In this document: in pieces, positions 1-64,000 of the stretch
How the letters are laid out: each line of letters opens with the position of its first letter
How positions within the stretch are numbered: position 1 is the stretch's first letter
Assembly (NCBI RefSeq): GCF_001524445.2
Contig: NZ_CP013417.1
Coordinates: forward strand, 2,542,001 to 2,606,000
Direction: 5' to 3'
Origin: Burkholderia savannae
Lineage (GTDB): Bacteria > Pseudomonadota > Gammaproteobacteria > Burkholderiales > Burkholderiaceae
DNA: 64,000 bases
Translations under genes and position numbers: made by a program
The notes under the pieces: model-generated
Told to the model about the DNA's origin: nothing
Database searches by the model: none
What the model saw: only the letters and a program-made list of their open reading frames with translations

Positions 1-4
1 ACTG

Positions 5-877
5 ATGTCGCTCGCCAATTCGAGGCCCTTCGCCTATACCGGCGCGGCGCTCATCGCGACGCTCGTGGCGCTCGTGCTCCATCGCATCCTGAAACGGCCG
101 GCGCGCGGCGTTTGGCTCAACCGCCGCGACCGCCCCGTCGTCTACGCACTGCCCTTCGCGCTCGGCCTGCTCGTCGGCAAATTCCTCGCCTTCGCGGTTC
201 CAGCGCTCGCTGTCGCGATTGCGGCCTATGCGTCCGAAGGCGCGATCGGGGCGGTCGCGCTCTTCGCGGTGCCGATCGCCGCCCTGTCCGCCGCCTACTA
301 CTTCCTGCTGTACGACGAGGTGCGCCCGCCCTCGATCGTCACGCTTTCGTTTCATCGCTCCCGGCCGTGCGGCGCGAAATCGAACGGCAACGGCGGCGCG
401 CCGAAGGTTGGCATCGACGCCTGGCGCGAAGCGCATGTCGATTTGCAGGACGACGTGCACGCGATCGCGGACGCGGCGGGCGGCATGTGCGGCCAAAGCA
501 TTTTCGTGTCGCACGACATCGACGCCATCGTGATCGCTATCGCATTGAGCGTCGACGAGCGCGATTTGCACACGAATCGAGTACAGGCGCTCGCCGCGCA
601 AATCGACCGCGTGCTGCGCAAATGGCGCGAAAAAGGCTATGCGAGCGGCTCGCTGCACGATGCAAAGGCGACGCCCGCGCCGCTCGAGGCGAAGGTGTCC
701 GACGACGCGTTCTGGCTGCCCGAACCCGGACGCGTCACGCGCCTCGGCTCGTTGCGGCTCGAGCCGCGGAGCGGGCGCGCGGTGCGCGTCGTCGACGATG
801 CTGTCGGCGACCTGCGAGCGGGCGAATCGCGCGGGCGCGCCCGGCCACGCCGGGAGCGCACGTTCGAGTTCGTGTGA
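5..877 (+). CDS. Hypothetical membrane protein
   Basis: A 290-residue protein with two or three hydrophobic segments in the first 105 residues (about 10-25, 48-75 and 82-102) and then a long soluble, charged C-terminal part. I do not recognise the family. The ATG at position 5 is so close to the window edge that the true start may lie outside. No conserved motif is visible in the soluble part, and the last 40 residues are Arg-rich and low in complexity. Codon use is strongly GC3, as expected for a resident Burkholderia gene. Role unknown; probably an inner-membrane protein with a cytoplasmic tail. Confidence 0.6.
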   Translation: MSLANSRPFAYTGAALIATLVALVLHRILKRPARGVWLNRRDRPVVYALPFALGLLVGKFLAFAVPALAVAIAAYASEGAIGAVALFAVPIAALSAAYYFLLYDEVRPPSIVTLSFHRSRPCGAKSNGNGGAPKVGIDAWREAHVDLQDDVHAIADAAGGMCGQSIFVSHDIDAIVIAIALSVDERDLHTNRVQALAAQIDRVLRKWREKGYASGSLHDAKATPAPLEAKVSDDAFWLPEPGRVTRLGSLRLEPRSGRAVRVVDDAVGDLRAGESRGRARPRRERTFEFV

Positions 878-1270
878 CGGACGCCCCGGCGGAATCGTTT
901 GCCGCAGCAAGTGCGTCGCCGTTCGTCTCGATTCGGCGGCGGCGGCGATCGGGGCCCGCCTCCGCGAACGGTCGCCGCTTCACACGACGGGCGATGCGTC
1001 CGTCGCCCCGCCCATCGGGCTTCAGCGCCGCCTCCGGCTTCCGGCCACGGCATCGCTCACCGACGCAACGCATCGTCGGCTCGCAGCGTCCGCAGGATCT
1101 GGCGCGCCGAACGACGCGTGGCCGAGGCTCGTCTCGCCGTGCGTGTGCTCGCGCCGGCGTGGCGTCCACGAGCGACGCCGCCGCCGAGGCGGCGGTGTCG
1201 ATTTGCGCGATCGCCGAGCGGATCATCGACATCGAGCTGCGGCCGCACGCACGGCGCGCCGCCCGTCCGC
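878..1270. other. Intergenic region without a supported gene
   Basis: About 390 bases of GC-rich sequence. Every frame is open for stretches because of base composition, but none has a start with a ribosome site or a recognisable protein. No hairpin followed by a T-run was seen. Confidence 0.5.
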
Positions 1271-1454
<184 letters not shown>

Positions 1455-1609
1455 CATCGAACATCGTGACGCTCCACGCGGTTTACGCATTTTTTGCGTC
1501 GCACCACGGACTCTATACGCCGAATCTTCGCGCCGCTTTCTAGAATGCCCTTCATGTTCCAGACGAGATCTCCGCGACTCGAGCCGCACCGCGGCGCGGA
1601 GGCCAACGC

Positions 1610-2005
1610 ATGAAGCCGCTCAGATTCCATTCCGATTCGATCGCCCTGCCTGCCTTCCACGCATCGCGCGCGACCGTTCATGATCGATCCGCGCCGATTC
1701 GCCCGCGCACCGCGCAGGCGGACTATCGCGTCCTGATGTCGATACGCGTCGGCACCGACAATCTGACCACCGTGCGGCGCGAGCTGCATCGGGTGCTCGG
1801 CTCCGCGCTCGACCTCTACACGGCGGTCATCGACAACAAAACCGGACAGGCGTGCCTCGAGCTGGAACTGGCGAGCACGCGCGTGCAGGATGCAATGTCG
1901 TCGATCATGCGCATCCTGCCCGAAGCCGAGTTCGGCAAGATCCGCCGCTCGGCGCGCGACCCCGCATCCCGCGCGCCCACGGCGCGCATGCGGACGTCGG
2001 ATTGA
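1610..2005 (+). CDS. Small protein with ACT-like fold
   Basis: 131 residues. After a variable 38-residue N-terminus, residues about 40-110 run YRVLMSIRVG ... ALDLYTAVID ... ACLELELAST, a beta-alpha-beta alternation like the ACT regulatory domain that binds amino acids in metabolic enzymes. The last 20 residues are basic and low in complexity. The ATG at 1610 is preceded by GGAGG 6-7 bases upstream. It stands alone, downstream of the heptamer repeats and upstream of the porin. The ACT assignment is by pattern only; no partner enzyme is adjacent. Confidence 0.6.
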   Translation: MKPLRFHSDSIALPAFHASRATVHDRSAPIRPRTAQADYRVLMSIRVGTDNLTTVRRELHRVLGSALDLYTAVIDNKTGQACLELELASTRVQDAMSSIMRILPEAEFGKIRRSARDPASRAPTARMRTSD

Positions 2006-2246
2006 TCGTCGGCTGCCGGTCCCGCATCGCGACGGGACACCGCATTTTCACGGCAGCGGCAATTCGATACGTGGATTCGACATCGCGCGGCGGCAATCCA
2101 ACGATTCGCGCCGCGCCGTCGATTCGCGTGTTTTGCTCCGGCGAGCGCGGGCAGCGCCGACGAGGCCGCCTCGAACATCGACGCGGCGCGTCGGGCGCCG
2201 TCCACGCTCGACGGTCGTCGTCTCCTTTCATCTCCCGAAACCCCCT

Positions 2247-3374
2247 ATGAAGAAACGCATCACCCGCACGGTTTGCGCCGCGCTGCTCGGCGCAACCGCG
2301 AGCGCACACGCACAAAGCAGCGTCACGCTCTACGGCCTGCTCGACACGGGCATCGTCTACACGAACAATCAATCGGGCCACCCGGCATGGCAGCAAGGCA
2401 GCGGCCTGCTGTCGAACACGGTGTTCGGCCTGAGCGGCGCCGAGGATCTGGGCGGCGCATTGCACGCGATCTTCCGCCTCGAAAGCGGATTCAACCTCGA
2501 CAACGGTTCGACATCCTACAAGAACGCCATGTTCGGACGCCGGGCCTACGTCGGCCTGCAGCACGACGATTACGGCACGTTGACGCTCGGCCGGCAGTAC
2601 GATTCGGTCGTCGATTTTCTCGGGCCGATCGCGCTCGCGAACAACGGCGACGGCAACAATCTGGCGGCCCACCCGTTCGACAACGACAACGTCGACGATT
2701 CGTTCTACATCGACAACGCGCTCAAGTACGCGAGCCCCACGATCGCCGGGATGCAGTTCGGCGCGCTGTACGGATTCAGCAACCAGACGGGCTTTGCGAA
2801 CAACCGCGCGTATAGCGTCGGCGTGTCGTACGGCAACGGGCCCGTCAATCTGGCCGCGGCTTACCTGCAGTTGAACCGCGGCGGCACGACGGCGAACGGC
2901 GCGCTGTCGGCCAACGACGGGCCGAACTTTCCCGCCGCGCGCCAACGCGTGATGGGCGCGGGCGGCAGCTATTCGTTCGGCCCGGCGACCGTCGGCGCCC
3001 TGTGGACCCACACGATGCTCGACGATACCGCGTCCGCGTCGGCGCCGGGCGCGACGCGCGCGCTGCGTTTCGACAACTACGAAATCAACGCGCGCTACGC
3101 ACTGACGCCCGCGATTTCGTTCGCCGGCGCCTATACGTTCACCGACGGTCGCTACGACGGTGCCGCCGCGGGCCGCCCCAAGTGGCATCAGGTCACGCTG
3201 CTGGCCGATTACGCGTTGAGCAAGCGCACGGACGTATACGCGCAAGGCGTGTACCAGCATCAATTCGGCGTGCCGCCGGATGCGGCGCTCGGCTTCGCGT
3301 CGATCAACGGCCTCGACGCATCGTCGACGAACACGCAAGTCGCGGCGACCGTGGGGATTCGGCATCGGTTCTGA
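2247..3374 (+). CDS. Outer-membrane porin, Gram-negative Porin_4/Opc family
   Basis: 375 residues. A signal peptide ends at residues about 20-22 (AHAQ), followed by SSVTLYGLLDTGI, the first strand of beta-proteobacterial general porins. Alternating beta strands follow, with a conserved L3-like region (GRQYDSVVDFLGP), and the protein ends VAATVGIRHRF with the C-terminal Phe needed for BAM assembly. It forms a trimeric diffusion channel in the outer membrane. I chose the ATG at 2247 because the signal peptide begins there; the frame stays open much further upstream only because of high GC. A perfect hairpin directly follows the stop codon. Confidence 0.95.
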   Translation: MKKRITRTVCAALLGATASAHAQSSVTLYGLLDTGIVYTNNQSGHPAWQQGSGLLSNTVFGLSGAEDLGGALHAIFRLESGFNLDNGSTSYKNAMFGRRAYVGLQHDDYGTLTLGRQYDSVVDFLGPIALANNGDGNNLAAHPFDNDNVDDSFYIDNALKYASPTIAGMQFGALYGFSNQTGFANNRAYSVGVSYGNGPVNLAAAYLQLNRGGTTANGALSANDGPNFPAARQRVMGAGGSYSFGPATVGALWTHTMLDDTASASAPGATRALRFDNYEINARYALTPAISFAGAYTFTDGRYDGAAAGRPKWHQVTLLADYALSKRTDVYAQGVYQHQFGVPPDAALGFASINGLDASSTNTQVAATVGIRHRF

Positions 3375-3396
3375 CGTTGCGCCGACGGCGCAACGT
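3374..3396 (+). terminator. Hairpin terminator after the porin gene
   Basis: Perfect inverted repeat ACGTTGCGCC-GAC-GGCGCAACGT (10-bp stem, 3-nt loop) overlapping the porin stop codon. There is no T-run, so it may end transcription with Rho or only protect the 3' end. Confidence 0.6.
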
Positions 3397-3877
3397 CGTC
3401 CATGGCCGGCACGCATGCTCGCGCACGGCCGCTGCGTCGAATCGCGCCGCGCTTGCGCGACGCATCGGCGTCACGCATCCGGCAAGCGGCTTCGCTTGCC
3501 GGACGACGCGCGTGCGTCGCGGCGAGCAAGCATCCGGTGCATCGCATCTCGTTCGCAGCCGGCGGCAGGCACGGCGCGACGTGAAAGCGCAGCGCCGGCG
3601 CGCCATTGGACGATCGCCGGAGAACGCACCGTGCGCCGGCATCCGCCGCCGGCATCGCAAACGCATCGAACGCGGCAACGCGCCGTCGAATCGCCGGCGC
3701 GGCTTGCCGGTGCGCAGCGCCGGCTCGCGTTCGATGCAGTCGCCCCGAAACGCGATCGCGGCCCGAATCGCGCGATTCCTTCGCACGTCGCGATGCGTCG
3801 CGAGCCACGGCCCCGGCTTGGGCGAACTCGATCCGACGATCGCCGCGTAAGAAGCGGCGATGCCGACGCGACGTCTC
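3397..3877. other. Intergenic region with one strong hairpin
   Basis: About 480 bases with no supportable gene. At 3479-3502 lies a perfect 10-bp stem with a GCTT loop (CCGGCAAGCG / CGCTTGCCGG). The rest is low-complexity GC-rich DNA in which all frames are spuriously open. Confidence 0.5.
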
Positions 3878-4264
3878 TTACCGATACACTTCGGCGGTCA
3901 AGTACCTCAATCCCGAATCGATTGCGACGGTCGCGACCGTCGCCTCGGGCCCGAGGCGCTCGGCGACGCGCAACGCCGCGATGACGTTGAGCCCGGACGA
4001 CGTGCCGGCGAAGATCCCTTCGTCGCGCGCCAAGCGCCTGCACATCTGCATCGACGCCTCGGTCGCGACCGACTGGACATCGTCGACTTCATTCGGCCGC
4101 CATCGAGGCGGCGCAAAGCCGATGCCTTCGATCCGATGCGAGCCTTTCGGCCCGCCGGACAGCACCGCCGACTCAGCCGGCTCCGCGGCGACGACGAGAA
4201 GCCCCGGGTTGCGCGCCCGCAGCCCATCGGCCACGCCGTGAAGCGAGTTCCCCGTGGAGCGCAT
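3878..4264 (-). pseudogene. C-terminal remnant of a cysteine synthase-like PLP enzyme
   Basis: The 128 readable residues match only the second half of the O-acetylserine sulfhydrylase/cystathionine beta-synthase family: GVADGLRARNPG, AAEPAESAVLSGG, then HRIEGIG and the phosphate-loop region GIFAGTSSGLN, ending in a normal C-terminus. The PLP lysine and the whole N-terminal domain are missing. The fragment begins at a junction with an AraC-type remnant on the other strand, so it is a truncated pseudogene and not a short functional protein. Confidence 0.75.
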
Positions 4265-4358
4265 CGCCGAGCAGGTCGGCTACGCGGACAGCGTCACGTT
4301 GCGCACGCCGCTGCGCAGGCGCTTGGGCAAAGGCGTGCGCGAGCCGCGCGGCGCGTAA
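4251..4358 (+). pseudogene. C-terminal remnant of an AraC/GlxA-type regulator
   Basis: An open stretch reading VERIAEQVGYADSVTLRTPL and ending in a TAA at 4356-4358 matches the second helix-turn-helix of AraC-family (GlxA-like) regulators. Only about 35 C-terminal residues remain. It overlaps and opposes the cysteine synthase remnant, so two decayed genes were joined here, just left of the prophage. Confidence 0.65.
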
Positions 4359-4539
4359 GAGAAATGAGGCATCGGGACCTGGGCTGCGCCGCCGCATCCG
4401 GTCTCCGGCCGCGAGTCTCGCGCAGAATGGGTTCGATTCGGCCATCGTGCGGCCGCTTGCGCTCGCGGGAACGAAGACGTCCGGCAAACGCTTGCGGTTT
4501 CGAGGCGCGGCGGGCGAACTCGGTGCCGCCCAAAGGCGG

Positions 4540-4558
4540 GATGGTGCCGGGGACCGGA
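4540..4558 (+). repeat. attL, 19-bp core
   Basis: GATGGTGCCGGGGACCGGA is identical to the sequence at the 3' end of tRNA-Leu at 50839-50857. Identity stops immediately afterwards (AATCTAG here, CTCGAAC at the tRNA). This marks the left end of the prophage. Confidence 0.85.
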
Positions 4559-4665
4559 ATCTAGAAGCGTGCCGAATCAAATACTTACGGCAGCATGGTG
4601 CGGATTTGTAGCAGGGAGAGAAATGCGATGCGCCGGACGCGCGGGAATCGAACCGGCGCGCATCA

Positions 4666-5274
4666 TCATACCGGAACGCCGGATGACGGAACGATGGTCA
4701 GCGCCGCGATCACCCGCGCGATCGCATGATCCGTCACGTTCGGAAAAGGAAACGCCGCGCGGCCAATCTGCTGGATTGCGCCGGCGTGATGCCAGTCCGG
4801 CGGCAGATCCGGCACGATGTCGTTGCCGTTCTTGTACAGGCTGAGCGATACTTTCGCGAGCAGCGCCGCGACATCGCCGTTCGTACACACCCGCGGCGGC
4901 TCGAATCCGTAGACGGCCGCCGGCGGGTTGCCGCCGGCCACCATCGCCGAGGCGGCCATGATCGCGATCGCGGCGCCGAGCGAGTGGCCGACGAGCGTCA
5001 CCGGCCGGCCGTCGATGGCGGCCAGCACCGGCACGGCGATGGCGCCCCACGCCGCCCAGAAACCGCGATGCACCTGGCCGACGCCGGGCACGTCGACTGG
5101 CATCACGTCCAGGTCCGCGCCGACGCTGTCGAGGTTGTCCGTACCCGGGAACGCGACGACCAGCCCGCCGGCCGTCTGCCGCACGATCGCGCGTGAGGCG
5201 CTGTCCGCCTTGCCGATGTCCGGCTTCGCGGAATACGCCTCCTGGGCGAGCAGTGCGAACTCTCGCGGGCTCAT
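4666..5274 (-). CDS. Lipase class 3-like alpha/beta hydrolase
   Basis: 202 residues. The nucleophile elbow GHSLGAAIAIM at about residue 95 (Gly-His-Ser-Leu-Gly), the upstream oxyanion-hole region VVAFPGTDNLDS and a later Asp/His region fit the fungal lipase-like (class 3) fold. There is no signal peptide, so release would depend on lysis. It overlaps the upstream lipoprotein gene by 4 bp (ATGA) and is the last gene of the leftward late operon, beside the lysis functions. It may attack membrane lipids at lysis or act on host lipids as a cargo enzyme; the substrate is not predictable. Confidence 0.8.
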   Translation of the reverse strand: MSPREFALLAQEAYSAKPDIGKADSASRAIVRQTAGGLVVAFPGTDNLDSVGADLDVMPVDVPGVGQVHRGFWAAWGAIAVPVLAAIDGRPVTLVGHSLGAAIAIMAASAMVAGGNPPAAVYGFEPPRVCTNGDVAALLAKVSLSLYKNGNDIVPDLPPDWHHAGAIQQIGRAAFPFPNVTDHAIARVIAALTIVPSSGVPV

Positions 5275-5708
5275 TTCAGTGGCTCACCCGCGAGCGGCGT
5301 CGACGCGGCCGCCGGTGCCGCCGCCGTCAGGAGCTGGTCGATGAGAGCCTGAACCATCGGACCGAACGTCTGGAGCCCGAGCAGGATGGCCTGCTGCTGC
5401 GGCAGCGCGGGCACCGCCTGCACGATCGTGATCGCGGCCGGCAGTAGCGAATCGTGGAGCGCTTTCAGGTCGGCGACGTACAGCTGCGCACCGACCTTGC
5501 AGATGGCCTGATTGGCCGGCAGGATCGTTTTCGAGATCGTGGCCTGCTGGTCGGCATTCAGCAGCGGCGACGTTGCGAGGATGGCGAGATCGCCGTTGAC
5601 GATCGTGCAGCCGGTCTGGAACTGCTGTTGGACGGTCGGGAGGGAGTTGCAGGCGACGATGGCGACGGACGCGACGATGCCTGCCGCGAGCAGCATGAGC
5701 TTCTTCAT
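5271..5708 (-). CDS. Phage lipoprotein, possible spanin-like
   Basis: 145 residues. The N-terminus is a lipoprotein signal (MKKLMLLAAGIVASVAIVAC) with the lipid-modified Cys at about position 20. The mature part is helical and rich in Ala, Leu and Gln and ends in a short Pro/Ala-rich tail. Its place in the lysis region, after a holin-like gene and overlapping the lipase gene, suggests an outer-membrane spanin subunit or a lipase partner. There is no clear family match, so the role is inferred from context. Confidence 0.6.
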   Translation of the reverse strand: MKKLMLLAAGIVASVAIVACNSLPTVQQQFQTGCTIVNGDLAILATSPLLNADQQATISKTILPANQAICKVGAQLYVADLKALHDSLLPAAITIVQAVPALPQQQAILLGLQTFGPMVQALIDQLLTAAAPAAASTPLAGEPLK

Positions 5709-5750
5709 GGGGGGATCCTTCGGGTGACGCCGCGGCGCGCGGCGGGAGGG

Positions 5751-5957
5751 TTACTGCTGGACGGCCTTGGCGGCCGCGCGTGCGACGAGCGCGTTGTAGG
5801 CCGCATGCAAGCCGGCGACGATCAGCGTCGCGACGAGCGACGACGCGCTGGTCGGCACGGCGCCGTGGAAGCCGCCGAGCGCCCAGTCGACGGTCGGAAT
5901 GAGGTCGGTGACGCCGAGCGTGATGCCACCGCTGACGAGGCTGGATTTCATGGGCAT
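5751..5957 (-). CDS. Small membrane protein, holin-like
   Basis: 68 residues with hydrophobic stretches at about 8-28 and 38-58 and a positively charged C-terminus. It sits between an HNH-like gene and the lipoprotein gene, downstream of the endolysin. Size and topology fit a class II holin that would permeabilise the inner membrane for endolysin release, but sequence alone does not prove this. Confidence 0.5.
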   Translation of the reverse strand: MPMKSSLVSGGITLGVTDLIPTVDWALGGFHGAVPTSASSLVATLIVAGLHAAYNALVARAAAKAVQQ

Positions 5958-5960
5958 GGC

Positions 5961-6512
5961 TTACTCCTGGTTGTGGTGGATGACTTCGACGTCGGAGAAC
6001 TGGTAGCCCTCCTTCGCGTACTTCTGTGCTATCCACAGAGGGAACGGCATGGTGTGTAATCCCTCGTCCTTCCCGATGTGGTGCGCCTTGCAAAGCAACA
6101 TGCCGTTCACGGTCATGTCGTCGACGAACTGGGTCCAATCGGTGAAGCTGGCCCAGTCGAATGCCTTGATGTGCTCGCCCCAGAAACCGGCCTGCGCGTC
6201 GAACTTGAAGCGCTCCCAGTCGATCAGCTCGGCGAGCGAGCGCTCAATCGGATGGTGGTGAGCCTCGAGCGGATGGCCGGATTCCTCGGCCGTCGCGTTG
6301 CAGATGAAGCAGCGGCCGCCCTCGCGCGCGATCAACTCCTTGCGCGTGCGCTCGAACAGCGCAGTCGTTTTCCGCTCGGCGTGCTCCGGAATGTTGACGG
6401 CCACCGAGAGCGTTTCCTTCTCGGTATGCGCGCGCGTCACGTGCGCGAGCCCCTCGGCCGTGCAGTGTTCGCACGGATGCTCGAGCGGCACGTCATGGCT
6501 GCATCGGGTCAT
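5961..6512 (-). CDS. HNH-like zinc-binding protein
   Basis: 183 residues with several Cys/His clusters: an N-terminal CSHDVPLEHPCEHC, a central RCFICNA followed by EAHHHPIERS, and LLCKAHHIGKDEG near the C-terminus. The Cys-X2-Cys ... His-His ... Cys-X2-His-His arrangement resembles HNH (beta-beta-alpha metal) nucleases. It lies inside the lysis cassette, between terminator and holin-like gene, which is an unusual place for a homing-type nuclease. A nuclease is likely but its target is unknown. Confidence 0.6.
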   Translation of the reverse strand: MTRCSHDVPLEHPCEHCTAEGLAHVTRAHTEKETLSVAVNIPEHAERKTTALFERTRKELIAREGGRCFICNATAEESGHPLEAHHHPIERSLAELIDWERFKFDAQAGFWGEHIKAFDWASFTDWTQFVDDMTVNGMLLCKAHHIGKDEGLHTMPFPLWIAQKYAKEGYQFSDVEVIHHNQE

Positions 6513-6526
6513 GTCTGGTTCCAGAA

Positions 6527-6553
6527 ACGAAAAAGCCCGGCGCGCGGCCGGGC
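6527..6553 (-). terminator. Intrinsic terminator between endolysin and HNH-like genes
   Basis: On the minus strand, a GC-rich stem (GCCCGG pairing with CCGGGC, plus flanking pairs) is followed by CTTTTTCGTTTC. It would end or attenuate leftward transcripts after the endolysin gene. Confidence 0.65.
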
Positions 6554-6573
6554 GGGATTGTGGTGTGCGCGCA

Positions 6574-7191
6574 TCAGGCGATGCCGAGCGCCTTCTTCGC
6601 CGCGCCGTACAGGTAAAGGCGCTGCGAATAGCCGTTCAGACCACCGTTGATCACGCGTGTGATCTGCTGGAATTGGCCGGCGTCGGCCAGTGCATTCAGG
6701 CCGTGCGCAGCCCACCACCAGGCAGCCGACGCGGCGGCATTCGCCGGCTCGACGAGCAGGTCGGGCTGCTGCACGAGCGGCAGGCCGAGCGCCACGGCGC
6801 ACAGCTGGTAGTTGTCGTGGAACGTGATCTGCATCAGGCCGCGGCCGCGATACCGCCAGCCGTCACCGCTCGCCTCGTCACCGTTCCCGTACCGTCCGGC
6901 ATAGACGCGATTCGCGATGGCCGGCGGCCGCCGCGCGTACTGCTGCGCCTCGGCCTCGGTGAAGTACTTCGGAAACGTCGCGAGCAGCCCCTCCGCGCTG
7001 TAGTTCAGGTTCTCGGCGATGGCGGACAGACGCGCGCTCTCGACGCCGACCTGCGCCAGAAACGCGGCCGCGCGCAGCGGCGTGCTGATCTGTTGTGCAT
7101 CGCAGGCGGCCTGCAGCGGCCCGACCCACTGCGCCGCACGCGCTGGCGCAGCGCCGCACCCGGCGGCGACGATGGCTGCGGTCAGGTTCAC
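6574..7191 (-). CDS. Endolysin, glycoside hydrolase family 19 (chitinase-like muramidase)
   Basis: 205 residues. The order FLAQVGVESARL (catalytic Glu), YSAEGLLATFPKYF, the YAGRYGNGDEASGDG loop and RYRGRGLMQITFHDNY is diagnostic of GH19 lysozymes from phages. It cleaves peptidoglycan glycan strands to lyse the host. The GTG at 7191 is chosen because it overlaps the end of the preceding gene and gives the family length; the longer open frame upstream is spurious. The first 20 residues are weakly hydrophobic, so signal-arrest release is possible but not clear. Confidence 0.88.
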   Translation of the reverse strand: MNLTAAIVAAGCGAAPARAAQWVGPLQAACDAQQISTPLRAAAFLAQVGVESARLSAIAENLNYSAEGLLATFPKYFTEAEAQQYARRPPAIANRVYAGRYGNGDEASGDGWRYRGRGLMQITFHDNYQLCAVALGLPLVQQPDLLVEPANAAASAAWWWAAHGLNALADAGQFQQITRVINGGLNGYSQRLYLYGAAKKALGIA

Positions 7192-7409
7192 TTGAAAAGC
7201 ACCTCGAGCAGCTTCATCGCATTGGCCGGCCCGACCAGCACCGCAGCGGCGAGGAAGTACAGGATGTATTCGATGCGCTGCATCCGCTTGTCGCCGCGCT
7301 GGAGGCGATCCTGGATGCCCGCATAACGCTCCGCGCATACGGCCTCGTGGACCGCGATGCGCTGTTCGTTCTCAGCGATGTCTGCTTGCATATCGTCGTG
7401 ACTCGTCAC
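7188..7409 (-). CDS. Small coiled-coil/transmembrane protein, XhlA/holin-accessory-like
   Basis: 73 residues. The N-terminal 45 residues are charged and helical (DIAENEQRIAVHEAV ... RLQRGDKRMQRIEY); one transmembrane helix follows (YILYFLAAAVLVGPA). This layout is that of XhlA-type haemolysin/holin helpers encoded just before endolysins. It overlaps the endolysin gene by 4 bp and is probably cotranslated with it. Family placement is by architecture. Confidence 0.6.
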   Translation of the reverse strand: MTSHDDMQADIAENEQRIAVHEAVCAERYAGIQDRLQRGDKRMQRIEYILYFLAAAVLVGPANAMKLLEVLFK

Positions 7410-7424
7410 AGGTGATCCCCGAAT

Positions 7425-7450
7425 TGAAAAAGCCGCCTCGACGGGCGGCT
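7425..7450 (-). terminator. Intrinsic terminator upstream of the lysis genes
   Basis: Minus-strand stem AGCCGCC/GGCGGCT (7 bp, 6-nt loop) followed by TTTTTC. It would stop leftward late transcripts that run antisense across the SGNH gene, so the lysis genes may need read-through (antitermination) or a separate start. Confidence 0.65.
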
Positions 7451-7521
7451 GGTCATAAAACGCACGTTTTCCCGGGAGGTGTAATATCCCGATCCATGCT
7501 TTTTCACTTATTCATTACAAA

Positions 7522-8301
7522 ATGAAAAAAATCGTTGCAGTCGCACTGATGTGTCTGTCGGCCAGCGCATTCGCAGCCGAAGATCAATGCTTCATTCCGA
7601 ATCCGAAATCGCCGCAAAGCTGCGTCGTAGATGCCGAAGCGCTAAACCGCTCGGTCCTGCAATACGGCGATGATTCGCGACTCTGGAAGGTGTTCAAAAA
7701 AGCCGAAGCCGGGAAACCGATCGTCATCGCAGCGATCGGCGGATCGATCACGCAAGGCGCATGGGCGACCTCGCCCGACAAGACCTATGTCGGCCGTGTC
7801 TTCGGCTGGTGGCAAGCCACCTTCCCGAAGAGCAAGATGAAACTCATCAACGCCGGTATCGGGCAGACCGATTCGAAGTTCGGGGAAAAGCGACTTCAGC
7901 GCGATCTGCTGAAATACAAACCCGATTTCGTCATCACCGAATGGGCGAATAACGACGCAGGCACGCCCGAAATGCGGGCGAGTTACAAGCGAGTCGTCGA
8001 GCGCATTCTGGCGGCGCCGAATCACCCCGCCGTGCTGATGCTTTTCACGATGGGCCGGGACTGGTCGAACTCCGAAGATAATCAAATTCCGATCGGACGA
8101 GAGTTGAATGTCCCGATGATCGCATTGCGCGAATCGATCATGCCTCTCGAAAAAGCAGGTAAATTCAACCCCGTCGACCGAACAGCCGACCCGGTTCACC
8201 CGAATGACCTCGGCCACCAGATCATTGCGCAGCTCGTCGCATATCGCCTGCAGTCCGGACTGAACAACATGCACGATTCGACGCAGGCGAGCGCGAAGTA
8301 A
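7522..8301 (+). CDS. Secreted SGNH/GDSL hydrolase (probable lysogenic-conversion gene)
   Basis: 259 residues with a cleavable signal peptide (cut near AFAAED, residue 19). SGNH blocks: GGSITQG (nucleophile Ser, block I), INAGIG (block II), EWANND (block III Asn), and DPVHPNDLGH (block V Asp/His). Such exported enzymes are esterases or deacetylases acting on acylated sugars or lipids. It is the only plus-strand gene in the late region, has lower GC than its neighbours and an AT-rich leader without a clear Shine-Dalgarno site, and ends back to back with the tail-fibre gene. These are marks of a moron expressed from the prophage. The substrate is unknown; surface polysaccharide O-acetyl groups are one candidate. 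Confidence 0.85.
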   Translation: MKKIVAVALMCLSASAFAAEDQCFIPNPKSPQSCVVDAEALNRSVLQYGDDSRLWKVFKKAEAGKPIVIAAIGGSITQGAWATSPDKTYVGRVFGWWQATFPKSKMKLINAGIGQTDSKFGEKRLQRDLLKYKPDFVITEWANNDAGTPEMRASYKRVVERILAAPNHPAVLMLFTMGRDWSNSEDNQIPIGRELNVPMIALRESIMPLEKAGKFNPVDRTADPVHPNDLGHQIIAQLVAYRLQSGLNNMHDSTQASAK

Positions 8302-10815
8302 TCAGCGCACGCGGCGCGCGCGCAAGAACCCGGCGGCGGAAACCGAGCCGCCGCTGAATACCGCTTCGCCGACCAGATAGACTGTCGTCGTGCTCGACAC
8401 GTTGATGCGCGTGACAGGCGGAATCGCCGTGGCGGCGCCAGTCGCCGTGATCGATCCGCCGCTCTGAAAGTAGTTCCCCAGAGACGGCAGCGTCGCCGAC
8501 GTCGTATTCACGCCGGCGATCCAGATCGTCGACGTCGCGCCGCTGCCCGACGTATATGTCGCGGCACCAGTCACATCCCAATCCCCGGCAGTCAGGCTGA
8601 TGCTGGTCAGGTTCTGTGCTGTCCCGCTCGTCGTCATGTTGACGCTCGAGAAGGTCGAATTGACGAATTCGCCCACGCTGCCCGCGTTCGCGTTGTCCGC
8701 CGCCGCCGTGCCCTTGATCCCGGCGGTCGTCGATGGCGTGATCAGGCCGCTCGCGCTGAGCGTCGTGAAGCTGCCTGCGGCGGCCGTCGTCTGCCCGATC
8801 GCCGTACCATTGAGGCCCGTGCTGGTGATGTTCGCCGCCGTGCCGCCGTTGATGATGAAGTTGTACTGGCCGCCGCTCGGCTCGATGAAATTGAGCACGC
8901 CTGCGCTCGGCGAATACATCGCAACCGAGTACGTCGAGGCCGCTGAATACCACGTGAAGCCGGTCATCAACGGCATCGAGATCACATTCGCCTGACGCGT
9001 GCCGCCACCGGTATCAAGCGCCCCGTTCCCGATGACAATTCCGTTCTGGAACGTCTGCGGGTTCGGGACGATGTCGATCGCCGTCGTACAGCCACTCAGA
9101 CCCGCCGTCGTCGATTGCCCTGTACCGCAATCGTAACGATGGGCGACCGTCTGGTTCGTCGCGTTGATGTTGAACGGATCTTCACCAGGCGGCGAACCCC
9201 ACAGGCTGTTAATGGATTGCTCCATCTGGATATGCGGTCCAAAGCCAGCCGTCGCCGCTGCGAGGTTGTCCTGCAGATAAACGTTCTCAGCGGGATACCC
9301 AGTGTTGCCCCAGGAATCCAGGTACAAGAAACTCTGCAGCGGGAACGCAGCAGCCCCGCTCGTCGCGTCGGATGACCGCGCGCCAAGCGTCAGCGCGTAG
9401 CCGCCGGTCGGCGGCGATACGATCTGCGCGGCACTCGTAAGGCGGAAGTCCTGTCCAGCCGAAACTTGATTCAGCCATGCAGCCGAATTTCCCTGCGATG
9501 CTGAACCAACCTTCAGCGTCTGTGTGCCGACGTCGTTCGCGATCACCGATGATGTCGTACTGTAGCGCTGCTGACCGAATTGCACTGCTACAGCCGTCGA
9601 GTTCGTAGCGGTTGCCGGGCAGTTCATAGTGACCGTCGTACCTGAAATTGCGGTCACATAGGCTTTCGAATATGCGGCATTCGGCGTCGAGCATTCGTTG
9701 ACGAACGACGCGTAGATCCCCATGCCGACCGCGATTCCGGTCGCGCTCGTGACCGTGATGCTCGTCGAGCCGTTTGTCGTCGTGGCAGTCGTGCTGATCG
9801 GCGCGACGATGGTCGGGAATACCGACGTACCGATGCTGGTCGGCGTGCCGAGGCCAGTCGTGCCAGTCGAAGAAAGCGTTGTGAATGAACCAGTGCTCGG
9901 CGTCACGTTGCCGACAGGGGTACTGTTAATGCCTCCGGCTGTTGACAAACTGCCCGAATCGGTAAGCGTCAGAATAGCAGTGCTATATCCGCTGTTGACT
10001 ACTTGCAATTGGCCATTCTGCGAACGGATCGATTTGTTCGGTGTGGTCGCACCATTCCCATTCAAGCTGATGTTGGCGCCGTTTCCACCGGTATCCGTTA
10101 CGACGAGCGTCCCGGTAGAACCTGACGTGGTGGCCGAAAGCGACGTGAACGCGCCGGTGCTTGGCGTTACCGCGCCAATCGGTGACGCGTCGAGGCCGGG
10201 CGAAATTGCCACTCTGCCGCCGCTCGCGCCGATGGTCGGATTCCCACCGTTCGAACCCGTGAGTGTGAGATAGCGAGTGGCTCCGGCAGTGTTGGAAACG
10301 ACGGCCTGGGTGCCACCGCCGGTGTTCATCACGACCGCGCCAGTGCCTTTCGCGTTGGCATTCAGGTTGACGTTTGTGTCGCTACCCTGTGCAGAGATCG
10401 TGACACCATTGTTGGTCGGCGCCCCGGTCACTTGAAGATAGTTCACGGCGCCCGGCGTGTCCACGATAGACATTTGTGCGCGCGTAAGACTGCCTGTATA
10501 GAACCCGATCCCGTTCGTCCCTTTCGAACTGAGATTCAAGTTGACATTGGCATCGCTACCTGCCGCCGAAACACTAGCACCGTTGCCAGTTATATTGCCC
10601 TGCACTTGCACCCAATTGACTGCACTTGCGGTCGTTACTGCGCGCAGCGCTTCAGCACCTGCTGTGCCGCCGAGGCTAACCTGACCAGAAAATACGCCTG
10701 CCCCAGCAGTCACCGAACCGCCCGTGACCGTGAGGTTGCTCAACGTCGGCGACGGATACGACTGCGCCAGCGCGACCAGCGGAACAAGAAGAAAGGAAAT
10801 CAGCAGTTTTTTCAT
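8302..10815 (-). CDS. Tail fibre protein
   Basis: About 837 residues, rich in Gly, Ser, Thr and Asn. Shaft repeats of the phage fibre type (SDTNVNLNANAKGTGAV and similar; STGAFTSLS, STGSFTTLS, AAGSFTTLS) lead to a globular C-terminal beta domain (SISLTAGDWDVTGAATYTSG ... YLVGEAVFSGG). This should be the distal receptor-binding protein. The start at 10815 (ATG overlapping the previous stop) gives an N-terminus that looks like a secretion signal, as in the adjacent smaller fibre gene. There is no variable repeat here, so it is not a target of the retroelement. Confidence 0.85.
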   Translation of the reverse strand: MKKLLISFLLVPLVALAQSYPSPTLSNLTVTGGSVTAGAGVFSGQVSLGGTAGAEALRAVTTASAVNWVQVQGNITGNGASVSAAGSDANVNLNLSSKGTNGIGFYTGSLTRAQMSIVDTPGAVNYLQVTGAPTNNGVTISAQGSDTNVNLNANAKGTGAVVMNTGGGTQAVVSNTAGATRYLTLTGSNGGNPTIGASGGRVAISPGLDASPIGAVTPSTGAFTSLSATTSGSTGTLVVTDTGGNGANISLNGNGATTPNKSIRSQNGQLQVVNSGYSTAILTLTDSGSLSTAGGINSTPVGNVTPSTGSFTTLSSTGTTGLGTPTSIGTSVFPTIVAPISTTATTTNGSTSITVTSATGIAVGMGIYASFVNECSTPNAAYSKAYVTAISGTTVTMNCPATATNSTAVAVQFGQQRYSTTSSVIANDVGTQTLKVGSASQGNSAAWLNQVSAGQDFRLTSAAQIVSPPTGGYALTLGARSSDATSGAAAFPLQSFLYLDSWGNTGYPAENVYLQDNLAAATAGFGPHIQMEQSINSLWGSPPGEDPFNINATNQTVAHRYDCGTGQSTTAGLSGCTTAIDIVPNPQTFQNGIVIGNGALDTGGGTRQANVISMPLMTGFTWYSAASTYSVAMYSPSAGVLNFIEPSGGQYNFIINGGTAANITSTGLNGTAIGQTTAAAGSFTTLSASGLITPSTTAGIKGTAAADNANAGSVGEFVNSTFSSVNMTTSGTAQNLTSISLTAGDWDVTGAATYTSGSGATSTIWIAGVNTTSATLPSLGNYFQSGGSITATGAATAIPPVTRINVSSTTTVYLVGEAVFSGGSVSAAGFLRARRVR

Positions 10816-11357
10816 CACGATTTCGAGAGAACCCCGCCGTTGTTCCAGAGGACGCCTGCGCTTGCCGGGAGCGTCGTCGGCAGGCTGTTGAACCATGCGA
10901 GGTAGAGCGTGCCGAAGGTCGACGTCGACATGCCCGTGATCGAGCTGTTCACGAACGCGGTAGTCGCGATCTGCGTCGTGTTCGTGCCGGTGGTTGCCGT
11001 CGGTGCGGCAGGCGTGCCGGTGAATGTGGGCGATGCGAGTGACGCGAGGCCCGTTGCACATGTGAAGCCCGTCCCGCTCGTATAGGTCAGCGCGTTGCCG
11101 GCCGCGCTACACGAAGGCATCGCGAACGCCGTCACGCCGGCCGTTGCCGATGTGACGTTCGCGAGCACGGTATTCGCCGCGATGTTCGCGAGACTGCTGA
11201 TCGCGATGCCGCCCGGAAATGACGGCGGATTCGTGAACGTCGCGTTCGTGATCGTGGCCGTGCCGTTGACGGTCATGTTGTTGAACGTCGGGCTCGGGTA
11301 CGTCTGGGCGAGCGCCACCAGCGGCGCGCAGAGCGCCGCGACGAGCAGTCGTTTCAT
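10815..11357 (-). CDS. Short tail-fibre-like protein
   Basis: 180 residues. The N-terminus (PLVALAQTYPSPTFNNMTV) is paralogous to that of the long fibre. A fibre motif SPTFTGTPAAPTATTGTNTTQIATTAFV follows in the middle, typical of lambda Stf-like shafts. It ends with the GVLWNNGGVLSKS module shared with two other tail genes here. It probably forms part of the fibre or its attachment. The stop codon overlaps the ATG of the long fibre gene (ATGA). Confidence 0.75.
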   Translation of the reverse strand: MKRLLVAALCAPLVALAQTYPSPTFNNMTVNGTATITNATFTNPPSFPGGIAISSLANIAANTVLANVTSATAGVTAFAMPSCSAAGNALTYTSGTGFTCATGLASLASPTFTGTPAAPTATTGTNTTQIATTAFVNSSITGMSTSTFGTLYLAWFNSLPTTLPASAGVLWNNGGVLSKS

Positions 11358-11369
11358 TGTGGGAGACCT

Positions 11370-11582
11370 TTACGAAATGGCGACGACGCCTGCGTCGTTC
11401 CAGAGCTGGCCGGCGGTTGACGGCTTGTCGGTGGGAAGCGATGCCGCGAATGCGGACATCAGTTGGATCAGCGCGGCGAGCGGCATCGTGCATTCCGCCC
11501 AGTTGCCGTTCTGCATCTGTTTGATCGTCACCAGCTCGTTGCCGGTGAGCGGTTGCGGGAGTCCGTAGATCCCGCTCATCAC
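11370..11582 (-). CDS. Small tail protein with LWND-type C-terminal module
   Basis: 70 residues, starting MMSGIYGLPQPLTGNELVTI and ending GQLWNDAGVVAIS. The first part (LTGNELVTIKQMQNGNWAECT) recalls the adaptor segments found before fibre domains. It overlaps the glycine-rich gene upstream by 4 bp. It is probably a fibre connector or cap; the function is inferred from position and the shared C-terminal module. Confidence 0.6.
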   Translation of the reverse strand: MMSGIYGLPQPLTGNELVTIKQMQNGNWAECTMPLAALIQLMSAFAASLPTDKPSTAGQLWNDAGVVAIS

Positions 11583-12532
11583 GAGTACTCGTAGACGAGG
11601 ACGATGCCGTTGAAGCCGGTGTTCCCCGCAGTTGCAGCAGCCCCTACGATTGCGACGCCAGCAGCACCCGCGCCCGGGCCGACGCCACCACCCGCAATCG
11701 GCGAGCCGCCGCCCGGACCACCGATCGCATTTGCCTGCCCCGACGGACCGAAGGTCGAACCGCCAATGCTCATCGAGCCAGGCTCGCCAGAGACATTCAG
11801 GATGTTCCCGCCCGTTGCCGTCGGCGGCGATTGCACACCCGATCCCGGAACGCCGAACACGGTTGATCCATTGGGGCCGAAGCCTTGTGTGCCGAAACCG
11901 CCTTGCGCCGTCATCAAAGAGCCGAAAGACGAATTTCCACCGTTGCCGCCGAGGCTGTTACCCACTGCGCCAGCCAGGCCGCCCGCGCCGACGGTGATCA
12001 GTTGCGACGATCCGATCGTTGCGGCTACGAACCGACCGACCGCCAGAGCCCCCGAGCAAGCTCCGCCCGAGATCGAAATTTGCGTTGCGCTCGCGGCCGA
12101 CACGCCGCCCGTACCGCCGCCCGCTGCCTGGCAGGAAGCGATCACGAAGCTCATCCCCGGCGTCGGCGTGTATGTCGTCGAGCCGACCGTCGTGAACGTC
12201 TGAATCCCGATCAGCCGCCCCGGGTTGATCGATTGCATCTGCCCCGCCGTCGGCCCACTGAAGGCGAAATCGTTCGTCGACCATGCCTGCGCGGTCGTGC
12301 CCTCTTGCCCGCGCAATAGACCGCTGAGCGTCGCGCCCGAGATCGACGTCGCGTAGATGATTTCGAACTGTTGCTGCGTCGCGCGGTCGTTGAGCGTGAT
12401 GACGAGCGCCGTGCTCGCCGGAATCGATGACGGCAAGTTCGCCGCGCTCGAGAGCGTCAGCGATGTTGCGGTGGACGAGATCGCCCCCGCCAACGTCGTT
12501 GCCACATTGTTGGCGAATGTGAAAATGGTCAT
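11579..12532 (-). CDS. Glycine-rich tail adhesin-like protein
   Basis: 317 residues. The N-terminal 110 residues (TFANNVATTLAGAISS ... LSGLLRGQEGT) are an attachment domain seen in many phage tail proteins. After a beta linker comes a Gly-rich C-terminal half with repeated GG-rich loops (GGNGGNSS, GGPGGGSPIAGGG), like the polyglycine sandwich of T4-type gp38 adhesins. It likely contributes to host recognition. Confidence 0.7.
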   Translation of the reverse strand: MTIFTFANNVATTLAGAISSTATSLTLSSAANLPSSIPASTALVITLNDRATQQQFEIIYATSISGATLSGLLRGQEGTTAQAWSTNDFAFSGPTAGQMQSINPGRLIGIQTFTTVGSTTYTPTPGMSFVIASCQAAGGGTGGVSAASATQISISGGACSGALAVGRFVAATIGSSQLITVGAGGLAGAVGNSLGGNGGNSSFGSLMTAQGGFGTQGFGPNGSTVFGVPGSGVQSPPTATGGNILNVSGEPGSMSIGGSTFGPSGQANAIGGPGGGSPIAGGGVGPGAGAAGVAIVGAAATAGNTGFNGIVLVYEYS

Positions 12533-12548
12533 GGTCGAGTGGTCAGTG

Positions 12549-13448
12549 CTACGAGATCGCGATCAAGCCGCCGTCGTTCCAGAGCTGGCCCGAGCCGTCG
12601 GTGCGCGGCGTCAGCGGGAGATTCCCGCCGCCCAATGCGAGCAGCTCAGGCGGGAAGGTGGTGCCGAAATACAGCGGGGGTGCCGTCGGATCGGGCGTCA
12701 CGCCAGGGATGACAGAGATCGTTCCGCCGTTCCACCACACCGCGCCCGGCGACAGGCCGACCGGACTCGTCGGATAGTTGAATGGGAACTGCATCGTCAG
12801 CAGCCCGTCAGTGTTCGCGAACCGGACGAAATCGAACTGCAGCTGATACTCGAACGGGAACTGGATCGCGCCGTTCGCATAGCAGAGCTGCAACGCCTCG
12901 AAGCCGACGCTGTCGAGCGCCGTCACCGTGAAAAGCGTGCCCGCCACCGTGATCGACGGCGGATCGTTCAGCACGGGGTAATCGCTCCCGTTCACGCCAT
13001 TGATGAACCGCGAGATGCGATTCTTCAGCCACTGCATCGTGAACTGCATGCCGTCGCCGCGGTACAGATGCCACGTCAGCACGCGCTTGTAGATGTCATC
13101 GCTCGCGACTGACGTCGTCTCGTTCGTCGAATAGTACTGTGCGTCGTATGCAATGGTGTCGTACGGATTGGCGTTATAGCCGGCCCGCCGCACGGTCGAT
13201 TGCGTCGCCAGCACGGGACGCCGGATGCCGTACACACCTCTACCGATCCAGTCGAGCAACGCCCCAGTGATGAACGGCGATGTGTACAGGCCGAGGGGCG
13301 CCTGGTTGAACCAGTCGAGATACCCCTGCGAGAGGCCGTTGAAGCTATTGACGAACGCCTGCAGCGACGGATCGTCTTCGTATTCCTTGTAGAGGTACGA
13401 CGGAATGACCTGCTGCAGCGGTTGCATGCCGAATGACTCGATCTGCAT
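12549..13448 (-). CDS. Baseplate/tail protein, gpI-like (DUF2612-type)
   Basis: 299 residues. The start QPLQQVIPSYLYKEYEDDP and the central region (PFITGALLDWIGRGVYG ... YKRVLTWHLYRGDGM) resemble the tail protein that follows the baseplate J protein in myoviruses and links baseplate to fibres. It contains an internal AVWWNGGTISVIPG and ends GQLWNDGGLIAIS, the module also found in two downstream genes. It lies directly after the J-like gene, in the conserved J-I-fibre order. Confidence 0.75.
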   Translation of the reverse strand: MQIESFGMQPLQQVIPSYLYKEYEDDPSLQAFVNSFNGLSQGYLDWFNQAPLGLYTSPFITGALLDWIGRGVYGIRRPVLATQSTVRRAGYNANPYDTIAYDAQYYSTNETTSVASDDIYKRVLTWHLYRGDGMQFTMQWLKNRISRFINGVNGSDYPVLNDPPSITVAGTLFTVTALDSVGFEALQLCYANGAIQFPFEYQLQFDFVRFANTDGLLTMQFPFNYPTSPVGLSPGAVWWNGGTISVIPGVTPDPTAPPLYFGTTFPPELLALGGGNLPLTPRTDGSGQLWNDGGLIAIS

Positions 13449-13451
13449 GCG

Positions 13452-14867
13452 TCACCCCTGCGTTACGGTCACGCCCGTCGCCGAGCAGAAAAAGTAGCTT
13501 TCCGGGTCCGACGTGATGATGTCCGTGCCGGCCGCCGGCGACACCGGCGTTCCGTTGATCGTCACCGAGAATTCCAACGTCGTGATGTTCGGGCCATCGA
13601 TCACAGATGACACGGCATCGCGGAACGTCGCCACCATCTCGTTCAGGTTGATCGGCTGACCCGAGAAGATCGAATTGATGTACGCCTGCAGCGCGGGCGC
13701 CGCCAGTTGGTTCACCGAGCTACCGGCCGTGAAGTTCGGCAGTGTTGTGTTCCATGTGACCGCGAGCGTCACGACCTGTTGCGGCGGATTGACGAACGGG
13801 ATGTTGTACGTGTTCGGGTTCTGGAACAGCGACACATTGACGTTGCGCGGATTCGACGAGAACGTCGCGCCACCCGTGTACGTGCCGAATCCGGTACCGT
13901 TCGTGCTCGTCGTGATCGACGTGCCCGAGATCGCGGCGACGGTATACGTGCCGTTGAACGCGCTCGGCGTCGCGCCGGTCACGGTGAATGTCTGCCCGAC
14001 CGTGTAACCGGCCGCCAAGTTCGTCTGGATCACGACCGGATTCGCGTTCGTCATGCCGGTGATGCCGAGCCTCGAACCCTGCAACAGCGCGATGTCGGCG
14101 ACACCCTGCAGGATCGCCGCGGCGACCGCGTAAGCGTCACCGCCTCCGCATACCACCTGCCAGCCCCCCGTCACTTGGTTGATCGAAATCAAGCGCTGCT
14201 GCACGCCGTTGATCTTCCCCAGCAACGTTTTCAGGAATGCCGGAGTTCCGACCGATGCAACCTGTCCGGCCTGAAGAACCCGGCCGCGATAGGTCTGCGG
14301 GCTTTCCGCGCTCGTTGCCGCAACGCCGGCGCCCGGATTGTTCACCGAGATCAGCCCGACATACTCGCTCGGCAGAGACGTGACGATCTGGTTGACCGTG
14401 TTGGCCGGGATCGCGAACGTACCGTTGTTCGTGGCGACCGCGTAGAGCTGCGCCGACTGGCCGGTCGACTGGATCACGCCGCCGTCCTGCAGCGCGTATT
14501 GATTCGATCCGTCGCTCACGACGAATCCGGGCGGCAGCACGTAGCCGGCCGGCCCGCTGAAAACGACATACACGTTTCCGTTCGCACTCGTACCTTGCGG
14601 CACGCCGAACTGTGCGCCGAGTTGCGCGAGCACGAAGGCGTTTGCGCCGTATGGCGTCACGCTGTTGACCGCTTCCACGCGCGCCTGATCGATCGTCGTC
14701 AGCGCGCCGACATCCGTCGACGCGACATCCTCGATCAGGCTGCCCGGCAGATTGGCCGTGTAATCGGGTACCTCGGCGGCGACATCATTGACCAGGTTCT
14801 GCCGCAGCGTGGCCGGATCGGTCGCAACCGGGCCGGCCGCAGTCATGACGAGGGGAATCTGGCTCAT
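13452..14867 (-). CDS. Baseplate J-like protein
   Basis: 471 residues. It starts with the ATDPATLRQNLVNDV ... DYTANLPGSLIEDVAST region, then SPQTYRGRVLQ, characteristic of the P2 gpJ / Mu gp47 family that forms the outer baseplate wedges of contractile tails. An inserted beta domain (about residues 255-335) with GTYTVAAISGTSIT is probably decorative. Gene order W-like, J, I-like is conserved. It overlaps the upstream gp25-like gene by 4 bp. Confidence 0.88.
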   Translation of the reverse strand: MSQIPLVMTAAGPVATDPATLRQNLVNDVAAEVPDYTANLPGSLIEDVASTDVGALTTIDQARVEAVNSVTPYGANAFVLAQLGAQFGVPQGTSANGNVYVVFSGPAGYVLPPGFVVSDGSNQYALQDGGVIQSTGQSAQLYAVATNNGTFAIPANTVNQIVTSLPSEYVGLISVNNPGAGVAATSAESPQTYRGRVLQAGQVASVGTPAFLKTLLGKINGVQQRLISINQVTGGWQVVCGGGDAYAVAAAILQGVADIALLQGSRLGITGMTNANPVVIQTNLAAGYTVGQTFTVTGATPSAFNGTYTVAAISGTSITTSTNGTGFGTYTGGATFSSNPRNVNVSLFQNPNTYNIPFVNPPQQVVTLAVTWNTTLPNFTAGSSVNQLAAPALQAYINSIFSGQPINLNEMVATFRDAVSSVIDGPNITTLEFSVTINGTPVSPAAGTDIITSDPESYFFCSATGVTVTQG

Positions 14868-15211
14868 ATCGCTACGGTCGCGTTCAGAAGCGCGCCGCTA
14901 TGCGCGACGGCCTGGATGTTGTAGACGGGCGGAAAACTGCCGGGAGCGCGCACGATCGCGAGCGATGCGAAGTACGGCGCGAACTGCTGCTGCGTGACCA
15001 TCGCGTAATAGTCGGGGAACACCTGCGTGACGACGGTCTGCTGCGCCGGTATTCCGTAATTCGCATAGAACGGCGATTCGCCAAGGTTCAGCTTCAGCAC
15101 CTGACAAAGGGTCGTCAGATAGACGTTGTCGTTGTAGCCGTTGGCGTCTGTCGTGACGGAGACCCAGCGATACGAGCCGTCCGCGTTGTAGATCCTGCCC
15201 CACGTGCGCAC
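14864..15211 (-). CDS. Baseplate wedge protein, gp25/gpW-like
   Basis: 115 residues, starting RTWGRIYNADGSYRWVSV. The centre (LCQVLKLNLGESPFYANYGIP) matches the pattern of small wedge proteins that precede J-like genes in myoviruses lacking a long gpW. It would nucleate sheath assembly at the baseplate. Position between spike and J genes supports the call. Confidence 0.75.
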   Translation of the reverse strand: MRTWGRIYNADGSYRWVSVTTDANGYNDNVYLTTLCQVLKLNLGESPFYANYGIPAQQTVVTQVFPDYYAMVTQQQFAPYFASLAIVRAPGSFPPVYNIQAVAHSGALLNATVAI

Positions 15212-15223
15212 GTCGTCGCTCCC

Positions 15224-15877
15224 TTAATTGATGGGCGGGTCGGTCTGCGTCTTCGACCCGGTGCCCGGGAAGTACCCGTGCGTGTGGTTCTCATAACTGT
15301 TGCCGTCGATCGACAGGCCGCTCGCGTCGAGCGTGATCGTGTGGCCGCCGAAGCTCATGACGATTCCGGCGCCCGTCACGGACAGCGAGCCGGATTCGAA
15401 CGTGAGCGTCACGCCGCTCTGGTTCACGACACACGATGATGTCGGTCCCTGCGTCGTGCGCGCGATCATCCCGTTCGGGCCACACACCTGCGCGGCATTG
15501 GAATCGTCGGGCGCAGAACTGGCGTTGCTGACCGGCACGAAGACCAGCGCCGACAGGTTGCCGCGGCGCCGGAAGTCGGCCGTGCCGCCGCCGAGCCCCG
15601 AAACACCGCCCAAGTACGCATCGGCCGGCATCGTCACGCCCTTGTCGCCGACCTGCGTCGGCATGCGAACCCACGGGCTTTCGGCCTTCGGGATCCTCAC
15701 CGGCGGCAACGTCCACGTGCCCTGCATCTCGAACTCGACGGTCACGATCGCGCCTGTGACCTTCGTCACGCGGCACGGCAGCGCATTGCCCGTGTCTTCG
15801 ATCGCCTTCTGCGCGCGGTCGATTGCCAGCCGATTCAGCGACTTCTGCAGCGGCAACTTTGCGTAGTTGTCAGCCAT
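15224..15877 (-). CDS. Baseplate spike protein (gpV/Gp138-like)
   Basis: 217 residues. An OB-fold region with CRVTKVTGAIVTVEFEMQGT is followed by a beta-helical needle and ends with ENHTHGYFPGTGSKTQ. The His-X-His near the tip is the classic iron-binding motif of P2 gpV and PAAR-less spikes. It pierces the host outer membrane on sheath contraction. The start overlaps the hub gene by 8 bp. Confidence 0.85.
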   Translation of the reverse strand: MADNYAKLPLQKSLNRLAIDRAQKAIEDTGNALPCRVTKVTGAIVTVEFEMQGTWTLPPVRIPKAESPWVRMPTQVGDKGVTMPADAYLGGVSGLGGGTADFRRRGNLSALVFVPVSNASSAPDDSNAAQVCGPNGMIARTTQGPTSSCVVNQSGVTLTFESGSLSVTGAGIVMSFGGHTITLDASGLSIDGNSYENHTHGYFPGTGSKTQTDPPIN

Positions 15878-16841
15878 TGCTCATCACCGCGCAGTTCGCG
15901 ATCGTCACCCAGGACGCGCCGTCGAGCGCGCGGAAGTTGCCGATGTGTCGCTGCTCGATCACCGAGAACTTGCCCTGGAAGGCGCTTTTGTATTTCAGAT
16001 TCGATGGCAATGCGGCTGCCGACGTCAGCACAATGTCAGGCGTGTTCTGCAGCCCCTGCGGCATCAGCAGTTCGGTGCCGAGCTGGATATCCGCGCGCAT
16101 CACGAGCTTGACCTGCATCACGTTCGGCGCGATCCACGTCGGCTGACCGACGAAATCCGTGAAAGCGAGCTGTACCGTGTTCGGTTGATACGTGCTGTCG
16201 TAGACGACGATCTGGCCGGCCTGAATCGTGACCTGCACGCCCGCATAATCGGCGCCAAGAAAGTTTCCCTGCGTGATCTCGGAGAGCAGCTGCGCGAGCT
16301 GCTCGAGCGTCGAGCACCGATGCACTTCATCGTGCGACTGCACCAGCTTGTCGCTGATGTTGATCAGCGCGGAAAGCGTCGGATAGGCGATCGACAGCGT
16401 CTGCTTCAGCGCCTGCGCCAGCGGCATGTTGGCGGTCCAGTTCAGGACGATGTTGCCGGGCTGGTCGAGCGTGTACACCGCCGGGTTCAGCACCAGGTCG
16501 AGCGTCATCTCGGTGCCTTCCCAGTTGCCGAAGGACTGCCATATCTGGCCGGCCGCGAGCAGCCCGGCCTGCTTCGGATTAGCGAGCGGCAGGCCGGCCT
16601 GCATGCCGCCCTTCATGGACAGGTTCATGCCAGCGAACTGCTGTGCCTGAAGCAGATCCTCGAGCGGGACGCCTTCGATCAGGATCGACTGGCCGCCCAT
16701 CGGCGTGCCGTACGTCGCGACCGGAATGTCGAATTCAACGTTCAGTGCGCCAGGATCGAACACGCCATTCTGGTGCGATGTCCAGCGTCGGAACGGCTTC
16801 GTCCCGCCTTCCGGCGTGATGGTGATGTCGTAGTAGCGCAT
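15870..16841 (-). CDS. Baseplate hub protein, gp27-like
   Basis: 323 residues. No strong signature motif, but length, position between the plug-like protein and the spike, and a tube-like beta-rich first half (RYYDITITPEGG ... LNVEFDIPVAT) fit the hub that joins tail tube and spike in simple myoviruses. Function is by synteny. Confidence 0.65.
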   Translation of the reverse strand: MRYYDITITPEGGTKPFRRWTSHQNGVFDPGALNVEFDIPVATYGTPMGGQSILIEGVPLEDLLQAQQFAGMNLSMKGGMQAGLPLANPKQAGLLAAGQIWQSFGNWEGTEMTLDLVLNPAVYTLDQPGNIVLNWTANMPLAQALKQTLSIAYPTLSALINISDKLVQSHDEVHRCSTLEQLAQLLSEITQGNFLGADYAGVQVTIQAGQIVVYDSTYQPNTVQLAFTDFVGQPTWIAPNVMQVKLVMRADIQLGTELLMPQGLQNTPDIVLTSAAALPSNLKYKSAFQGKFSVIEQRHIGNFRALDGASWVTIANCAVMSNG

Positions 16842-16844
16842 CGA

Positions 16845-17123
16845 TCAGGGGTTGACTTCGAAGTTGCCGCTGTCCTCTCGGTACAGCAGCGTCGAGGTCG
16901 AGAAGGCGCCGGGCGCGAGAGGAATGTCGTAGCCGAGCGGCGAGCCGACCATTCCACCCGACCATGCGACGTTGCCGTTTTGGTCGGTCAGCGTGACGTA
17001 CCAGCGTTGGCCGGCGATGTTCCACGTCACGGACAGCGAATACGAGACGCCGTCGAGCGAAACGGTCGCCTGGAACGGCGGTGTCGTGGCGTTCGACGGC
17101 AGGAAAGCGATGAGCGTCGTCAT
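16845..17123 (-). CDS. Baseplate plug-like protein (Pam3 gp18-like)
   Basis: 92 residues, starting MTTLIAFLPSNATTPPFQATV. The pattern of an F-x-A-T-V-S-L-D-G strand, then Y-x-L-x-V-x-W-N and W-Y-V-T-L-x-D, is that of the small plug protein described in cyanophage Pam3-type baseplates, encoded between hub components. The ATG at 17123 overlaps the end of the previous gene by 4 bp; the longer frame upstream is spurious. Confidence 0.7.
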   Translation of the reverse strand: MTTLIAFLPSNATTPPFQATVSLDGVSYSLSVTWNIAGQRWYVTLTDQNGNVAWSGGMVGSPLGYDIPLAPGAFSTSTLLYREDSGNFEVNP

Positions 17124-17854
17124 AGCACGGGCTGCGAAAGGAACTGATTCACGACACCGGCCATATTGCCGACGCCCTCGAGCGCGCCCTGCACTGCTGA
17201 GCCGGCCGCCGCGACGGCGCCGGACCATGCCGGCGACGTCACCTGCTGACCACCCGCCAGCTTGCTCATCAGCGCGCCGAACGCGCTGCTCGCCGCCTGC
17301 TGCGTCAACAGCGGCTGCACGAAATCGAGCTGCCACTGGATCTGCTGCTGCTTGCCCTCGCCGCTCGTGACGTCGGTCATCGACGTCAGGATGCAGTTCG
17401 TGTAGATCCGCGCGGGCGTGGCGACGTGAAATGTGCCGCCCGCCGCGCAGTGCGCTTCGAGCGAGCTTTGCAGCGACGTGAAGATCGCCAGCTTCGTCAG
17501 GTAGCCGCCGGTGTCCTTCACCGGCGCGATCATCAGCAGCGAGACGTTCTTCGGCTGCATCACGATCGCGTTGCCGGCGACCTGCTGGTTCGCGAACGGA
17601 TACGTGCCGACCGCGTTGTTGATGATCGTGCCGCCGGGCAGCACCACGAACCGCGCGAAGAAGTTGTCGAGGCTTACGCTGCCGCTCGACAGGATGCTCT
17701 GCGCGAGCGCGCCGAGCTGACCGACGAGGCCGATGATCGGCATCATGCCGCCGAGTGTGTTCGCGACGATCCCGCCGTTCAGGATGATCGGCGAGACCTG
17801 AAATGACAGGTCGTACGCCGAGCGAAAGCCCGAAGAGAGGTCGAGTCCAGCCAT
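17120..17854 (-). CDS. Tail/baseplate protein following the tape measure
   Basis: 244 residues. A hydrophobic segment at about 28-58 (GGIVANTLGGMMPIIGLVGQL) is followed by a mixed beta domain with IMQPKNVSLLMIAPVKDTGGY and EGKQQQIQWQLDFVQPLL. The latter (treatment of a matrix-like Q-W-x-L-D-F-x-x-P-L) is shared by baseplate adaptor proteins next to tape-measure genes. Exact role unknown. Confidence 0.6.
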   Translation of the reverse strand: MAGLDLSSGFRSAYDLSFQVSPIILNGGIVANTLGGMMPIIGLVGQLGALAQSILSSGSVSLDNFFARFVVLPGGTIINNAVGTYPFANQQVAGNAIVMQPKNVSLLMIAPVKDTGGYLTKLAIFTSLQSSLEAHCAAGGTFHVATPARIYTNCILTSMTDVTSGEGKQQQIQWQLDFVQPLLTQQAASSAFGALMSKLAGGQQVTSPAWSGAVAAAGSAVQGALEGVGNMAGVVNQFLSQPVL

Positions 17855-17855
17855 G

Positions 17856-19544
17856 TCACATTCCCGGTGCTGCTGCGTTGGCCTGCACGGCGACGCGCGC
17901 GGACGTGTTGTTGCTCACCTCGACCTTCACCTTGACGCCGGTTCGCTTCGCCATCTCGGCGGTGATCGACGCGATGTACTTGCGCGTCTCGGCCGGCAGG
18001 CCTTGCTCCCACTGCGCGCCGTTCTTCGCGATGTCCTTGTCGAGGTTGCCCTGCCCCCAATTGTACGCAGCCAGCGCTTTGCGAATATCACCCCGATACT
18101 TGCGCATCAGGTCGCCCATCATTCGGGAATTCGCGTCTGCCGAGTCGTGCAGGTTGAACGGATCTTTCAGGCCGTACTGCTCGGCGGCCGCCGGCATGAA
18201 CTGGAACGGCCCTTTCGCACCGCGCGGCGATACCGCGTTGATGTCGCCGCGCGATTCGACCATCTCCTGCGCGTACATCAGGCCTGCGGGCAAGCCTTGC
18301 GCCTTCTCCATGCCGGGGAAATAGTTCGGCTCGCCGGTCAACTTCTGCACGCCGCCAGCCAGCTTGTCGACCGTCGTCGGCTGCAGCGCAGCCCATGCGG
18401 CGGCTTTCTCTGCATCCGTTTCCGGTCCACCGCCGCCGAAGAACTTCCCCACCTTCCGGATCGCGCCGACGATGTCGGCGATGCCATCCGCGAAGTCCTT
18501 CAGATCCTGCTTGAAGCCCGGCGAACCGAGGTAGGTCGTCAGGCTCGTGATGCCGTCCGACACCGCCTTCAGGTTCTTCGGCGTGAAGATATCGTTGATC
18601 AGCTGGTCGGCGTCCTTCGTCAGCGTCGTCACGAACGCGCGCAGCGACGGCGCGAGCTCGACCAGCCGATTCGTCAGCGACGTCTCGAGCGTGCGGCCGG
18701 CGAGCGTGATCTGGCGATCGAACTCGTACCACGCCTGCGTCGTGCCGTTGCTGACGTTCAGCGACCGCTGATCGCGGCTATATTGCGAGCGCGCGGCGTT
18801 CAGTTCCGACAGCGGCGTATTGCCGAGCCGGCGCATGTCTTCGAGTGTCAGGCCAGACTGCGTGAAGCCGGCAGCCGAGAGGTTCTCGGCGGTGCGCTGC
18901 GAGGCCGGTGTCTTCGTCCACCAGTCATGCGCGCGCGTGGCGAGCCGGATTGCGAGCTGATCGGGGCCCTGATTCGCGACGGCCTGCGACCCGAGGCCAG
19001 TCGCAAGACCGAGCCATACGCGGCCCTGGTAGCTGTTCTGCGCGTCGGCGACGTGCGACAAAATGCTCGGGTCGAGGAAGCGCCCGAAATCCATCCCGAA
19101 CGCCTTGTACTGGCCCGGCGTCAGGCCGACGCCGCGCGCGCCGCGCTGCTCGGTCACAGCCGAATGCGCGAGATCGCGCAGGCTGATCGCGCCGAGGATG
19201 CCGCCCAGACCGGCGATCCCGCCACCGATGGCGCCGAACTTCAGCAGCCACTTGCCGATGTCGAAAACGGCCTTGCCGACGTTGCTGGCCTCCTTCGCCA
19301 TCTTCGACATCGTATGCAGGCCTTCGCGCGCCATGACGTTGAATTGGCGCTGCGCCTCGGTCGACGACTGAATGCCGCTCGCGAGCGATTTCGCGGTGGC
19401 CGCGTTCCGGCGCATCGACGAATCGATCTGCTGCCACTCCTTCGGCATGCCTTGGATCTTCGACTCGAACTGTTCGAACAGTTCGTAGAACGCTTTGAAT
19501 TGCGCGTCGTTGATCTCGATCGGAATGATCGACTTGTTAGCCAC
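17856..19544 (-). CDS. Tail tape measure protein with lytic transglycosylase domain
   Basis: 562 residues, GTG start. A helical, coiled-coil N-terminus (KAFYELFEQFESKIQ ... SSTEAQRQFNVMAREG), a hydrophobic segment (LKFGAIGGGIAGLGGILGAI) and a C-terminal SLT domain: MYAQEMVESRGDINAVSP (catalytic Glu), RGAKGPFQFMPAAAEQYG and AAYNWGQGN. It sets tail length and digests peptidoglycan during DNA entry. It is short for a tape measure, implying a short tail. The start codon overlaps the end of the frameshifted chaperone extension. Confidence 0.85.
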   Translation of the reverse strand: MANKSIIPIEINDAQFKAFYELFEQFESKIQGMPKEWQQIDSSMRRNAATAKSLASGIQSSTEAQRQFNVMAREGLHTMSKMAKEASNVGKAVFDIGKWLLKFGAIGGGIAGLGGILGAISLRDLAHSAVTEQRGARGVGLTPGQYKAFGMDFGRFLDPSILSHVADAQNSYQGRVWLGLATGLGSQAVANQGPDQLAIRLATRAHDWWTKTPASQRTAENLSAAGFTQSGLTLEDMRRLGNTPLSELNAARSQYSRDQRSLNVSNGTTQAWYEFDRQITLAGRTLETSLTNRLVELAPSLRAFVTTLTKDADQLINDIFTPKNLKAVSDGITSLTTYLGSPGFKQDLKDFADGIADIVGAIRKVGKFFGGGGPETDAEKAAAWAALQPTTVDKLAGGVQKLTGEPNYFPGMEKAQGLPAGLMYAQEMVESRGDINAVSPRGAKGPFQFMPAAAEQYGLKDPFNLHDSADANSRMMGDLMRKYRGDIRKALAAYNWGQGNLDKDIAKNGAQWEQGLPAETRKYIASITAEMAKRTGVKVKVEVSNNTSARVAVQANAAAPGM

Positions 19545-19770
19545 TGGCGCCTCTCAGGATGCGGATCAGTTCGATGAGGTTGCGGTCGCGGAAGTCGCGC
19601 GCGCTGCGGTGCGGGGAATCATGGCGCTCGAACGTCTCCCGAAACCCCTCACCTGCGACGAACTTCAGGACGGAACCGACGACACCACCGCCGGCGCCGA
19701 AGTCGCGCCCTTCGTCGAGGTCGGCAAGGAAGCGCTGAATTCCAAAGGCGGCAAGGACGTGATCGACCCC
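19537..19770 (-). CDS. Tail assembly chaperone, -1 frameshift extension
   Basis: In the -1 frame relative to the chaperone at 19665-20285, 76 codons are open and protein-like (VDHVLAAFGIQRFLADLDEG ... RETFERHDSPHRSARDF ... LIELIRILRGASG) and stop at 19537, inside the tape-measure start. There is no start codon in the right place. The minus-strand run AAGGGGTC at 19765-19772 lets a Gly-tRNA on GGG re-pair one base back. This is the classic G/GT arrangement upstream of tape-measure genes and would give a fusion of about 249 residues. Confidence 0.7.
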   Translation of the reverse strand, partial: GVDHVLAAFGIQRFLADLDEGRDFGAGGGVVGSVLKFVAGEGFRETFERHDSPHRSARDFRDRNLIELIRILRGASG

Positions 19771-20285
19771 TTCAGCAGGGAAGCTGTGCGATTCGCGTGA
19801 TTCTTCCGCTCCGCTTTGCTTGCCAGCGCATAGATGCAGGTAAAAAAAACGACTGCAGACTCGACCTCCGCCTGATCTTCATCATCGATCTTGCCGGCAG
19901 ATACGGCGCTTTCGAGCGGCAGCAAATCCCAACCGGCGGCCGTCGGCACGAGCACCATCGTGAGGCGACGGATTTCGGCGAGGAGCGCCGGTGTCGCGAG
20001 ATCGACCGGGGCGCCATCCTTATCGACGAGCCCGCGCGCAGCAGCCTCGCGCAGGCCTTCATCGCGCAGCGTGAGCGCCGCGATGAGGGGGCCAGCGTCC
20101 ATCATGTACATGGCGCCCTTGCTCGTCAGCGACGCCTTCGTCGCCGCGAGCACCCGGTAGTTCGCCTCGAACACCGCGCGCGAGATCGGCGTGTGGTAGC
20201 CCCACACGCGTACACCGGCCTCGTCCGTCACGACCGGCACGACGAGGTTCATCGCCTCGTTGATCTGGATCACGTCATGCTCCAC
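19665..20285 (-). CDS. Tail assembly chaperone (G-like)
   Basis: 206 residues, acidic and mostly helical after a beta start (EAMNLVVPVVTDEAGVRVW). It lies between tail tube and tape measure, the fixed position of the tail chaperone pair. Its last 33 codons are overlapped by an open, better protein-like -1 frame (see the extension). It binds the tape measure and recruits tube subunits; it is not in the virion. It overlaps the tube gene by 16 bp. Confidence 0.75.
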   Translation of the reverse strand: MEHDVIQINEAMNLVVPVVTDEAGVRVWGYHTPISRAVFEANYRVLAATKASLTSKGAMYMMDAGPLIAALTLRDEGLREAAARGLVDKDGAPVDLATPALLAEIRRLTMVLVPTAAGWDLLPLESAVSAGKIDDEDQAEVESAVVFFTCIYALASKAERKNHANRTASLLKGSITSLPPLEFSASLPTSTKGATSAPAVVSSVPS

Positions 20286-20713
20286 AGGTCATTGTTGGTG
20301 TAGTACGTGCCGCGCAGCACGAGCATACAGACTGCGTCCATGCCGTCGAACGCGTTCGGGTCGAAGTGACGGATCGCGGTGTCATACAGCGTGAACGAGT
20401 CGAACGCGGCGGAATCGCTGTTGATCTTGACCTGGCCGAGCACGCTATTCGCTTCCCACTGCGCGCGCCACGCCATCGACAGCGCCTGCGTGCGCAGGAT
20501 GCCGACCGTGATCGTCGCCGGCACGTACGGCGCCGGCGAGTTCACGAGTCCCGTGCCGGTGCCGGTCTGATCGGTGAAGTCACCCTCGAACGCGATGCGC
20601 GCGAACGATTTCCCCATGTACGGCGCCGTGATGTTCAGAGACGTGAAGGCCGGTACGATGACCGAGCACCGAACGCGGTTCAGGGTGCCTTGGCTGACAA
20701 GCGGGTTTGCCAT
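20270..20713 (-). CDS. Tail tube protein
   Basis: 147 residues starting MANPLVSQGTLNRVRCSVIV. Size, beta-rich pattern (NITAPYMGKSFARIAFEG, PATITVGILRTQALSMAW) and position directly after the sheath identify it as the inner tube subunit of DUF3383-sheath myoviruses. Hexameric rings would stack inside the sheath. Confidence 0.8.
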   Translation of the reverse strand: MANPLVSQGTLNRVRCSVIVPAFTSLNITAPYMGKSFARIAFEGDFTDQTGTGTGLVNSPAPYVPATITVGILRTQALSMAWRAQWEANSVLGQVKINSDSAAFDSFTLYDTAIRHFDPNAFDGMDAVCMLVLRGTYYTNNDLWSMT

Positions 20714-20725
20714 TTGTGGCTCTCC

Positions 20726-22048
20726 TTAGAACTGGACCGCGTCGACGTTGAAGGTGATCGTCAGGAACCCGTTCTGACCGACGACCGTCGCCGCGAGGCC
20801 GTTGTAAATGCCGGCCGCGTAATCGCCCGGGTTCTGCGTCGTGTACTGCTGGAAGCTCGTGGCCGTGATCGATACCGACTGCGCGCAGCCGAACGTGACC
20901 GCGCTCGAGCCGGCGCCTTCGGCAACCGATTCGACCGTGTTGATACCGGGCTGATCGTAGAGTAGCGGCGGATTGCTGTTCGAGCCGTTGATGATCGCGG
21001 CCGCGATGCGCTGCTTCGCCTGGATCTGGAACCAGTCGATCCCATACCACCAGCTCGCCTGATCGCCGCTCATCAGCGTGCCCTTGAACACGCATGCCGT
21101 CGAAATTCCGCCCTCCGCGCCCGTCAGCACGAGATTGCCGTAACCGCTCAGGATCGACGTGATCTGCGCGTTGTAGCCCTGCGCCGGCCACGCCGTGACG
21201 CCGAACAGGTAGCGGTAGGCCATCGGCGCGAGCTTGTTCGACGCGCCCGGCTGGTTCACCAGCCACTGGTAGAAGAACGCGGCCGCCGTGAATTCCGTCG
21301 ACGGCGCGAGCGGGCTCGGCACCACTGCGAACACCGATTTCAGCGTCGAGTAGTTCGCGAGGTTCGTCGAGCTCGTCGTGACGAAGAAGTACGTCTTGCT
21401 GGTCGGCGACGAGTACAGGCTCGCGAGGATGTTCAGTGCCGATGCGAGGTTCGCCGTGGCGACCGCGCCGGTACCGCCGCCGCCCGAGAACGATACGGTC
21501 GGCGCCGCGGTATAGCCCGAGCCGGGATTCGTGATCGTGACTGCCGCGACCTTGCCGTTCTGGATGATGGCCGTGCCGGTCGCGGTCGTGCCCGACGTCG
21601 GCGCGGAGAACGTGACCGTCGGCGCGGACGTGTAGCCCGAACCGCCGTTCGTCACGACGACGCTGCCGACCTCGTCCTTCGAGTAGTCCCATGCCGCCGG
21701 CACGAGGTACGCGTAGAAGATGCCCGGGTTGTTCGAGATCCACGTCTGCAGCAGGCCGATGCCTTGATCGACGCCCGTTTCGACGCCGAGCTCGAGCACG
21801 TAGAAGCCGATGGCCGAGCCCTGCGCAAAGTGCGTCGCGGCCATGTTCGCGAGCTCGGTCGAGTTACCAGCGCCGCTCTGGATTGCCGTCAGATCGGACT
21901 GCAGTCCGATGTACTGATACGTGCCGGCCGTGAGGTTCGTGCCGCCCACCGAGACGATCGCACCGCTGCGCTGAAGCTGCGACGGCACGGGCGCCCGGGT
22001 GACGGTGACGTTCAGATTGACGATCGTCGAGGTGATGGTTTGCGCCAT
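20726..22048 (-). CDS. Tail sheath protein, DUF3383-type
   Basis: 440 residues. SIVNLNVTVTRAPV-like start (MAQTITSTIVNLNVTVTRAP), GYQYIGLQSDL-like segment and the C-terminal GIYNGLAATVVGQNGFLTIT are typical of the DUF3383 sheath family. An insertion at about residues 128-200 carries two copies of GSGYTxAPTVxFS, probably a surface decoration. The sheath contracts to drive the tube into the cell. The gene is followed by tube and chaperones in the usual order. Confidence 0.85.
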   Translation of the reverse strand: MAQTITSTIVNLNVTVTRAPVPSQLQRSGAIVSVGGTNLTAGTYQYIGLQSDLTAIQSGAGNSTELANMAATHFAQGSAIGFYVLELGVETGVDQGIGLLQTWISNNPGIFYAYLVPAAWDYSKDEVGSVVVTNGGSGYTSAPTVTFSAPTSGTTATGTAIIQNGKVAAVTITNPGSGYTAAPTVSFSGGGGTGAVATANLASALNILASLYSSPTSKTYFFVTTSSTNLANYSTLKSVFAVVPSPLAPSTEFTAAAFFYQWLVNQPGASNKLAPMAYRYLFGVTAWPAQGYNAQITSILSGYGNLVLTGAEGGISTACVFKGTLMSGDQASWWYGIDWFQIQAKQRIAAAIINGSNSNPPLLYDQPGINTVESVAEGAGSSAVTFGCAQSVSITATSFQQYTTQNPGDYAAGIYNGLAATVVGQNGFLTITFNVDAVQF

Positions 22049-22066
22049 GGTGGGCGGTCTCCGAAG

Positions 22067-22360
22067 TTATGCCCAGGAAACGGACACGGTCCCGCCGGTC
22101 GGCGGAACGATGACGATCCCGGTTGAGGTCGGCATGCCATAGAACTGATACGTGCCGATGGCTTGCGGAATCACGCCGACTTGGTTGGCCGCCGCATTGC
22201 CGCTCGTCGCGGTGTTGTCGTAGACGCCGCCCGCCGCGCTACCGGCCGCGACGACGGAGACGGTGTAGATGCGCCCGGGCGCGCTCTTGATGACGGTCGT
22301 CGTCGTAATGTCGAGCGACGTGATATTGCCGCCGGGTTGCGGCGGGAAATACTGGGGCAT
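22067..22360 (-). CDS. Small structural protein, possible decoration or tail protein
   Basis: 97 residues, beta-rich (SLDITTTTVIKSAPGRIYTV, GTYQFYGMPTSTGIVIVPP). The pattern is that of small exposed immunoglobulin-like phage structural proteins. It lies just upstream of the sheath. Function unknown. Confidence 0.5.
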   Translation of the reverse strand: MPQYFPPQPGGNITSLDITTTTVIKSAPGRIYTVSVVAAGSAAGGVYDNTATSGNAAANQVGVIPQAIGTYQFYGMPTSTGIVIVPPTGGTVSVSWA

Positions 22361-22364
22361 GGCT

Positions 22365-23324
22365 TTACTCCTGGATGGTGGTGGTGATGCTGGCCGACAG
22401 GATCAGCCGCCGCGCGATCGCGTCAGCGGTTCCCTGGTAGTACGACGCGAGGATCGTCAGGGTCTTCTTCATCGCAAGCGCCGCAATCTCAACCTGCATG
22501 CGCTTCTCGTCGCGGATCGCCGGCGAATTGCAAAATCCGAAGTCGTCGGTGTTCAGCGAGTAGTCGACCAGCGCCGCGTAGAACTGGATCGCGCGCTGGT
22601 TCGTGAAGCCGTAAAACGTGAGCCGCACGGTATCGCGCATGAGCTGCGCGCTCGCCATCTGCTGCAGCGCCGTCGGCGGCGTCGGCGTGCCCGGCCACGT
22701 GTAGGTCGGGAACGACTGGATCGCGATCGTCTCGCCCGGCTCGATGTGCGCCGTCACATATGGCGGTTCGACGTTGTCCGGCACGAGAAACGACGGATAC
22801 ACCGGCGCGCCGGCGAGGCTCGCCAGCGATAGCCAGATCGGCAGGCTGTTCGATACGATCGGCTCGACCGGCAGGTCGGCCGCGCTCGCGACGAGCTGTG
22901 ACGCCAGCGCCGGATACACCGCGAAGCCGCGGTAATGCCACAGGCCGGCCTGCTGGTAGTTCAGCCCGGTTTCGGAGAATGCGACCTGCAGCGTCGCACC
23001 GTCGACCTGCCACGTGCCGATCCACATCGTCCCCGGGGCGATTGTATTGAGCTGCGAAATCTCCTGCTCGGCCGTGAACAGCAGCTTGTTCGCGGCGATC
23101 GTCTGGTCTTCTTCCTGCCGACGGTCGGTCAGGATGTGCAGCGAGCCGCTGAACTGCTGCGCGGTGCCGGTCGCCACCCAGAACACGTAGCCATCCGTGG
23201 GAAGCGTCGATTTCGTGTATTGCTGGAACGTGACCGACTGGTTGCGCGAGAGCTGCTCGACGCCGGCCTCGAGCGCCGCGGCGAGATCGCCCGGCGCGGC
23301 CGCTGCTTCATCGATCAGTCCCAT
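22365..23324 (-). CDS. Phage structural protein of unknown role
   Basis: 319 residues. The first third has FQQYTKSTLPTDGYVFWVATGTAQQFSGSLHI; the rest is mixed alpha/beta with no catalytic motif. It sits in the head-tail connector region between capsid and sheath genes, as a large conserved protein does in related myoviruses. It starts exactly where the upstream gene ends (overlap of 1 bp). Confidence 0.55.
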   Translation of the reverse strand: MGLIDEAAAAPGDLAAALEAGVEQLSRNQSVTFQQYTKSTLPTDGYVFWVATGTAQQFSGSLHILTDRRQEEDQTIAANKLLFTAEQEISQLNTIAPGTMWIGTWQVDGATLQVAFSETGLNYQQAGLWHYRGFAVYPALASQLVASAADLPVEPIVSNSLPIWLSLASLAGAPVYPSFLVPDNVEPPYVTAHIEPGETIAIQSFPTYTWPGTPTPPTALQQMASAQLMRDTVRLTFYGFTNQRAIQFYAALVDYSLNTDDFGFCNSPAIRDEKRMQVEIAALAMKKTLTILASYYQGTADAIARRLILSASITTTIQE

Positions 23325-23758
23325 CAGTCAGTCACCCATGCACGAAACGACGCTTGGTAGAGGCCCGTGTCGACGAATTCCGGCCGCGCCGGGTTCTCGG
23401 CGGCGTACGGCCGCTTCTTCCGATGGTTCACGCCTTCGTCAGCGGCCGCGACCGATTGCGCGCTGGTCTGCTTCCATTCACGCGCATCGAGGAAGTCCCG
23501 AAACAGCTCACCGATCTTTCCCGTCGATATGTCGACCGACAGGCGGCCGACCGGCTTGCCCTGCGCGATGCTTTCGATTTCGCCGGCGATGTCGTTCGCC
23601 AGCAGCTCGCCGATCTCCTCCTCGTACATCTCGAGGAACACGCGCATCACGTGGTACTCGTCCTCGATGAACGTCGCGACGTCGCCCGTGGTGACACCGG
23701 GCTTCGCGTCCGGCCCGGTATAGGCGACGTCGATCACGCCGAGGTGGAGAGTAGGCAT
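23324..23758 (-). CDS. Head-tail connector protein
   Basis: 144 residues starting MPTLHLGVIDVAYTG. The N-terminal half is acidic and helical (VATFIEDEYHVMRVFLEMYEEE), and the basic C-terminal part has NHRKKRPYAAENPARPEFVDTGLYQASFRAWV. The ending resembles minor tail/neck proteins (HK97 gp10-type) that complete the tail. The ATG at 23758 overlaps the next upstream stop by 1 bp; the longer open frame is spurious. Confidence 0.55.
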   Translation of the reverse strand: MPTLHLGVIDVAYTGPDAKPGVTTGDVATFIEDEYHVMRVFLEMYEEEIGELLANDIAGEIESIAQGKPVGRLSVDISTGKIGELFRDFLDAREWKQTSAQSVAAADEGVNHRKKRPYAAENPARPEFVDTGLYQASFRAWVTD

Positions 23759-24216
23759 CAGGAAACTCCGACGACGTCGGGACCGAACTGCTGCGCATAT
23801 GAGAGATATTCCCTTCCCCATGGCGTCTTCAGCAGGTCGAGATCCTGCATCGTCAGGTTCTTCATGAAATCCGGGACGACGAGACTGTTCGACGTGCCGT
23901 TGTCCGCCGACGACTGCACGACGCCCCCAACGAACGCCATCAGCTTGAACGCCGTGCGTTGCTGCGAGAAGAACGTCGACGGAGGAATGTCCTGCGCGAC
24001 CTTCAGCAGCCGGTGCATGCCGAGGTTGTACACGGCTAGCACGTAGACGATCGACGGCACGCTGCAGGGCGGCACGAGCGCGAGATTCATCGCCATCGTG
24101 TACGCCCACTGCAGGTACTGCGAGTCCGTCGGCAGGTCAGCCTGCGGCACGCCCTGGTTGTAGACGAACGTCGTGAAGTCCGCGAGATTCGGCTGCGTCG
24201 GGTCGACGAAGGCCAT
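23758..24216 (-). CDS. Head completion/neck protein
   Basis: 152 residues. FVDPTQPNLADFTTFVYNQG at the start, and then YLQWAYTMAMNLALVPP and YVLAVYNLGMHRLLKVAQD, helices of the type found in adaptor proteins that bind under the portal. It lies in the connector gene cluster. Exact role is inferred from position. Confidence 0.55.
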   Translation of the reverse strand: MAFVDPTQPNLADFTTFVYNQGVPQADLPTDSQYLQWAYTMAMNLALVPPCSVPSIVYVLAVYNLGMHRLLKVAQDIPPSTFFSQQRTAFKLMAFVGGVVQSSADNGTSNSLVVPDFMKNLTMQDLDLLKTPWGREYLSYAQQFGPDVVGVS

Positions 24217-24217
24217 A

Positions 24218-24736
24218 TCAGACGGGGAGCTTGGTATCGGCGCGGCCGTCCGGCGCCACCGACAGAGAGAAATTCACTTCGTCACCGGTCGGCTTCTGGC
24301 CGGGCGGGACATCCTGCTTCACTTCCACCGAGGTCACGCTCGCCATGCGCCGGCCCTTGCCACCGCCCTTCTTGTCGCGCGTGGCGCTGTCGAAGGCGAG
24401 CGCGCTGCGCGTCGCTTCTTGCGCGGAGCGATGCTCCTGCGTGTCGACGAGCTGATCGTGGCCGGTGACGATGTGCGTTTCGGTAACGGGCTTGCCGACG
24501 CGGTAGAGGTAGCCCGAGAACTCGCTGATCTTGCCGTTCACCTCGGCCGCGTTGCGGAAGCCGAATTGCTCGAGGTGACGCACCAGCGCTTCGATGACGG
24601 CACTCGACGCGCCGCGCGCGATCTCGCGCTGCTGGCCCGACGGGATATGCACGACCTGCGCCTTGCCGGCGTGTTCGGGCGAACGGAAGTGGTGATCGAG
24701 ATGCTGCTTCGTGCAGTTGGCGATGAAAATCGACAT
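24218..24736 (-). CDS. Phage protein downstream of the capsid gene
   Basis: 172 residues, starting MSIFIANCTKQHLDHHFRSP. The N-terminal half (AQVVHIPSGQQREIARG, AVIEALVRHLEQFGF) appears in small conserved proteins next to DUF2184 capsids. The C-terminal part is charged and Gly/Lys-rich (TRDKKGGGKGRRMASV) and then ends with a short beta tail. Separated from the capsid gene by a terminator. Function unknown. Confidence 0.5.
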   Translation of the reverse strand: MSIFIANCTKQHLDHHFRSPEHAGKAQVVHIPSGQQREIARGASSAVIEALVRHLEQFGFRNAAEVNGKISEFSGYLYRVGKPVTETHIVTGHDQLVDTQEHRSAQEATRSALAFDSATRDKKGGGKGRRMASVTSVEVKQDVPPGQKPTGDEVNFSLSVAPDGRADTKLPV

Positions 24737-24746
24737 GTCGTCCTCG

Positions 24747-24780
24747 GGAAAAAGAAAGGGGCGCCACGCGGGCGCCCCTT
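24747..24780 (-). terminator. Intrinsic terminator after the major capsid gene
   Basis: Minus strand: AAGGGGCGCC-CGCGT-GGCGCCCCTT (10-bp perfect stem, 5-nt loop) followed by TCTTTTTCCC. It should reduce transcription after the capsid gene and so set capsid above tail gene expression. Confidence 0.85.
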
Positions 24781-24815
24781 CAGGGTGGTGATACAGACTC
24801 TCGCTACGGTGCTGC

Positions 24816-25841
24816 TCAGTGCGGCATCGACAGGATCGTGATGCCTTCCGGACGGACGCCCCAGCCGGACGTCACGCGCAGTTCCTGCACTTCGGTGATG
24901 CCGCCATCGGGGATCGGCGTCGGGATCTTGATCGGCGCCGCGGCGTCCGCGTACATCAGGTTGACCGCCTTCATGTTCGGCGTGATGTCCGCCGCCACGT
25001 TGGTGTTGATGCCCGCGATGTCCGGCTTCTCGATCTCGGGGATCGTCAGGATCACCGCGTCCGAGCCGCCGGCGCCCTTGCCGATCAGCGTGTCGTCGAA
25101 GTACCACTCGATCTCGTCGCCCATTTCCTCGACGACATTCTGCACCACCTGGCCGACCGTGGCCGTACCGGCGCCGGGGCGCTGATATTGCACGACCTGC
25201 ACGATCGAGCCATACGACAGCTGCAGGAATACGCGCTGCGGGCTGACGATGCGGATCTTGCTGCGCACGTTGCCGCCCGACTGGAACATGCGCGTCTTCA
25301 GCGCGACGATCTGCGCGAGGATCCACAGCGCCATCTCGCCATTGTCGTAGGTCGACACCGTCGTGTTGCCGTAGCTGTCGGGCGGCAGAGTCACCGCCGT
25401 GGCGCCGACCGTGTTCACCAGACCTTCGCCGTTCGCCGGGTTGAAGCCGTACAGCAGGCCCGTGCGCATCTGCTGGAAGATGCCCTGACGCTGTGCGAGA
25501 TCCTGCGCGGCCGGCAGGCCAACCGAGTATGCAGCCGCGGCGGCCGTATCGTGGTGGTCCCACTGAGCGCGCGTGCGGATCAGATACGTCGCCGTGCCGT
25601 AGAACGTCGCGGTCAGCGATGCCGACGGCAGCAGGTTCGGCGCGCCCTGCGATGCCTGCGTTTCGGTGCGCAGGTCGAGCGCGTTGATGTAGACGAAGAG
25701 GTCTTCGCTACCGATCTTCACGCGCGGCTTGCCGCCCGGGAGAGCGTTGAACGCGCCGGAGGCCTGCGCGTAGGTGACGATCAGCTCGGGCTCCGAGAAG
25801 CTCGGCGCGACCTTGGCCTGAGCCGGGAAGTAATTTGCCAT
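24816..25841 (-). CDS. Major capsid protein (DUF2184-type)
   Basis: 341 residues with an HK97-like pattern. DLFVYINALDLRTETQAS, RQGIFQQMRTGLLYGFNPA and EWYFDDTLIGKGAGGSDAVI match the DUF2184 capsid family of Burkholderia-type myoviruses. There is no N-terminal delta domain; scaffolding seems to be supplied by the C-terminal part of the prohead protease gene two genes upstream. The strong terminator behind it fits a highly expressed product. Confidence 0.85.
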   Translation of the reverse strand: MANYFPAQAKVAPSFSEPELIVTYAQASGAFNALPGGKPRVKIGSEDLFVYINALDLRTETQASQGAPNLLPSASLTATFYGTATYLIRTRAQWDHHDTAAAAAYSVGLPAAQDLAQRQGIFQQMRTGLLYGFNPANGEGLVNTVGATAVTLPPDSYGNTTVSTYDNGEMALWILAQIVALKTRMFQSGGNVRSKIRIVSPQRVFLQLSYGSIVQVVQYQRPGAGTATVGQVVQNVVEEMGDEIEWYFDDTLIGKGAGGSDAVILTIPEIEKPDIAGINTNVAADITPNMKAVNLMYADAAAPIKIPTPIPDGGITEVQELRVTSGWGVRPEGITILSMPH

Positions 25842-25853
25842 TTCGGAGGCTCC

Positions 25854-26450
25854 TTAGATCTGGATGATCGCGGCCGCACCCTCGGTCCAGGTGAGTGCAC
25901 CTGTGCCCGAGTTGTAGCTGACGATCTTGCTTTTCGTGTTGACAGACAGCACCTTGCACGCGAGCGCGCCGGCGCCCGAGCTGTATGCGACCAGCTTCTG
26001 GTTCGTGAAATCCCACGAGACCTGTTGGTTGATCGCGCCCGTGTCGAGGTTGCCGGCCAGCGTCGCGTCGCACTGCACCGCGATGCGCGCGTTCGAGCCG
26101 AGGCGATAGAACATCGCCGTCATGCCAGCCGTGAGCTGCGGCACGTTGTTGCCCGGCGTCAGGATCGCGTTGTACGACCGGTTGATGACGGTGAAGCCCG
26201 TCACGCCGGCGTTGTTCGCGGCGATCACCAGCGAGTTGCCGAGACCATTCTGGTTCGGCGCGGCGACGTTCTCGGTGATGGCCATGCCGCCCCAGACCGG
26301 GCCGGTGACCGACGCAGCGATGATCGCGCTCGCCAGCCACATGTTCGACGACGGATCGTCCATGACGGCGCCCTGGACATAGCCCTCCGTATCGATGCGG
26401 AAGGTGCCAGTCGGCGAGCTCGTCACCATCGGGTTGAACGAAATCGACAT
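25854..26450 (-). CDS. Capsid decoration/cement-type protein
   Basis: 198 residues, Ala/Gly/Asn-rich and beta-structured (NPMVTSSPTGTFRIDTEGYV ... SVTGPVWGGMAITENVAAPN). It lies between protease-scaffold and capsid, where decoration proteins of the DUF2190 or related type are encoded. No catalytic motif. The C-terminal segment (KIVSYNSGTGALTWTEGAAA) looks like a small beta repeat. Confidence 0.6.
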   Translation of the reverse strand: MSISFNPMVTSSPTGTFRIDTEGYVQGAVMDDPSSNMWLASAIIAASVTGPVWGGMAITENVAAPNQNGLGNSLVIAANNAGVTGFTVINRSYNAILTPGNNVPQLTAGMTAMFYRLGSNARIAVQCDATLAGNLDTGAINQQVSWDFTNQKLVAYSSGAGALACKVLSVNTKSKIVSYNSGTGALTWTEGAAAIIQI

Positions 26451-26453
26451 GGC

Positions 26454-28301
26454 TTATGCCCCCTTGGCTTGGCGGTTGAGCTTGCAGACGACGCCCGGCG
26501 ACGTGAAGTGCTGCATCCACGTTGCGATGTCGCCCGCAAAGCGGGTGATCTGGCGGCCCGCTTCGTCACGCGAGACGATCGGGATGAGGCGGCCGGCCGG
26601 GGCCGATGCCGGGTTACGCGCGGCGACTTGCGCATCGGCGTAGATCTTGTCCTCGACCACCTTGAACGCGGCGCCGTCGAGCGCGTCGAGTTTCACGCCC
26701 TTCATGTCCGGGCTGTGCGATGCGAGCTTCGAAGCGAGGCGCTTGCGATAGTCGATCGGGCTTTCGCCGTGCAGCGGCGCGGTCGCGTTCTGGCCGAACA
26801 TCTGCATGACCGAATCGGCGCGCATCTGGGCGGATGCCAGTGCGTCGCGGTCCTCGACCGACAGCGGCTTGACCAGCGTCGACAGCGTGCCGTCCATGCG
26901 CTGGATCTGGGCACGCAGTTCGGCATTCTCGCGGGCGAGGCGTTGCGAGTCGGCACGTGCGGCAGAATCCGCGCGTTCCTTCTCATCCTCGTCCTTCTTC
27001 TCGGCCGAGTCGGCGCGCTCTTCCTCGCGATGCTCCGCTTCGCCTTCCTTGATGGCCGCGGCGATTTCGCCCTCGGCCTTCTTTTCGAGGCCCATTTCCT
27101 TCTCGCCTTCGCGCTCGGCTTCCTTCTCTGCCGAATCCGCCGTGAGCGGCTTGGCCGGCATTTCGTCGCCACCCTTGTTTTCGATGGCGTCCATGCGCGA
27201 GCAGACGCTGTCCATGCGCTTCATCAGCGCATCGGCCCATGCCGGGGCCTGTTCTTCCATACCATCCATTTCAGGATCTCCTGTGTTGACTCCGCTGGGC
27301 TCGCCGCCTTTGTCCCACACGCCCTCTTCGCAGATTGCGAGGTGGTCGAGATAGGACGGCTTGCCTTCAATGAGGACCGATTTACCGTCGACCTCGACGG
27401 CTTCGGCTGAGCCCGCGTCGCGGAAGATCACCGCGGGACTGGTCGACGCGTGCGACGTCGGCATCAGCCGGGCCGCGTCGTCGTCGAATACTTTTGCGAC
27501 GCCCCGCACTTCCGTTTCGGTCAGATACGGCAGGAAGATCGTGCCGATCGACCGATCGCGGTACTCGTCGCTGTTGAGGATCGTCTTCTTCGGGTGCTCG
27601 AAGATCACCGGCAGGCCGTTGCACCGCTGCCGGAATTCCTCGGTCAGGAAGTTCTCAGGCGGCCGATACACGAACTCGTCGTGCTCGGTGCGGTAGCTGG
27701 TGCCGGTGCCGGTGATGCGTAGGTCGAATAGCCAGACATTTTCGTAGCGCTGCGGCGACAGCAGCTCGCCGGCCGCCATGCGCTTCGCGATATCCAGCTC
27801 GTTGCCGGTCAGCAACTCGATCGTCTGCGCGACCGCCGGGTGCATCTTCTCCGGCAGGCTGGCGGGCGCGGCCCACTGCCAAGCCGTGTGCTCGTCGTTC
27901 AGGACGGGCTTGAACGGCTCGGGAACGTTCTGCAGGAAGCACGTGTATTCGCCCACGCCCCCGGAAATTGCGTTGCGCCGCGCGGCCCAGCGCAGCCCTT
28001 CCGGGCATCCGCCGATTTCCTCAACCGTTTCGCGCACCGCGGCCTGCTCGGGCGTTTCGTCGCCCTCGGCATGGCCGCCGGGCTGTTCCCACTCGCCGGT
28101 GTCGCTGCGCTGCACGAGCAGGAACAGCGGGCCCGGCGCGCGGAACAGGATGCCGGCGCAGTCGGCCGACGTCTGCGCATCCGCGCGCGCCTTGTCGGCG
28201 TTCACGAATTCCTCACCGACCGACTTCGGAATGCCGAGCGTGCTGTGGCCGTGCGCCGCGGCTTCCATCGCGCGGTGCTGCTTCTCGCTCACAGTCGGCA
28301 T
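26454..28301 (-). CDS. NUDIX - prohead protease (DUF2213) - scaffold fusion protein
   Basis: 615 residues. Residues 76-98 contain a complete NUDIX box (G-x5-E-x7-RE-x2-EE-x-G), with the fold spanning about 45-155. Residues about 170-345 match the DUF2213 prohead protease (LLSPQRYENVWLFDLRITGT, FEHPKKTILNSDEYRDRSIG, SHASTSPAVIFRD). After a linker, residues about 375-490 form a charged coiled coil (EAEREGEKEMGLEKKAEGE), typical of an internal scaffold; the rest ends near the capsid-core C-terminus. So protease and scaffold come from one gene, with a NUDIX hydrolase at the front whose substrate (a nucleotide derivative) is unknown. Confidence 0.85.
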   Translation of the reverse strand: MPTVSEKQHRAMEAAAHGHSTLGIPKSVGEEFVNADKARADAQTSADCAGILFRAPGPLFLLVQRSDTGEWEQPGGHAEGDETPEQAAVRETVEEIGGCPEGLRWAARRNAISGGVGEYTCFLQNVPEPFKPVLNDEHTAWQWAAPASLPEKMHPAVAQTIELLTGNELDIAKRMAAGELLSPQRYENVWLFDLRITGTGTSYRTEHDEFVYRPPENFLTEEFRQRCNGLPVIFEHPKKTILNSDEYRDRSIGTIFLPYLTETEVRGVAKVFDDDAARLMPTSHASTSPAVIFRDAGSAEAVEVDGKSVLIEGKPSYLDHLAICEEGVWDKGGEPSGVNTGDPEMDGMEEQAPAWADALMKRMDSVCSRMDAIENKGGDEMPAKPLTADSAEKEAEREGEKEMGLEKKAEGEIAAAIKEGEAEHREEERADSAEKKDEDEKERADSAARADSQRLARENAELRAQIQRMDGTLSTLVKPLSVEDRDALASAQMRADSVMQMFGQNATAPLHGESPIDYRKRLASKLASHSPDMKGVKLDALDGAAFKVVEDKIYADAQVAARNPASAPAGRLIPIVSRDEAGRQITRFAGDIATWMQHFTSPGVVCKLNRQAKGA

Positions 28302-28302
28302 T

Positions 28303-29139
28303 TCAGGGTTTCCGGATTCGGGTTTCTTCCAGCGCCCGCCGACCTTTCTCAGTCAGCATCTCGGGCGGCAGATCGCGCAGGTTGTTCATGTACACGCCAT
28401 AGCAGCGGCAGAAAGGCTCCTCGGCCGGCTGCGTGATCTCGTCGAGATAGCCGTCGCCCTTCGTAATCAGCCCCTGCTGAAGCGCCCACGAGCCGCGCAC
28501 GACGTAAAAGCGCTTGTCGCGCTCCTTGTGGTCTGGCCGATAGTCGTAGCCGGCCTGCCGCCAGTGCGAGCGCCACATCATCGCGATCGCCTGCGTCTGC
28601 TCAGCGATGACCGCATTGATCGACGACATGAGCTTGTGCCCCTGGTCGATCGACACGCGGCGTTCCTCGTAGCGCAGCTGCCGGATCGGCTTGGCGATGC
28701 TCTCGCGCACCTCTGGCTTGTCCACCGCGCGCGAGCCGCCGGCGGGCACCGATGACACCCATCCGGCGAGACGCTGCAGCGACTGCTCGACCGCGCGCTC
28801 GCGGTTCAGCTTGATCAGGTCGACGCTCGCGCGCACGCGCTTGTCGAGCTCCGGGCGCAGCGACGGCGTGATGCGCTCGATCGTGAAGCGCGGCACGCCC
28901 GGGTGATAGCGCAGCGCGCCGGTCTTCGACAGCGCGCGGTGGAACACAGCATCCATCGCGCTCTGCATCCGATTGCGCATTTCGGCGTCGGTCGGCAGAT
29001 CGGCCATCGCGGCGAAGCGCAGCCGGCGCAGCCATTCCTGCAGCCGGGCCGGATCGTCGTAACCGTGCTCGCTGATGTCGCGGATGGCCTCGGTCAGCAC
29101 GTCATGAAACGTGCGGTTAATTGCGGGGCGGACGCTCAT
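28303..29139 (-). CDS. Head morphogenesis protein, Mu gpF/SPP1 gp7-like
   Basis: 278 residues. The C-terminal domain has the family features GYDYRPDHKERDKRFYVVRG and AEEPFCRCYGVYMNNLRDLP, where the conserved Cys/His-rich turn marks minor head proteins. These bind the portal and are needed for a mature head. The gene sits between portal and protease, as usual. Start and stop fit tightly to the neighbours (3-bp gap to the portal gene). Confidence 0.85.
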   Translation of the reverse strand: MSVRPAINRTFHDVLTEAIRDISEHGYDDPARLQEWLRRLRFAAMADLPTDAEMRNRMQSAMDAVFHRALSKTGALRYHPGVPRFTIERITPSLRPELDKRVRASVDLIKLNRERAVEQSLQRLAGWVSSVPAGGSRAVDKPEVRESIAKPIRQLRYEERRVSIDQGHKLMSSINAVIAEQTQAIAMMWRSHWRQAGYDYRPDHKERDKRFYVVRGSWALQQGLITKGDGYLDEITQPAEEPFCRCYGVYMNNLRDLPPEMLTEKGRRALEETRIRKP

Positions 29140-29142
29140 CGG

Positions 29143-30600
29143 CTACTCATGCGACGATTCGACTTCTGGATGCGGCTCGGTGGGCAGCAGCGGCGGCTCG
29201 TACGATTTCAGCGCCTCGAGATCGATCTCGAGCGGCGCCGAGAACATGAGCTTGCGCTCGTTCATAACCTCGGCCAACCATCCGATCGCCATCGCCTTAT
29301 TCTCCGGATCCAGCTCGGGGAGCATCACCTCGACGCACGCGATCGCCGCCTTCGTGATTACGTCGTCGGTCTTGATCTTCTCGCTGTCCGGCTCGACCAG
29401 CAGGTTCGGCCATGTGGCGGTGAAAGCGTTCTTCCACTCCATGAACGCCGTCGCATATGGCATGTTTCCGTACAAGCTCGGGTGCTTGCGCTGCATCGAT
29501 GCATAGAACTCGGGACTCCATGCGCGGCGCATCACGATCGGGTCGAGAAAGTCGTATGCCGGCCCCATCTCGATCCGCACTCGGTCGATGAACCGAGCGA
29601 TCAGCTTCGCGTCCTCGGTGCCCTCGCCGAACCCTTCGGTCAGCGTGTCCTGCGCGATCATCACGGCCGGCATCTTCGCGGACGTCGCGATGTTCTTAAT
29701 GACGTTCATGCGCGCGAACTCCGCGGCGTCGCGGATGTTCTTCAGGTCAATCGACTCAATGCTTTCCTCGATGCCGATCGACATCACGTTGCCCGTCTTC
29801 GCGCCCTTCAGCATGCGGCGCTTCAGGCCTCCCCAGGCGAGCGCAACCTTGTCGAGCACCGCGCCCGGCGACTTCATCTTGTAGACCAGTAGCCCCGATT
29901 TCTCGATGATCGCGTTGTCCGTGATCATCGCCTGCACGTATGACTTCAGCGGGTATAGCGCGCGCTGGTAGACCGAGCGGCCGACAAAGCCGAATGCGCT
30001 GTTCGTCCATTCGATGTAGATCGGTGCTTCGTTCAGCGCGATCACCGCGCGCGACGGGTGGTAGTCGTGGTTCGCGACGCGCAGGAACTGCGGCTTCTGG
30101 AAGTCCGGCGCATTCGGATTCTGGTTCAGCACCAGCGAGCCGGCCGTGTTCAGCGGATCGAGGATGTTGAAGTATAGGTCGAGCTCGTGCAGGCGCTCGA
30201 CCGGCAGCGGCTCATCCGTCGGGAAATCCCGGGCGCCGACGATCAGCGAGGCGATGCCGTAGACGCGCTTCAACGTCATGAAGCTCTTGATGATCTCGTC
30301 CGCGCCGACGCCGCCCAGCTTCTTCCATTCCTTCCGGAACGCAGCGATCAGATCGTCCTCGGGCGTACCCGGAATCGTGATCTCGCGTTCCTGCGACAGC
30401 GCTTCCTCGTAAGGCGCCTCGGCCATCTTCGCGCCCAGCGGGTGGTAGCTGTAGATGACCTTGCACATCTCGTACGACGGGGGCGACCCGGGTTGCAGGT
30501 CATCAGCGCCCAGTAGCCGCATGAGCTCGGCGGACATCGCCGTGCCGACGTTCAGACTCGCTTGCGAGCCTTCGTCAGCATCGCCGTAGTAACCGCCCAT
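29143..30600 (-). CDS. Portal protein (DUF1073-type)
   Basis: 485 residues. Diagnostic segments: YEMCKVIYSYHPLGAKMAEA, LKRVYGIASLIVGARDFP, NDAAEFARMN-like stretch and GEGTEDAKLIARFIDRVRIE. This family forms the dodecameric DNA channel at one capsid vertex. It lies directly after the large terminase gene. Full length, no frame damage. Confidence 0.9.
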   Translation of the reverse strand: MGGYYGDADEGSQASLNVGTAMSAELMRLLGADDLQPGSPPSYEMCKVIYSYHPLGAKMAEAPYEEALSQEREITIPGTPEDDLIAAFRKEWKKLGGVGADEIIKSFMTLKRVYGIASLIVGARDFPTDEPLPVERLHELDLYFNILDPLNTAGSLVLNQNPNAPDFQKPQFLRVANHDYHPSRAVIALNEAPIYIEWTNSAFGFVGRSVYQRALYPLKSYVQAMITDNAIIEKSGLLVYKMKSPGAVLDKVALAWGGLKRRMLKGAKTGNVMSIGIEESIESIDLKNIRDAAEFARMNVIKNIATSAKMPAVMIAQDTLTEGFGEGTEDAKLIARFIDRVRIEMGPAYDFLDPIVMRRAWSPEFYASMQRKHPSLYGNMPYATAFMEWKNAFTATWPNLLVEPDSEKIKTDDVITKAAIACVEVMLPELDPENKAMAIGWLAEVMNERKLMFSAPLEIDLEALKSYEPPLLPTEPHPEVESSHE

Positions 30601-31875
30601 TTAATAGCCCTCAGAATCGCCGAGGCTGATCGCCACGCCGTAGGTGAATGTGTCCAACAAGTCCTGATGGTGTGGCGTTTTCGTCCCGAGACGGAAGCCG
30701 CACACCTGCGAGATCAGGTGATTGCGCGTCTGGCCCTTGTAGTTCGTGACCTTGTCGTGCGCGTAGCGGCTGATCTTCACCTCGCCGCGGTGCACGTAGC
30801 CACTCACCGACAGCGCGCGCCCTTCCTTGCCGAGGTCGACCAGCTTTTCCTCGATCGGATGGAACGGCAGGCTACGGCGCTTGGCCTGCTGCAGCAGCAC
30901 GATGCCGCTCGCCTTGTCTTCGATCCAGCCGCCGAGACTGCCCTGACGCGCGCCGACCTGCGCCGCGAGTTCTTCGCAGCGCTGCGCCACCGTCGGCAGC
31001 CACGATTCGAGCAGCGCGCCCTCGATCTGCAATACGTCCCAATCGAGGATGGTCAGCGGCGTGCCGGTGATGATGTTGCGCGCGTAGTAGGTGACAGCCG
31101 TGCCGTCGTGTTCGAGGCCATCCTTCAGCGCGGTGTCGACCACCGCGAAGACCTGGTCGCAACGGGTTGGATAGTCGACCGCCTGTCCGTCGACGAGCAG
31201 CGAGTCCTCGCTGAAGAACGCCGCGCCGTTCCAGTCGACGAAGTCGGCGAGGTATTCCTGCTGGTAGACCAGCGCCGGGTATTCATCCTTCAGCCGCGCG
31301 ACGGCTTCCGGATCGAGCATAGGGTTCGAGGCCGTCGGCGCGTGGAACTCCAGCCACCCGAGGCTCTTATCCGTGCACGCTTCATAGAAGAAGTTGTCCG
31401 GGTCGATGCCTTTCGGCGTGCCCGCCATCACGGCGTGGCCCTTGCGATCGAGCAGCGTCGGCGCGATCGCCTGTTCCCAAATGTTCCGCAGGCCCTTCTG
31501 GACGAGCGAACCCTCGTCGATGATCACGCGATCGTAGAAGCGCGAGCGGCCGGCGTCCTCGTCTTGAAGCGTCCAGAACTCGACGCAGCCATCGCGCCGC
31601 GTTTCGATGACCTGGTCGATCTTCGATTTCGCGACGACGACTGGCTGGATCGTGCGCAGGATGCGCTTGTACGTCGGCAGGTTGAGCTTGTATGTCGGCC
31701 CGAACCAACCGACCTTCAGGCCGTTGTAGGCCCACTTCGATGCGCAGCGCTCGAGCAGCGTCGTCTTGCCGAAGCGTCGACCGCAGCGGATAACGACGCG
31801 CCGGTTCTCGTTGAATGCACGGCCGATGTCGGCCTGCTTCGCATGAAGCTCCTGCAGCTTGACGGATTGCTTCAT
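30601..31875 (-). CDS. terL: Terminase large subunit
   Basis: 424 residues. Walker A RCGRRFGKTTLLE at about 31-43, Walker B FYDRVIIDEGS at about 110, coupling motif around AGTPKG. The C-terminal RNase H-like nuclease domain has VFAVVDTALKDGLEHDGTAV and a late Asp (GGWIEDKASG). It packages DNA into the procapsid through the portal. It overlaps terS by 4 bp. Confidence 0.92.
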   Translation of the reverse strand: MKQSVKLQELHAKQADIGRAFNENRRVVIRCGRRFGKTTLLERCASKWAYNGLKVGWFGPTYKLNLPTYKRILRTIQPVVVAKSKIDQVIETRRDGCVEFWTLQDEDAGRSRFYDRVIIDEGSLVQKGLRNIWEQAIAPTLLDRKGHAVMAGTPKGIDPDNFFYEACTDKSLGWLEFHAPTASNPMLDPEAVARLKDEYPALVYQQEYLADFVDWNGAAFFSEDSLLVDGQAVDYPTRCDQVFAVVDTALKDGLEHDGTAVTYYARNIITGTPLTILDWDVLQIEGALLESWLPTVAQRCEELAAQVGARQGSLGGWIEDKASGIVLLQQAKRRSLPFHPIEEKLVDLGKEGRALSVSGYVHRGEVKISRYAHDKVTNYKGQTRNHLISQVCGFRLGTKTPHHQDLLDTFTYGVAISLGDSEGY

Positions 31876-32342
31876 ACGTCGGGATTCGGGTCATCGAGGC
31901 CCGGGCCGCCCTCACCGCCTCCGCCTTCAGGGTCCGGCGTGTTGCGCCATTGAGCCTTGCGCCGGTTCTTCAGCCAGAAGATCGCGGCGGCCGTATCCGG
32001 CGGGTAGTGCTCGGTGTAGTTCTTCGTCACCACTTTGCCGTTGATCACGAAGAACTTCACGGCCGGATGACTGTAGCCAGTCGCGCGCCGAAACAGCTTG
32101 TCCGCGACCTCGGCGTCGGAGAGATCCTTACCTTCTTTTAGGGCCTGCAAAAAATCCGGATGCTCGTTTTTCCACGAGCCGATCGTGCGTTCGGACACGC
32201 AGAAGAAATCGGCGAGTTCCTTGTCGGTCGCACCGAGGCGGCAGAGCTTGCGCGCCTGGTCGGGGAATTCTTCGCGGTACGAGCTGGGCCGGCCGGCAGC
32301 CTTCGCAGGCTTGGCGCCCCTGCGCTTGGCTGAATCGTCCAT
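31872..32342 (-). CDS. terS: Terminase small subunit
   Basis: 156 residues. The helix-turn-helix LGATDKELADFFCVSERTIG followed by SWKNEHPDFLQALKEGKDLS is typical of small terminases that recognise the packaging site. Then comes a middle oligomerisation part (VADKLFRRATGYSHP) and an acidic Gly-rich tail. First gene of the late operon, behind two terminators. Confidence 0.88.
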   Translation of the reverse strand: MDDSAKRRGAKPAKAAGRPSSYREEFPDQARKLCRLGATDKELADFFCVSERTIGSWKNEHPDFLQALKEGKDLSDAEVADKLFRRATGYSHPAVKFFVINGKVVTKNYTEHYPPDTAAAIFWLKNRRKAQWRNTPDPEGGGGEGGPGLDDPNPDV

Positions 32343-32470
32343 GGTCGGCCGGTGGGTTGCCCGCGCCTGCCGGTTTCACGACGGAGAGGACATGCCATCG
32401 GATCGCCACATCGCGGACTGCGGGTGTTTTTGCGCACTGGCCCGCTTGCGCTCGCCATTGCGGACGTGGA

Positions 32471-32496
32471 AAAGAAAAAGCCCGGACGAGCCGGGC
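32471..32496 (-). terminator. Terminator in front of the late operon (second of two)
   Basis: Minus strand: GCCCGG-CTCGT-CCGGGC followed by TTTTTCTTTTCC. With the terminator at 32536-32570 it forms a tandem block between the early leftward operon and terS, the typical site of late antitermination. Confidence 0.75.
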
Positions 32497-32535
32497 GAAT
32501 CACGCGGGGGAGCGTGATGGAGACATCGAGGCAAC

Positions 32536-32570
32536 GAAAAAGCCCGCTGGCTTTTGGCTCAGCGGGCTTT
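32536..32570 (-). terminator. Terminator in front of the late operon (first of two)
   Basis: Minus strand: AAAGCCCGCTG pairs with CAGCGGGCTTT (11-bp stem, 10-nt loop) and is followed by TTCG. It directly follows the last leftward early gene (ends at 32629). Confidence 0.8.
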
Positions 32571-32628
32571 GGTCGCACGAATGACGTGTATCGAATATCG
32601 CGGATTATTGTGGGTCAAACGCACATTG

Positions 32629-33216
32629 TCAAGCGGTCGTGCTCTCGGCGAGCAATCCGGCTGCCGCCAGACGTCTCTCGACGGCGATCCATGCGACTTG
32701 AATCACGCCCAGCGTTTCCGCCTTCCGATCGCCGTCGAGCCACTTCCGCACCGCGGCGTTCTGCTTGCTGACCGTGTTCACGTGCGCCTCGCAATCCTTC
32801 GCGATCTCGACCAGGTCGCATTTCACCCCGAAGATGCGCTCGATGATGGCACGCCGCACGCGGTAGTGCGAAAAGCCCGAGCAGTACGCCGCCGATGCGC
32901 CTGTGAGCCAGCCGATCGCCGCCTGCCATTCGAGATTCGGCGTGCGCCCGCTGCAGCAGGACGCGCCACATGAGCATGGCAGGTCGCGCGGCGCCGCATT
33001 GGCCACGATCGCCGACAGGTGCAGCTCGGGCAATTCCTCGAGCTCGCGCCGGATCATACCGGCTTGTGCTGCGCCTTCGAGCCCAACCAGCCCGATCCCG
33101 CCGCTGCTCGGCGGCCGCAGCCGCTTCGCCATCAGCGTCTCGCCGTATTGCTGCGCCGAATAGCAGAGTGCGAACCGCACTGCGTCGAATGCCGATTTGA
33201 ATTCGATGTTGTCCAA
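32629..33216 (-). CDS. Probable late antiterminator (Q-like) or late regulator
   Basis: 195 residues. A Cys cluster at about 80-90 (LPCSCGASCCSG) suggests zinc binding. The C-terminal half has VRRAIIERIFGVKCDLVEIA and EAHVNTVSKQNAAVRKWLDG, a probable DNA-binding helix-turn-helix. It is the last gene of the leftward early operon, right after rusA and just before two terminators and terS, which is exactly where lambdoid phages place Q. The family is not certain from sequence; function is inferred from position plus the zinc/HTH layout. Confidence 0.45.
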   Translation of the reverse strand: MDNIEFKSAFDAVRFALCYSAQQYGETLMAKRLRPPSSGGIGLVGLEGAAQAGMIRRELEELPELHLSAIVANAAPRDLPCSCGASCCSGRTPNLEWQAAIGWLTGASAAYCSGFSHYRVRRAIIERIFGVKCDLVEIAKDCEAHVNTVSKQNAAVRKWLDGDRKAETLGVIQVAWIAVERRLAAAGLLAESTTA

Positions 33217-33226
33217 TTTACAGTCC

Positions 33227-33697
33227 TCAGGCTCGCTGCAGATTCAGTTCGATGACCTCGATTCGCACACCGGGCGTGCGCGCGTATCGCTTCGAGATCC
33301 AGAGATCAACGACCTGGCCGTCGTCGACGTACACCACGCCGTTCATGCCGTCCTTCAGCGCTTTCACGACGTTGTCGGCGTCGGGCTTCTTCGTCGCGCC
33401 GATCGCGCCGGCGGCCGCCGCCTCCCGCTTCTTCTGCGACCAGCTCGCGGGGATTGGCAGGCTGATGTGCACGATCAGGCGGATCGGGCCGGCGTATGGC
33501 TCCGTGCTGCGCATCGCCGCGCGCGCCGCCATCTTCACGAGGTTCTCGTAGCGCTCGGTCTTCTCGGGCGTGTAGGTCGTGACGTGCGCGCCGCGGCGGG
33601 CAAATTTCGGGCGGCCTTTCGCGACCGGCGCGCCTGGCACGATGAACTCGATGCGATTGGCGACGACGGGCGCGCCGATGAGCGATTGCTGGCTCAT
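33227..33697 (-). CDS. rusA: RusA-like Holliday junction resolvase
   Basis: 156 residues. IEFIVPGAPVAKGRPKFARR at the start and KKPDADNVVKALKDGMNGVV followed by VYVDDGQVV carry the catalytic Asp residues of RusA nucleases, which cut four-way junctions in phage DNA before packaging. The ATG at 33697 overlaps the end of the small zinc protein (ATGA). Confidence 0.9.
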   Translation of the reverse strand: MSQQSLIGAPVVANRIEFIVPGAPVAKGRPKFARRGAHVTTYTPEKTERYENLVKMAARAAMRSTEPYAGPIRLIVHISLPIPASWSQKKREAAAAGAIGATKKPDADNVVKALKDGMNGVVYVDDGQVVDLWISKRYARTPGVRIEVIELNLQRA

Positions 33698-33867
33698 GCC
33701 CGCGCCTCGCGCACGTGCTGCACTGCGGCTTCCGCCGGCTTGTGCACATCGCAGTAATCGCGCCCCTTGTGCGTCCAGTGCGCTTTCACGCGCGGGCCGT
33801 GCGCGGAGCATTCGCAGCAGTAGCGGTGGCCGCCGGCCTTGACCATGTCCTTCGTGATGCGCTTCAT
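33694..33867 (-). CDS. Small zinc-ribbon-like protein (57 aa)
   Basis: A 57-codon frame with overlapping start and stop (ATGA) to both neighbours. It reads MKRITKDMVKAGGHRYCCEC ... HGPRVKAHWTHKGRDYCDVH and has Cys-Cys-x-Cys plus Cys-x2-His, so one zinc site is likely. The overlaps on both sides make it a real member of the leftward operon although it is short. Role unknown, perhaps nucleic-acid binding. Confidence 0.7.
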   Translation of the reverse strand: MKRITKDMVKAGGHRYCCECSAHGPRVKAHWTHKGRDYCDVHKPAEAAVQHVREARA

Positions 33868-34484
33868 GCTGCCGCCTCGTTCGTCAGTTCACCCAGCGCC
33901 ACCGCGCGGATCGTTTCGTACTCACGCCGCAGTTCGGGCTGCTGGCACGCTCCGATGACCTTGAATCCGGCCGACGACACGATTGCATCCCGCGCGCAGC
34001 GCACAACCTCGGACGGCAATGCCGCGCCGCTGGCCGACTTTCCCCGCATCAGCAGCTTGAACGCCCATTCGGCTGTCGGCTCGCGGCGCATGACCCTTTC
34101 TTGCACGCGCCGGATTGCACCGAGATTCGCCTCGACGGTCGCGCGGTCAGCCGGTCGCTCGTCGGCGAGCCGCTGCGTCGTGGATGCCGACTGCTCGCTC
34201 CGCGCCTGCCGGCAGAGCGCGACGAATTCCGGCAACGTCGGGGGCTTCGGCAGCGCGGTCAGGTTGTCGCTCCCTGCCTTCAGCTGATCCCGCGACAGCT
34301 TTCCGAGCTCGATCGCCCACGCCCGCTGAACTTCGCTGACGTTCACGCCGTTCCACATCGACGCGAAGCGCGAGCCGTAGAACGCGGCCATCTTCGAGAA
34401 AAGCGCCTCGACCCAATGCTGCGGGAGCGCGTCAAGCGGCCAGTCTGGCCGCTTAAACGTCGATGGTTCGGTCATCTGGTTCAT
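33864..34484 (-). CDS. Replication protein P-like (helicase loader)
   Basis: 206 residues. The region LPQHWVEALFSKMAAFYGSR followed by VQRAWAIELGKLSRDQLKAG is the signature of phage replication protein P relatives that bring host DnaB helicase to the phage origin. The C-terminal half is helical and charged. It follows the O-like gene and overlaps it by 32 bp. The ATG at 34484 is chosen because the family N-terminus starts there. Confidence 0.75.
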   Translation of the reverse strand: MNQMTEPSTFKRPDWPLDALPQHWVEALFSKMAAFYGSRFASMWNGVNVSEVQRAWAIELGKLSRDQLKAGSDNLTALPKPPTLPEFVALCRQARSEQSASTTQRLADERPADRATVEANLGAIRRVQERVMRREPTAEWAFKLLMRGKSASGAALPSEVVRCARDAIVSSAGFKVIGACQQPELRREYETIRAVALGELTNEAAA

Positions 34485-35274
34485 GGCTTCGATTCCTTCC
34501 GGTGAGTGCTGCGATCGTGCTGGCGTTCTGGTCGCTCCAGGTCGGCGTCGGCGAGGCTCGGGCCGCCGGCGTCTTCGCGGCATCTCGAATCCAGCGTTCA
34601 GCGATCGACAGCACGAAACCGGGCTTGATGCGACCAGTCGGATCGGATGCCTTAGCCTCGGCGCAAGCTGCTTCGATCGTCTCGACGGTGATGCCCGCCT
34701 CTGCTGCAGCGACGATTCGCGGATCGCCTGGCTGGGCCTCGATCGAATTCCTTCGCATCGCAGCGGATAGCTCGGACGGACGCGCTTTTTCAATCGCGCT
34801 CGCGCGAGGTTCACCTACGTCCGTCTTAGTACCCTCGGTTTTAGGTTCTTCTCTTCTCTTCTCTTCTCTAGCTAACGCACCTGTAACGCCGGACTCGCCG
34901 TTCTGTAACGCTTCCTGCGTTACATCGGCGTTACTTCTATGCGTGGCAACGCGCTTGCCCGTCTGGGCTCGCTTCTTGGCGGACGTTCCGTTGTGCTCGT
35001 TGAACCGAATGAGGCGGATGCCGCCGTCGATTTCCTCGATCCAGCCGATGTCGCGCAGCGCGGTGCCGAGATTCGGGACGCCGGTTTTGCGAGCGATTGC
35101 GGCAAGCGTCAGGCCGTGCATCTCGCCGTCAGCGGAATGGTCATCGGCCGTGGCCCAGAGCCAGTACAGACCGCCGATCACTGCCGCTTCGCTGCACCCG
35201 GTGAGGTCGCACAGGTTCGAAACCCGCGGGTCGTCCCACAGGTTCGTGCGCATCTTGATCCAGTCGCCGGCCAC
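34453..35274 (-). CDS. Replication initiation protein O-like
   Basis: 273 residues, GTG start at 35274 with GGAGG five bases upstream. The N-terminal winged-helix region (WIKMRTNLWDDPRVSNLCDL ... VIGGLYWLWATADDHSADGE, then LRDIGWIEEIDGGIRLIRF) is the DnaD/O-like domain of phage replication initiators. A charged linker and a C-terminal domain with PDPTGRIKPGFVL-type helix follow. It binds the origin and hands over to the P-like protein. The origin may lie within this gene, as in lambdoid phages, but I could not identify iterons. Confidence 0.75.
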   Translation of the reverse strand: MAGDWIKMRTNLWDDPRVSNLCDLTGCSEAAVIGGLYWLWATADDHSADGEMHGLTLAAIARKTGVPNLGTALRDIGWIEEIDGGIRLIRFNEHNGTSAKKRAQTGKRVATHRSNADVTQEALQNGESGVTGALAREEKRREEPKTEGTKTDVGEPRASAIEKARPSELSAAMRRNSIEAQPGDPRIVAAAEAGITVETIEAACAEAKASDPTGRIKPGFVLSIAERWIRDAAKTPAARASPTPTWSDQNASTIAALTGRNRSHEPDDRTIDV

Positions 35275-35276
35275 GC

Positions 35277-35363
35277 CTACCTCCGCATGAGCCAAGCGAG
35301 CAGCGCGCAAAGCGCGACGACGAGCGCGATGTAGGCGATGAGGGCGATCTGGAGCTGGTTCAT
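35277..35363 (-). CDS. 28-residue membrane peptide
   Basis: The frame MNQLQIALIAYIALVVALCA-LLAWLMRR is one hydrophobic helix with two terminal Arg. It overlaps the upstream stop (ATGA at 35360-35363) and its stop lies inside the ribosome site of the O-like gene, so it is translationally linked. Real by context, function unknown. Confidence 0.55.
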   Translation of the reverse strand: MNQLQIALIAYIALVVALCALLAWLMRR

Positions 35364-35626
35364 GCCGTCACCTCGTCTTCGACGTCGTCGGTCACGGGCA
35401 GGCCCGAAACGGGCCGGAGCCATGCATCGAGGATCCAGATTCGTGTTCCGTTGATGCGCTCGCCAGTGTCGCGGAAATAGATGGGTTGATCAGCGCGAAA
35501 TTGGATTTCCCAGCGCGGACCTTCCTCGCGAGGCGGAGCGGCTTGAATGACTTCGACGACGTAGCCGAGAGCGCCAGAACCACCGTCATTGACGATGATC
35601 GCCATGTCACCAGGTTTGCAATTCAT
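35360..35626 (-). CDS. Hypothetical phage protein (88 aa)
   Basis: Starts MNCKPGDMAIIVNDGGSGAL and continues as a small beta barrel-like protein (GYVVEVIQAAPP, WEIQFRADQPIYFRDTGERI, WILDAWLRPV). The pattern KPGDMAIIV ... GxVVEV ... LRPV is that of KOW/SH3-like small barrels in phages. It overlaps both neighbours by 4 bp. Function unknown. Confidence 0.6.
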   Translation of the reverse strand: MNCKPGDMAIIVNDGGSGALGYVVEVIQAAPPREEGPRWEIQFRADQPIYFRDTGERINGTRIWILDAWLRPVSGLPVTDDVEDEVTA

Positions 35627-35946
35627 GACCGCCCTTCCTTGACGCGCTGCTGCTGCCGCGTCTCGAGATACTTGAACGCCATGCTCTCGAGCGCCGTCAG
35701 TTCATGCGCATCGACGACCATGGAATCAATCGGAACGACCTGCAGGCCGGCGGCCGCGAGCAGCGTCGCCCATCGGTTCAGGTCTTCCAGCGTGCGGCTG
35801 ATCGTGCTGGCCGAGACGCTCATGCAATCGGCCACACGCGCCTGGGTAACGCGTGCAACTGCGCGCAAGATTTCGGATTCGTTCCGTGCACCGAGCATGC
35901 GTGTGCTTTCGATTTCTTCAGGAGAAACTGTTTCCACGGTACTCAT
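35623..35946 (-). CDS. CII-like transcriptional activator
   Basis: 107 residues. RNESEILRAVARVTQARVAD-CMSVSASTISR is the CII helix-turn-helix, followed by TLEDLNRWATLLAAAGLQVV, as in lambda CII and its relatives. Such proteins start repressor and integrase transcription after infection. It is the second gene of the leftward early operon, after the cro-like gene, the lambda order. Confidence 0.85.
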   Translation of the reverse strand: MSTVETVSPEEIESTRMLGARNESEILRAVARVTQARVADCMSVSASTISRTLEDLNRWATLLAAAGLQVVPIDSMVVDAHELTALESMAFKYLETRQQQRVKEGRS

Positions 35947-36197
35947 GCGGGCACCTGAGTGGGTTGAGGCGGCGTCAGATTGCCGTCCGAGGATTTCGCG
36001 CGCTCGATCAGTTCCGCCAGGAAAAGATCGGGGCGCTGGATCTTCACCTCGGGCGGGATGCCCCGAAATTTCCAGTTGTGGACGCGTTGCGCGCCTCCCT
36101 TCTCGTCATAGCCAAGGAGTCGAGCAACTTTCGTGGCGCCGCCGAGGCGCTCAATGAGCTGCCAGTCGGGGTGCGGGGAGGTATCGATCGTATCCAT
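35943..36197 (-). CDS. Cro-like repressor
   Basis: About 84 residues. LIERLGGATKVARLLGYDEK followed by AQRVHNWKFRGIPPEVKIQ is the Cro/YdaS-type helix-turn-helix. Three in-frame ATGs lie close together; I chose the one at 36197 because the -10 box of the promoter (36205-36210) overlaps the first ATG, which leaves the A of this codon as the likely first transcribed base (leaderless mRNA). Divergent from the repressor and separated from it by operators. Confidence 0.75.
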   Translation of the reverse strand: MDTIDTSPHPDWQLIERLGGATKVARLLGYDEKGGAQRVHNWKFRGIPPEVKIQRPDLFLAELIERAKSSDGNLTPPQPTQVPA

Positions 36198-36204
36198 GGC
36201 CATC

Positions 36205-36245
36205 ATTAAACACCATGTTTAGGATGTTTGCAAACACCACGTGTA
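36205..36245 (-). promoter_or_regulatory. Leftward early promoter with repressor operators
   Basis: Minus strand: TTGCAA (36228-36233), 17-bp spacer, TTTAAT (36205-36210). Operator TAAACACCATGTTTA at 36207-36221 covers the -10 box; a diverged copy, CAAACACCACGTGTA, is at 36231-36245, and the 12-bp palindrome TGTTTGCAAACA spans the -35 box (36225-36236). The same operator recurs at the rightward promoter. Confidence 0.75.
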
Positions 36246-36279
36246 TCAACAAGACGTTTACCCGCGAGAAAATCGCGCC

Positions 36280-37047
36280 ATGGAAAAAGTGATGCATCCC
36301 ACGGCAAGCCGGCTATTTGAGGCGGCAAGGAAGGTTCGGCCCGACATCGAAACGCCGGCCGATCTGGCGCGCGCACTCAATCAGAGCGAGCAGACAATCA
36401 ACAACTGGTCATACCGTGGCAGCGGCGTATCGAAACAGGGTCGCCTGCTGGCCCAGAAGGAACTGGGCATCAGCGCTACGTGGATCGAAGACGGGTCCGG
36501 CGCGGCGCTAACATCGGAAGCGCCGGCTGCTGGCGCGGCCGCTCGGCACTCTCTGCCCGAAGACCAAGGGAACGTCCTGGTGTGGGAGCACCCGGACGAC
36601 CTGCCGCCGGACGACAATCGCGTCTGGCTTGGCACATACGATTACAGGTTCAGCGCGGGGACAGGTTTGATTCAGTGGGAAATTCGGCAGAAGAAGGCCC
36701 TGCCGTTCGACGTTGGCTTCTTCCGCGCGCTCGGCTCGAAGCCGAAAGACTGCCGGCTCGTGCGGGTTCACGGCGACAGCATGGAGCCCTACCTGTTCGA
36801 CCGCGACATGATCATGGTCGATACGGCGAAGAACAACATCCGGGATGGCAAGGTGTACGCGATCTATTTCGCCGACGAGCCGCTCGTCAAGCAGATCTTT
36901 AAGATGGCCGGCGGTGCGATCACGTTGCATTCGATCAATTCGGGCAAGTATCCTGATAAGACCATCACACCCGAACACCTCGACTCGGTTTCGATCATGG
37001 GCGAAGTGATCTATCGCTCGGGATCGGGCTGGGCCGGTGGCAACTGA
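36280..37047 (+). CDS. CI-like repressor with S24 autoprotease domain
   Basis: 255 residues. The N-terminal helix-turn-helix (ALNQSEQTINNWSYRGSGVS) binds operators. The C-terminal peptidase S24 domain has RVHGDSMEPYLFDRDMIMVD (nucleophile Ser in GDSMEP) and DGKVYAIYFADEPLVKQIFK, with the catalytic Lys in the second. RecA-dependent self-cleavage should induce the prophage. I chose the ATG at 36280 as the most plausible start; a GTG at 36241 in the operator region is less likely. Confidence 0.9.
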   Translation: MEKVMHPTASRLFEAARKVRPDIETPADLARALNQSEQTINNWSYRGSGVSKQGRLLAQKELGISATWIEDGSGAALTSEAPAAGAAARHSLPEDQGNVLVWEHPDDLPPDDNRVWLGTYDYRFSAGTGLIQWEIRQKKALPFDVGFFRALGSKPKDCRLVRVHGDSMEPYLFDRDMIMVDTAKNNIRDGKVYAIYFADEPLVKQIFKMAGGAITLHSINSGKYPDKTITPEHLDSVSIMGEVIYRSGSGWAGGN

Positions 37048-37062
37048 ATCGATGGAGAGACC

Positions 37063-37263
37063 ATGGCGAAGCAAACAATTCAAGCCACCGGGAAAGACGC
37101 CAAGCTGCTATCGCTGCTCGGCAGCTTCATCATCATCTGTTCGGTGTTTTTGATCTTCACAAGCTCGATTCCAAACCATAACCGCCTTGCGGTTTGGGGC
37201 ATCGTGCTCGGTGTCTGCATCCGCCTTCTCGCTCGCGCCCTCGCCTGGTGGAAGTACCGCTAG
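37063..37263 (+). CDS. Small two-helix membrane protein expressed with the repressor
   Basis: 66 residues, two transmembrane helices (LLSLLGSFIIICSVFLIFTS and LAVWGIVLGVCIRLLARALA). It follows the repressor by 15 bp and ends before a strong terminator, so it is expressed in the lysogen. This position and topology are common for superinfection-exclusion proteins, but there is no family evidence. Confidence 0.65.
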   Translation: MAKQTIQATGKDAKLLSLLGSFIIICSVFLIFTSSIPNHNRLAVWGIVLGVCIRLLARALAWWKYR

Positions 37264-37284
37264 ACGTCGCATTTCGCCAAATCG

Positions 37285-37309
37285 AAGCCCGCCGCGCGCG
37301 GGCTTTTTT
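37285..37309 (+). terminator. Terminator of the repressor transcript
   Basis: AAGCCCGC-CGCG-GCGGGCTT followed by a T-run (TTTTTTG) at 37303-37309. It isolates lysogenic transcription from the rightward early operon. Confidence 0.9.
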
Positions 37310-37340
37310 GCGCCCCAATTTCCCCCTTTCCTCAAAAACT

Positions 37341-37381
37341 TAAACGCCATGTTTGACATGCGAATAAACATGGTGTTTAAT
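37341..37381 (+). promoter_or_regulatory. Rightward early promoter with two repressor operators
   Basis: TTGACA at 37353-37358, 17-bp spacer and TTTAAT at 37376-37381 form an almost ideal sigma-70 promoter. Operator TAAACGCCATGTTTG (37341-37355) overlaps the -35 box and TAAACATGGTGTTTA (37365-37379), the exact reverse complement of the operator at 36207, overlaps the -10 box. Repressor binding here should silence the whole rightward operon, including the retroelement. Confidence 0.85.
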
Positions 37382-37850
37382 GGAATCCAACGCAGCACAC
37401 AACGCGCTGCGCCACCGCCCCAGCGGTCTGCTCTTTAACAATCGAAGGTACGCAGGAGCCTCCCTCACGGGACTCGCCCTGCCGGCGCGATCAGCGTCGT
37501 GAATCAGGACAGACGAACCGCGCTAGGCCGACGCTGGCTACCGGACAGATATCTGAACGAACCTGATGCAAGACAGCCAGCAGCACGTGACCGATGGCAT
37601 GGTAATCGGCACAAAACCTCGCGCAGCCCGGAGCCGGCACGGCCGGGAGTAGCCAGGCGCGCGAGCGGTAACTGCCCTGATGAGCGGATATGCAGCGATG
37701 ACGGCCGGGCCCCGTCATGCCAACCGTTTTTTGAGTCTGAAGACACGCTTGCCTCGCGAAAACGCTGCCTCATGCGAACGCCGCGTATCCGCCCATCAGT
37801 GCAGTCAGTACAGCCGGCCATGTCTCCCGGCAAACCTGTTAGGAGTGCAT
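37382..37850 (+). other. Long early leader with rrn-type boxA
   Basis: About 470 bases between the promoter and the first gene. At 37429-37440 it holds TGCTCTTTAACA, identical to the boxA of ribosomal RNA operons, which binds NusB-S10. A hairpin (ATGACGG/CCGTCAT) lies near 37700, followed shortly by TTTTTT. No open frame has a credible start. It is probably a leader RNA for antitermination or attenuation. Confidence 0.6.
37429..37440 (+). promoter_or_regulatory. boxA antitermination element
   Basis: TGCTCTTTAACA matches the rRNA-operon boxA consensus in full and lies about 50 bp downstream of the promoter's -10 box. In the transcript this would recruit Nus factors. Confidence 0.65.
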
Positions 37851-38699
37851 ATGCTCAACCCTCAATTAACCGAGCGCACGGCCGACTTCTGGACCGATCG
37901 CCAGCATCAGCAGTTCAACGACGCGATCGCTGCTGAAGCGGACCGCAGCGAGCTCGTCGCGCAGATCGCGAAGGAACGCCTGAAGGCCAAGATCGCCGCG
38001 CTGGCTGACGACGACCTGATCGGCGGCATGCACAGCGTGACGCAACAGAAGCACGCTCGCGCCCTGCGCGCCGCGTTCCGCGAGTCGCCGGAGGCGCTTG
38101 GCGATCTGGTGATGTCGATCATCGTGCACGCGATGAGCGAGGACGCGGAGCTCGAGGCCGAGCGCTCGCTCGACGATGACGGGCCGCGCTTCTCGAATGT
38201 CCGCTGTTCCGCATGCGGCCAGGGCTTCGGCCCGGGAATGCGGGATTCAGTAGCTGTATCGATCACATCGGGCGCCGGGCGCGCGTCGACTGACCAACTG
38301 CCACCTCACCGGAGATCCTCAATGGAAGCCACGAAGAATGCAATCGAACTGCCCGAACTCAACGAAGGCGAGCATTACGCCGGAATCCTGATCGGCAAGG
38401 ACGGCGCACCGAGCCACCACGTGATCCTGCTTGCCGGCGATGCCGAAGATCTGACCTGGAAGGCCGCGAAAGAATGGGCCGCATCGATCGGCGGCGACCT
38501 GCCGAGCCGCCGCGAGCAATCGCTCCTGTTCGCCAACCTCGGCGAGCAATTCAAGCGCGACTGGTACTGGTCCGCTGAACAGCATTCATCGAACTCCGGC
38601 TGGGCCTGGTATCAGCTCTTCCACTACGGCGGCCAGGACTGCTACGGCCAGTTCTACGAGTTCCGCGCCCGCGCCGTCCGCAGATTGATCATTCAGTAA
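37851..38699 (+). CDS. DGR target protein 1 (with in-frame N-terminal extension)
   Basis: The frame is open for 282 residues from an ATG with AGGAGT six bases upstream. Residues 1-157 are a helical protein with a late CSACGQGF. From Met158 (ATG at 38322, GGAG 8 bases upstream) a 125-residue domain matches targets 2 and 3: ELPELNEGEHYAGIL, AKEWAASIGGDLPSRREQSL, YWSAEQH, then the variable tail GWAWYQLFHYGGQDCYGQFY-EFRARAVRRL. That domain resembles DUF1566/Lcl-type C-type-lectin folds, the usual ligand-binding scaffold in retroelement targets. Either a 282-residue fusion is made or the 125-residue protein starts internally; the other targets favour the short form. No signal peptide. Confidence 0.8.
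   Translation: MLNPQLTERTADFWTDRQHQQFNDAIAAEADRSELVAQIAKERLKAKIAALADDDLIGGMHSVTQQKHARALRAAFRESPEALGDLVMSIIVHAMSEDAELEAERSLDDDGPRFSNVRCSACGQGFGPGMRDSVAVSITSGAGRASTDQLPPHRRSSMEATKNAIELPELNEGEHYAGILIGKDGAPSHHVILLAGDAEDLTWKAAKEWAASIGGDLPSRREQSLLFANLGEQFKRDWYWSAEQHSSNSGWAWYQLFHYGGQDCYGQFYEFRARAVRRLIIQ
38596..38687 (+). repeat. Variable repeat VR1
   Basis: 92 nt aligned without gaps to the template repeat at 45720-45811. There are 14 differences, and all 14 are at template adenines. The 5' part (CCGGCTGGGCCTGGT) and the 3' part from GAGTTCCGC to CAGATTG are identical. It covers the last codons of target 1. Confidence 0.95.
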
Positions 38700-38730
38700 T
38701 TCGATCCTTTCGAATCGAACGGGGAACCAC

Positions 38731-39051
38731 ATGAACGAGATCAAGCAATTACCGGAGCTGGAAGCGTGCGGCTGGGACGTGCTAACCAAGCGCACCGACG
38801 TCGATCCGGCCGGTTGGCTCGTCGCAGACTGCTCGGCGGCGAAGGAACGCGGCTCGACGCTTGCAACGCTGTTCGCCGCCGCGCCCAATATGTCGCTGGT
38901 CCTCGAAATGATCGCGGCCGACGCTGATGCTGGTGTCGTCATGATCCCGTCCGGCCTGCGCCTGACCATCGACGCCGCCCTCATCAAGGCCGGCCGCAAG
39001 GCTGCGCCGGAGCCGGTGCGGCACGTGACGATCGCGGGGGTGGATCGATGA
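38731..39051 (+). CDS. Hypothetical phage protein (106 aa)
   Basis: Starts MNEIKQLPELEACGWDVLTK. Residues 25-85 alternate helix and strand (DPAGWLVADCSAAKERGSTL, MSLVLEMIAADADAGVVMIP). No recognised motif. It overlaps the next gene by 4 bp and follows target 1 by 31 bp, so it belongs to the rightward early operon. Confidence 0.55.
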   Translation: MNEIKQLPELEACGWDVLTKRTDVDPAGWLVADCSAAKERGSTLATLFAAAPNMSLVLEMIAADADAGVVMIPSGLRLTIDAALIKAGRKAAPEPVRHVTIAGVDR

Positions 39052-39443
39052 GCGCGAAGGCCCTGAAGGCATGCGCGGATTACGCGCGCCTCAACGCTGA
39101 AATCAAGCGTCTGACGAGAGCCATCGCCAGCACGCTTCACTACTGCAAGGGCGTGCGCGGGACGTGCGGCGTCGGCGCCGACGGCATGAAGTACGGCGAC
39201 CACGATGACATTACGCACCTGAAGCATGCGTTCACGCCGGAGACCGAAGAATTGGAATGGGGAGGTCACCGAAAGGTCTGGATGGAAGAAGCAGAAATTC
39301 GCGAATACCTCTTCGAGAACTGCGATTGCTGCCTGAAGGCGTACGGCTTTGTGCTCGAACGGAAGGTGGCGAAGAAGGCACTCGGCGCCGTGAAGCGCTC
39401 CATCGGCGCGATCGGTCGCGCAGAACTGGCCCGGGAGGCATGA
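39048..39443 (+). CDS. Hypothetical phage protein with Cys pairs (131 aa)
   Basis: The sequence has a helical start (ALKACADYARLNAEIKRLTR) and several Cys: HYCKGVRGTCGVGA and YLFENCDCCLKAYGFVLERK. Such Cys-rich short proteins of unknown role are frequent in Burkholderia phage early regions. It overlaps both neighbours by 4 bp. Confidence 0.55.
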   Translation: MSAKALKACADYARLNAEIKRLTRAIASTLHYCKGVRGTCGVGADGMKYGDHDDITHLKHAFTPETEELEWGGHRKVWMEEAEIREYLFENCDCCLKAYGFVLERKVAKKALGAVKRSIGAIGRAELAREA

Positions 39444-39619
39444 TGCGCACCCCTCTCAACAGCCTACAGCCTGTATTTCGCGGTTACAGCCGATCGTTTG
39501 TATCGCGCGCGCGGTACGTGCTCGAAGGATCGGCATGGGCGGCCGCCTACGGCGTCGCGATCGGCTTCCTGTGGTACGGAGCGCTCGTCGCCGGCCCGTA
39601 CCTGCGGAGCCTCGGATGA
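39440..39619 (+). CDS. Small membrane protein A (59 aa)
   Basis: One transmembrane helix (GSAWAAAYGVAIGFLWYGAL) after a basic N-terminus (RGYSRSFVSRARY). Start and stop overlap the adjacent genes by 4 bp (ATGA). First of three consecutive tiny membrane proteins in the early operon. Function unknown. Confidence 0.6.
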   Translation: MMRTPLNSLQPVFRGYSRSFVSRARYVLEGSAWAAAYGVAIGFLWYGALVAGPYLRSLG

Positions 39620-39783
39620 CTCCGATCGACTACCTCTGCGCCGCGCTCGATCGCCTGTACGAGCGCCATCCCGTGCGCGCCATCGCGCTGATGATCGTCA
39701 TCGCATTCGTCTGCATGCTCGCGATCGCGGCGCTCAACCAAGACGGCGCATCCGTCCTGACCGTTCCCGTGAGGACAGCATGA
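39616..39783 (+). CDS. Small membrane protein B (55 aa)
   Basis: MTPIDYLCAALDRLYERHPV followed by one transmembrane helix (AIALMIVIAFVCMLAIAAL). It overlaps both neighbours by 4 bp. Orientation is probably N-in. Function unknown. Confidence 0.6.
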   Translation: MTPIDYLCAALDRLYERHPVRAIALMIVIAFVCMLAIAALNQDGASVLTVPVRTA

Positions 39784-39923
39784 GCCGCTTCACCGATCAC
39801 GCCGAGCGCTTCGAGATTCACCACCCGCGCGCGGCCCGTCTGCTGACGCTCGCAATCTTCGCGGCCGTCGCGTTTCTCGCCGTCGTCGTCGACAGCGCCC
39901 TGAAGGCCGTCGGCATCCAGTAA
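39780..39923 (+). CDS. Small membrane protein C (47 aa)
   Basis: MSRFTDHAERFEIHHPRAAR and then one transmembrane helix (LLTLAIFAAVAFLAVVVDSA). The layout (charged N-terminus with a His/Pro/Arg turn, then helix) copies protein B, so the two may be related. Function unknown. Confidence 0.6.
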   Translation: MSRFTDHAERFEIHHPRAARLLTLAIFAAVAFLAVVVDSALKAVGIQ

Positions 39924-39954
39924 CAACCCGTCATCCATCAAGAGGATACCCGCA

Positions 39955-40239
39955 ATGAACACCATCGAAATGCAGCCGGTCGAGTCGTCACAAATCCACA
40001 GCATCGGATACGACGCGGCGAGCGAAACGCTCGCGATTCGGTTCAAGAACAAAGCGAATGATCCGTCGTCGCTCTACCACTACTCGCAGGTCACGCAGGC
40101 GAACTTCGACGCGTTCAAGAGCGCCGAGTCGATCGGCTCGCACTTCTACAAGTTCATCAAGCCGTTCCCGGAGCGCTTCCCCTACGTGTGCATCGAGAAG
40201 ATGCCGATTCCGGCGCCGATCGTTCCCGCTACCGCGTAA
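39955..40239 (+). CDS. KTSC-domain protein
   Basis: 94 residues. SSQIHSIGYDAASETLAIRF followed by LYHYSQVTQANFDAFKSAES and IGSHFYKFIKP is the KTSC domain, a small DNA/RNA-related fold found in phages and near lysyl-tRNA synthetase-like proteins. The exact role is unknown. It opens a second block of the operon, upstream of the recombination genes. Confidence 0.75.
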   Translation: MNTIEMQPVESSQIHSIGYDAASETLAIRFKNKANDPSSLYHYSQVTQANFDAFKSAESIGSHFYKFIKPFPERFPYVCIEKMPIPAPIVPATA

Positions 40240-40278
40240 CGCTGGCTCGCGCCCTTTCCCCCATTTCCAGAGGATTCC

Positions 40279-41319
40279 ATGTCCACACCTGCCGTTATCG
40301 AGCAGCCGCGCGCGTCCGCCCCCGTTCGCGCCGGCTTCTTCGACCTCGAAGGTTTCGAGTTGCTGCAGCGCGTCGCCAAGGCATTCGCGTCGTCGTCACT
40401 CGTCCCGCAGCAGTACCAGAACAACGTCGCGAACTGCATGATCGCGCTGAACCTCGCGAGTCGCCTGAAGGCCGACGAGCTGATGGTGATGCAGAACCTG
40501 TACGTCGTGCACGGTCGGCCCGGTTGGTCCGCGAAGTTTCTGATCGCGACCTTCAATCACTGCGGCCGCTTCACTGCCGTGAAGTACGAATTCTTCGGCG
40601 AGAAAGGCACCGATTCGTGGGGCTGCCGCGCATCGTCGATCGAGATCACCAGCGGTGAGAAGATCGTCGGGCCGGACGTGACGATCCAGATGGCGAAGGA
40701 CGAAGGCTGGTACGGGAAGAACGGCTCGAAGTGGAAGACCATTCCGCAACTGATGCTGATGTACCGCAGCGCGGGCTGGATGATCAACACGGCCGCGCCG
40801 GAAATCTCGATGGGCCTGCCGACGCAGGAAGAACTGCACGACATCATCGACGTGCGCCCGGACGGCACTGTGTCGTTCGGCGGTGTCGAGGAAGGCAGCG
40901 TACGCGCGCCGGCCGCCGTCGAAGTGCCGCAGCCGAAATCGAAAAGCGAACGAGCCGCCGAACCGCCGGCAATCGCTCAGGCGGATGCAGACGGCGTGAT
41001 CGAAATGGCCGCCACGCAGAAGCAGCCCGAACCGGTCCAGCAAAGCCGCTCGACGCGCCGCACCGCTGCCGACAACACGCAACCGGCTGCGGGCGCCGCG
41101 CGCGAGCCCGGCGCCGACGATGAATCATTCGAACTCGGCGCGCGGGCAGGCGGCGAACCCGTCAGCGACAGCGTGCTGAAGATCCTGAAAACGAAGATGG
41201 AACAGGCCGCGCTCGGCGAGGCAGATCTGCGCAAGCGCTTCGGTTTCGGCTACGAGGGCGTGACCAAGACGAACTATCACGCCGCAGTTGCCTGGATCGA
41301 AAACCCGATGGGCGAATGA
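40279..41319 (+). CDS. RecT-like phage recombination protein
   Basis: 346 residues. The N-terminal 190 residues (VPQQYQNNVANCMIALNLAS, MVMQNLYVVHGRPGWSAKFL, KTIPQLMLMYRSAGWMINTA) match a phage family that takes the place of RecT/Bet annealing proteins. A disordered Ala/Pro/Gln-rich linker (about 205-280) leads to a C-terminal helical end (LKTKMEQAALGEADLRKRFG). It overlaps an exonuclease-like gene by 4 bp, as expected for an annealase/exonuclease pair. Annealase assignment is likely but not certain. Confidence 0.65.
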   Translation: MSTPAVIEQPRASAPVRAGFFDLEGFELLQRVAKAFASSSLVPQQYQNNVANCMIALNLASRLKADELMVMQNLYVVHGRPGWSAKFLIATFNHCGRFTAVKYEFFGEKGTDSWGCRASSIEITSGEKIVGPDVTIQMAKDEGWYGKNGSKWKTIPQLMLMYRSAGWMINTAAPEISMGLPTQEELHDIIDVRPDGTVSFGGVEEGSVRAPAAVEVPQPKSKSERAAEPPAIAQADADGVIEMAATQKQPEPVQQSRSTRRTAADNTQPAAGAAREPGADDESFELGARAGGEPVSDSVLKILKTKMEQAALGEADLRKRFGFGYEGVTKTNYHAAVAWIENPMGE

Positions 41320-41936
41320 TGGCCGCGCTTCTTTTCGATCCTGTTGAGCACGCTTACACCGTCGAGGGCCGGCGTGTGCCGAGCGTGACGCAGGTTCTCG
41401 CCCCGCTCGTCGACTACTCGATGGTGCCGCGCGAGACGCTCGAACGCGCGCGACAGCTCGGGCAGGCCGTGCACCGCATGACCGAGCTGTACGACCTCGA
41501 CGATCTCGACATGGATTCCCTCGCGGACGAACTCCGGCCGTACCTCACGGCCTGGATCAAGTTTCGCGCGGAAACCGGATTCGTGCCCGAGACGATCGAA
41601 CAGCGGATGTTTCATCCCGCGCTGCACTTCGCCGGCACGCCGGACCGGTCGGGCCTGATCAGCGGCCGCCGCGCGGTGATCGACATCAAGAAGATGCTGA
41701 CGCTCGGTCCCTCGATTGGCCTGCAGCTCGCCGCGTACCGAGAGCTGTTCGCGAAGAACGGCACTGTCATCGAAGACCGCTACGGCCTCGGCCTACGCGC
41801 CGACGGCAGCTATCGGCTCGTGCCGTACACCGACAAAGGCGACTGGTCCGTATTCCTGTCGCTTCTCACTCTCCGCAATTGGAAGGAAAAAAATGGACAC
41901 GCAACCGCTGGTGAATCTCCAGGTGCCGCAGCCTGA
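41316..41936 (+). CDS. PD-(D/E)XK exonuclease-like protein
   Basis: 206 residues. FAGTPDRSGLISGRRAVIDIKK (Asp, then Asp-x-Lys) and GLQLAAYRELFAKNG give the catalytic pattern of RecE/Cas4-type PD-(D/E)XK nucleases, with a Gln-x3-Tyr motif. It pairs with the RecT-like gene before it. Its end overlaps the next gene by 44 bp in another frame. The product probably resects DNA ends for phage recombination. Confidence 0.78.
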   Translation: MMAALLFDPVEHAYTVEGRRVPSVTQVLAPLVDYSMVPRETLERARQLGQAVHRMTELYDLDDLDMDSLADELRPYLTAWIKFRAETGFVPETIEQRMFHPALHFAGTPDRSGLISGRRAVIDIKKMLTLGPSIGLQLAAYRELFAKNGTVIEDRYGLGLRADGSYRLVPYTDKGDWSVFLSLLTLRNWKEKNGHATAGESPGAAA

Positions 41937-42699
41937 ACAGACGCTGTTCAAGTCGGCAACCAACGCCCTCGAAATGGCGAAGGCATACACGATCGACAGC
42001 GCCGACATGCGCGACCTGGCCGCGCGCGAGCTCACGAAGATCAAGGGCTTGCAGAAGGACGTCGAGGCGAAGCGCAAAGGCATCACGCAACCGATCGACG
42101 CTGCGAAGAAAGCCGTGATGGATCTGTTTCGCGCGCCGACCGACTACCTCGAGCAGGCCGAAGCGCTGCTGAAGAAGGCGATTCAGGGCTACGACCGCGA
42201 ACAGGAACGTCTGCGCATCGCCGAGCAGGCGCGCCTCGAAGAGGCCGCACGTCAGGAGCGCGCACGCCTGGAACAGGAGGCGGCGGCGCGCGAAGCCGCG
42301 GCGCAGGCAGAGGCGCAGGCCATCCAGCGCCAGGCAGAACAGGCTGCGGCAGCCGGCGATGTCGAATCGGCTGCGCGCCTGAATGCAGAAGCGGAAAGCC
42401 GTGTCGAGCAAGGCGCGGCCGAGGTTGCCACGCTACAGACGACGGCGACGCTCGTCACGGCGCCCGTCGTAGCCGCGCCAGTTCGCACGGCCGGCGTCTC
42501 GACGCGCAAGGTCTGGAAGGCCGAAGTCAGCGACAAGCTCGCGTTGATCCGCTACGTGGCCGCCCATCCGGAATACGTCGACCTGCTCGACGCGAACATG
42601 CCGGCCGTCAACAAAATCGCGCTCGCGCTGAAGAAGAACTGCCCGCTCGATGGCGTGCACGTGTTCGAAGACGATGTGATCGCTGCACGCGCTGCATAA
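41893..42699 (+). CDS. Coiled-coil phage protein (268 aa)
   Basis: Starts MDTQPLVNLQVPQPEQTLFK with GGAAGG upstream. Residues 30-100 are helical (LTKIKGLQKDVEAKRKGITQ); residues 100-180 form a long Ala/Gln/Glu/Arg coiled coil; the C-terminal 70 residues are globular (VSTRKVWKAEVSDKLALIRY ... VNKIALALKKNCPLDGVHVF). This layout occurs in phage proteins next to RecT-type genes. Role in recombination is only inferred. Confidence 0.6.
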   Translation: MDTQPLVNLQVPQPEQTLFKSATNALEMAKAYTIDSADMRDLAARELTKIKGLQKDVEAKRKGITQPIDAAKKAVMDLFRAPTDYLEQAEALLKKAIQGYDREQERLRIAEQARLEEAARQERARLEQEAAAREAAAQAEAQAIQRQAEQAAAAGDVESAARLNAEAESRVEQGAAEVATLQTTATLVTAPVVAAPVRTAGVSTRKVWKAEVSDKLALIRYVAAHPEYVDLLDANMPAVNKIALALKKNCPLDGVHVFEDDVIAARAA

Positions 42700-42732
42700 A
42701 CCCTTCTCTCCATTGATCAGGACGATCCGACC

Positions 42733-43407
42733 ATGACCGATAAAAACGTTCTCCAGATGACCGCCGACACCATCGGCAAAGACCTGCTGTCTGCGCTCGT
42801 GACCGAGCTGAAGCTGCTGCCCGACGTCTGGGTGAAGTTGTCCGAGAAGAAGCAGAACGACGTCATCGACCGCCTGCGCTCGCGCGTCGAGCACAACGTG
42901 AAGATGGCGACGCACCTGATCGCGAGCAACGGCCGCACGGTCGTGGCCGGTGATCTCGAACAGATCACGATCAAGGATGGCGTGAAGGCGGTCGTGAAAT
43001 TCAGTGGCGCCGCGCCGAACCTGCACGAGCTGTACGACGCGAGCGGGAAAGCGGTGCTGGTCGTCGTGGCGAATCCGGACGAGCACACCGGCGGCATGAA
43101 TGACGTGCGCGGCGAATCGGATCAGCGCGGGTTCGATCTCGGTCGCGAATACACCGATGACGATGGCGACGGCATGGATGGTCCGGGCGACATCGTCGAT
43201 GTCGACGCGCGCGAGGTGCCGCAGCTCGGCGACGGGCCGCTGCAGTCCGAGATCGACGAGCAGTTCGCGGCCGGGCGCCGTGCTGCCGAGGAAGGCAAGC
43301 CCGAAAGCGAATGCCCGGTCATGGGCGGCGAGCTGTGCATCGCATGGGTCAAGGGCTGGAAGTCGTGGCACGAGGAACATCCGGCCAACGAGGCGGAGGA
43401 AGCATGA
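42733..43407 (+). CDS. Hypothetical phage protein (224 aa)
   Basis: The first 130 residues are a conserved-looking domain (LSALVTELKLLPDVWVKLSE ... HNVKMATHLIASNGRTVVAG) with a short beta part. The rest is an acidic linker and a C-terminal QFAAGRRAAEEGKPESECPV followed by WVKGWKSWHEEHP, the ribosome-modulation-factor-like ending common in phage proteins. It overlaps the next gene by 4 bp. Confidence 0.6.
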   Translation: MTDKNVLQMTADTIGKDLLSALVTELKLLPDVWVKLSEKKQNDVIDRLRSRVEHNVKMATHLIASNGRTVVAGDLEQITIKDGVKAVVKFSGAAPNLHELYDASGKAVLVVVANPDEHTGGMNDVRGESDQRGFDLGREYTDDDGDGMDGPGDIVDVDAREVPQLGDGPLQSEIDEQFAAGRRAAEEGKPESECPVMGGELCIAWVKGWKSWHEEHPANEAEEA

Positions 43408-44135
43408 GATCCGAAATCGAAACCTATCTCGGCACCGTCGTCGATTCGACCGCGAAGAAGATTTCGATCAACGTCGGACTGCCGCAGCTCGACGTCGCCA
43501 AGGAACTGAATCGGATGCATACCGAGGGCGTCGTCGAGCGCGAGAAACGCGCCGGAGGCGGCAACGAGTATGCGTACTGGCTCGTGCGCGGCAAGCAGGC
43601 GGCACCGGCCGCTGCTGAGAACGTGCCGATGGCGGTCGGGATCGTCGAACAGACTGTCGATCAGGATGCGAAGGTGATCAAGCCGACGCAGATCGAGGCT
43701 CAGTCGACCATGGCGAGACTCGCGGCCGAAATGATTTCGTCGGATGTGCTCGATTTGCTGAAGATTCTCGATCTGCCGTCGTCGCTGACAATCGCGATCG
43801 AGGTGGCGCGCGAGCGCGCCCAAGCCGCCCAGGAAGGACGCGACAAGCAGAAAGGGCTCATCTCCGAGATCGAGTCGTTGAAGGACGTGAATGCCCGCCT
43901 GAAAGCCAACAATGCCGACCTCGAAAAACGCATCGACGCGCTCAGTGGCGACGTGCGGCCGCTCGGGTCGGTGTTCGTCACCATGGGCCGCGAAGCGAAG
44001 CCGAAGCGCCACACGACAATCGAGAAGGCACAGCGCCGTGCATCGGCGCTCATCCGCTCCGAGCGAGAATCGGAAGTGCTTGTGCTCGAACCCATCGGTC
44101 GCATGGTGCGCGGCAGCGAGTGGCGCGCGCGATAA
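43404..44135 (+). CDS. Winged-helix and coiled-coil protein
   Basis: 243 residues. The first 60 residues form a probable winged helix (ISINVGLPQLDVAKELNRMH followed by VVEREKRAGGGNEYAYWLV). A helical middle and a coiled coil (LISEIESLKDVNARLKANNA) follow, then a basic C-terminus. This may be a DNA-binding regulator of the operon. It precedes the retroelement cassette. Confidence 0.6.
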   Translation: MRSEIETYLGTVVDSTAKKISINVGLPQLDVAKELNRMHTEGVVEREKRAGGGNEYAYWLVRGKQAAPAAAENVPMAVGIVEQTVDQDAKVIKPTQIEAQSTMARLAAEMISSDVLDLLKILDLPSSLTIAIEVARERAQAAQEGRDKQKGLISEIESLKDVNARLKANNADLEKRIDALSGDVRPLGSVFVTMGREAKPKRHTTIEKAQRRASALIRSERESEVLVLEPIGRMVRGSEWRAR

Positions 44136-44324
44136 GCATCCACGGGCCGACCGCGCCGGCCCTCTTTTCTCTTCCCTAGGTCTCAATGGTGGGCGCTCGG
44201 TGTGACGGGTGGGCGCCGTCACTGCCCCGACTCGACTCCCGGCGCTTTCATGCTAACCCGCTGCCTCATGCGAGCCGAGCGTCCATCGTTGCGACCAGTT
44301 GTTCTACATCATCCAGGAGAAACC

Positions 44325-44681
44325 ATGCAACAGATCCAACTTCCCCCGCTCGCCGAAGGCGAGGTCTATCTCGGCGGTTTCGTCAACGCCACCGGCGACG
44401 TCGAGCACGTCATCCTCCTGCCCGGCGACATCCGCGCGACGTGGCACAAGGCCAAGGAATGGGCCGAGAGCCTCGGCGGCGACCTGCTGAACCGCTACGA
44501 GCAAGCATTCGCATTCTCCAAGCATCCCGACCTGTTCGAGAAGGCCGCGTACTGGTCGAACACCGAAGACGCTGAAGATCCCGGCTGGGCCTGGTGTCAG
44601 CTCTTCACCAACGGCACCCAGCACTACAGCCGCCAGTACAACGAGTTCCGCGCCCGCGCCGTCCGCAGATTGTCGATTTAA
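44325..44681 (+). CDS. DGR target protein 2
   Basis: 118 residues, ATG at 44325 with AGGAG eight bases upstream. QLPPLAEGEVYLGGFVNATG, AKEWAESLGGDLLNRYEQAF and YWSNTEDAEDPGWAW align with targets 1 and 3. It ends in the variable tail WCQLFTNGTQHYSRQYNEFR and then ARAVRRL. The fold is probably a DUF1566/C-lectin-like ligand binder. No signal peptide or transmembrane segment. It lies in the operon just upstream of target 3, Avd and the reverse transcriptase. Confidence 0.88.
   Translation: MQQIQLPPLAEGEVYLGGFVNATGDVEHVILLPGDIRATWHKAKEWAESLGGDLLNRYEQAFAFSKHPDLFEKAAYWSNTEDAEDPGWAWCQLFTNGTQHYSRQYNEFRARAVRRLSI
44581..44672 (+). repeat. Variable repeat VR2
   Basis: 92 nt, gap-free to the template at 45720-45811, with 10 differences, all at template adenines. 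Two of the nine template AAC codons are unchanged (fourth and last). It covers the C-terminus of target 2. Confidence 0.95.
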
Positions 44682-44711
44682 CCCTTCATCCATTCACAAC
44701 GGAGCATCGCA

Positions 44712-45176
44712 ATGACGATCACGCTTCAAGCAATCGAGAACGAGCATGCGCGCATCAGCGCCATGATCGAGACATTCAAGACGCAGTCGCAGGCGACGGA
44801 ATATCGCGTCGACGCGGCCATCATCCCGCTCGCGGCCGGCGAACGTTTCGCAGGTGCGATCCTGAACGACGATGGCACGCTGAGCCATTACCTGATCCTA
44901 TTGCCCGGTCAGGCCGAGGACGTGAACTGGAAGGGTGCGATCGCATGGGCGGCCGAGCATGGCGGTGAACTGCCGACGCGACGCGAGCAGTCGCTGCTCT
45001 TCGCGAACCTGAAGCACGAGTTCGACGAGCGCTATTACTGGTCCTGCGAGCAGCACGAAGAAAACTCCGGCTGGGCCTGGTCTCAGGGCTTCCACTACGG
45101 CAGCCAGACCTGCCACTACCAGCTCTACGAGTTCCGCGCCCGCGCCGTCCGCAGATTTATTCCTTCGGTAATTTGA
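44712..45176 (+). CDS. DGR target protein 3
   Basis: 154 residues. An extra N-terminal helical segment of about 35 residues (LQAIENEHARISAMIETFKT) precedes the common domain (PLAAGERFAGAILNDDGTLS, GGELPTRREQSLLFANLKHE, YYWSCEQH), ending with the variable tail GWAWSQGFHYGSQTCHYQLY and EFRARAVRRF. Closest to target 1. The coding sequence ends 15 bp before avd. Confidence 0.88.
   Translation: MTITLQAIENEHARISAMIETFKTQSQATEYRVDAAIIPLAAGERFAGAILNDDGTLSHYLILLPGQAEDVNWKGAIAWAAEHGGELPTRREQSLLFANLKHEFDERYYWSCEQHEENSGWAWSQGFHYGSQTCHYQLYEFRARAVRRFIPSVI
45067..45158 (+). repeat. Variable repeat VR3
   Basis: 92 nt against the template at 45720-45811 with 13 differences at template adenines; only the very last base (G to T) departs from that rule and lies at the repeat edge. 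It covers the C-terminus of target 3. Confidence 0.95.
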
Positions 45177-45190
45177 TCATTTAGACCATC

Positions 45191-45568
45191 ATGGCCCTGC
45201 ACACTCAACTCCCGATTTATCGAGCGGCCTACGCGCTGCTCGACGTCGTCACTGACCTGGTCAAGAACATGCCCCGCGACTTCAAGCGCAGCATCGGCGA
45301 GAAGATCAGCGGGGAATGCATCGAGATCATGGTGTTGGTGTTTCGCGCCAATGTGGCGACTGACAAGTCGCCTCACCTTACCGAGCTGCTCGAACGCCTG
45401 CAGGTGATCGAGTTGCTTCTCCGGCTCGGCATGGATAAACGTCTGATCTTGCGTCCGGCGTATGCGCGTGCAATCGAACAGACGACCAGTATCGGGAAGC
45501 AGGCCACCGGGTGGAAGAAGTCCGCAGACCGTCGCCCGCTCCATGGAGGTCAAGGCTTCCATGGCTGA
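45191..45568 (+). CDS. avd: Accessory variability determinant (Avd)
   Basis: 125 residues, all-helical and basic, of the four-helix S23/Avd type: LPIYRAAYALLDVVTDLVKN, MPRDFKRSIGEKISGECIEI, ALVFRANVAT-type third helix and LLERLQVIELLLRLGMDKRL. In retroelements Avd forms a pentamer that binds the reverse transcriptase and template RNA and is needed for priming. Length matches the family. It overlaps the start of the reverse transcriptase frame by 8 bp. Confidence 0.88.
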   Translation: MALHTQLPIYRAAYALLDVVTDLVKNMPRDFKRSIGEKISGECIEIMVLVFRANVATDKSPHLTELLERLQVIELLLRLGMDKRLILRPAYARAIEQTTSIGKQATGWKKSADRRPLHGGQGFHG

Positions 45569-46898
45569 GCGATATTTCAATCTGGTCGTGCCGCTGGCTC
45601 ACGAGGCCACCGCCATGCGCAATGAGGAAACCGACCGCCGGCGTGCGGGAAGGTCCAGCGCAGTTTCTCCGCTGATCGGCGAGGACCTTCAGCAGAGCGA
45701 CGTAGATAGCACGATACTTCCGGCTGGGCCTGGTATCAGAACTTCAACAACGGCAACCAGAACTACAACAACCAGAACAACGAGTTCCGCGCCCGCGCCG
45801 TCCGCAGATTGGGAAAATCGATTCACGTTCGCCGAGCTGGTCGAGGCCTATCTCGACTGCCGGCGCACGAAACGAAACAGCAATACCGCGCTCGCGTTCG
45901 AGATCGGCCTCGAACGCAACCTGCGATTACTGCACGACGAGCTGGCCGACGGCAGCTATCGGCCCGGCCGCTCGATCTGCTTCGTCATCACGCGACCGAA
46001 GCCGCGCGAAGTTTGGGCGGCCGAGTTCCGCGATCGCATCGTGCACCACCTGCTCTACAACCGGATCGGCCCTCGCTTCGAGCGGTCGTTCATCGTCGAC
46101 TCGTGCGCCTGTATCGAGGGGCGCGGCACCCTGTACGCCGCGCAGCGCCTCGAATCGAAGGTGCGTTCGATCACGCAGAACTGGTCGCGACCCGCGCATT
46201 ATCTGAAGTGCGATCTCGCGAATTTCTTCGTCAGCATCGACAAGCGCATCCTGCGCGAGTTGCTGGTCGCGAAGATCCACGAGCCATTCTGGCGCAAGCT
46301 GACCGAGCTCGTGCTGATGCACGATCCACGGGCCGACTACGTCTACCGCGGCGACCCGGCGATGATGGAGCGCGTGCCGCCGCACAAGCGCCTGATGGAG
46401 CAATCGCCGGATCTCGGGCTGCCGATCGGAAACCTGTCGAGCCAGTTCTTCGCGAACGTGTACCTCGACGTGCTCGATCAGCGCGCGAAGCACATGCTCG
46501 GCGCGCGGCACTACATCCGGTACGTCGACGATTTCGTGTTCCTGCACGAGTCGCCGGCGCGCCTGAACGCGATCCTCGCCGATGTCACCGCCTTTCTGCC
46601 GGCACGGCTCGGCGCGCGTATCAACCCGCGCAAGACCATTTTGCAGCCGATCGACCGCGGCATCGACTTCGTCGGTCAGGTCATCAAGCCCTGGCGCCGT
46701 GAAACGCGGAAACGCACGCGCAACGAAGCGCTACGGCGCGTTGCCGAGACGCCGGCCGCCGACCTAATGCCCGTCGCGAATTCGTATTTCGGGCTGCTCC
46801 GCCAGGCAACCGCCAGCCATCAGGACCGCGCGAGCCTCGCAAACCGCCTGCGTTCGCTCGGTAAAGCCATAGATCGCGACCTCACCAAGACGTTCTGA
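45561..46898 (+). CDS. DGR reverse transcriptase
   Basis: 445 residues from the ATG at 45561 (GGAGGT 10 bases upstream; other in-frame ATGs at 45543 and 45615). Catalytic features: KCDLANFF with the first Asp at about 218, LGLPIGNLSSQFFANVYLD (the Gly...Ser-Gln motif typical of retroelement enzymes) and RYVDDFVFL at about 320-328 with the Asp pair. It copies the template RNA with errors at adenines and drives the cDNA into VRs. Oddity: the conserved domain starts at about residue 90, and the preceding frame runs through the template repeat; there is no ATG, GTG or TTG in frame between TR and the conserved domain. Confidence 0.92.
   Translation: MAERYFNLVVPLAHEATAMRNEETDRRRAGRSSAVSPLIGEDLQQSDVDSTILPAGPGIRTSTTATRTTTTRTTSSAPAPSADWENRFTFAELVEAYLDCRRTKRNSNTALAFEIGLERNLRLLHDELADGSYRPGRSICFVITRPKPREVWAAEFRDRIVHHLLYNRIGPRFERSFIVDSCACIEGRGTLYAAQRLESKVRSITQNWSRPAHYLKCDLANFFVSIDKRILRELLVAKIHEPFWRKLTELVLMHDPRADYVYRGDPAMMERVPPHKRLMEQSPDLGLPIGNLSSQFFANVYLDVLDQRAKHMLGARHYIRYVDDFVFLHESPARLNAILADVTAFLPARLGARINPRKTILQPIDRGIDFVGQVIKPWRRETRKRTRNEALRRVAETPAADLMPVANSYFGLLRQATASHQDRASLANRLRSLGKAIDRDLTKTF
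45720..45811 (+). repeat. Template repeat TR
   Basis: 92 nt homologous to VR1-VR3. Read in the VR frame it would encode nine Asn (AAC) codons in its centre, the codon giving most diversity on adenine mutagenesis. Read in the reverse transcriptase frame (+1 relative) it encodes a Thr/Ala/Pro-rich linker. The 3' 30 nt (GAGTTCCGCGCCCGCGCCGT...) are shared by all copies and should include the site where homing starts. Confidence 0.95.
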
Positions 46899-46904
46899 AT
46901 CGGA

Positions 46905-48146
46905 ATGCAAATGAGCCACCAGACCGACATCTTCGCTGCCGGCGCGCAGCGCCTGCAGATGACCGAATCCATCGAGCTAACGATCCAATCGATGCAGGTA
47001 TACGGCCCCGATCATGACCACTGGGGTATTGCGTGGTCCGGTGGGAAGGACAGCACCGCGACACTCACGATCATCTGCTGGTTGATCGACACGGGCAAGA
47101 TCGCCGCGCCGAAGACGCTCACGGTGTTCTATGCCGACACGCGGCAGGAGCTTCCACCACTCGCGATTTCCGCGCTGCACATCATGGACGAGCTGCACGA
47201 GCGCGGCATCCAGGTGGACGTCGTGCGAGCGCCGCTCGACAAGCGATTCATGGTCTACATCCTCGGCCGCGGCGTGCCGCCGCCGAACAACAACACGCTT
47301 CGCTGGTGTACGCGGCAGATCAAGATCGACCCGATGGAAGAGGCGCTTCGCAAACGACTCGACGGCATCGACGGCTCGATCCTCATGATCACCGGCGTCC
47401 GTCAGGGCGAAAGCGCAATCCGCGATCGTCGGATCGAGATGAGCTGCGGCAAGGATGGCGCCGAGTGTGGTCAGGGCTGGTATCAGCAGGTGCTACCGAA
47501 CGCACGCGGCCTGCGCGGCCGGATCGCGACGCTCGCCCCGCTGCTGCATTGGCGCGTCTGCCACGTGTGGGAATGGCTGCGCCACTGGGCGCCGGCGGCT
47601 GAGTTCGGCGATTGGTCGACGGCCGCAATCGCGGACGCGTACGGCGGCGACGAGGCCGAGGAGATTAACGCGCGCACGGGCTGTATCGGATGCGCACTTG
47701 CCCAGGAGGAAAAGGCTCTCGAAACGGTGCTTGCGACACCGCAGTGGGCCTATCTCACACCCCTGCGCGGCATCAAGCCGCTATGGCGCGAACTGCGCGA
47801 GCCGCAGCATCGCCTGCGCAAACCGGGGCTCGAGAAGCTGAAAAGCGGCGGCGTCGCGAAGAATCCGCAGCGCCTCGGACCGCTGACGTTCGAAGCGCGA
47901 TTGATGGCGCTCGATCGGATCCTTTCGATCCAGGCCGAATGCAACCACATCGCGCGCGCCACTGGGCGTCCGTCGATCGACCTGATCGATGCCGAAGAAG
48001 AGGCCCGGATCCGCGAGCTGATCGCCGCGGGGACGTGGCCGCAGGGATGGGAAGGCGACGAGCCGACAGGAGACGTCGTGCTCGACGTCGTATATGCAAA
48101 TGGCGCGATCCAGCCGCGCCTCTTCAGCGAGGAGGAATCAGCATGA
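46905..48146 (+). CDS. PP-loop ATPase, PAPS reductase/DndC-like
   Basis: 413 residues. The PP-loop WGIAWSGGKDSTATLTI at about 42-58 binds ATP; VFYADTRQELPP and LRWCTRQIKIDP are the second and third family motifs; a later TGCIGCALAQ adds two Cys, as in DndC-type proteins that carry Fe-S clusters. Related enzymes reduce PAPS or put sulfur into DNA. No DndA, D or E partner is nearby, so the substrate is open. It follows the reverse transcriptase by 6 bp and may be cotranscribed. Confidence 0.8.
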   Translation: MQMSHQTDIFAAGAQRLQMTESIELTIQSMQVYGPDHDHWGIAWSGGKDSTATLTIICWLIDTGKIAAPKTLTVFYADTRQELPPLAISALHIMDELHERGIQVDVVRAPLDKRFMVYILGRGVPPPNNNTLRWCTRQIKIDPMEEALRKRLDGIDGSILMITGVRQGESAIRDRRIEMSCGKDGAECGQGWYQQVLPNARGLRGRIATLAPLLHWRVCHVWEWLRHWAPAAEFGDWSTAAIADAYGGDEAEEINARTGCIGCALAQEEKALETVLATPQWAYLTPLRGIKPLWRELREPQHRLRKPGLEKLKSGGVAKNPQRLGPLTFEARLMALDRILSIQAECNHIARATGRPSIDLIDAEEEARIRELIAAGTWPQGWEGDEPTGDVVLDVVYANGAIQPRLFSEEESA

Positions 48147-48841
48147 CCACCACCGACACCCCGCGCGACGCCGCGCCGGCCGACCTCCAAGGGCTGCGCC
48201 GTGCGATCCTCACGACGCGCGCGATCGTGCGCGACCAGTACGGGATGCTCAGTCATCCGGCGATCCCGTACCTCGATGAGGACGTGAACTACCAGACGTT
48301 CTTCAGCGCGTTCGGCCTCGAATCGACGTTCGTCAACATGGAAACCGACGTCGATGGCGATGCGTACGACCAGTACGTCGAATCGAATGATCCGAACTGC
48401 AGCTTCTGGACGCCGAGTGCGCCGGCCGGTGATGGCTGGCTGCTGCTCGAAATCTTCGACACTGAGAACGGCCCGGTCGCGCTGTATGTACGCGAGAAGA
48501 AGCACGAATCGCTGCGCGAGCGCTGGAAACGAGAAGAACGGGAGACGGACGCCGCGCGCGACGTGCTCGCCGAGCGCCGCCGGCAGGTTGAAGCCGAAGG
48601 ATGGACGCCGAAGCACGACGACGCACATTCGACCGGCGACATGGCGCTTGCTGCGGCGTGCTATGCCGTGGCCGATAACGAGAACTACCCGCCGACCGAG
48701 CCGCCCGATCTCTGGCCCTGGGATCTGGATTGGTGGAAGCCAACAGACGAGCGCCGCAATCTGGTGAAGGCTGGCGCGCTCATCCTCGCGGAGATCGAAC
48801 GGCTTGATCGTGCTGCCTTCCAAGCGGGAGGCAGCCAATGA
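48143..48841 (+). CDS. Hypothetical phage protein with C-terminal conserved module
   Basis: 232 residues. The N-terminal 130 residues are not recognised. Residues 135-230 (VLAERRRQVEAEGWTPKHDD followed by GDMALAAACYAVADN and LVKAGALILAEIERLDRA) form a module common in phage and prophage proteins, probably all-alpha and NTP-pyrophosphohydrolase-like. ATG at 48143 with GGAGG upstream; overlaps neighbours by 4 bp. Confidence 0.6.
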   Translation: MTTTDTPRDAAPADLQGLRRAILTTRAIVRDQYGMLSHPAIPYLDEDVNYQTFFSAFGLESTFVNMETDVDGDAYDQYVESNDPNCSFWTPSAPAGDGWLLLEIFDTENGPVALYVREKKHESLRERWKREERETDAARDVLAERRRQVEAEGWTPKHDDAHSTGDMALAAACYAVADNENYPPTEPPDLWPWDLDWWKPTDERRNLVKAGALILAEIERLDRAAFQAGGSQ

Positions 48842-49080
48842 AGCTCGATGAACTGATTCAGCGTGTCGGCGTGGATAACGTCGGCGTGCAATTCCTGGCC
48901 GAGTCGATCACGGGCGGCAAGCAGAGACGCGGCTACGTGGAAGTTTCTTTCGGCACGGATTGCATCTCGATGCGCGACATCGCCACCGGCGAATGGGAAA
49001 ACGTGGTTTTCGTCATCATCATCAAACGTCAAGCGTTCGAGCTGGCCCGCGATGCCTCATACGCAGGAGATGCATCATGA
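48838..49080 (+). CDS. Hypothetical phage protein (80 aa)
   Basis: Starts MKLDELIQRVGVDNVGVQFL and continues as an alpha-beta protein (YVEVSFGTDCISMRDIATGE, VFVIIIKRQAFELARDASYA). No recognised family. Overlaps both neighbours by 4 bp. Confidence 0.55.
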   Translation: MKLDELIQRVGVDNVGVQFLAESITGGKQRRGYVEVSFGTDCISMRDIATGEWENVVFVIIIKRQAFELARDASYAGDAS

Positions 49081-49409
49081 CCAGCCGTCGCATCAACAGC
49101 GAAGCCGTCGCCGGCGTACTGCGCGCCGGCACGCATACCGTCGGCCAGATCGCGAACGAGCTACGCACGTCGACCGTTGTCGTCCAGCACTTCATCGACA
49201 TGCTGTTCTATGCCGGGAAGATCCGGATCGATCGGCGCGTGCAGCGCGACACCGGCTACGAGCTGGCGCCGGTCGCTGTTCCGCGCGCGGCGCTCGACAC
49301 GCCGGCCGCCGGGCCGCGCCTCGCCCCCAACCTGCAATCCACGCTCGCCGGCTACGATCGCGAGATCAGCCGCCGCGTCGACCTTGCCATGACCACGAGG
49401 GCACGATGA
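49077..49409 (+). CDS. Winged-helix protein (110 aa)
   Basis: VAGVLRAGTHTVGQIANELR followed by STVVVQHFIDMLFYAGKIRI is a DNA-binding winged helix of the MarR/ArsR-like type. The C-terminal 45 residues are Pro/Ala/Arg-rich. It may regulate the adjacent excision genes. Overlaps the excisionase-like gene by 4 bp. Confidence 0.6.
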   Translation: MTSRRINSEAVAGVLRAGTHTVGQIANELRTSTVVVQHFIDMLFYAGKIRIDRRVQRDTGYELAPVAVPRAALDTPAAGPRLAPNLQSTLAGYDREISRRVDLAMTTRAR

Positions 49410-49654
49410 CCGAACTCTCTCAACTCGCACAGGAAATTGCCGCGCGCCTGACGCCGCACGCGCTTTGGGATCTGGCCGAGCTGGCCGCATACCTGCATCG
49501 AAGCGAGCAGCACACGCGCCAGTGGATCATCACGCAGGACGGGTTCCCGCGGCCGATCCGCATCCCGTCAGGGAAAAGTGCGGTCGAGCGCGCGCGGCCG
49601 CTCTGGCGCGCGAAGGATGTGATCGCGTGGGCCGAGTCTCACGTCGAAGCCTGA
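49406..49654 (+). CDS. Excisionase/AlpA-like DNA-binding protein
   Basis: 82 residues. LWDLAELAAYLHRSEQHTRQ-WIITQDGFPRPIRIPSG is the winged helix of MerR/AlpA-type excisionases, followed by LWRAKDVIAWAESH. It is the last gene of the rightward early operon and its end overlaps the end of the convergent integrase gene by 16 bp, consistent with xis expression from the lytic operon. Confidence 0.75.
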   Translation: MTELSQLAQEIAARLTPHALWDLAELAAYLHRSEQHTRQWIITQDGFPRPIRIPSGKSAVERARPLWRAKDVIAWAESHVEA

Positions 49655-50676
49655 TGGAGCTTGTCGGCAAGATCAGCGGCGTGCGGCGCGTAGTACACCG
49701 CCTGTAGGATGCGCAGGTCTTGGTGGCCGCTGATCTTCGCCAGTTCCATCACGCTGAATATCTTCGACAGTCGCGTCAGCGCCTCGCGGCGCGCATCGTG
49801 GAAATGCAGGTCGTCCAGCATCACCGCCTTCTTCGCCTTCGCGAACAGCGTACTCCGTAGCGCTGCTTCGACGCCGAACACACTCCCTCCAAATTCCTTC
49901 CTGAGCGGTTCGAATTGCTTCAGCAGCGCGAGCGCGCGCGGCGACAATGGCACGTCGCGCGCGACACCTGTTTTCGTGCGCGGCAAATGCACGTACCGCT
50001 TCTTAAAATCGACTTCATCCCACCTCATTCCCTCAATCTCGCCGGCGCGCATCGCCGTCTCGATCGCGAAAACGAGCATCGCGCCGATCCGCGCCGATTT
50101 CGTGGTCGGAGTCTCGTCATCGCGATAGCCGAGCCGCGCGAGCAGCAGCGCGATCTCTTCGTCGGTAATGCGCCGTTTGCGCGGCTCTGGCTCGGTCGGA
50201 CGGCGCATCCCGGTGAGCGGGCTTTCGCTGATCCACTTCCATTCATCACGCGCGGTCGTGAACACGTGCGATAGCAGGTTGATCTCCCGCAGCACCGTCG
50301 CCGTGCCGACCTTGCCGCGGCCGGCGGCCTCATCGCCAGCGAGCCGCGCGTCGCGCCATCGGCCCATGTGGTCGGCCGTAACGTCGGAGAGCGGCATAGC
50401 TGCGAGATCCGGGAAGTGCTTGACGAACGCGGCGAACCGGATCACTTCCCATCGCGCGGTGCGCTTCGTCGGACTGACGCGCTTCTCATACTCGCGCAGT
50501 GCATCCGCGAAAGTGTGCTTCGTGCCGGGCGTCAGCTTCCCGACGTTGATTTCGTGCTCGATCCGCGTCGCCCACGCGACCGCGTCGGCTTTGCTCGAGA
50601 ACGTCTCCGACATGCTGACGCCCTTGCGGCGCACCTGCGCGCGCCATACGCCGCCCCGCTTCGTGTATGTAGCCAT
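49639..50676 (-). CDS. int: Tyrosine integrase
   Basis: 345 residues. The N-terminal arm-binding domain (GGVWRAQVRRKGVSMSETFS) and core-binding domain precede the catalytic part: ETAMRAGEIEGMRWDEV (Arg I), HFHDARREALTRL (His-x2-Arg) and KISGHQDLRILQAVYY (His and nucleophile Tyr). The ATG at 50676 is chosen because the frame upstream only translates the tRNA 3' end. It directs recombination between the 19-bp cores at tRNA-Leu. Confidence 0.93.
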   Translation of the reverse strand: MATYTKRGGVWRAQVRRKGVSMSETFSSKADAVAWATRIEHEINVGKLTPGTKHTFADALREYEKRVSPTKRTARWEVIRFAAFVKHFPDLAAMPLSDVTADHMGRWRDARLAGDEAAGRGKVGTATVLREINLLSHVFTTARDEWKWISESPLTGMRRPTEPEPRKRRITDEEIALLLARLGYRDDETPTTKSARIGAMLVFAIETAMRAGEIEGMRWDEVDFKKRYVHLPRTKTGVARDVPLSPRALALLKQFEPLRKEFGGSVFGVEAALRSTLFAKAKKAVMLDDLHFHDARREALTRLSKIFSVMELAKISGHQDLRILQAVYYAPHAADLADKLHQAST

Positions 50677-50684
50677 CGTGCCCC

Positions 50685-50714
50685 TGGTGCAAATCGTGGT
50701 GCATTTCTGGTGCA
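50685..50714 (+). repeat. Three phased TGGTGCA repeats upstream of int
   Basis: TGGTGCA occurs at 50685-50691, 50697-50703 and 50708-50714, 12 and 11 bp apart (about one helical turn). They lie between the int start and attR and may be integrase arm sites or an autoregulatory operator. Confidence 0.5.
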
Positions 50715-50838
50715 CGCGGATGCAAAAACGACTTGTTTTCGCTACAACGCGGCTACCATCCCGAATCGGGACGATAGCACGGAAAGCCTTTACTGGATTG
50801 GAGTTACTACAGACAGGATAGCTTTCGCTACGGAATGT

Positions 50839-50857
50839 GATGGTGCCGGGGACCGGA
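50839..50857 (+). repeat. attR, 19-bp core in the tRNA-Leu 3' end
   Basis: GATGGTGCCGGGGACCGGA, identical to 4540-4558. It covers the encoded CCA, the acceptor 3' strand and part of the T stem, so integration leaves the tRNA intact. Confidence 0.88.
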
Positions 50858-51185
50858 CTCGAACCGGCAAGCCAATCAAGGCGGCGGATTTTCGTCACAC
50901 TGCTTCTTTCGAAGCCGGCGCCGCGCGGCGCCGTTCGTGCGCTGGACTATGCCTTCGCCGTCGCGCGCGAGCGTTGCTGCCGCTCGTGCGCCTTAGGCGC
51001 CCCCCGTCTAGTCTCTACACCTTCCCCGCCGCCGCTTTCGCGACCGCTTCGGGCTTGGCTCGGCGTTGCCTCGGCGCATCGCGCGCCAGGGGTTTCGCCG
51101 AATTTGAAGGGTTCTGCACCGGCCGTTTCCGGCCGGGCACTCAATCGTTTAAGTCCGCTATGTTTACCAATTTCATCACCCCGGC
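50841..51185 (-). tRNA. tRNA-Leu(UAA) interrupted by a group I intron
   Basis: Exon 1 (51185-51151) reads GCCGGGG-TG, a D arm (ATG...CAT) and the 5' anticodon stem GCGGA followed by CTT. Exon 2 (50892-50841) starts AAAA-TCCGC and has a long variable arm, T loop GGTTCGAGTCC and acceptor CCCCGGC with encoded ACCA. Joined, they give an 87-nt class II tRNA with loop CTTAAAA and anticodon UAA. The 258-nt insertion lies between U34 and A35. Without the intron the gene looks falsely truncated. Confidence 0.92.
50893..51150 (-). ncRNA. Group I self-splicing intron in tRNA-Leu(UAA)
   Basis: 258 nt, ending in G (omega-G) after the exon U. Core elements on the minus strand: P1 by exon ACUU pairing with GAGU (splice-site U-G wobble); P4 by TCGGCG (51096-51101) with CGCCGA (51060-51065); element R AGAGACTAGACGG (51004-51016) and element S GCATAGTCC (50944-50952), which pair GACUA/UAGUC as P7. 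Position and core match the trnL-UAA introns of cyanobacteria and plastids. No homing endonuclease is encoded. Confidence 0.9.
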
Positions 51186-51361
51186 AAGGGCGGACCGCAT
51201 TCTACCACCGCTGCGCCCTCCCCAATACGCTTTCGCCCCTCGATAGCCTGGCCCGCGGCGGCCCGTCGGCGCACCGCTCATCGCCGCGGTTCGCCTCGAA
51301 TCCGCCGCCGCCAACGCGTCAACGCCGGCGATCGATCGCTCGACGAACGGCCCTGCCCCTG
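51186..51361. other. Intergenic region between tRNA-Leu and the LacI-type gene
   Basis: No supportable gene. The tRNA promoter should lie here on the minus strand. The segment from 51362 on is duplicated upstream of the second permease gene. Confidence 0.4.
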
Positions 51362-51435
51362 CGTCATCAGTTCTTCATCGACGCCGCCGATAATCCCGAC
51401 GACGAAAACGTTTACACGCATCCGCCACACGCTTC
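51362..51435 (+). promoter_or_regulatory. Upstream region and operator of the LacI-type gene
   Basis: Contains GAAAACGTTTAC at 51404-51415, a LacI/GalR-type operator (central AACGTT) placed just before the start, consistent with autoregulation. The block CGTCATCAG...ACGCC (51362-51385) and most of the rest recur at 55652-55723. Confidence 0.7.
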
Positions 51436-52464
51436 ATGACGCCGACCATCAAAGACGTCGCCGCGCTCGCCGGCGTGTCGATCGCGACCGTGTCGCGCGC
51501 GATCAACGCGCCGCACACGGTCAATCCCGCGACGCTCGAACGCATCCGCGCCGCGATCGGCACGCTGCGCTTTCGCCCGAACCCGCTCGGCCGGCAATTG
51601 CGCAGCGACCGCACGCAACTGATCGGCGTCGTGCTGCCGACGCTGTCGAACCCCGTCTTCGCCGAATGCCTGCAAGGCGTCGACGAGTTCGCGACGCGCG
51701 CCGGCTTCAAGCTGATCGTGATGTCGACCGAATACGACGCCGCGCGCGAGCGCCACGCGATCGAGACGCTGCGCGCGCAGCGCGTCGAAGGCCTGATGCT
51801 GACCGTCGCCGACGCCGACGCGCATCCGCTCCTCGACGAGCTCGACCGCGACGGCTCGCTCTACGTGCTGATGCACAACGACACGCCGCATCGCCCGTCG
51901 GTCGCGGTCGACAATCGCCGCGCCGCGTACGACGGCGTGCGGATGCTGATCGAGCGAGGCCATCGGCGCGTGCTGATGCTCGCGGGCTCGCTCGACGCGT
52001 CGGACCGCGCGCGGCTGCGCGTGCGCGGCTACGCGCAGGCGCTCGACGAGCACGGGCTCGAGCCGCTGCCCGCGCTCGAAATCGACTTCAACGCGCCGAC
52101 GCTGCCGCACGCGATGCTCGCGCATCTGAGCGCGCGCGCGACGCGGCCGACCGCGCTTTTTTGCAGCAACGACTGGCTCGCGATGGTCGTGATGCGCGGC
52201 CTGCGCGATGCGCGCCTCGCCGTGCCCGACGACATGTCGGTGCTCGGCTTCGACGGCCTCGCGGTCGGCGCGCTGCTCGCGCCGCCGCTCGCGAGCGTCG
52301 CGACGCCGAATCGCGAGATCGGCCGCGCCGCGTGGCGGCGTCTTGCCGAGCGCATCGCCGGCGAGCGTCACGCGCAGCCGTGGCTCACGCTGCCGCACAC
52401 GGTGCGCGAAGGCGCGACCGTCGCGCCGCCGCGCGATGCGCGCATGCCGCGGCGAGCCGTATGA
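51436..52464 (+). CDS. LacI/GalR-family transcriptional regulator
   Basis: 342 residues. The helix-turn-helix TIKDVAALAGVSIATVSRAI is followed by the hinge region (NPLGRQLRSDRTQLIGVVLP) and a periplasmic-binding-like effector domain (NPVFAECLQGVDEFATRAGF ... VLGFDGLAVGALLAPPLASV). It precedes an ABC uptake operon in the same direction and has an operator before its start, so it very likely controls that system; the effector is probably the transported compound. Confidence 0.92.
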   Translation: MTPTIKDVAALAGVSIATVSRAINAPHTVNPATLERIRAAIGTLRFRPNPLGRQLRSDRTQLIGVVLPTLSNPVFAECLQGVDEFATRAGFKLIVMSTEYDAARERHAIETLRAQRVEGLMLTVADADAHPLLDELDRDGSLYVLMHNDTPHRPSVAVDNRRAAYDGVRMLIERGHRRVLMLAGSLDASDRARLRVRGYAQALDEHGLEPLPALEIDFNAPTLPHAMLAHLSARATRPTALFCSNDWLAMVVMRGLRDARLAVPDDMSVLGFDGLAVGALLAPPLASVATPNREIGRAAWRRLAERIAGERHAQPWLTLPHTVREGATVAPPRDARMPRRAV

Positions 52465-52493
52465 ATGCGCGCCGAACGCGCGCCGCGTTCGCG

Positions 52494-52572
52494 CCCGATT
52501 CGCGTCGGGTTCGTTCCAGATTTGTTCTGGATTCGTGCCGAGTTCGTGCCCGATTCGCGTCGGGTTCGTTCC
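52494..52572 (+). repeat. Direct repeat between regulator and binding-protein genes
   Basis: CCCGATTCGCGTCGGGTTCG-TTCC occurs at 52494-52517 and 52549-52572, with degenerate ATTCGTGCC-type copies around it. The region to 52690 is low-complexity and carries no supported gene. Confidence 0.6.
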
Positions 52573-52696
52573 CCTCTCGCTTCGGCTTCGCTTCGGATTC
52601 GTGCCGGATTCGCGCCGCGTTCGCCTCGCCCCCGCCGTCGATGCGCATCGAACCCGCCCTGACTTCATTCGTTTCGCCCGCCCAAGGAGACCCGCC

Positions 52697-53758
52697 GTGA
52701 CCGTCCGCCGCTCTTTCTTCCCGCGCTCGCCGCTCGCCGCCGTGCGTCGCGCGTGCGCCGCCGCGCTCATCCCGCTCGCGTCGCTCGCGCTGTCGCTCGG
52801 CGCGCGCGCCGCGCACGCGCAAGACACCGCGATCTGCTACAACTGCCCGCCCGAATGGGCCGACTGGGCTTCGCAGATCGCCGCGATCAAGCAGAAGACC
52901 GGCATCCGCGTGCCGTTCGACAACAAGAACTCGGGCCAGGCGATCGCGCAGCTCATCGCCGAGCAGAAGAGCCCCGTCGCGGACGTCGTCTATCTCGGCG
53001 TGTCGTCGGCGTTCCAGGCGAAGGACAAGGGCGTGACCGCGCCGTACCGGCCCGCGCACTGGAACGACATCCCCGCCAACCTGAAGGACCCGCAGGGCTA
53101 CTGGTTCGCGATCCATTCGGGCACGCTCGGCTTCTTCGTCAACAAGGACGCGCTCGACGGCAAGCCGGTGCCGCGCTCGTGGGCCGATCTGCTGAAGCCC
53201 GAGTACAAGGGCATGGTCGGCTATCTCGATCCGTCGAGCGCGTTCGTCGGCTACGCGGGCGCGGTCGCGGTGAACGAGGCGCTCGGCGGCGGCTTCGAGA
53301 ACTTCCAGCCCGCGCTCGACTGGTTCCGCAAGCTGAAGGCGAACCAGCCGATCGTGCCGAAGCAGACCGCGTACGCGCGCGTGCTGTCGGGCGAAATCCC
53401 GATCCTGCTCGACTACGACTTCGACGCGTATCGCGCGAAATACAAGGACCACGCGAACGTCGAATTCGTGATTCCGAAGGAAGGCACGATCGCGGTGCCG
53501 TACGTGATGAGCCTCGTGAAAGGCGCGCCGCACGACGCGAACGGCAAGAAGGTGCTCGACTTCGTGCTGTCCGACGAAGGCCAGAAGCTGTGGGCGAACG
53601 CATATCTGCGCCCGGTGCGCGCGCCGGCGCTCACGGCCGACGTCGCCGCGAAATTCCTGCCCGCGAGCGAATACGCGCGCGCGAAGAGCGTCGATTTCGG
53701 CAAGCTCGCGGCCGGCCAGCAGGCGTTCGGCAAGCAGTATCTGCAAGTGATGCAATGA
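52697..53758 (+). CDS. ABC transporter substrate-binding protein
   Basis: 353 residues, GTG start with AAGGAG six bases upstream. Signal peptide to about residue 41 (RAAHAQ). The mature protein has CYNCPPEWADWASQIAAIKQ, GQAIAQLIAEQKSPVADVVY, GTLGFFVNKDALDGKPVPRS and DYDFDAYRAKYKDHANVEFV, as in family 1 binding proteins of the iron/polyamine/phosphonate group. It delivers the ligand to the two permeases that follow. The nearby phosphodiesterase points to a phosphorus compound, by inference only. Confidence 0.85.
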   Translation: MTVRRSFFPRSPLAAVRRACAAALIPLASLALSLGARAAHAQDTAICYNCPPEWADWASQIAAIKQKTGIRVPFDNKNSGQAIAQLIAEQKSPVADVVYLGVSSAFQAKDKGVTAPYRPAHWNDIPANLKDPQGYWFAIHSGTLGFFVNKDALDGKPVPRSWADLLKPEYKGMVGYLDPSSAFVGYAGAVAVNEALGGGFENFQPALDWFRKLKANQPIVPKQTAYARVLSGEIPILLDYDFDAYRAKYKDHANVEFVIPKEGTIAVPYVMSLVKGAPHDANGKKVLDFVLSDEGQKLWANAYLRPVRAPALTADVAAKFLPASEYARAKSVDFGKLAAGQQAFGKQYLQVMQ

Positions 53759-53804
53759 ACGTGCGGCGCGCCGCTCTCCCCTGTCCACACGAGTCGATAT
53801 CACG

Positions 53805-54629
53805 ATGTCCGATCTCACGTTCCCGTCGCGCTGGCGCATCGCGCTCGTCGCGCCCGCGCTCGCCGTGTTCGTCGCGTTCTGGCTGCTGCCGATGGTCTCG
53901 CTCGTGCGGGTGTCGGCGGACGGCGCGTTCGTCGACGCCTATGCCGCGCTGCTGTCGAACGCGCGCTACATGAAGAGTCTCGCGTCGACGGTCGCGCTGT
54001 CCGCCGCCGTCACGCTCGCGACGCTCGCGCTGTCGACGATCTCGGGCCTGCTGCTCGCGCGGCGCGAATTCGCGGGCAAGCGCACGCTGATCGCGCTGCT
54101 CACGTTTCCGCTCGCATTTCCGGGCGTCGTCGTCGGCTTCATGGTGATCATGCTCGCCGGACGGCAGGGCTTGATCGGCATGCTGTCGCAACGGTTCATC
54201 GGCGATCGCTGGGTGTTCGCGTATTCGGTCGCGGGCCTGTTCGTCGGCTATCTGTACTTCTCGATTCCGCGCGTGATCGTCACCGTGATCGCCGCGGCGT
54301 CGAAGCTCGACCCGTCGCTCGAGGAAGCCGCGCGCTCGCTCGGCGCGTCGCCGTGGCACGTGCTGCGCGACATCGTGCTGCCCGCGCTCGCGCCGGGCCT
54401 GGTCGCCGCGGGCGCGATCTGCTTCGCGACCGCGATGGGCGCGTTCGGCACCGCGTTCACGCTCGCGACCGATCTCGACGTGCTGCCGATGACGATCTAC
54501 ACCGAGTTCACGCTGAACGCGAACATCGCGACGGCGGCCGGTTTGTCGATCTTGCTCGGAATCGTCACGTGGGCGGTGCTTGCGCTCGCGCGCAACCTGA
54601 CGGGGCAGGCGACGGCGGCTTCCGCGTGA
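53805..54629 (+). CDS. ABC transporter permease 1
   Basis: 274 residues, about six transmembrane helices. The EAA loop is EEAARSLGASPWHVLRDIVL followed by PALAPGL, where the ATPase docks. It belongs to the polyamine/opine/phosphonate permease group (PotB/PhnU type). It lies 46 bp after the binding-protein gene. The partner permease comes only after an interruption of about 1.1 kb. Confidence 0.9.
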   Translation: MSDLTFPSRWRIALVAPALAVFVAFWLLPMVSLVRVSADGAFVDAYAALLSNARYMKSLASTVALSAAVTLATLALSTISGLLLARREFAGKRTLIALLTFPLAFPGVVVGFMVIMLAGRQGLIGMLSQRFIGDRWVFAYSVAGLFVGYLYFSIPRVIVTVIAAASKLDPSLEEAARSLGASPWHVLRDIVLPALAPGLVAAGAICFATAMGAFGTAFTLATDLDVLPMTIYTEFTLNANIATAAGLSILLGIVTWAVLALARNLTGQATAASA

Positions 54630-54809
54630 AGCGGGCGCGACGGCGAACGAATCGTCGCCGCAATGGAAAGGAAAGGGAGGGAAAGAAGATCCGACGCCGG
54701 ACCGCTCGAATCGGGACGCCGGGAAAGCGCGTCCTTGCCGGCCGGGTCGGATCGACGCGCCGCGGCCGCGAGCCCGGATGCGGGCGTCGGCCGCGCGTCG
54801 CGCCGGCGC
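54630..54809. other. Low-complexity spacer after permease 1
   Basis: Short GC-rich stretch without a supported gene, between the permease stop and the opposite-strand peptide gene. Confidence 0.4.
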
Positions 54810-55013
54810 TTACGCCTTCGCCGACGACAATTGCCCCTTCGGGTTGGTCAACCAGTTGTTCGCATTGACGACGAGCGTATTGGCATTGGTGAGCAGCGTG
54901 CTCAACGCGCTGCTGTTGATCGTGAACGTGCCGCCCAGCAGATTGAACGTGCCGTTGATCAGGTTATCGCCGCCGTGAATGCGCCGGCATTGCTCCATCG
55001 ATATCGTTTGCAT
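54810..55013 (-). CDS. Small peptide with double-glycine-type leader
   Basis: 67 residues, ATG at 55013 with GAGGAGGGAG upstream. The first 15 residues, MQTISMEQCRRIHGG, fit the double-glycine leader rule (Ile-12, Ser-11, Ile-4, Gly-2, Gly-1) of bacteriocins and similar peptides cleaved by C39-peptidase exporters. The mature part (DNLINGTFNLLGGTFTINSS ... NANNWLTNPKGQLSSAKA) is rich in Asn, Thr, Leu and Ser, unlike its GC-biased neighbours. It lies opposite to and inside an ABC uptake operon. A TATATT box is at 55193-55188. No exporter gene is in view. Confidence 0.6.
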   Translation of the reverse strand: MQTISMEQCRRIHGGDNLINGTFNLLGGTFTINSSALSTLLTNANTLVVNANNWLTNPKGQLSSAKA

Positions 55014-55651
55014 CGATTACTCCCTCCTCGTAGACAACAAAAAAGAGCGGGGTCGCCACTCTCGTTCCTGGTCATCAACAATCGCCCCGCAACGTGCCGC
55101 ATGACACGCCGGCCGAAGCATGCCGTCGTACGACGCGCCTGGTGCTCGGCCCGTTTGCCCGGAGTCCTCAACACCATTCGGCGATTCAATATAGCGTAAC
55201 GGCATGCGCGGCGACATCGGGGGAACCGGCAATTAGACGGATTGCTCGGCGTCGTTCCCGGCGATGCGCGCGGGCGTTGCGGCGGTCGCGCGCGCCTGCG
55301 CTTCCCTGTCGCGCTTCGCATGCGCTTCGAAACGGCTCGCGCACGTTCCGCTCGTACTTCGCTCTCGTTTCGCTCGCGTGATTCGACGCGGCGGCGGCAC
55401 GGCGGAGGCCCAGCCTCGAATCGCCGCGCTCGCCACATTCGACGAATGCGGCACGGGCCGCGCCCCCGCTCTTCGTTCAAACGTTTAAAACTGTCGCGCC
55501 ACGATGCGCGTTCAATCGATCGTGCAAGCGGGCATCGTGTGCGCTTGGTCGGCGCTTGGTCTGCTCTCGGCATGCGCTTGGCGTGCGCACAGCGCGCCCA
55601 TCGTCTGTCCGGCTCGCCGCCCCGCGCGCGCGCCGACGGCTCCCGTCGCGC
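55014..55651. other. Intergenic region with one LacI-type operator
   Basis: About 640 bases without a supported gene. At 55475-55491 is GTTCAAACGTTTAAAAC, a LacI-type operator-like sequence (core AAACGTTT). Otherwise GC-rich and low in complexity. Confidence 0.5.
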
Positions 55652-55760
55652 CGTCATCAGTTCTTCATCGACGCCTTCGATAATCCCCTCGACGAAAACG
55701 TTTACATCGCTTCCGCACGCATCATGACGCCAACCTTCAAGGACGCCGCCGCGCTCGTCC
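55652..55760 (+). repeat. Duplicated LacI-gene promoter and 5' codons in front of permease 2
   Basis: Aligns with 51362-51472: shared CGTCATCAGTTCTTCATCG, then ACGCC, TAATCCC, the operator GAAAACGTTTAC (55694-55705), and past the ATG the coding start (ATGACGCCAACCTTCAAGGA against ATGACGCCGACCATCAAAGA). The spacing differs by 2 bp. The first residues of permease 2 (MTPTFKDAAALV) therefore copy those of the regulator (MTPTIKDVAALA). Confidence 0.82.
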
Positions 55761-56629
55761 GCCCCGCCGCCGCCGTGACCGATTCCGACGAGCCGCCGAC
55801 GGCCCGCCGCCCGCGCCGCGCCGCGTTCGACTGGCTCGCCGCCGCGCAATGGGCGGTCACGCTCGCGCTCTGCGCGTTCCTCATCGTGCCCGTCGCGATG
55901 TCGGTGCTGGCCGGGCTCACGGTCAACTATTTCCGCGGGCCGTCGAGCGGGCTCACGCTGCGCTGGCTCGGCGAAGTGTGGACGCAATATCACGGCTCCG
56001 TGTTTCTGTCGCTCGAGGTCGCGGCCGCGACGCTCGCGATCACGCTCGTCGCGGGCGTGCCGGCGGGCTATGCGCTCGCGCGCAGCCGCAGCCGCGTGTC
56101 GCGCGTGATCGAAGAGGCGCTCGTGCTGCCCGTCGCGTTGCCGGGCCTCGCGTCCGCGCTCGCGCTCCTCTCGGTCTACGGCGGCTTCGCCGCGTTCCGC
56201 ACGAGCGTGTGGTTCATCGTCGTCGGCCACGTCGTGTTCACGCTGCCGTTCATGGTCCGCGCGGTCGCGGCCGTCGCCGCGCGCGCCGGCCTGCGCACGC
56301 TCGAGGAAGGCGCGGCGAGCCTCGGCGCATCGTTCGTCACGCGCTTCGCGACGATCGTGTTGCCGAACCTGCGCTCCGGCATCGTCGCGGGCGCGCTCGC
56401 GGTGCTCACGCTGTCGATCGGCGAATTCAACCTCACGTGGATGCTGCATACGCCCGACACGAAAACGCTGCCCGTCGGCCTCGCCGACACGTACGCGTCG
56501 CTGCGCCTCGAGATCGGCAGCGCGTACACGATCCTGTTCCTGCTGATGACGCTGCCGCTGCTCGTCGCGATGCAGCGCCTCGGCGTCGATCCGTCCGGCG
56601 CGCGCCGCGATGCGCGCAAGCGCCGCTGA
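55724..56629 (+). CDS. ABC transporter permease 2
   Basis: 301 residues, about six transmembrane helices, with the EAA loop EEGAASLGASFVTRFATIVL followed by PNLRSGI. Residues 1-12 repeat the start of the LacI-type regulator, and about 45 residues precede the first helix, longer than usual. It pairs with permease 1 and should be regulated by the same LacI-type protein through the copied operator. Confidence 0.9.
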   Translation: MTPTFKDAAALVRPAAAVTDSDEPPTARRPRRAAFDWLAAAQWAVTLALCAFLIVPVAMSVLAGLTVNYFRGPSSGLTLRWLGEVWTQYHGSVFLSLEVAAATLAITLVAGVPAGYALARSRSRVSRVIEEALVLPVALPGLASALALLSVYGGFAAFRTSVWFIVVGHVVFTLPFMVRAVAAVAARAGLRTLEEGAASLGASFVTRFATIVLPNLRSGIVAGALAVLTLSIGEFNLTWMLHTPDTKTLPVGLADTYASLRLEIGSAYTILFLLMTLPLLVAMQRLGVDPSGARRDARKRR

Positions 56630-56728
56630 TTTGATGCCGTCATCGCGCGGCGCGTTCGCCGCTCAATGTGCCGCTCATTTCGTGCTTCATTTCACCGCCT
56701 CTTTCTCCGCCTTCTCGCCGCCCCGCCG

Positions 56729-57757
56729 ATGAAACTCGAATCCGTACCGATCACCCTGACCCGTTGCGCGAAGACCTTCCACGGCGCGCGCGTGCTGGAG
56801 CCGCTCGACCTCGCGATCGGCGCGGGCGAGACGCTCGTGCTGCTCGGCCCGTCCGGCTGCGGCAAGACGACCACGCTGCGCCTCATCGCGGGGCTCGACG
56901 TGCCCGACGCGGGCGGCGCGATCGCGTTCGGCGCCGACGACGTGACCGCGCTGCCGATCGAAAAGCGCGGCGTCGGCATGGTGTTCCAGAACTACGCGCT
57001 GTTCCCCAACCTGTCGGTGCGCGGCAACGTCGGCTACGGGCTGCGGATTCGCCGCACCGATCCGCGCGCGCTGCGCGAGCGCGTCGACGAGCTGCTCGCG
57101 ATGATGCGGCTCACCGCGCACGCGGACAAGCCGATCGACGCGCTGTCGGGCGGCCAGCGGCAGCGCGTCGCGCTCGCGCGCGCACTCGCGGTGCGCCCGC
57201 GCGTGCTGCTGCTCGACGAGCCGCTCACCGCGCTCGACGCGCAGCTGCGCGACGCGCTGCGCCGCGAGATGAACGCGCTGCTGCGCGAGCTCGGCGTGAC
57301 GACGGTCTACGTGACGCACGACCAGGCCGAGGCGATGGAGCTCGGCGACCGGATCGTCGTGATGAGCGCGGGGAAGATCGAGCAGATCGGCGCGCCGCGC
57401 GACGTCTACTATCGGCCGGCGACCCGCGCGGTCGCGCGCTTCATCGGCACGCTCAACCGCATCGAAGGCGTGTGGCGCGACGGCGCGCTCGTGACGACGG
57501 GCGGCAAGCTCGCCGCCGCGTCGCCGGCAAACGAGCTATTCTTTCGACCGGAGGACGCGCGCCTCGTCGATCCGTCCGGCGCCACGCTGCGCGGAGCGGT
57601 CGCGCACTGCGCGTTCCTCGGCGAGCGCACGCGCGTGACGGTCGAGCAGGCGGCGCCCGATGCGCTCGTCATCGACATGCCGGGCCGCGTCGACCTCGCG
57701 CGCGGCACCGCGGTCGGCGTCGCGATCGCGGCCGAGGGCCTCATCGCGCTCGCGTGA
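56729..57757 (+). CDS. ABC transporter ATP-binding protein
   Basis: 342 residues. Walker A LLGPSGCGKTTTLRLIAGLD, Q-loop VFQNYALFPN, signature LSGGQRQRVALARAL, Walker B VLLLDEPLTALDA and switch His VYVTHDQAEAMEL. The C-terminal TOBE-like domain (ELFFRPEDARLVDPSGATLR) is typical of spermidine/iron/phosphonate ATPases. It energises the two permeases. The ATG at 56729 lies at the normal family start. Confidence 0.93.
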   Translation: MKLESVPITLTRCAKTFHGARVLEPLDLAIGAGETLVLLGPSGCGKTTTLRLIAGLDVPDAGGAIAFGADDVTALPIEKRGVGMVFQNYALFPNLSVRGNVGYGLRIRRTDPRALRERVDELLAMMRLTAHADKPIDALSGGQRQRVALARALAVRPRVLLLDEPLTALDAQLRDALRREMNALLRELGVTTVYVTHDQAEAMELGDRIVVMSAGKIEQIGAPRDVYYRPATRAVARFIGTLNRIEGVWRDGALVTTGGKLAAASPANELFFRPEDARLVDPSGATLRGAVAHCAFLGERTRVTVEQAAPDALVIDMPGRVDLARGTAVGVAIAAEGLIALA

Positions 57758-57816
57758 CGGACGCCCCGCGCTCGATTCGAAACATTCAAGCGACGACGAA
57801 CACAACGAGGAAGACG

Positions 57817-58641
57817 ATGCTGCTTGCCCACATCAGCGATCTGCACATCAAGCGGCCCGGCATGCTCGCGTATCGGCGCGTCGACACGGCCGCGCATCTC
57901 GCGCGCTGCGTCGCGCGGCTGAACGCGCTCGAGCCGCGCCCGGACGCGGTGCTCGTCACGGGCGACCTGACCGATTTCGGCGACGACGACGAATACGCGC
58001 ATCTGAAATCGCTGCTCGCGCCGCTCGCGATTCCGTACTACCTGCTCGTCGGCAATCACGACGACCGCGCGGCGCTGCGACGCGCGTTCCCCGATCGCGC
58101 GGAGCTGCAATCGGGCGAGTTCGTCCAGTACGCGCTCGATCTCGGTCCGCTGCGCGTGATCGCGCTCGATTCGCAGATTCCGGGCGCGAGCGGCGGCACG
58201 CTGTGCGACGCGCGGCTCGCGTGGCTCGCCGGCCAGCTCGACGCCGCGCGCGAACGCCCGGTGATCGTCGCGCTCCATCATCCGCCGTTCGCGTGCGGCA
58301 TCGGCCACATGGACGCGATGCGGCTCGAGCCGGCCGCGTCGGGCCGGCTCGACGCGCTGCTGCGGCGCTTTCCGAACGTCGAGCGCGTGCTGTGCGGGCA
58401 CGTGCACCGGACGATGTTCGCGCGCTTCGGCGGCACGATCGCGTCGGCGGTGCCCGCCCCCGCGCATCAGGTCACGTTCGACCTGCGCGACGACGGGCCG
58501 TCGTCGTTCTCGATGGAGCCGCCCGCGTTCGCCGTGCATCGCTATGCGCCGGACGCGGGGCTCGCGTCGCATCACGTGTATGTCGATGCGAGCGACGGGC
58601 CGCATCCGTTCTTCGAGACGACGGGGGTGTTGATCGATTGA
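57817..58641 (+). CDS. Calcineurin-like phosphodiesterase (GpdQ/CpdA type)
   Basis: 274 residues. The five metallophosphoesterase motifs are in order: AHISDLHIKRPG, VLVTGDLTDFGDDDE, LLVGNHDDRAAL, IVALHHPPFACG and VLCGHVHRTMFARFGG. Two metal ions hydrolyse phosphodiesters, for example glycerophosphodiesters or cyclic AMP. No signal peptide, so cytoplasmic. Placed last in the transporter operon (59-bp gap), it may process the imported compound. Confidence 0.9.
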   Translation: MLLAHISDLHIKRPGMLAYRRVDTAAHLARCVARLNALEPRPDAVLVTGDLTDFGDDDEYAHLKSLLAPLAIPYYLLVGNHDDRAALRRAFPDRAELQSGEFVQYALDLGPLRVIALDSQIPGASGGTLCDARLAWLAGQLDAARERPVIVALHHPPFACGIGHMDAMRLEPAASGRLDALLRRFPNVERVLCGHVHRTMFARFGGTIASAVPAPAHQVTFDLRDDGPSSFSMEPPAFAVHRYAPDAGLASHHVYVDASDGPHPFFETTGVLID

Positions 58642-58668
58642 GCGACCGGGTGGGAGGTGATCCGTTCG

Positions 58669-58728
58669 GCGGTTTGGCGGTTTGGCGGTTTGGCGGTTGG
58701 CGGTTGGCGGTTGGCGGTTGGCGGTTGA
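58669..58728 (+). repeat. Tandem repeat CGGTTTGG (8-mer) passing into CGGTTGG (7-mer)
   Basis: About three 8-bp units are followed by about five 7-bp units that differ by one T, a visible unit-length change inside one array. Confidence 0.85.
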
Positions 58729-58987
58729 ACGATTCAGCGATCGTCGATCGGCAACCGACTGGTCGGATCACCGATTGATCGCCTGAGCGATGCCATTACG
58801 CGCAGCAAGCGCGTCGCCGCGCCTGTGCGCGCTTCTGCCGGGCCGCGCAGAACGGTGCCGCGACATCGGGCCGCATAGGCCGCCGTGCATCCCGTCCAGC
58901 AACCGACATCGCACACGTCGCACTTCGCATAGCGTGCGGCATACGGTTTGCGACATGCTCATACGGAATGCGAAATGCGATGTGCGA

Positions 58988-59093
58988 TGTGCGGTCTGCG
59001 GTCTGCGGTCTGCGGTCTGCGGTCTGCGGCGTGCGGCGTGCGGCGTGCGGCGTGCGGCGTGCGGCGTGCGGCGTGCGGCGTGCGGCGTGCGGC
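58988..59093 (+). repeat. Heptamer arrays GGTCTGC and GGCGTGC
   Basis: About five copies of GGTCTGC are directly followed by eight or nine copies of GGCGTGC, perfect and in phase. Similar in style to the array at 1271-1454. Confidence 0.9.
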
Positions 59094-59296
59094 GGCATCA
59101 TGATCACCCACGCGACAAACACCGGGAGCACGCACGCTCACGTGTAGGCTGACGTGTACGCCGTCGTCCACGCGGCGAACATCCGGGCAATACCGTCTAC
59201 CGCTCATCGCTCAGCGCTCTTCACCCACCGCCCTTCACTCCAGCCGGCCGGCATCGCGCCCCCGCACGAGCCGGCCGTTTCATGCCGAAGCCGCTA

Positions 59297-59707
59297 TCAG
59301 CGCGCCCCGCTCGTCCGGTCGATGACGGCGAGCAATTCGGCGAGCGCCTGCTTGCACGCGCCGGCCTGCGGCCGGTCGGCGCGCAGCGCGGCGAGCGCGC
59401 GATCGATCGCCTTGTCGACCGCGTGCCAATCCGCCGCCGCGCGCGGCTTGAGCGACGGCTCCGCGTCGTCCCACGACGTTTCCAGATCCTTGATGCGCGC
59501 CTTCGCGCCGGCGAGATCGCCCTTGTCGACGAGCTTCGCGGTGTCGACGGCGATCGCGCGGAACGGCGACAGATCGCCGAGCTTCGAGACGGTCGCGGCT
59601 TCGGCCGCGCTCGGCGCGACGCCTGCGGGCGACACGGCGCCGATGCCGAATGCGGCGGCCGCCAGCGCGGGCGCGACGGCGAATGCGATGAGCTTGCGCT
59701 TGATCAT
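59297..59707 (-). CDS. Exported helical protein (136 aa)
   Basis: Signal peptide at 1-40 ([20 protein letters not shown] ... SAAEA), then a helical mature part: [71 protein letters not shown]. This pattern recurs in small periplasmic proteins paired with COG4705-type membrane proteins. It is encoded downstream of such a gene in the same direction. Function unknown. Confidence 0.75.
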
Positions 59708-59776
59708 GTTCAATCTCCTGGTGGTGAATGTGAACGAAACGGATGAATGCGACGCCGGCCTCGGTTGCGACATCGA

Positions 59777-59832
59777 CATCGACAGCGACAGCGACAGCGA
59801 CTGCGACTGCGACTGCGACTGCGACTGCGACG
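59777..59832 (+). repeat. Hexanucleotide array GACAGC / GACTGC
   Basis: About nine 6-bp units (CGACAG then CGACTG type) between the exported protein gene and the DUF347-type gene on the minus strand. A length change could alter the spacing within this operon. Confidence 0.85.
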
Positions 59833-59847
59833 ACAACAGCAACAACA

Positions 59848-60606
59848 TCACCGTCCGCGCGCCGGCGCCCCGAGCCGATCCGCGCGCGCCGCGGTGACGC
59901 TCAGCCCCGCGACGAGCACGACGATCACCGCGAGAAACACGGCGCTCGTCTTGATCGTGCCGAGCCCGAGGCCGCCGTACGCTTGCGCCTGCGACAGGAA
60001 ATCGCCGAGCGACGCGCCGAGCGGGCGCGTGAGGATGTACGCGAGCCAGAACGCGAGCACGCGGTTCATCCCGCCGAGGGCGGCCGCCGCGACGAGCGCG
60101 ATCGCGCCGCCGAACGCGACGATCCCGAGCCGGAATCCGAGGCCGAGCGCCTCGGTCGCGAGATCGCCCGCCGCCGTGCCGAGCGCGAACGTCAGCAGGA
60201 TCGCGGCCCAGTAGAACCCTTCGCGGCGCGGCGTGACGATCGTATGGATCGACAGCGTCCGCTCGCTGCGATACCAGAGCGCGAACGTCGCCGCGAGCGC
60301 GGCCGCGAACAGCGGCGTGCTGACGTAGAGGCTGACGCCGAGGCCGTCGGTCAGCGCGTCGGTGATCTGCGTGCCGACGACGCTGACGAGCACGATGGTC
60401 AGCCAGTAGATCCACGGCACGTAAGCGCGCGCGCGCCATTGCAGCGCGAGCGCGCAGATCAGCAGGCCGGACATCAGCGCGCCCGTGACGGCGGCGCCGA
60501 GCCCGACGTGCACGGCGAGATAGTCGGCGCCGGTCTCCCCGACCGTCGTCGACATGATCTTGACGATCCAGAACGCGAGCGTGACTTCCGGGACTTTGTT
60601 GAGCAT
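59848..60606 (-). CDS. COG4705/DUF347-type integral membrane protein
   Basis: 252 residues, seven or eight transmembrane helices. [27 protein letters not shown] opens the first repeat and [30 protein letters not shown] the second; each repeat ends in Thr-Asp or Gly-Asp turns as in DUF347 proteins. The ATG at 60606 is chosen because the family starts at MLNKVPEV. Function not established; related proteins appear with metal or manganese homeostasis genes. Confidence 0.85.
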
Positions 60607-60931
60607 GCCTGCGGCTGCAGGCGGACGGGCTGGCTGGTTCAATCGGATTCTCCTGGTCGCGCCGGTTGCGCAGAGCGAGCCGGATTCCGGCAACGGCGGC
60701 GCGGCGAATGACGAACGCTCCCACGGCTCGCTCGGACGCCACTATGCAGGCCGGCCGCTTAAGGCGACATTAACGAGGCGGCGGGCGGCCGCCGGGCCGC
60801 GAACGCGCCGCCCGCCAGCAGAGTTTCGGGACGTCCGGTATGATCGGCGCTCGCGGCATTTCGCCTCCCCTGTTTCGATCGACGACGCGGTCCGCGCGCG
60901 CCGTGCGCGCCGCGTTTCGCCCACACGCACC

Positions 60932-62128
60932 ATGCCCTCGCAGCCCCGCCCTCGCGCCGACGCGCCCGACCGCTATTCGCGCAGCCTGTTGCTGCTGCTC
61001 GCGACGATCGCGGGCGTGTCCGTCGCCAACATCTATTACAACCAGCCGCTCCTCGACGCATTCCGCGCGTCGTTTCCGGGCAGCGCGTCGTGGATCGGCG
61101 TCGTGCCGACCGCGACGCAGCTCGGCTACGCAACCGGCATGTTCTTGCTTGCGCCGCTCGGCGACCGCTTCGACCGGCGCAAGCTGATCCTGCTGCAGAT
61201 CGCCGGGCTCTCGGCCGCGCTCGTGATCGCCGCGGCCGCGCCGACGCTCGCCGTGCTCGCCGCCGCGAGCCTCGCGATCGGCATCCTCGCGACGATCGCG
61301 CAGCAGGCGGTGCCGTTCGCCGCCGAGATCGCGCCGCCCGCCGCGCGCGGGCAGGCGGTCGGCACCGTGATGAGCGGGCTCCTGCTCGGCATCCTGCTCG
61401 CGCGCACGGCGGCGGGCTTCGTCGCCGAATATTTCGGCTGGCGCGCGGTGTTCGCCGCGTCGGTCGCGGCGCTCGCCGCGCTCGCGGCCGTGATCGTCGC
61501 GCGCCTGCCGCGCAGTTCGCCGACGTCGACGCTGCCGTACGGCAAGCTGCTCGCGTCGATGTGGCAACTCGCGCGCGAGTTGCGCGGACTGCGCGACGCG
61601 TCGATGACGGGCGCGGCGATCTTCGCGGCGTTCAGCGCGTTCTGGCCCGTGCTCACGCTGCTGCTCGCGGGCGAGCCGTTCCATCTGGGGCCGCAGGCGG
61701 CGGGCCTGTTCGGAATCGTCGGCGCGGCGGGCGCGCTCGCCGCGCCGTATGCGGGCCGCTTCGCCGACAAGCGCGGGCCGCGCGCGATCATCACGCTCGC
61801 GATCGCGCTGATGGCCGTGGCGTTCGTGATCTTCGCGATGTCGGGCCGCAGCCTCGTCGGCCTCGTGATCGGCGTGATCGTGCTCGACGTCGGCGTGCAG
61901 GCCGCGCAGATCTCGAACCAGTCGCGCATCTACGCGCTGAAGCCCGATGCGCGCAGCCGCGTGAACACGGTCTACATGGCCTGCTATTTCATCGGCGGCG
62001 CGATCGGCTCGTCGGCGGGCGTCGCCGCATGGCGCGCGATGGGCTGGATCGGCATGTGCGCGGTCGGCCTGCTGTTCTCGGCCGTCGCGGCGATCGTGCA
62101 TTACCGCGGCCGCGCGAGCGGGCAGTAA
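60932..62128 (+). CDS. MFS transporter (drug/sugar efflux type)
   Basis: 398 residues, twelve transmembrane helices. SVANIYYNQPLLDAFRASFP opens helix 1-2, and the loop motif A is LAPLGDRFDRRKLILLQIAG. The YNQPLL motif marks a subgroup of proton-driven exporters (YajR/YbcL-like in enterobacteria). It stands alone, divergent from the DUF347-type gene. The ATG at 60932 gives a normal cytoplasmic N-terminus. Confidence 0.88.
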   Translation: MPSQPRPRADAPDRYSRSLLLLLATIAGVSVANIYYNQPLLDAFRASFPGSASWIGVVPTATQLGYATGMFLLAPLGDRFDRRKLILLQIAGLSAALVIAAAAPTLAVLAAASLAIGILATIAQQAVPFAAEIAPPAARGQAVGTVMSGLLLGILLARTAAGFVAEYFGWRAVFAASVAALAALAAVIVARLPRSSPTSTLPYGKLLASMWQLARELRGLRDASMTGAAIFAAFSAFWPVLTLLLAGEPFHLGPQAAGLFGIVGAAGALAAPYAGRFADKRGPRAIITLAIALMAVAFVIFAMSGRSLVGLVIGVIVLDVGVQAAQISNQSRIYALKPDARSRVNTVYMACYFIGGAIGSSAGVAAWRAMGWIGMCAVGLLFSAVAAIVHYRGRASGQ

Positions 62129-62181
62129 CCGCCCGGCGCGGCGGCGCACGGCCGCCGCATGCCGCATGCCGCACGACTCAG

Positions 62182-62221
62182 GGATTCACGGATTCACGGA
62201 TTCACGAGTTCACGGGTTCAC
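62182..62221 (+). repeat. Octamer array GGATTCAC
   Basis: Three perfect copies followed by GAGTTCAC and GGGTTCAC, just after the MFS gene. Adjacent sequence holds short CATGCCG repeats. Confidence 0.8.
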
Positions 62222-62313
62222 GATGCACGCCACACGAAGCATGACGCACGACGCCTCGCGCCGCTTTCGCCTCGTGCTCCGCGCCGCGCATCGTCGCGAC
62301 GCTACCCGCGGCG

Positions 62314-63249
62314 TTATTGCATCCGCTTGCGCGCCGGATCGAACGCGAACGACAACCCGACGCTGCCGAGAATCGCGACGGTCGCGATCACGGTCGCGAG
62401 CGTGACGGGCTCGCCGAGCAGCAGCGCGCCGAGCGCGACCGCGACGACCGGATTCACGTACATGCAGCTGCTCGCGATGATCGGGCTCGTGTGACGGATC
62501 AGGTAGCCGTACGCGACGTACGCGGCCATCGTGCCCGCGAGCATCAGGTAGACGAACGCGACGCCGGGCACAAACGCGACGTGCTCGATGCGCTCGCCGA
62601 GCACCCATGCGATGCAGGTGGACGCCGCGCCGCCGAGGCCGATCTGCAGCGCGGTCGACAGGAACAGGTCGTGCGGCAGCGCGAGCCGCGCGGCGAGATG
62701 CGCGCCGCCCGCCCAGAAGAGCGCGCCCGCGAGCACGGTGATGCTGCCGAGCGTCGAGCCGGGCGACGACGGCCCGCCCGAATTCAGCACGACGATCCCG
62801 ACCATCCCGAGCGCGACGGCCGCCCATTCGCCGCCCGTCACGCGCCGCCCCGCGACCGATGCGATCACCGTCGCGAAGAGCGGCACGGTCGCGACCATCA
62901 CGGCGGCCGAGCCGCTGCTGACCGTGCGCATCCCGAGCGCGATGAGGCCGGACGACATCGTGACGAGCATCGTGCCGACGAGCGCCGCGTTGCGGATCTC
63001 GACGAGCGTCGGCCGCACCGGGCGCCGCCGCATCGCGAAGATGAAGAGCCCGATTCCCGCGAGCAGGTTGCGCAAGCCGGACAGCAGCAGCGGCGGAAAC
63101 GATTCGAGCGCGACGTGCAGCGCGAGATACGTCGAGCCCCACGCGAAATAGATGAACGTGAGCGCGAGCGCGACGCGGCCGCCGCGGCTTTGCGGCAAAC
63201 GGAGCGGACGGCGTGCGAGGAACGCGAGGGGGCGATCGAACGGCGTCAT
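62314..63249 (-). CDS. EamA/DMT-family transporter (YedA/RhaT-like)
   Basis: 311 residues, ten transmembrane helices in two EamA repeats: FIYFAWGSTYLALHVALESF (TWGS-type start), GLIALGMRTVSSGSAAVMVA and, in the second half, SPIIASSCMYVNPVVAVALG followed by LLLGEPVTLATVIA. Such proteins export metabolites or amino acids. Tail to tail with the MFS gene. Confidence 0.9.
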   Translation of the reverse strand: MTPFDRPLAFLARRPLRLPQSRGGRVALALTFIYFAWGSTYLALHVALESFPPLLLSGLRNLLAGIGLFIFAMRRRPVRPTLVEIRNAALVGTMLVTMSSGLIALGMRTVSSGSAAVMVATVPLFATVIASVAGRRVTGGEWAAVALGMVGIVVLNSGGPSSPGSTLGSITVLAGALFWAGGAHLAARLALPHDLFLSTALQIGLGGAASTCIAWVLGERIEHVAFVPGVAFVYLMLAGTMAAYVAYGYLIRHTSPIIASSCMYVNPVVAVALGALLLGEPVTLATVIATVAILGSVGLSFAFDPARKRMQ

Positions 63250-63666
63250 CGGTCAGCGTGCCCGCACGGAGTGACGCGTGCCGCTTCGCGCGTTCGCGCG
63301 CAAAGCGGCGCGACTGCCGGCGAGCGGCCCCGATATATCCGGAATGACGAGAGACGGCGGCGTGCGAAACGACGAATCGGAGCGTGCGGCGGCGAACATG
63401 ACCGAAGAAGGCGAACGGACTCGAATGAATATGTGCGCGGCCGGGCGGCCGCATACCGCCAGCATTATGCATTAAGGAATGGAAAACGAATGCCGGCGCG
63501 AATCGAACGCGCGCTCGGTGACGCGTCGGCGCGACATTTCATTCGCGGCACACCGGCGTTTTCGTTTTTCGACCGTCGAGACGAAGCCGCAAAAACACGA
63601 GCGGCGCGAGCCGCGAGCGGACGAGCGCCACGCATCGCCCCGCCCGCGCGGCGTCGCCCGAGCGCG
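63250..63666. other. Intergenic region without a supported gene
   Basis: About 415 bases upstream of the EamA gene and downstream of the molybdopterin gene. Slightly lower GC around 63400-63560. No convincing promoter, RNA or protein seen. Confidence 0.45.
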
Positions 63667-64000
63667 TCACGACCCGCCGAACCAGTTGTAGCCCTGGTCG
63701 ACCCAATATCCGCCCGGATACGTATTGGTGACGAATATCTCCATGATGTGCTTCGGATTCTTGTAGCCGAGCTTGGTCGGCATGCGCAGCTTCATCGGAA
63801 AACCGTATTCGGGCGGCAGGCGCTTGCCGTCGTATTCGAACGTCAGCAGCGTTTGCGGATGCAATGCGGTCGGCATGTCAATGCTCTCGTAATAATCGTC
63901 CGCGCATTTGAAGCCGACGTATTTCGCGGTCGTGTCCGCGCCGGCGCGGCGCAGGAATTCGCGAAACGGCGTGCCGCCCCAGCGCCCGATCGCGCTCCAG
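63667..64000 (-). CDS. Molybdopterin-binding oxidoreductase, C-terminal part (cut by window end)
   Basis: About 110 residues are in view: IGRWGGTPFREFLRRAGADT at the cut, then KYVGFKCADDYYESIDMPTA, LHPQTLLTFEYDGKRLPPEY and GFPMKLRMPTKLGYKNPKHI. This is the end of the sulfite-oxidase/YedY-like molybdopterin domain. The Cys in GFKCAD is not the molybdenum ligand, which would lie upstream. The frame is continuous to the window edge. Substrate unknown. Confidence 0.85.
   Translation of the reverse strand, partial: WSAIGRWGGTPFREFLRRAGADTTAKYVGFKCADDYYESIDMPTALHPQTLLTFEYDGKRLPPEYGFPMKLRMPTKLGYKNPKHIMEIFVTNTYPGGYWVDQGYNWFGGS

What the first reader, a model, noticed from the sequence alone, without database searches (positions are those of the whole stretch)
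38596..46898. Complete diversity-generating retroelement with three targets
One 92-nt template repeat (45720-45811) aligns without gaps to three variable repeats (38596-38687, 44581-44672, 45067-45158). I counted 14, 10 and 13 differences within the first 91 positions; all 37 are at template adenines, none at C, G or T. The two CAG codons never change and the last 30 nt are constant apart from the final base of VR3. An Avd gene and a reverse transcriptase with YVDD and Gly...Ser-Gln motifs adjoin the template. This is the defining signature of an active or recently active retroelement in a Burkholderia prophage.
Basis: seen in the sequence. Interest (0 to 1): 0.94.

Follow-up and report, generated by a model that had tools for sequence, protein, structure and literature searches.

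The report
Back-to-front template RNA of a retroelement
This Burkholderia prophage carries a diversity-generating retroelement with one template and three target genes, whose folded RNA lies in front of the template instead of behind it and is predicted, from paired changes in its relatives, to hold the template's far end for copying in a way that resembles retrons.

Summary
The finding is confirmed. TR 45720-45811 differs from VR1, VR2 and VR3 at 14, 10 and 13 of the first 91 positions, all template adenines. Avd and a DGR-type RT follow. A close relative, phage Magia's DGR, is already in print. The new part is the template RNA. Rfam's RT-15 RNA (45530-45721, 178.9 bits) lies 5' of the TR, and the RT core starts right after the TR. 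In BPP-1 relatives and RT-14 DGRs the structured RNA lies 3' of the TR. In 82 dereplicated relatives a helix absent from the Rfam model joins 45575-45584 to the TR 3' end and flank (45805-45814). It covaries far above shuffles; one pair shows 14 Watson-Crick double changes on the RT tree. The order strand-RNA-template-strand is that of a retron ncRNA. Bacteroides phage F2 (RT 35% identical) and its relatives show a matching helix. RTs with this spacing form one side of a fully supported branch. The lineage is active: two records of one 47,902-bp relative phage differ at 31 sites, 27 in VRs, 26 of those at template adenines. Priming at the clamp is inferred; activity of this copy is untested.

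The parts
38322..38699 (+). Target gene 1 (125 aa), variable C terminus
   Evidence: Lcl_C E 0.002, below its cut-off; 62% identical to target 3 over residues 13-123
38596..38687 (+). VR1
   Evidence: 14 differences from TR, all at A
44325..44681 (+). Target gene 2 (118 aa)
   Evidence: Lcl_C E 4.6e-06, below its cut-off
44581..44672 (+). VR2
   Evidence: 10 differences, all at A
44712..45176 (+). Target gene 3 (154 aa)
   Evidence: model pLDDT 93.8, best fold match Legionella Lcl C-terminal domain
45067..45158 (+). VR3
   Evidence: 13 differences at A, plus the last base
45191..45568 (+). avd
   Evidence: PF22296 over its cut-off; phrog_3206; an Avd match in 138 of 138 relatives tested
45530..45721 (+). 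RT-15 RNA (RF03018), 5' of the template
   Evidence: 178.9 bits, gathering score 82, E 2.9e-45; covariation in 82 relatives
45575..45584 (+). Clamp helix, 5' strand (unpaired in the Rfam model)
45585..45585 (+). Invariant unpaired G between clamp and first stem of the RNA; candidate priming residue (inferred by analogy with retrons)
   Evidence: invariant in the 82-sequence alignment; role inferred
45720..45811 (+). Template repeat (TR)
45805..45814 (+). Clamp helix, 3' strand (last bases of TR and flank)
45561..46898 (+). RT gene; predicted start ATG 45561 overlapping the avd stop (or 45543); frame open through RNA and TR; RT core from 45813
   Evidence: phrog_1423

Best explanation
This is a diversity-generating retroelement whose structured RNA (RT-15) sits 5' of the template repeat and is predicted, by a helix that covaries across relatives, to pair with the template's 3' end, an arrangement that likely positions the Avd-RT complex to start error-prone cDNA there in the manner of a retron. 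The adenine-mutated cDNA would then replace the 3' ends of three small genes with a predicted C-type-lectin-like fold. SHOWN: A-only TR/VR differences; Avd; DGR-type RT; RNA order; covariation of the clamp; no extra silent-site constraint 3' of the TR; VR turnover between two records of a relative phage. INFERRED: that the RT binds this RNA, that priming occurs at or beside the clamp (candidate: invariant G45585), and that this copy is active. PREDICTED: the RT is translated from an ATG overlapping the avd stop, right through RNA and TR.
For: TR/VR pattern. RT-15 hit. Of 17 RT-selected relatives scanned, 16 have RT-15; the 17th, L157, is cut within the element. A search from the RNA side found RT-15 in 3 of 398 genomes, own included; the other two both have TR and RT right after it. 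Contrast: Phage_DGR RNA in 18 of 20 BPP-1-group loci scanned (one is BPP-1 itself), starting 5-44 nt 3' of the TR in the 14 of 18 where the TR was found; RT-14 at the 3' end of the TR in 4 of 17 VP58.5-group loci and in BalMu-1. TR end to RT anchor: median 201 nt (154 of 163 loci) against 373 (55 of 65) and 343 (68 of 82). Clamp: covariation score 0.274 against 0.103 +/- 0.010 in shuffles (0 of 500 as high) and at most 0.119 when slid; 287 of 436 Watson-Crick at pairs 6-9 against at most 211 in 5000 permutations; pair 7 changes 17 times on the RT tree, 14 of them Watson-Crick to Watson-Crick. Silent-site diversity ratio 0.21-0.42 up to the TR end, 0.85-0.98 over the next 75 codons. Activity.
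Against: No biochemistry. The single-sequence fold contains the clamp but is no more stable than shuffles (z 0.14). Clamp pair 6 is not a standard pair in 30 of 82; the outer pairs 9 and 10 fail in 21 of 74 and 34 of 73; pair 8 and pairs 10-12 show little or no covariation by permutation. On one of five measures, further pair types (22), two slid versions score higher (23, 25). Of two binary tests of independent pairs at pair 7, one is significant (p 0.008) and the other has only 3 pairs, all 3 agreeing. No hairpin stands out downstream of the VRs, unlike BPP-1. RT-15 could instead regulate RT translation.
Confidence: 0.8

Rival explanations
1. Ordinary DGR in which RT-15 is only a translational control element of the avd-RT operon, and the priming RNA overlaps the RT coding sequence 3' of the TR as a BPP-1-like spacer.
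For: The covarying hairpin 45541-45564 covers both a GGAGG (45545-45549) and the predicted RT start 45561, so it could control translation.
Against: No excess constraint on silent sites after the TR. Rfam finds no second RNA in the window at gathering scores. A covarying helix ties RT-15 to the template's 3' end, which a leader would not need.
Confidence: 0.14
2. The DGR is an intact but silent remnant in this genome.
For: No read data or second isolate of this prophage were examined; the downstream VR hairpin known from BPP-1 was not detected.
Against: Avd, RT and target frames are open, VR1-VR3 carry no non-A difference in positions 1-91, and the lineage shows VR turnover in a relative.
Confidence: 0.2
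3. The repeats are paralogous genes that diverged by ordinary mutation and selection.
For: The three targets are paralogues (42-62% identical).
Against: 37 of 37 differences in positions 1-91 are at template A, and 26 of 27 VR differences between two records of a relative phage are at template A.
Confidence: 0.01

Closest known systems
DGR of Burkholderia phage Magia (MT701587; PMC7883833, main text read, end of reference list not)
   Same: Same lineage, RT 83% identical, Avd, same order and spacing of TR and RT, target genes in the early region; the paper names a potential DGR with targets in genes 47 and 57.
   Different: Our scan finds a third VR, in gene 46 (annotated 'hypothetical'). The paper's text does not mention the RNA or its order.
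BPP-1 DGR of Bordetella phage (AY029185)
   Same: Avd, RT, one TR, A-specific differences, C-terminal VR.
   Different: Structured RNA (Phage_DGR, RF03022) lies 3' of the TR, and the gene before the TR (bbp7) ends right at its start; one annotated VR, in a tail protein.
Rfam RT-15 RNA (RF03018)
   Same: Window RNA scores 178.9 bits, full length. GenBank's record of Pseudomonas phage Cruim01 already lists an RT-15 misc_RNA before an RT gene.
   Different: The tool describes the family only as 'RT-15 RNA' (its Rfam page was not read); its model ends where the TR begins and leaves the clamp strand unpaired.
Retron ncRNA (PMC8867640, passages; a1/a2 details recalled)
   Same: Structured RNA 5' of the template, a helix joining the 5' part to the template's 3' end, a G next to it.
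   Different: RT is not a retron RT by the one model tested (NCBIfam retron_St85 43.2 bits, cut-off 235); has Avd and TR/VR repeats; branch priming not shown.
DGRs of phages ACA1/ACA2 (PMC10612066, passages)
   Same: TR translated as an N-terminal extension of the RT is already reported there.
   Different: In ACA1 the TR follows avd after 8 nt and lies 123 nt before the RT core, so by spacing it is the 3'-RNA type.

Membership tests
Diversity-generating retroelement | Template and variable repeats that differ at template adenines | tested here: met
   37 of 37 in positions 1-91
Diversity-generating retroelement | RT of the DGR clade with (I/V/L)GxxxSQ motif (motif from PMC3521204, passages) | tested here: met
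   IGNLSSQ; phrog_1423; 8ub7 E 1e-37. In a tree it sits among 33 other DGR RTs, but these were picked as RT relatives, so the tree does not test the clade
Diversity-generating retroelement | Avd accessory protein | tested here: met
   bAvd over its cut-off; NCBIfam DivGenRetAVD 48 bits is under its cut-off of 80
Diversity-generating retroelement | VR at the C terminus of a C-type-lectin-fold target | tested here: met
   (predicted model of target 3; only the Lcl C-terminal domain passes E 0.001, C-type lectins follow from E 0.0026)
Diversity-generating retroelement | IMH followed by a hairpin downstream of the VR (BPP-1 feature, PMC3240598 passages) | tested here: inconclusive
   constant GC-rich 3' end, but no significant hairpin at the three VRs (47, 168 and 147 of 200 shuffles as stable)
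BPP-1-type template RNA | Structured RNA between TR and RT | tested here: not met
   RNA is 5' of the TR
RT-15 RNA (RF03018) | Covariance-model score over the gathering score | tested here: met
   178.9 against 82 bits
Retron | Retron-class RT | tested here: not met
   retron_St85 43.2 bits, cut-off 235; other retron types not tested
Retron | RNA part 5' of template with a helix joining 5' part and template 3' end | tested here: met
   (topology only, from covariation)
Retron | 2'-OH priming at a G and branched msDNA | not testable with these tools
   needs biochemistry

The most novel reading that the evidence does not exclude
There is a second architecture of DGR, permuted relative to BPP-1: a 5' structured RNA (RT-15 and relatives, also in Bacteroides phages) clamps the template's 3' end and primes cDNA from the invariant G beside the clamp, as a retron does, while a hairpin over the RT start lets one transcript serve either as mRNA or as template. 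DGRs and retrons would then share one RNA plan, and orphan RT-n RNAs would be DGR cores.
Probability: 0.35. Interest if true: 0.85.

Novelty: new variant of a known kind. Interest (0 to 1): 0.62.

Why it matters
The papers I read describe DGR priming for BPP-1 only, with the structured spacer 3' of the template (PMC12875486, passages). Here a whole branch of RTs (100/100 support) has TR and RT spaced as in the RT-15 lineage, where the RNA is on the other side of the template and a covarying clamp marks where copying should start. That would give the orphan RT-15 RNA a job, link the RNA plans of DGRs and retrons, and it yields sharp, cheap tests: cDNA start mapping and clamp disruption.

Tried and rejected
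RecT idea: a RecT-like annealing protein and an exonuclease lie between VR1 and VR2, but RecT-like or ERF annealing proteins were found in only 3 (PF03837), 4 (PF04404) and 12 (phrog_561) of 45 relative records, 19 of 45 in all, so a tie to cDNA integration is not supported.

Adenines before G: 13 of 839 changed, against 66% before A, 48% before C and 44% before T. 802 of the 839 are second codon positions, nearly all Gln or Lys codons, so selection is not excluded; at other codon positions 4 of 37 changed. My first table was wrong because a few frames were misassigned.

Other errors: translated targets one base off (redone); one search had the clamp off by one base (redone); the outgroup row of the tree was a wrong-strand translation, so that tree is replaced. 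The over-merged gene clusters were not used. One search printed too much and was rerun. A viral scan with the L176 RT found nothing.

Target profile against solved sequences: 8q4e at E 0.0023; the remaining six hits (E 0.3 and above) were treated as chance.

Print check: the ten searches listed no paper whose title or abstract start joins RT-15 to DGRs or describes this clamp; the listed papers were not all opened. Wu 2018 and Weinberg 2017 are not held, so an earlier statement there cannot be excluded.
Full report
OBSERVATION. The TR at 45720-45811 aligns without gaps to three VRs, and all 37 differences in positions 1-91 are at template adenines. Flanking identity is 3-7 of 30 bases on either side. 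A DNA search of the own genome (7.43 Mb, 3 contigs) finds the TR and these three VRs and no other match. Avd and RT are confirmed by profile. The closest named relatives among phage records are Burkholderia phage Magia and a 47,902-bp phage deposited twice, as Shewanella phage vB_Sb_QDWS and Hujiaoplasma phage zrk29-1. The Magia paper (part 1 of 2 of its full text, which holds the whole main text) reports a potential DGR with targets in genes 47 and 57. Our scan also finds a VR in its gene 46.

RELATIVES. With the window and three phage-record loci, 164 loci carried the RT. The TR was found in 154 of them, and 138 of these are distinct. In 314 TR-VR pairs 3884 of 8968 template adenines differ, against 18 of 10119 C, 15 of 7069 G and 24 of 3927 T. 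The finder penalises non-A differences, so the non-A counts are biased low; the window's own count is not. An Avd match was found in all 138.

THE RNA. Codon alignment of 136 loci, read in the RT frame, shows a silent-site diversity ratio of 0.21-0.42 (15-codon means) up to the end of the TR and 0.85-0.98 over the next 75 codons; the lowest later mean within the RT is 0.69. Upstream of the avd stop the low values may reflect avd coding, and within the TR its coding for targets; between avd stop and TR they do not. Rfam identifies the element as RT-15 (RF03018) at 45530-45721. In BPP-1 the Rfam family Phage_DGR lies 3' of the TR, and in BalMu-1 RT-14 does. Among 20 BPP-1-group loci scanned (one is BPP-1 itself), 18 have Phage_DGR; the TR was found in 14 of these 18, and the RNA starts 5-44 nt after it in all 14. 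Among 17 VP58.5-group loci, 4 have RT-14, starting -1 to +5 nt from the TR end; the three F2-group loci in the same scan match no Rfam family. In the RT-15 lineage 16 of 17 RT-selected loci scanned have it; the exception, L157, is cut within the element. Asked from the RNA side, 3 of 398 genomes drawn from the phylum have RT-15, own included, and the other two loci both carry TR and RT directly after it. TR-to-RT spacing separates the RT-15 lineage (193-237 nt, 154 of 163 loci) from the BPP-1 group (362-408, 55 of 65) and the VP58.5 group (315-465, 68 of 82) without overlap.

THE CLAMP. The Rfam model leaves AAUCUGG (model positions 50-56) unpaired and ends at the TR. The stretch that holds it, window 45575-45584, is complementary to 45805-45814, the last bases of the TR and its flank. 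Over 109 distinct strand combinations pair 7 is Watson-Crick in 96%, against a permuted mean of 34% and maximum of 49%; pairs 6 and 9 also exceed all 5000 permutations; pair 8 and pairs 10-12 do not. On 82 dereplicated relatives the clamp's covariation score is 0.274 against 0.103 +/- 0.010, with 79 double-change cells against 22.6; no shuffle of 500 reaches either, and slid versions score at most 0.119. On the measure 'further pair types' two slid versions (23, 25) exceed the clamp (22). Pair 6 is not a standard pair in 30 of 82. RT-15 and clamp together have 52 of 65 pairs with changes on both sides. On a quick RT tree of 80 of these loci (two short rows dropped) pair 7 changes 17 times: 14 Watson-Crick to Watson-Crick, 2 through G-U, 1 to a mismatch. 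Of 9 supported independent pairs in the strong/weak split about 8.4 go the same way (p 0.008); the purine/pyrimidine split gives 3 pairs, all the same way, too few to test. The window's own minimum-energy fold contains the clamp, but its total energy is not unusual (z 0.14).

A WIDER CLASS. Bacteroides phage F2, at 35% RT identity, has a short TR-RT spacing (222 nt to the anchor) and a long avd-TR spacing (128 nt). In its four-member group overlapping alignment columns hold GTTATCTG/CAGATAAC in F2 and a contig with a 99% identical RT, and TTTCCGTAA/TTACGGAAG in two contigs with RTs 68% identical to F2's. By my own estimate a single such match would be near chance; two different ones at one place are not. 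In a tree of 34 DGR RTs picked by me from the loci, the twelve short-spacing rows are one side of a branch with 100/100 support, with or without another RT of the own genome as outgroup.

ACTIVITY. The two records of the 47,902-bp phage differ at 31 positions: 14 in VR2, 13 in VR1, 4 elsewhere; 26 of the 27 VR differences are at template A; TR and VR3 are identical. So this lineage retrohomes, unless the records mislead. Whether this genome's copy does is untested.

EXPRESSION. The RT frame is open from the avd stop through RNA and TR in 105 of 138 loci; 33 have a stop, Magia among them. In the window no ATG, GTG or TTG in the RT frame lies in the TR or in the 60 codons after it, so the RT is predicted to start at ATG 45561 (or 45543), overlapping the avd stop, and to be translated through the TR. 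Translation of the TR as RT N terminus is in print for other phages (PMC10612066, passages). The covarying hairpin 45541-45564 (9 of 10 pairs with changes on both sides) covers a GGAGG and the start; a switch between mRNA and template is only an inference.

TARGETS. The three targets are short proteins: target 1 follows the repressor region, all lie away from the tail module, and they match nothing else in the window but each other and the TR. Target 3 is modelled at pLDDT 93.8; its best solved match is the Legionella Lcl C-terminal domain (E 5.3e-05, TM 0.58/0.67), then C-type lectin domains from E 0.0026. Their function is unknown; their place in the early region argues against simple tail fibres.

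VERDICT. An ordinary DGR by its parts, in a lineage already noticed, but with a permuted template RNA that I did not find described in the papers I could search (listed under Tried and rejected). What works like a retron here is the topology of the RNA; it is not a retron.

Noticed in passing
L334/L335 (OP650936, OK094664): One 47,902-bp phage is deposited twice with hosts from different phyla (a Tenericutes bacterium and Shewanella baltica) although in this region its nearest relatives are Burkholderia phages and prophages; host labels look doubtful.
   Followed up: partly
TR adenines before G, e.g. window 45738, 45759, 45774: Adenines followed by G are almost never changed (13 of 839 in 138 loci), mostly in CAG and AAG codons; enzyme context or selection cannot be told apart.
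   Followed up: partly
window 40279-41936: RecT-like annealing protein and exonuclease between VR1 and VR2; annealing proteins found in 19 of 45 relative records.
   Followed up: yes
window 46905-48146: PAPS-reductase/DndC-like protein directly after the RT (phrog_12882, E 4.6e-237; DndC 101.6 bits, cut-off 290.4).
   Followed up: no
G000 C1:3518230-3518541 and C2:2173022-2173333: Another RT (514-residue open frame, 36% identical over part of the query) on two contigs of the own genome.
   Followed up: no
L009:7882-8346 (Magia gene 46): A third VR, in a gene that the published annotation calls hypothetical.
   Followed up: yes
L179 (Bacteroides phage BS-TP1), L176: Further DGRs with short TR-RT and long avd-TR spacing (the avd end of L176 was assumed, its record has no annotation); candidate 5' clamps not tested by covariation.
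   Followed up: partly
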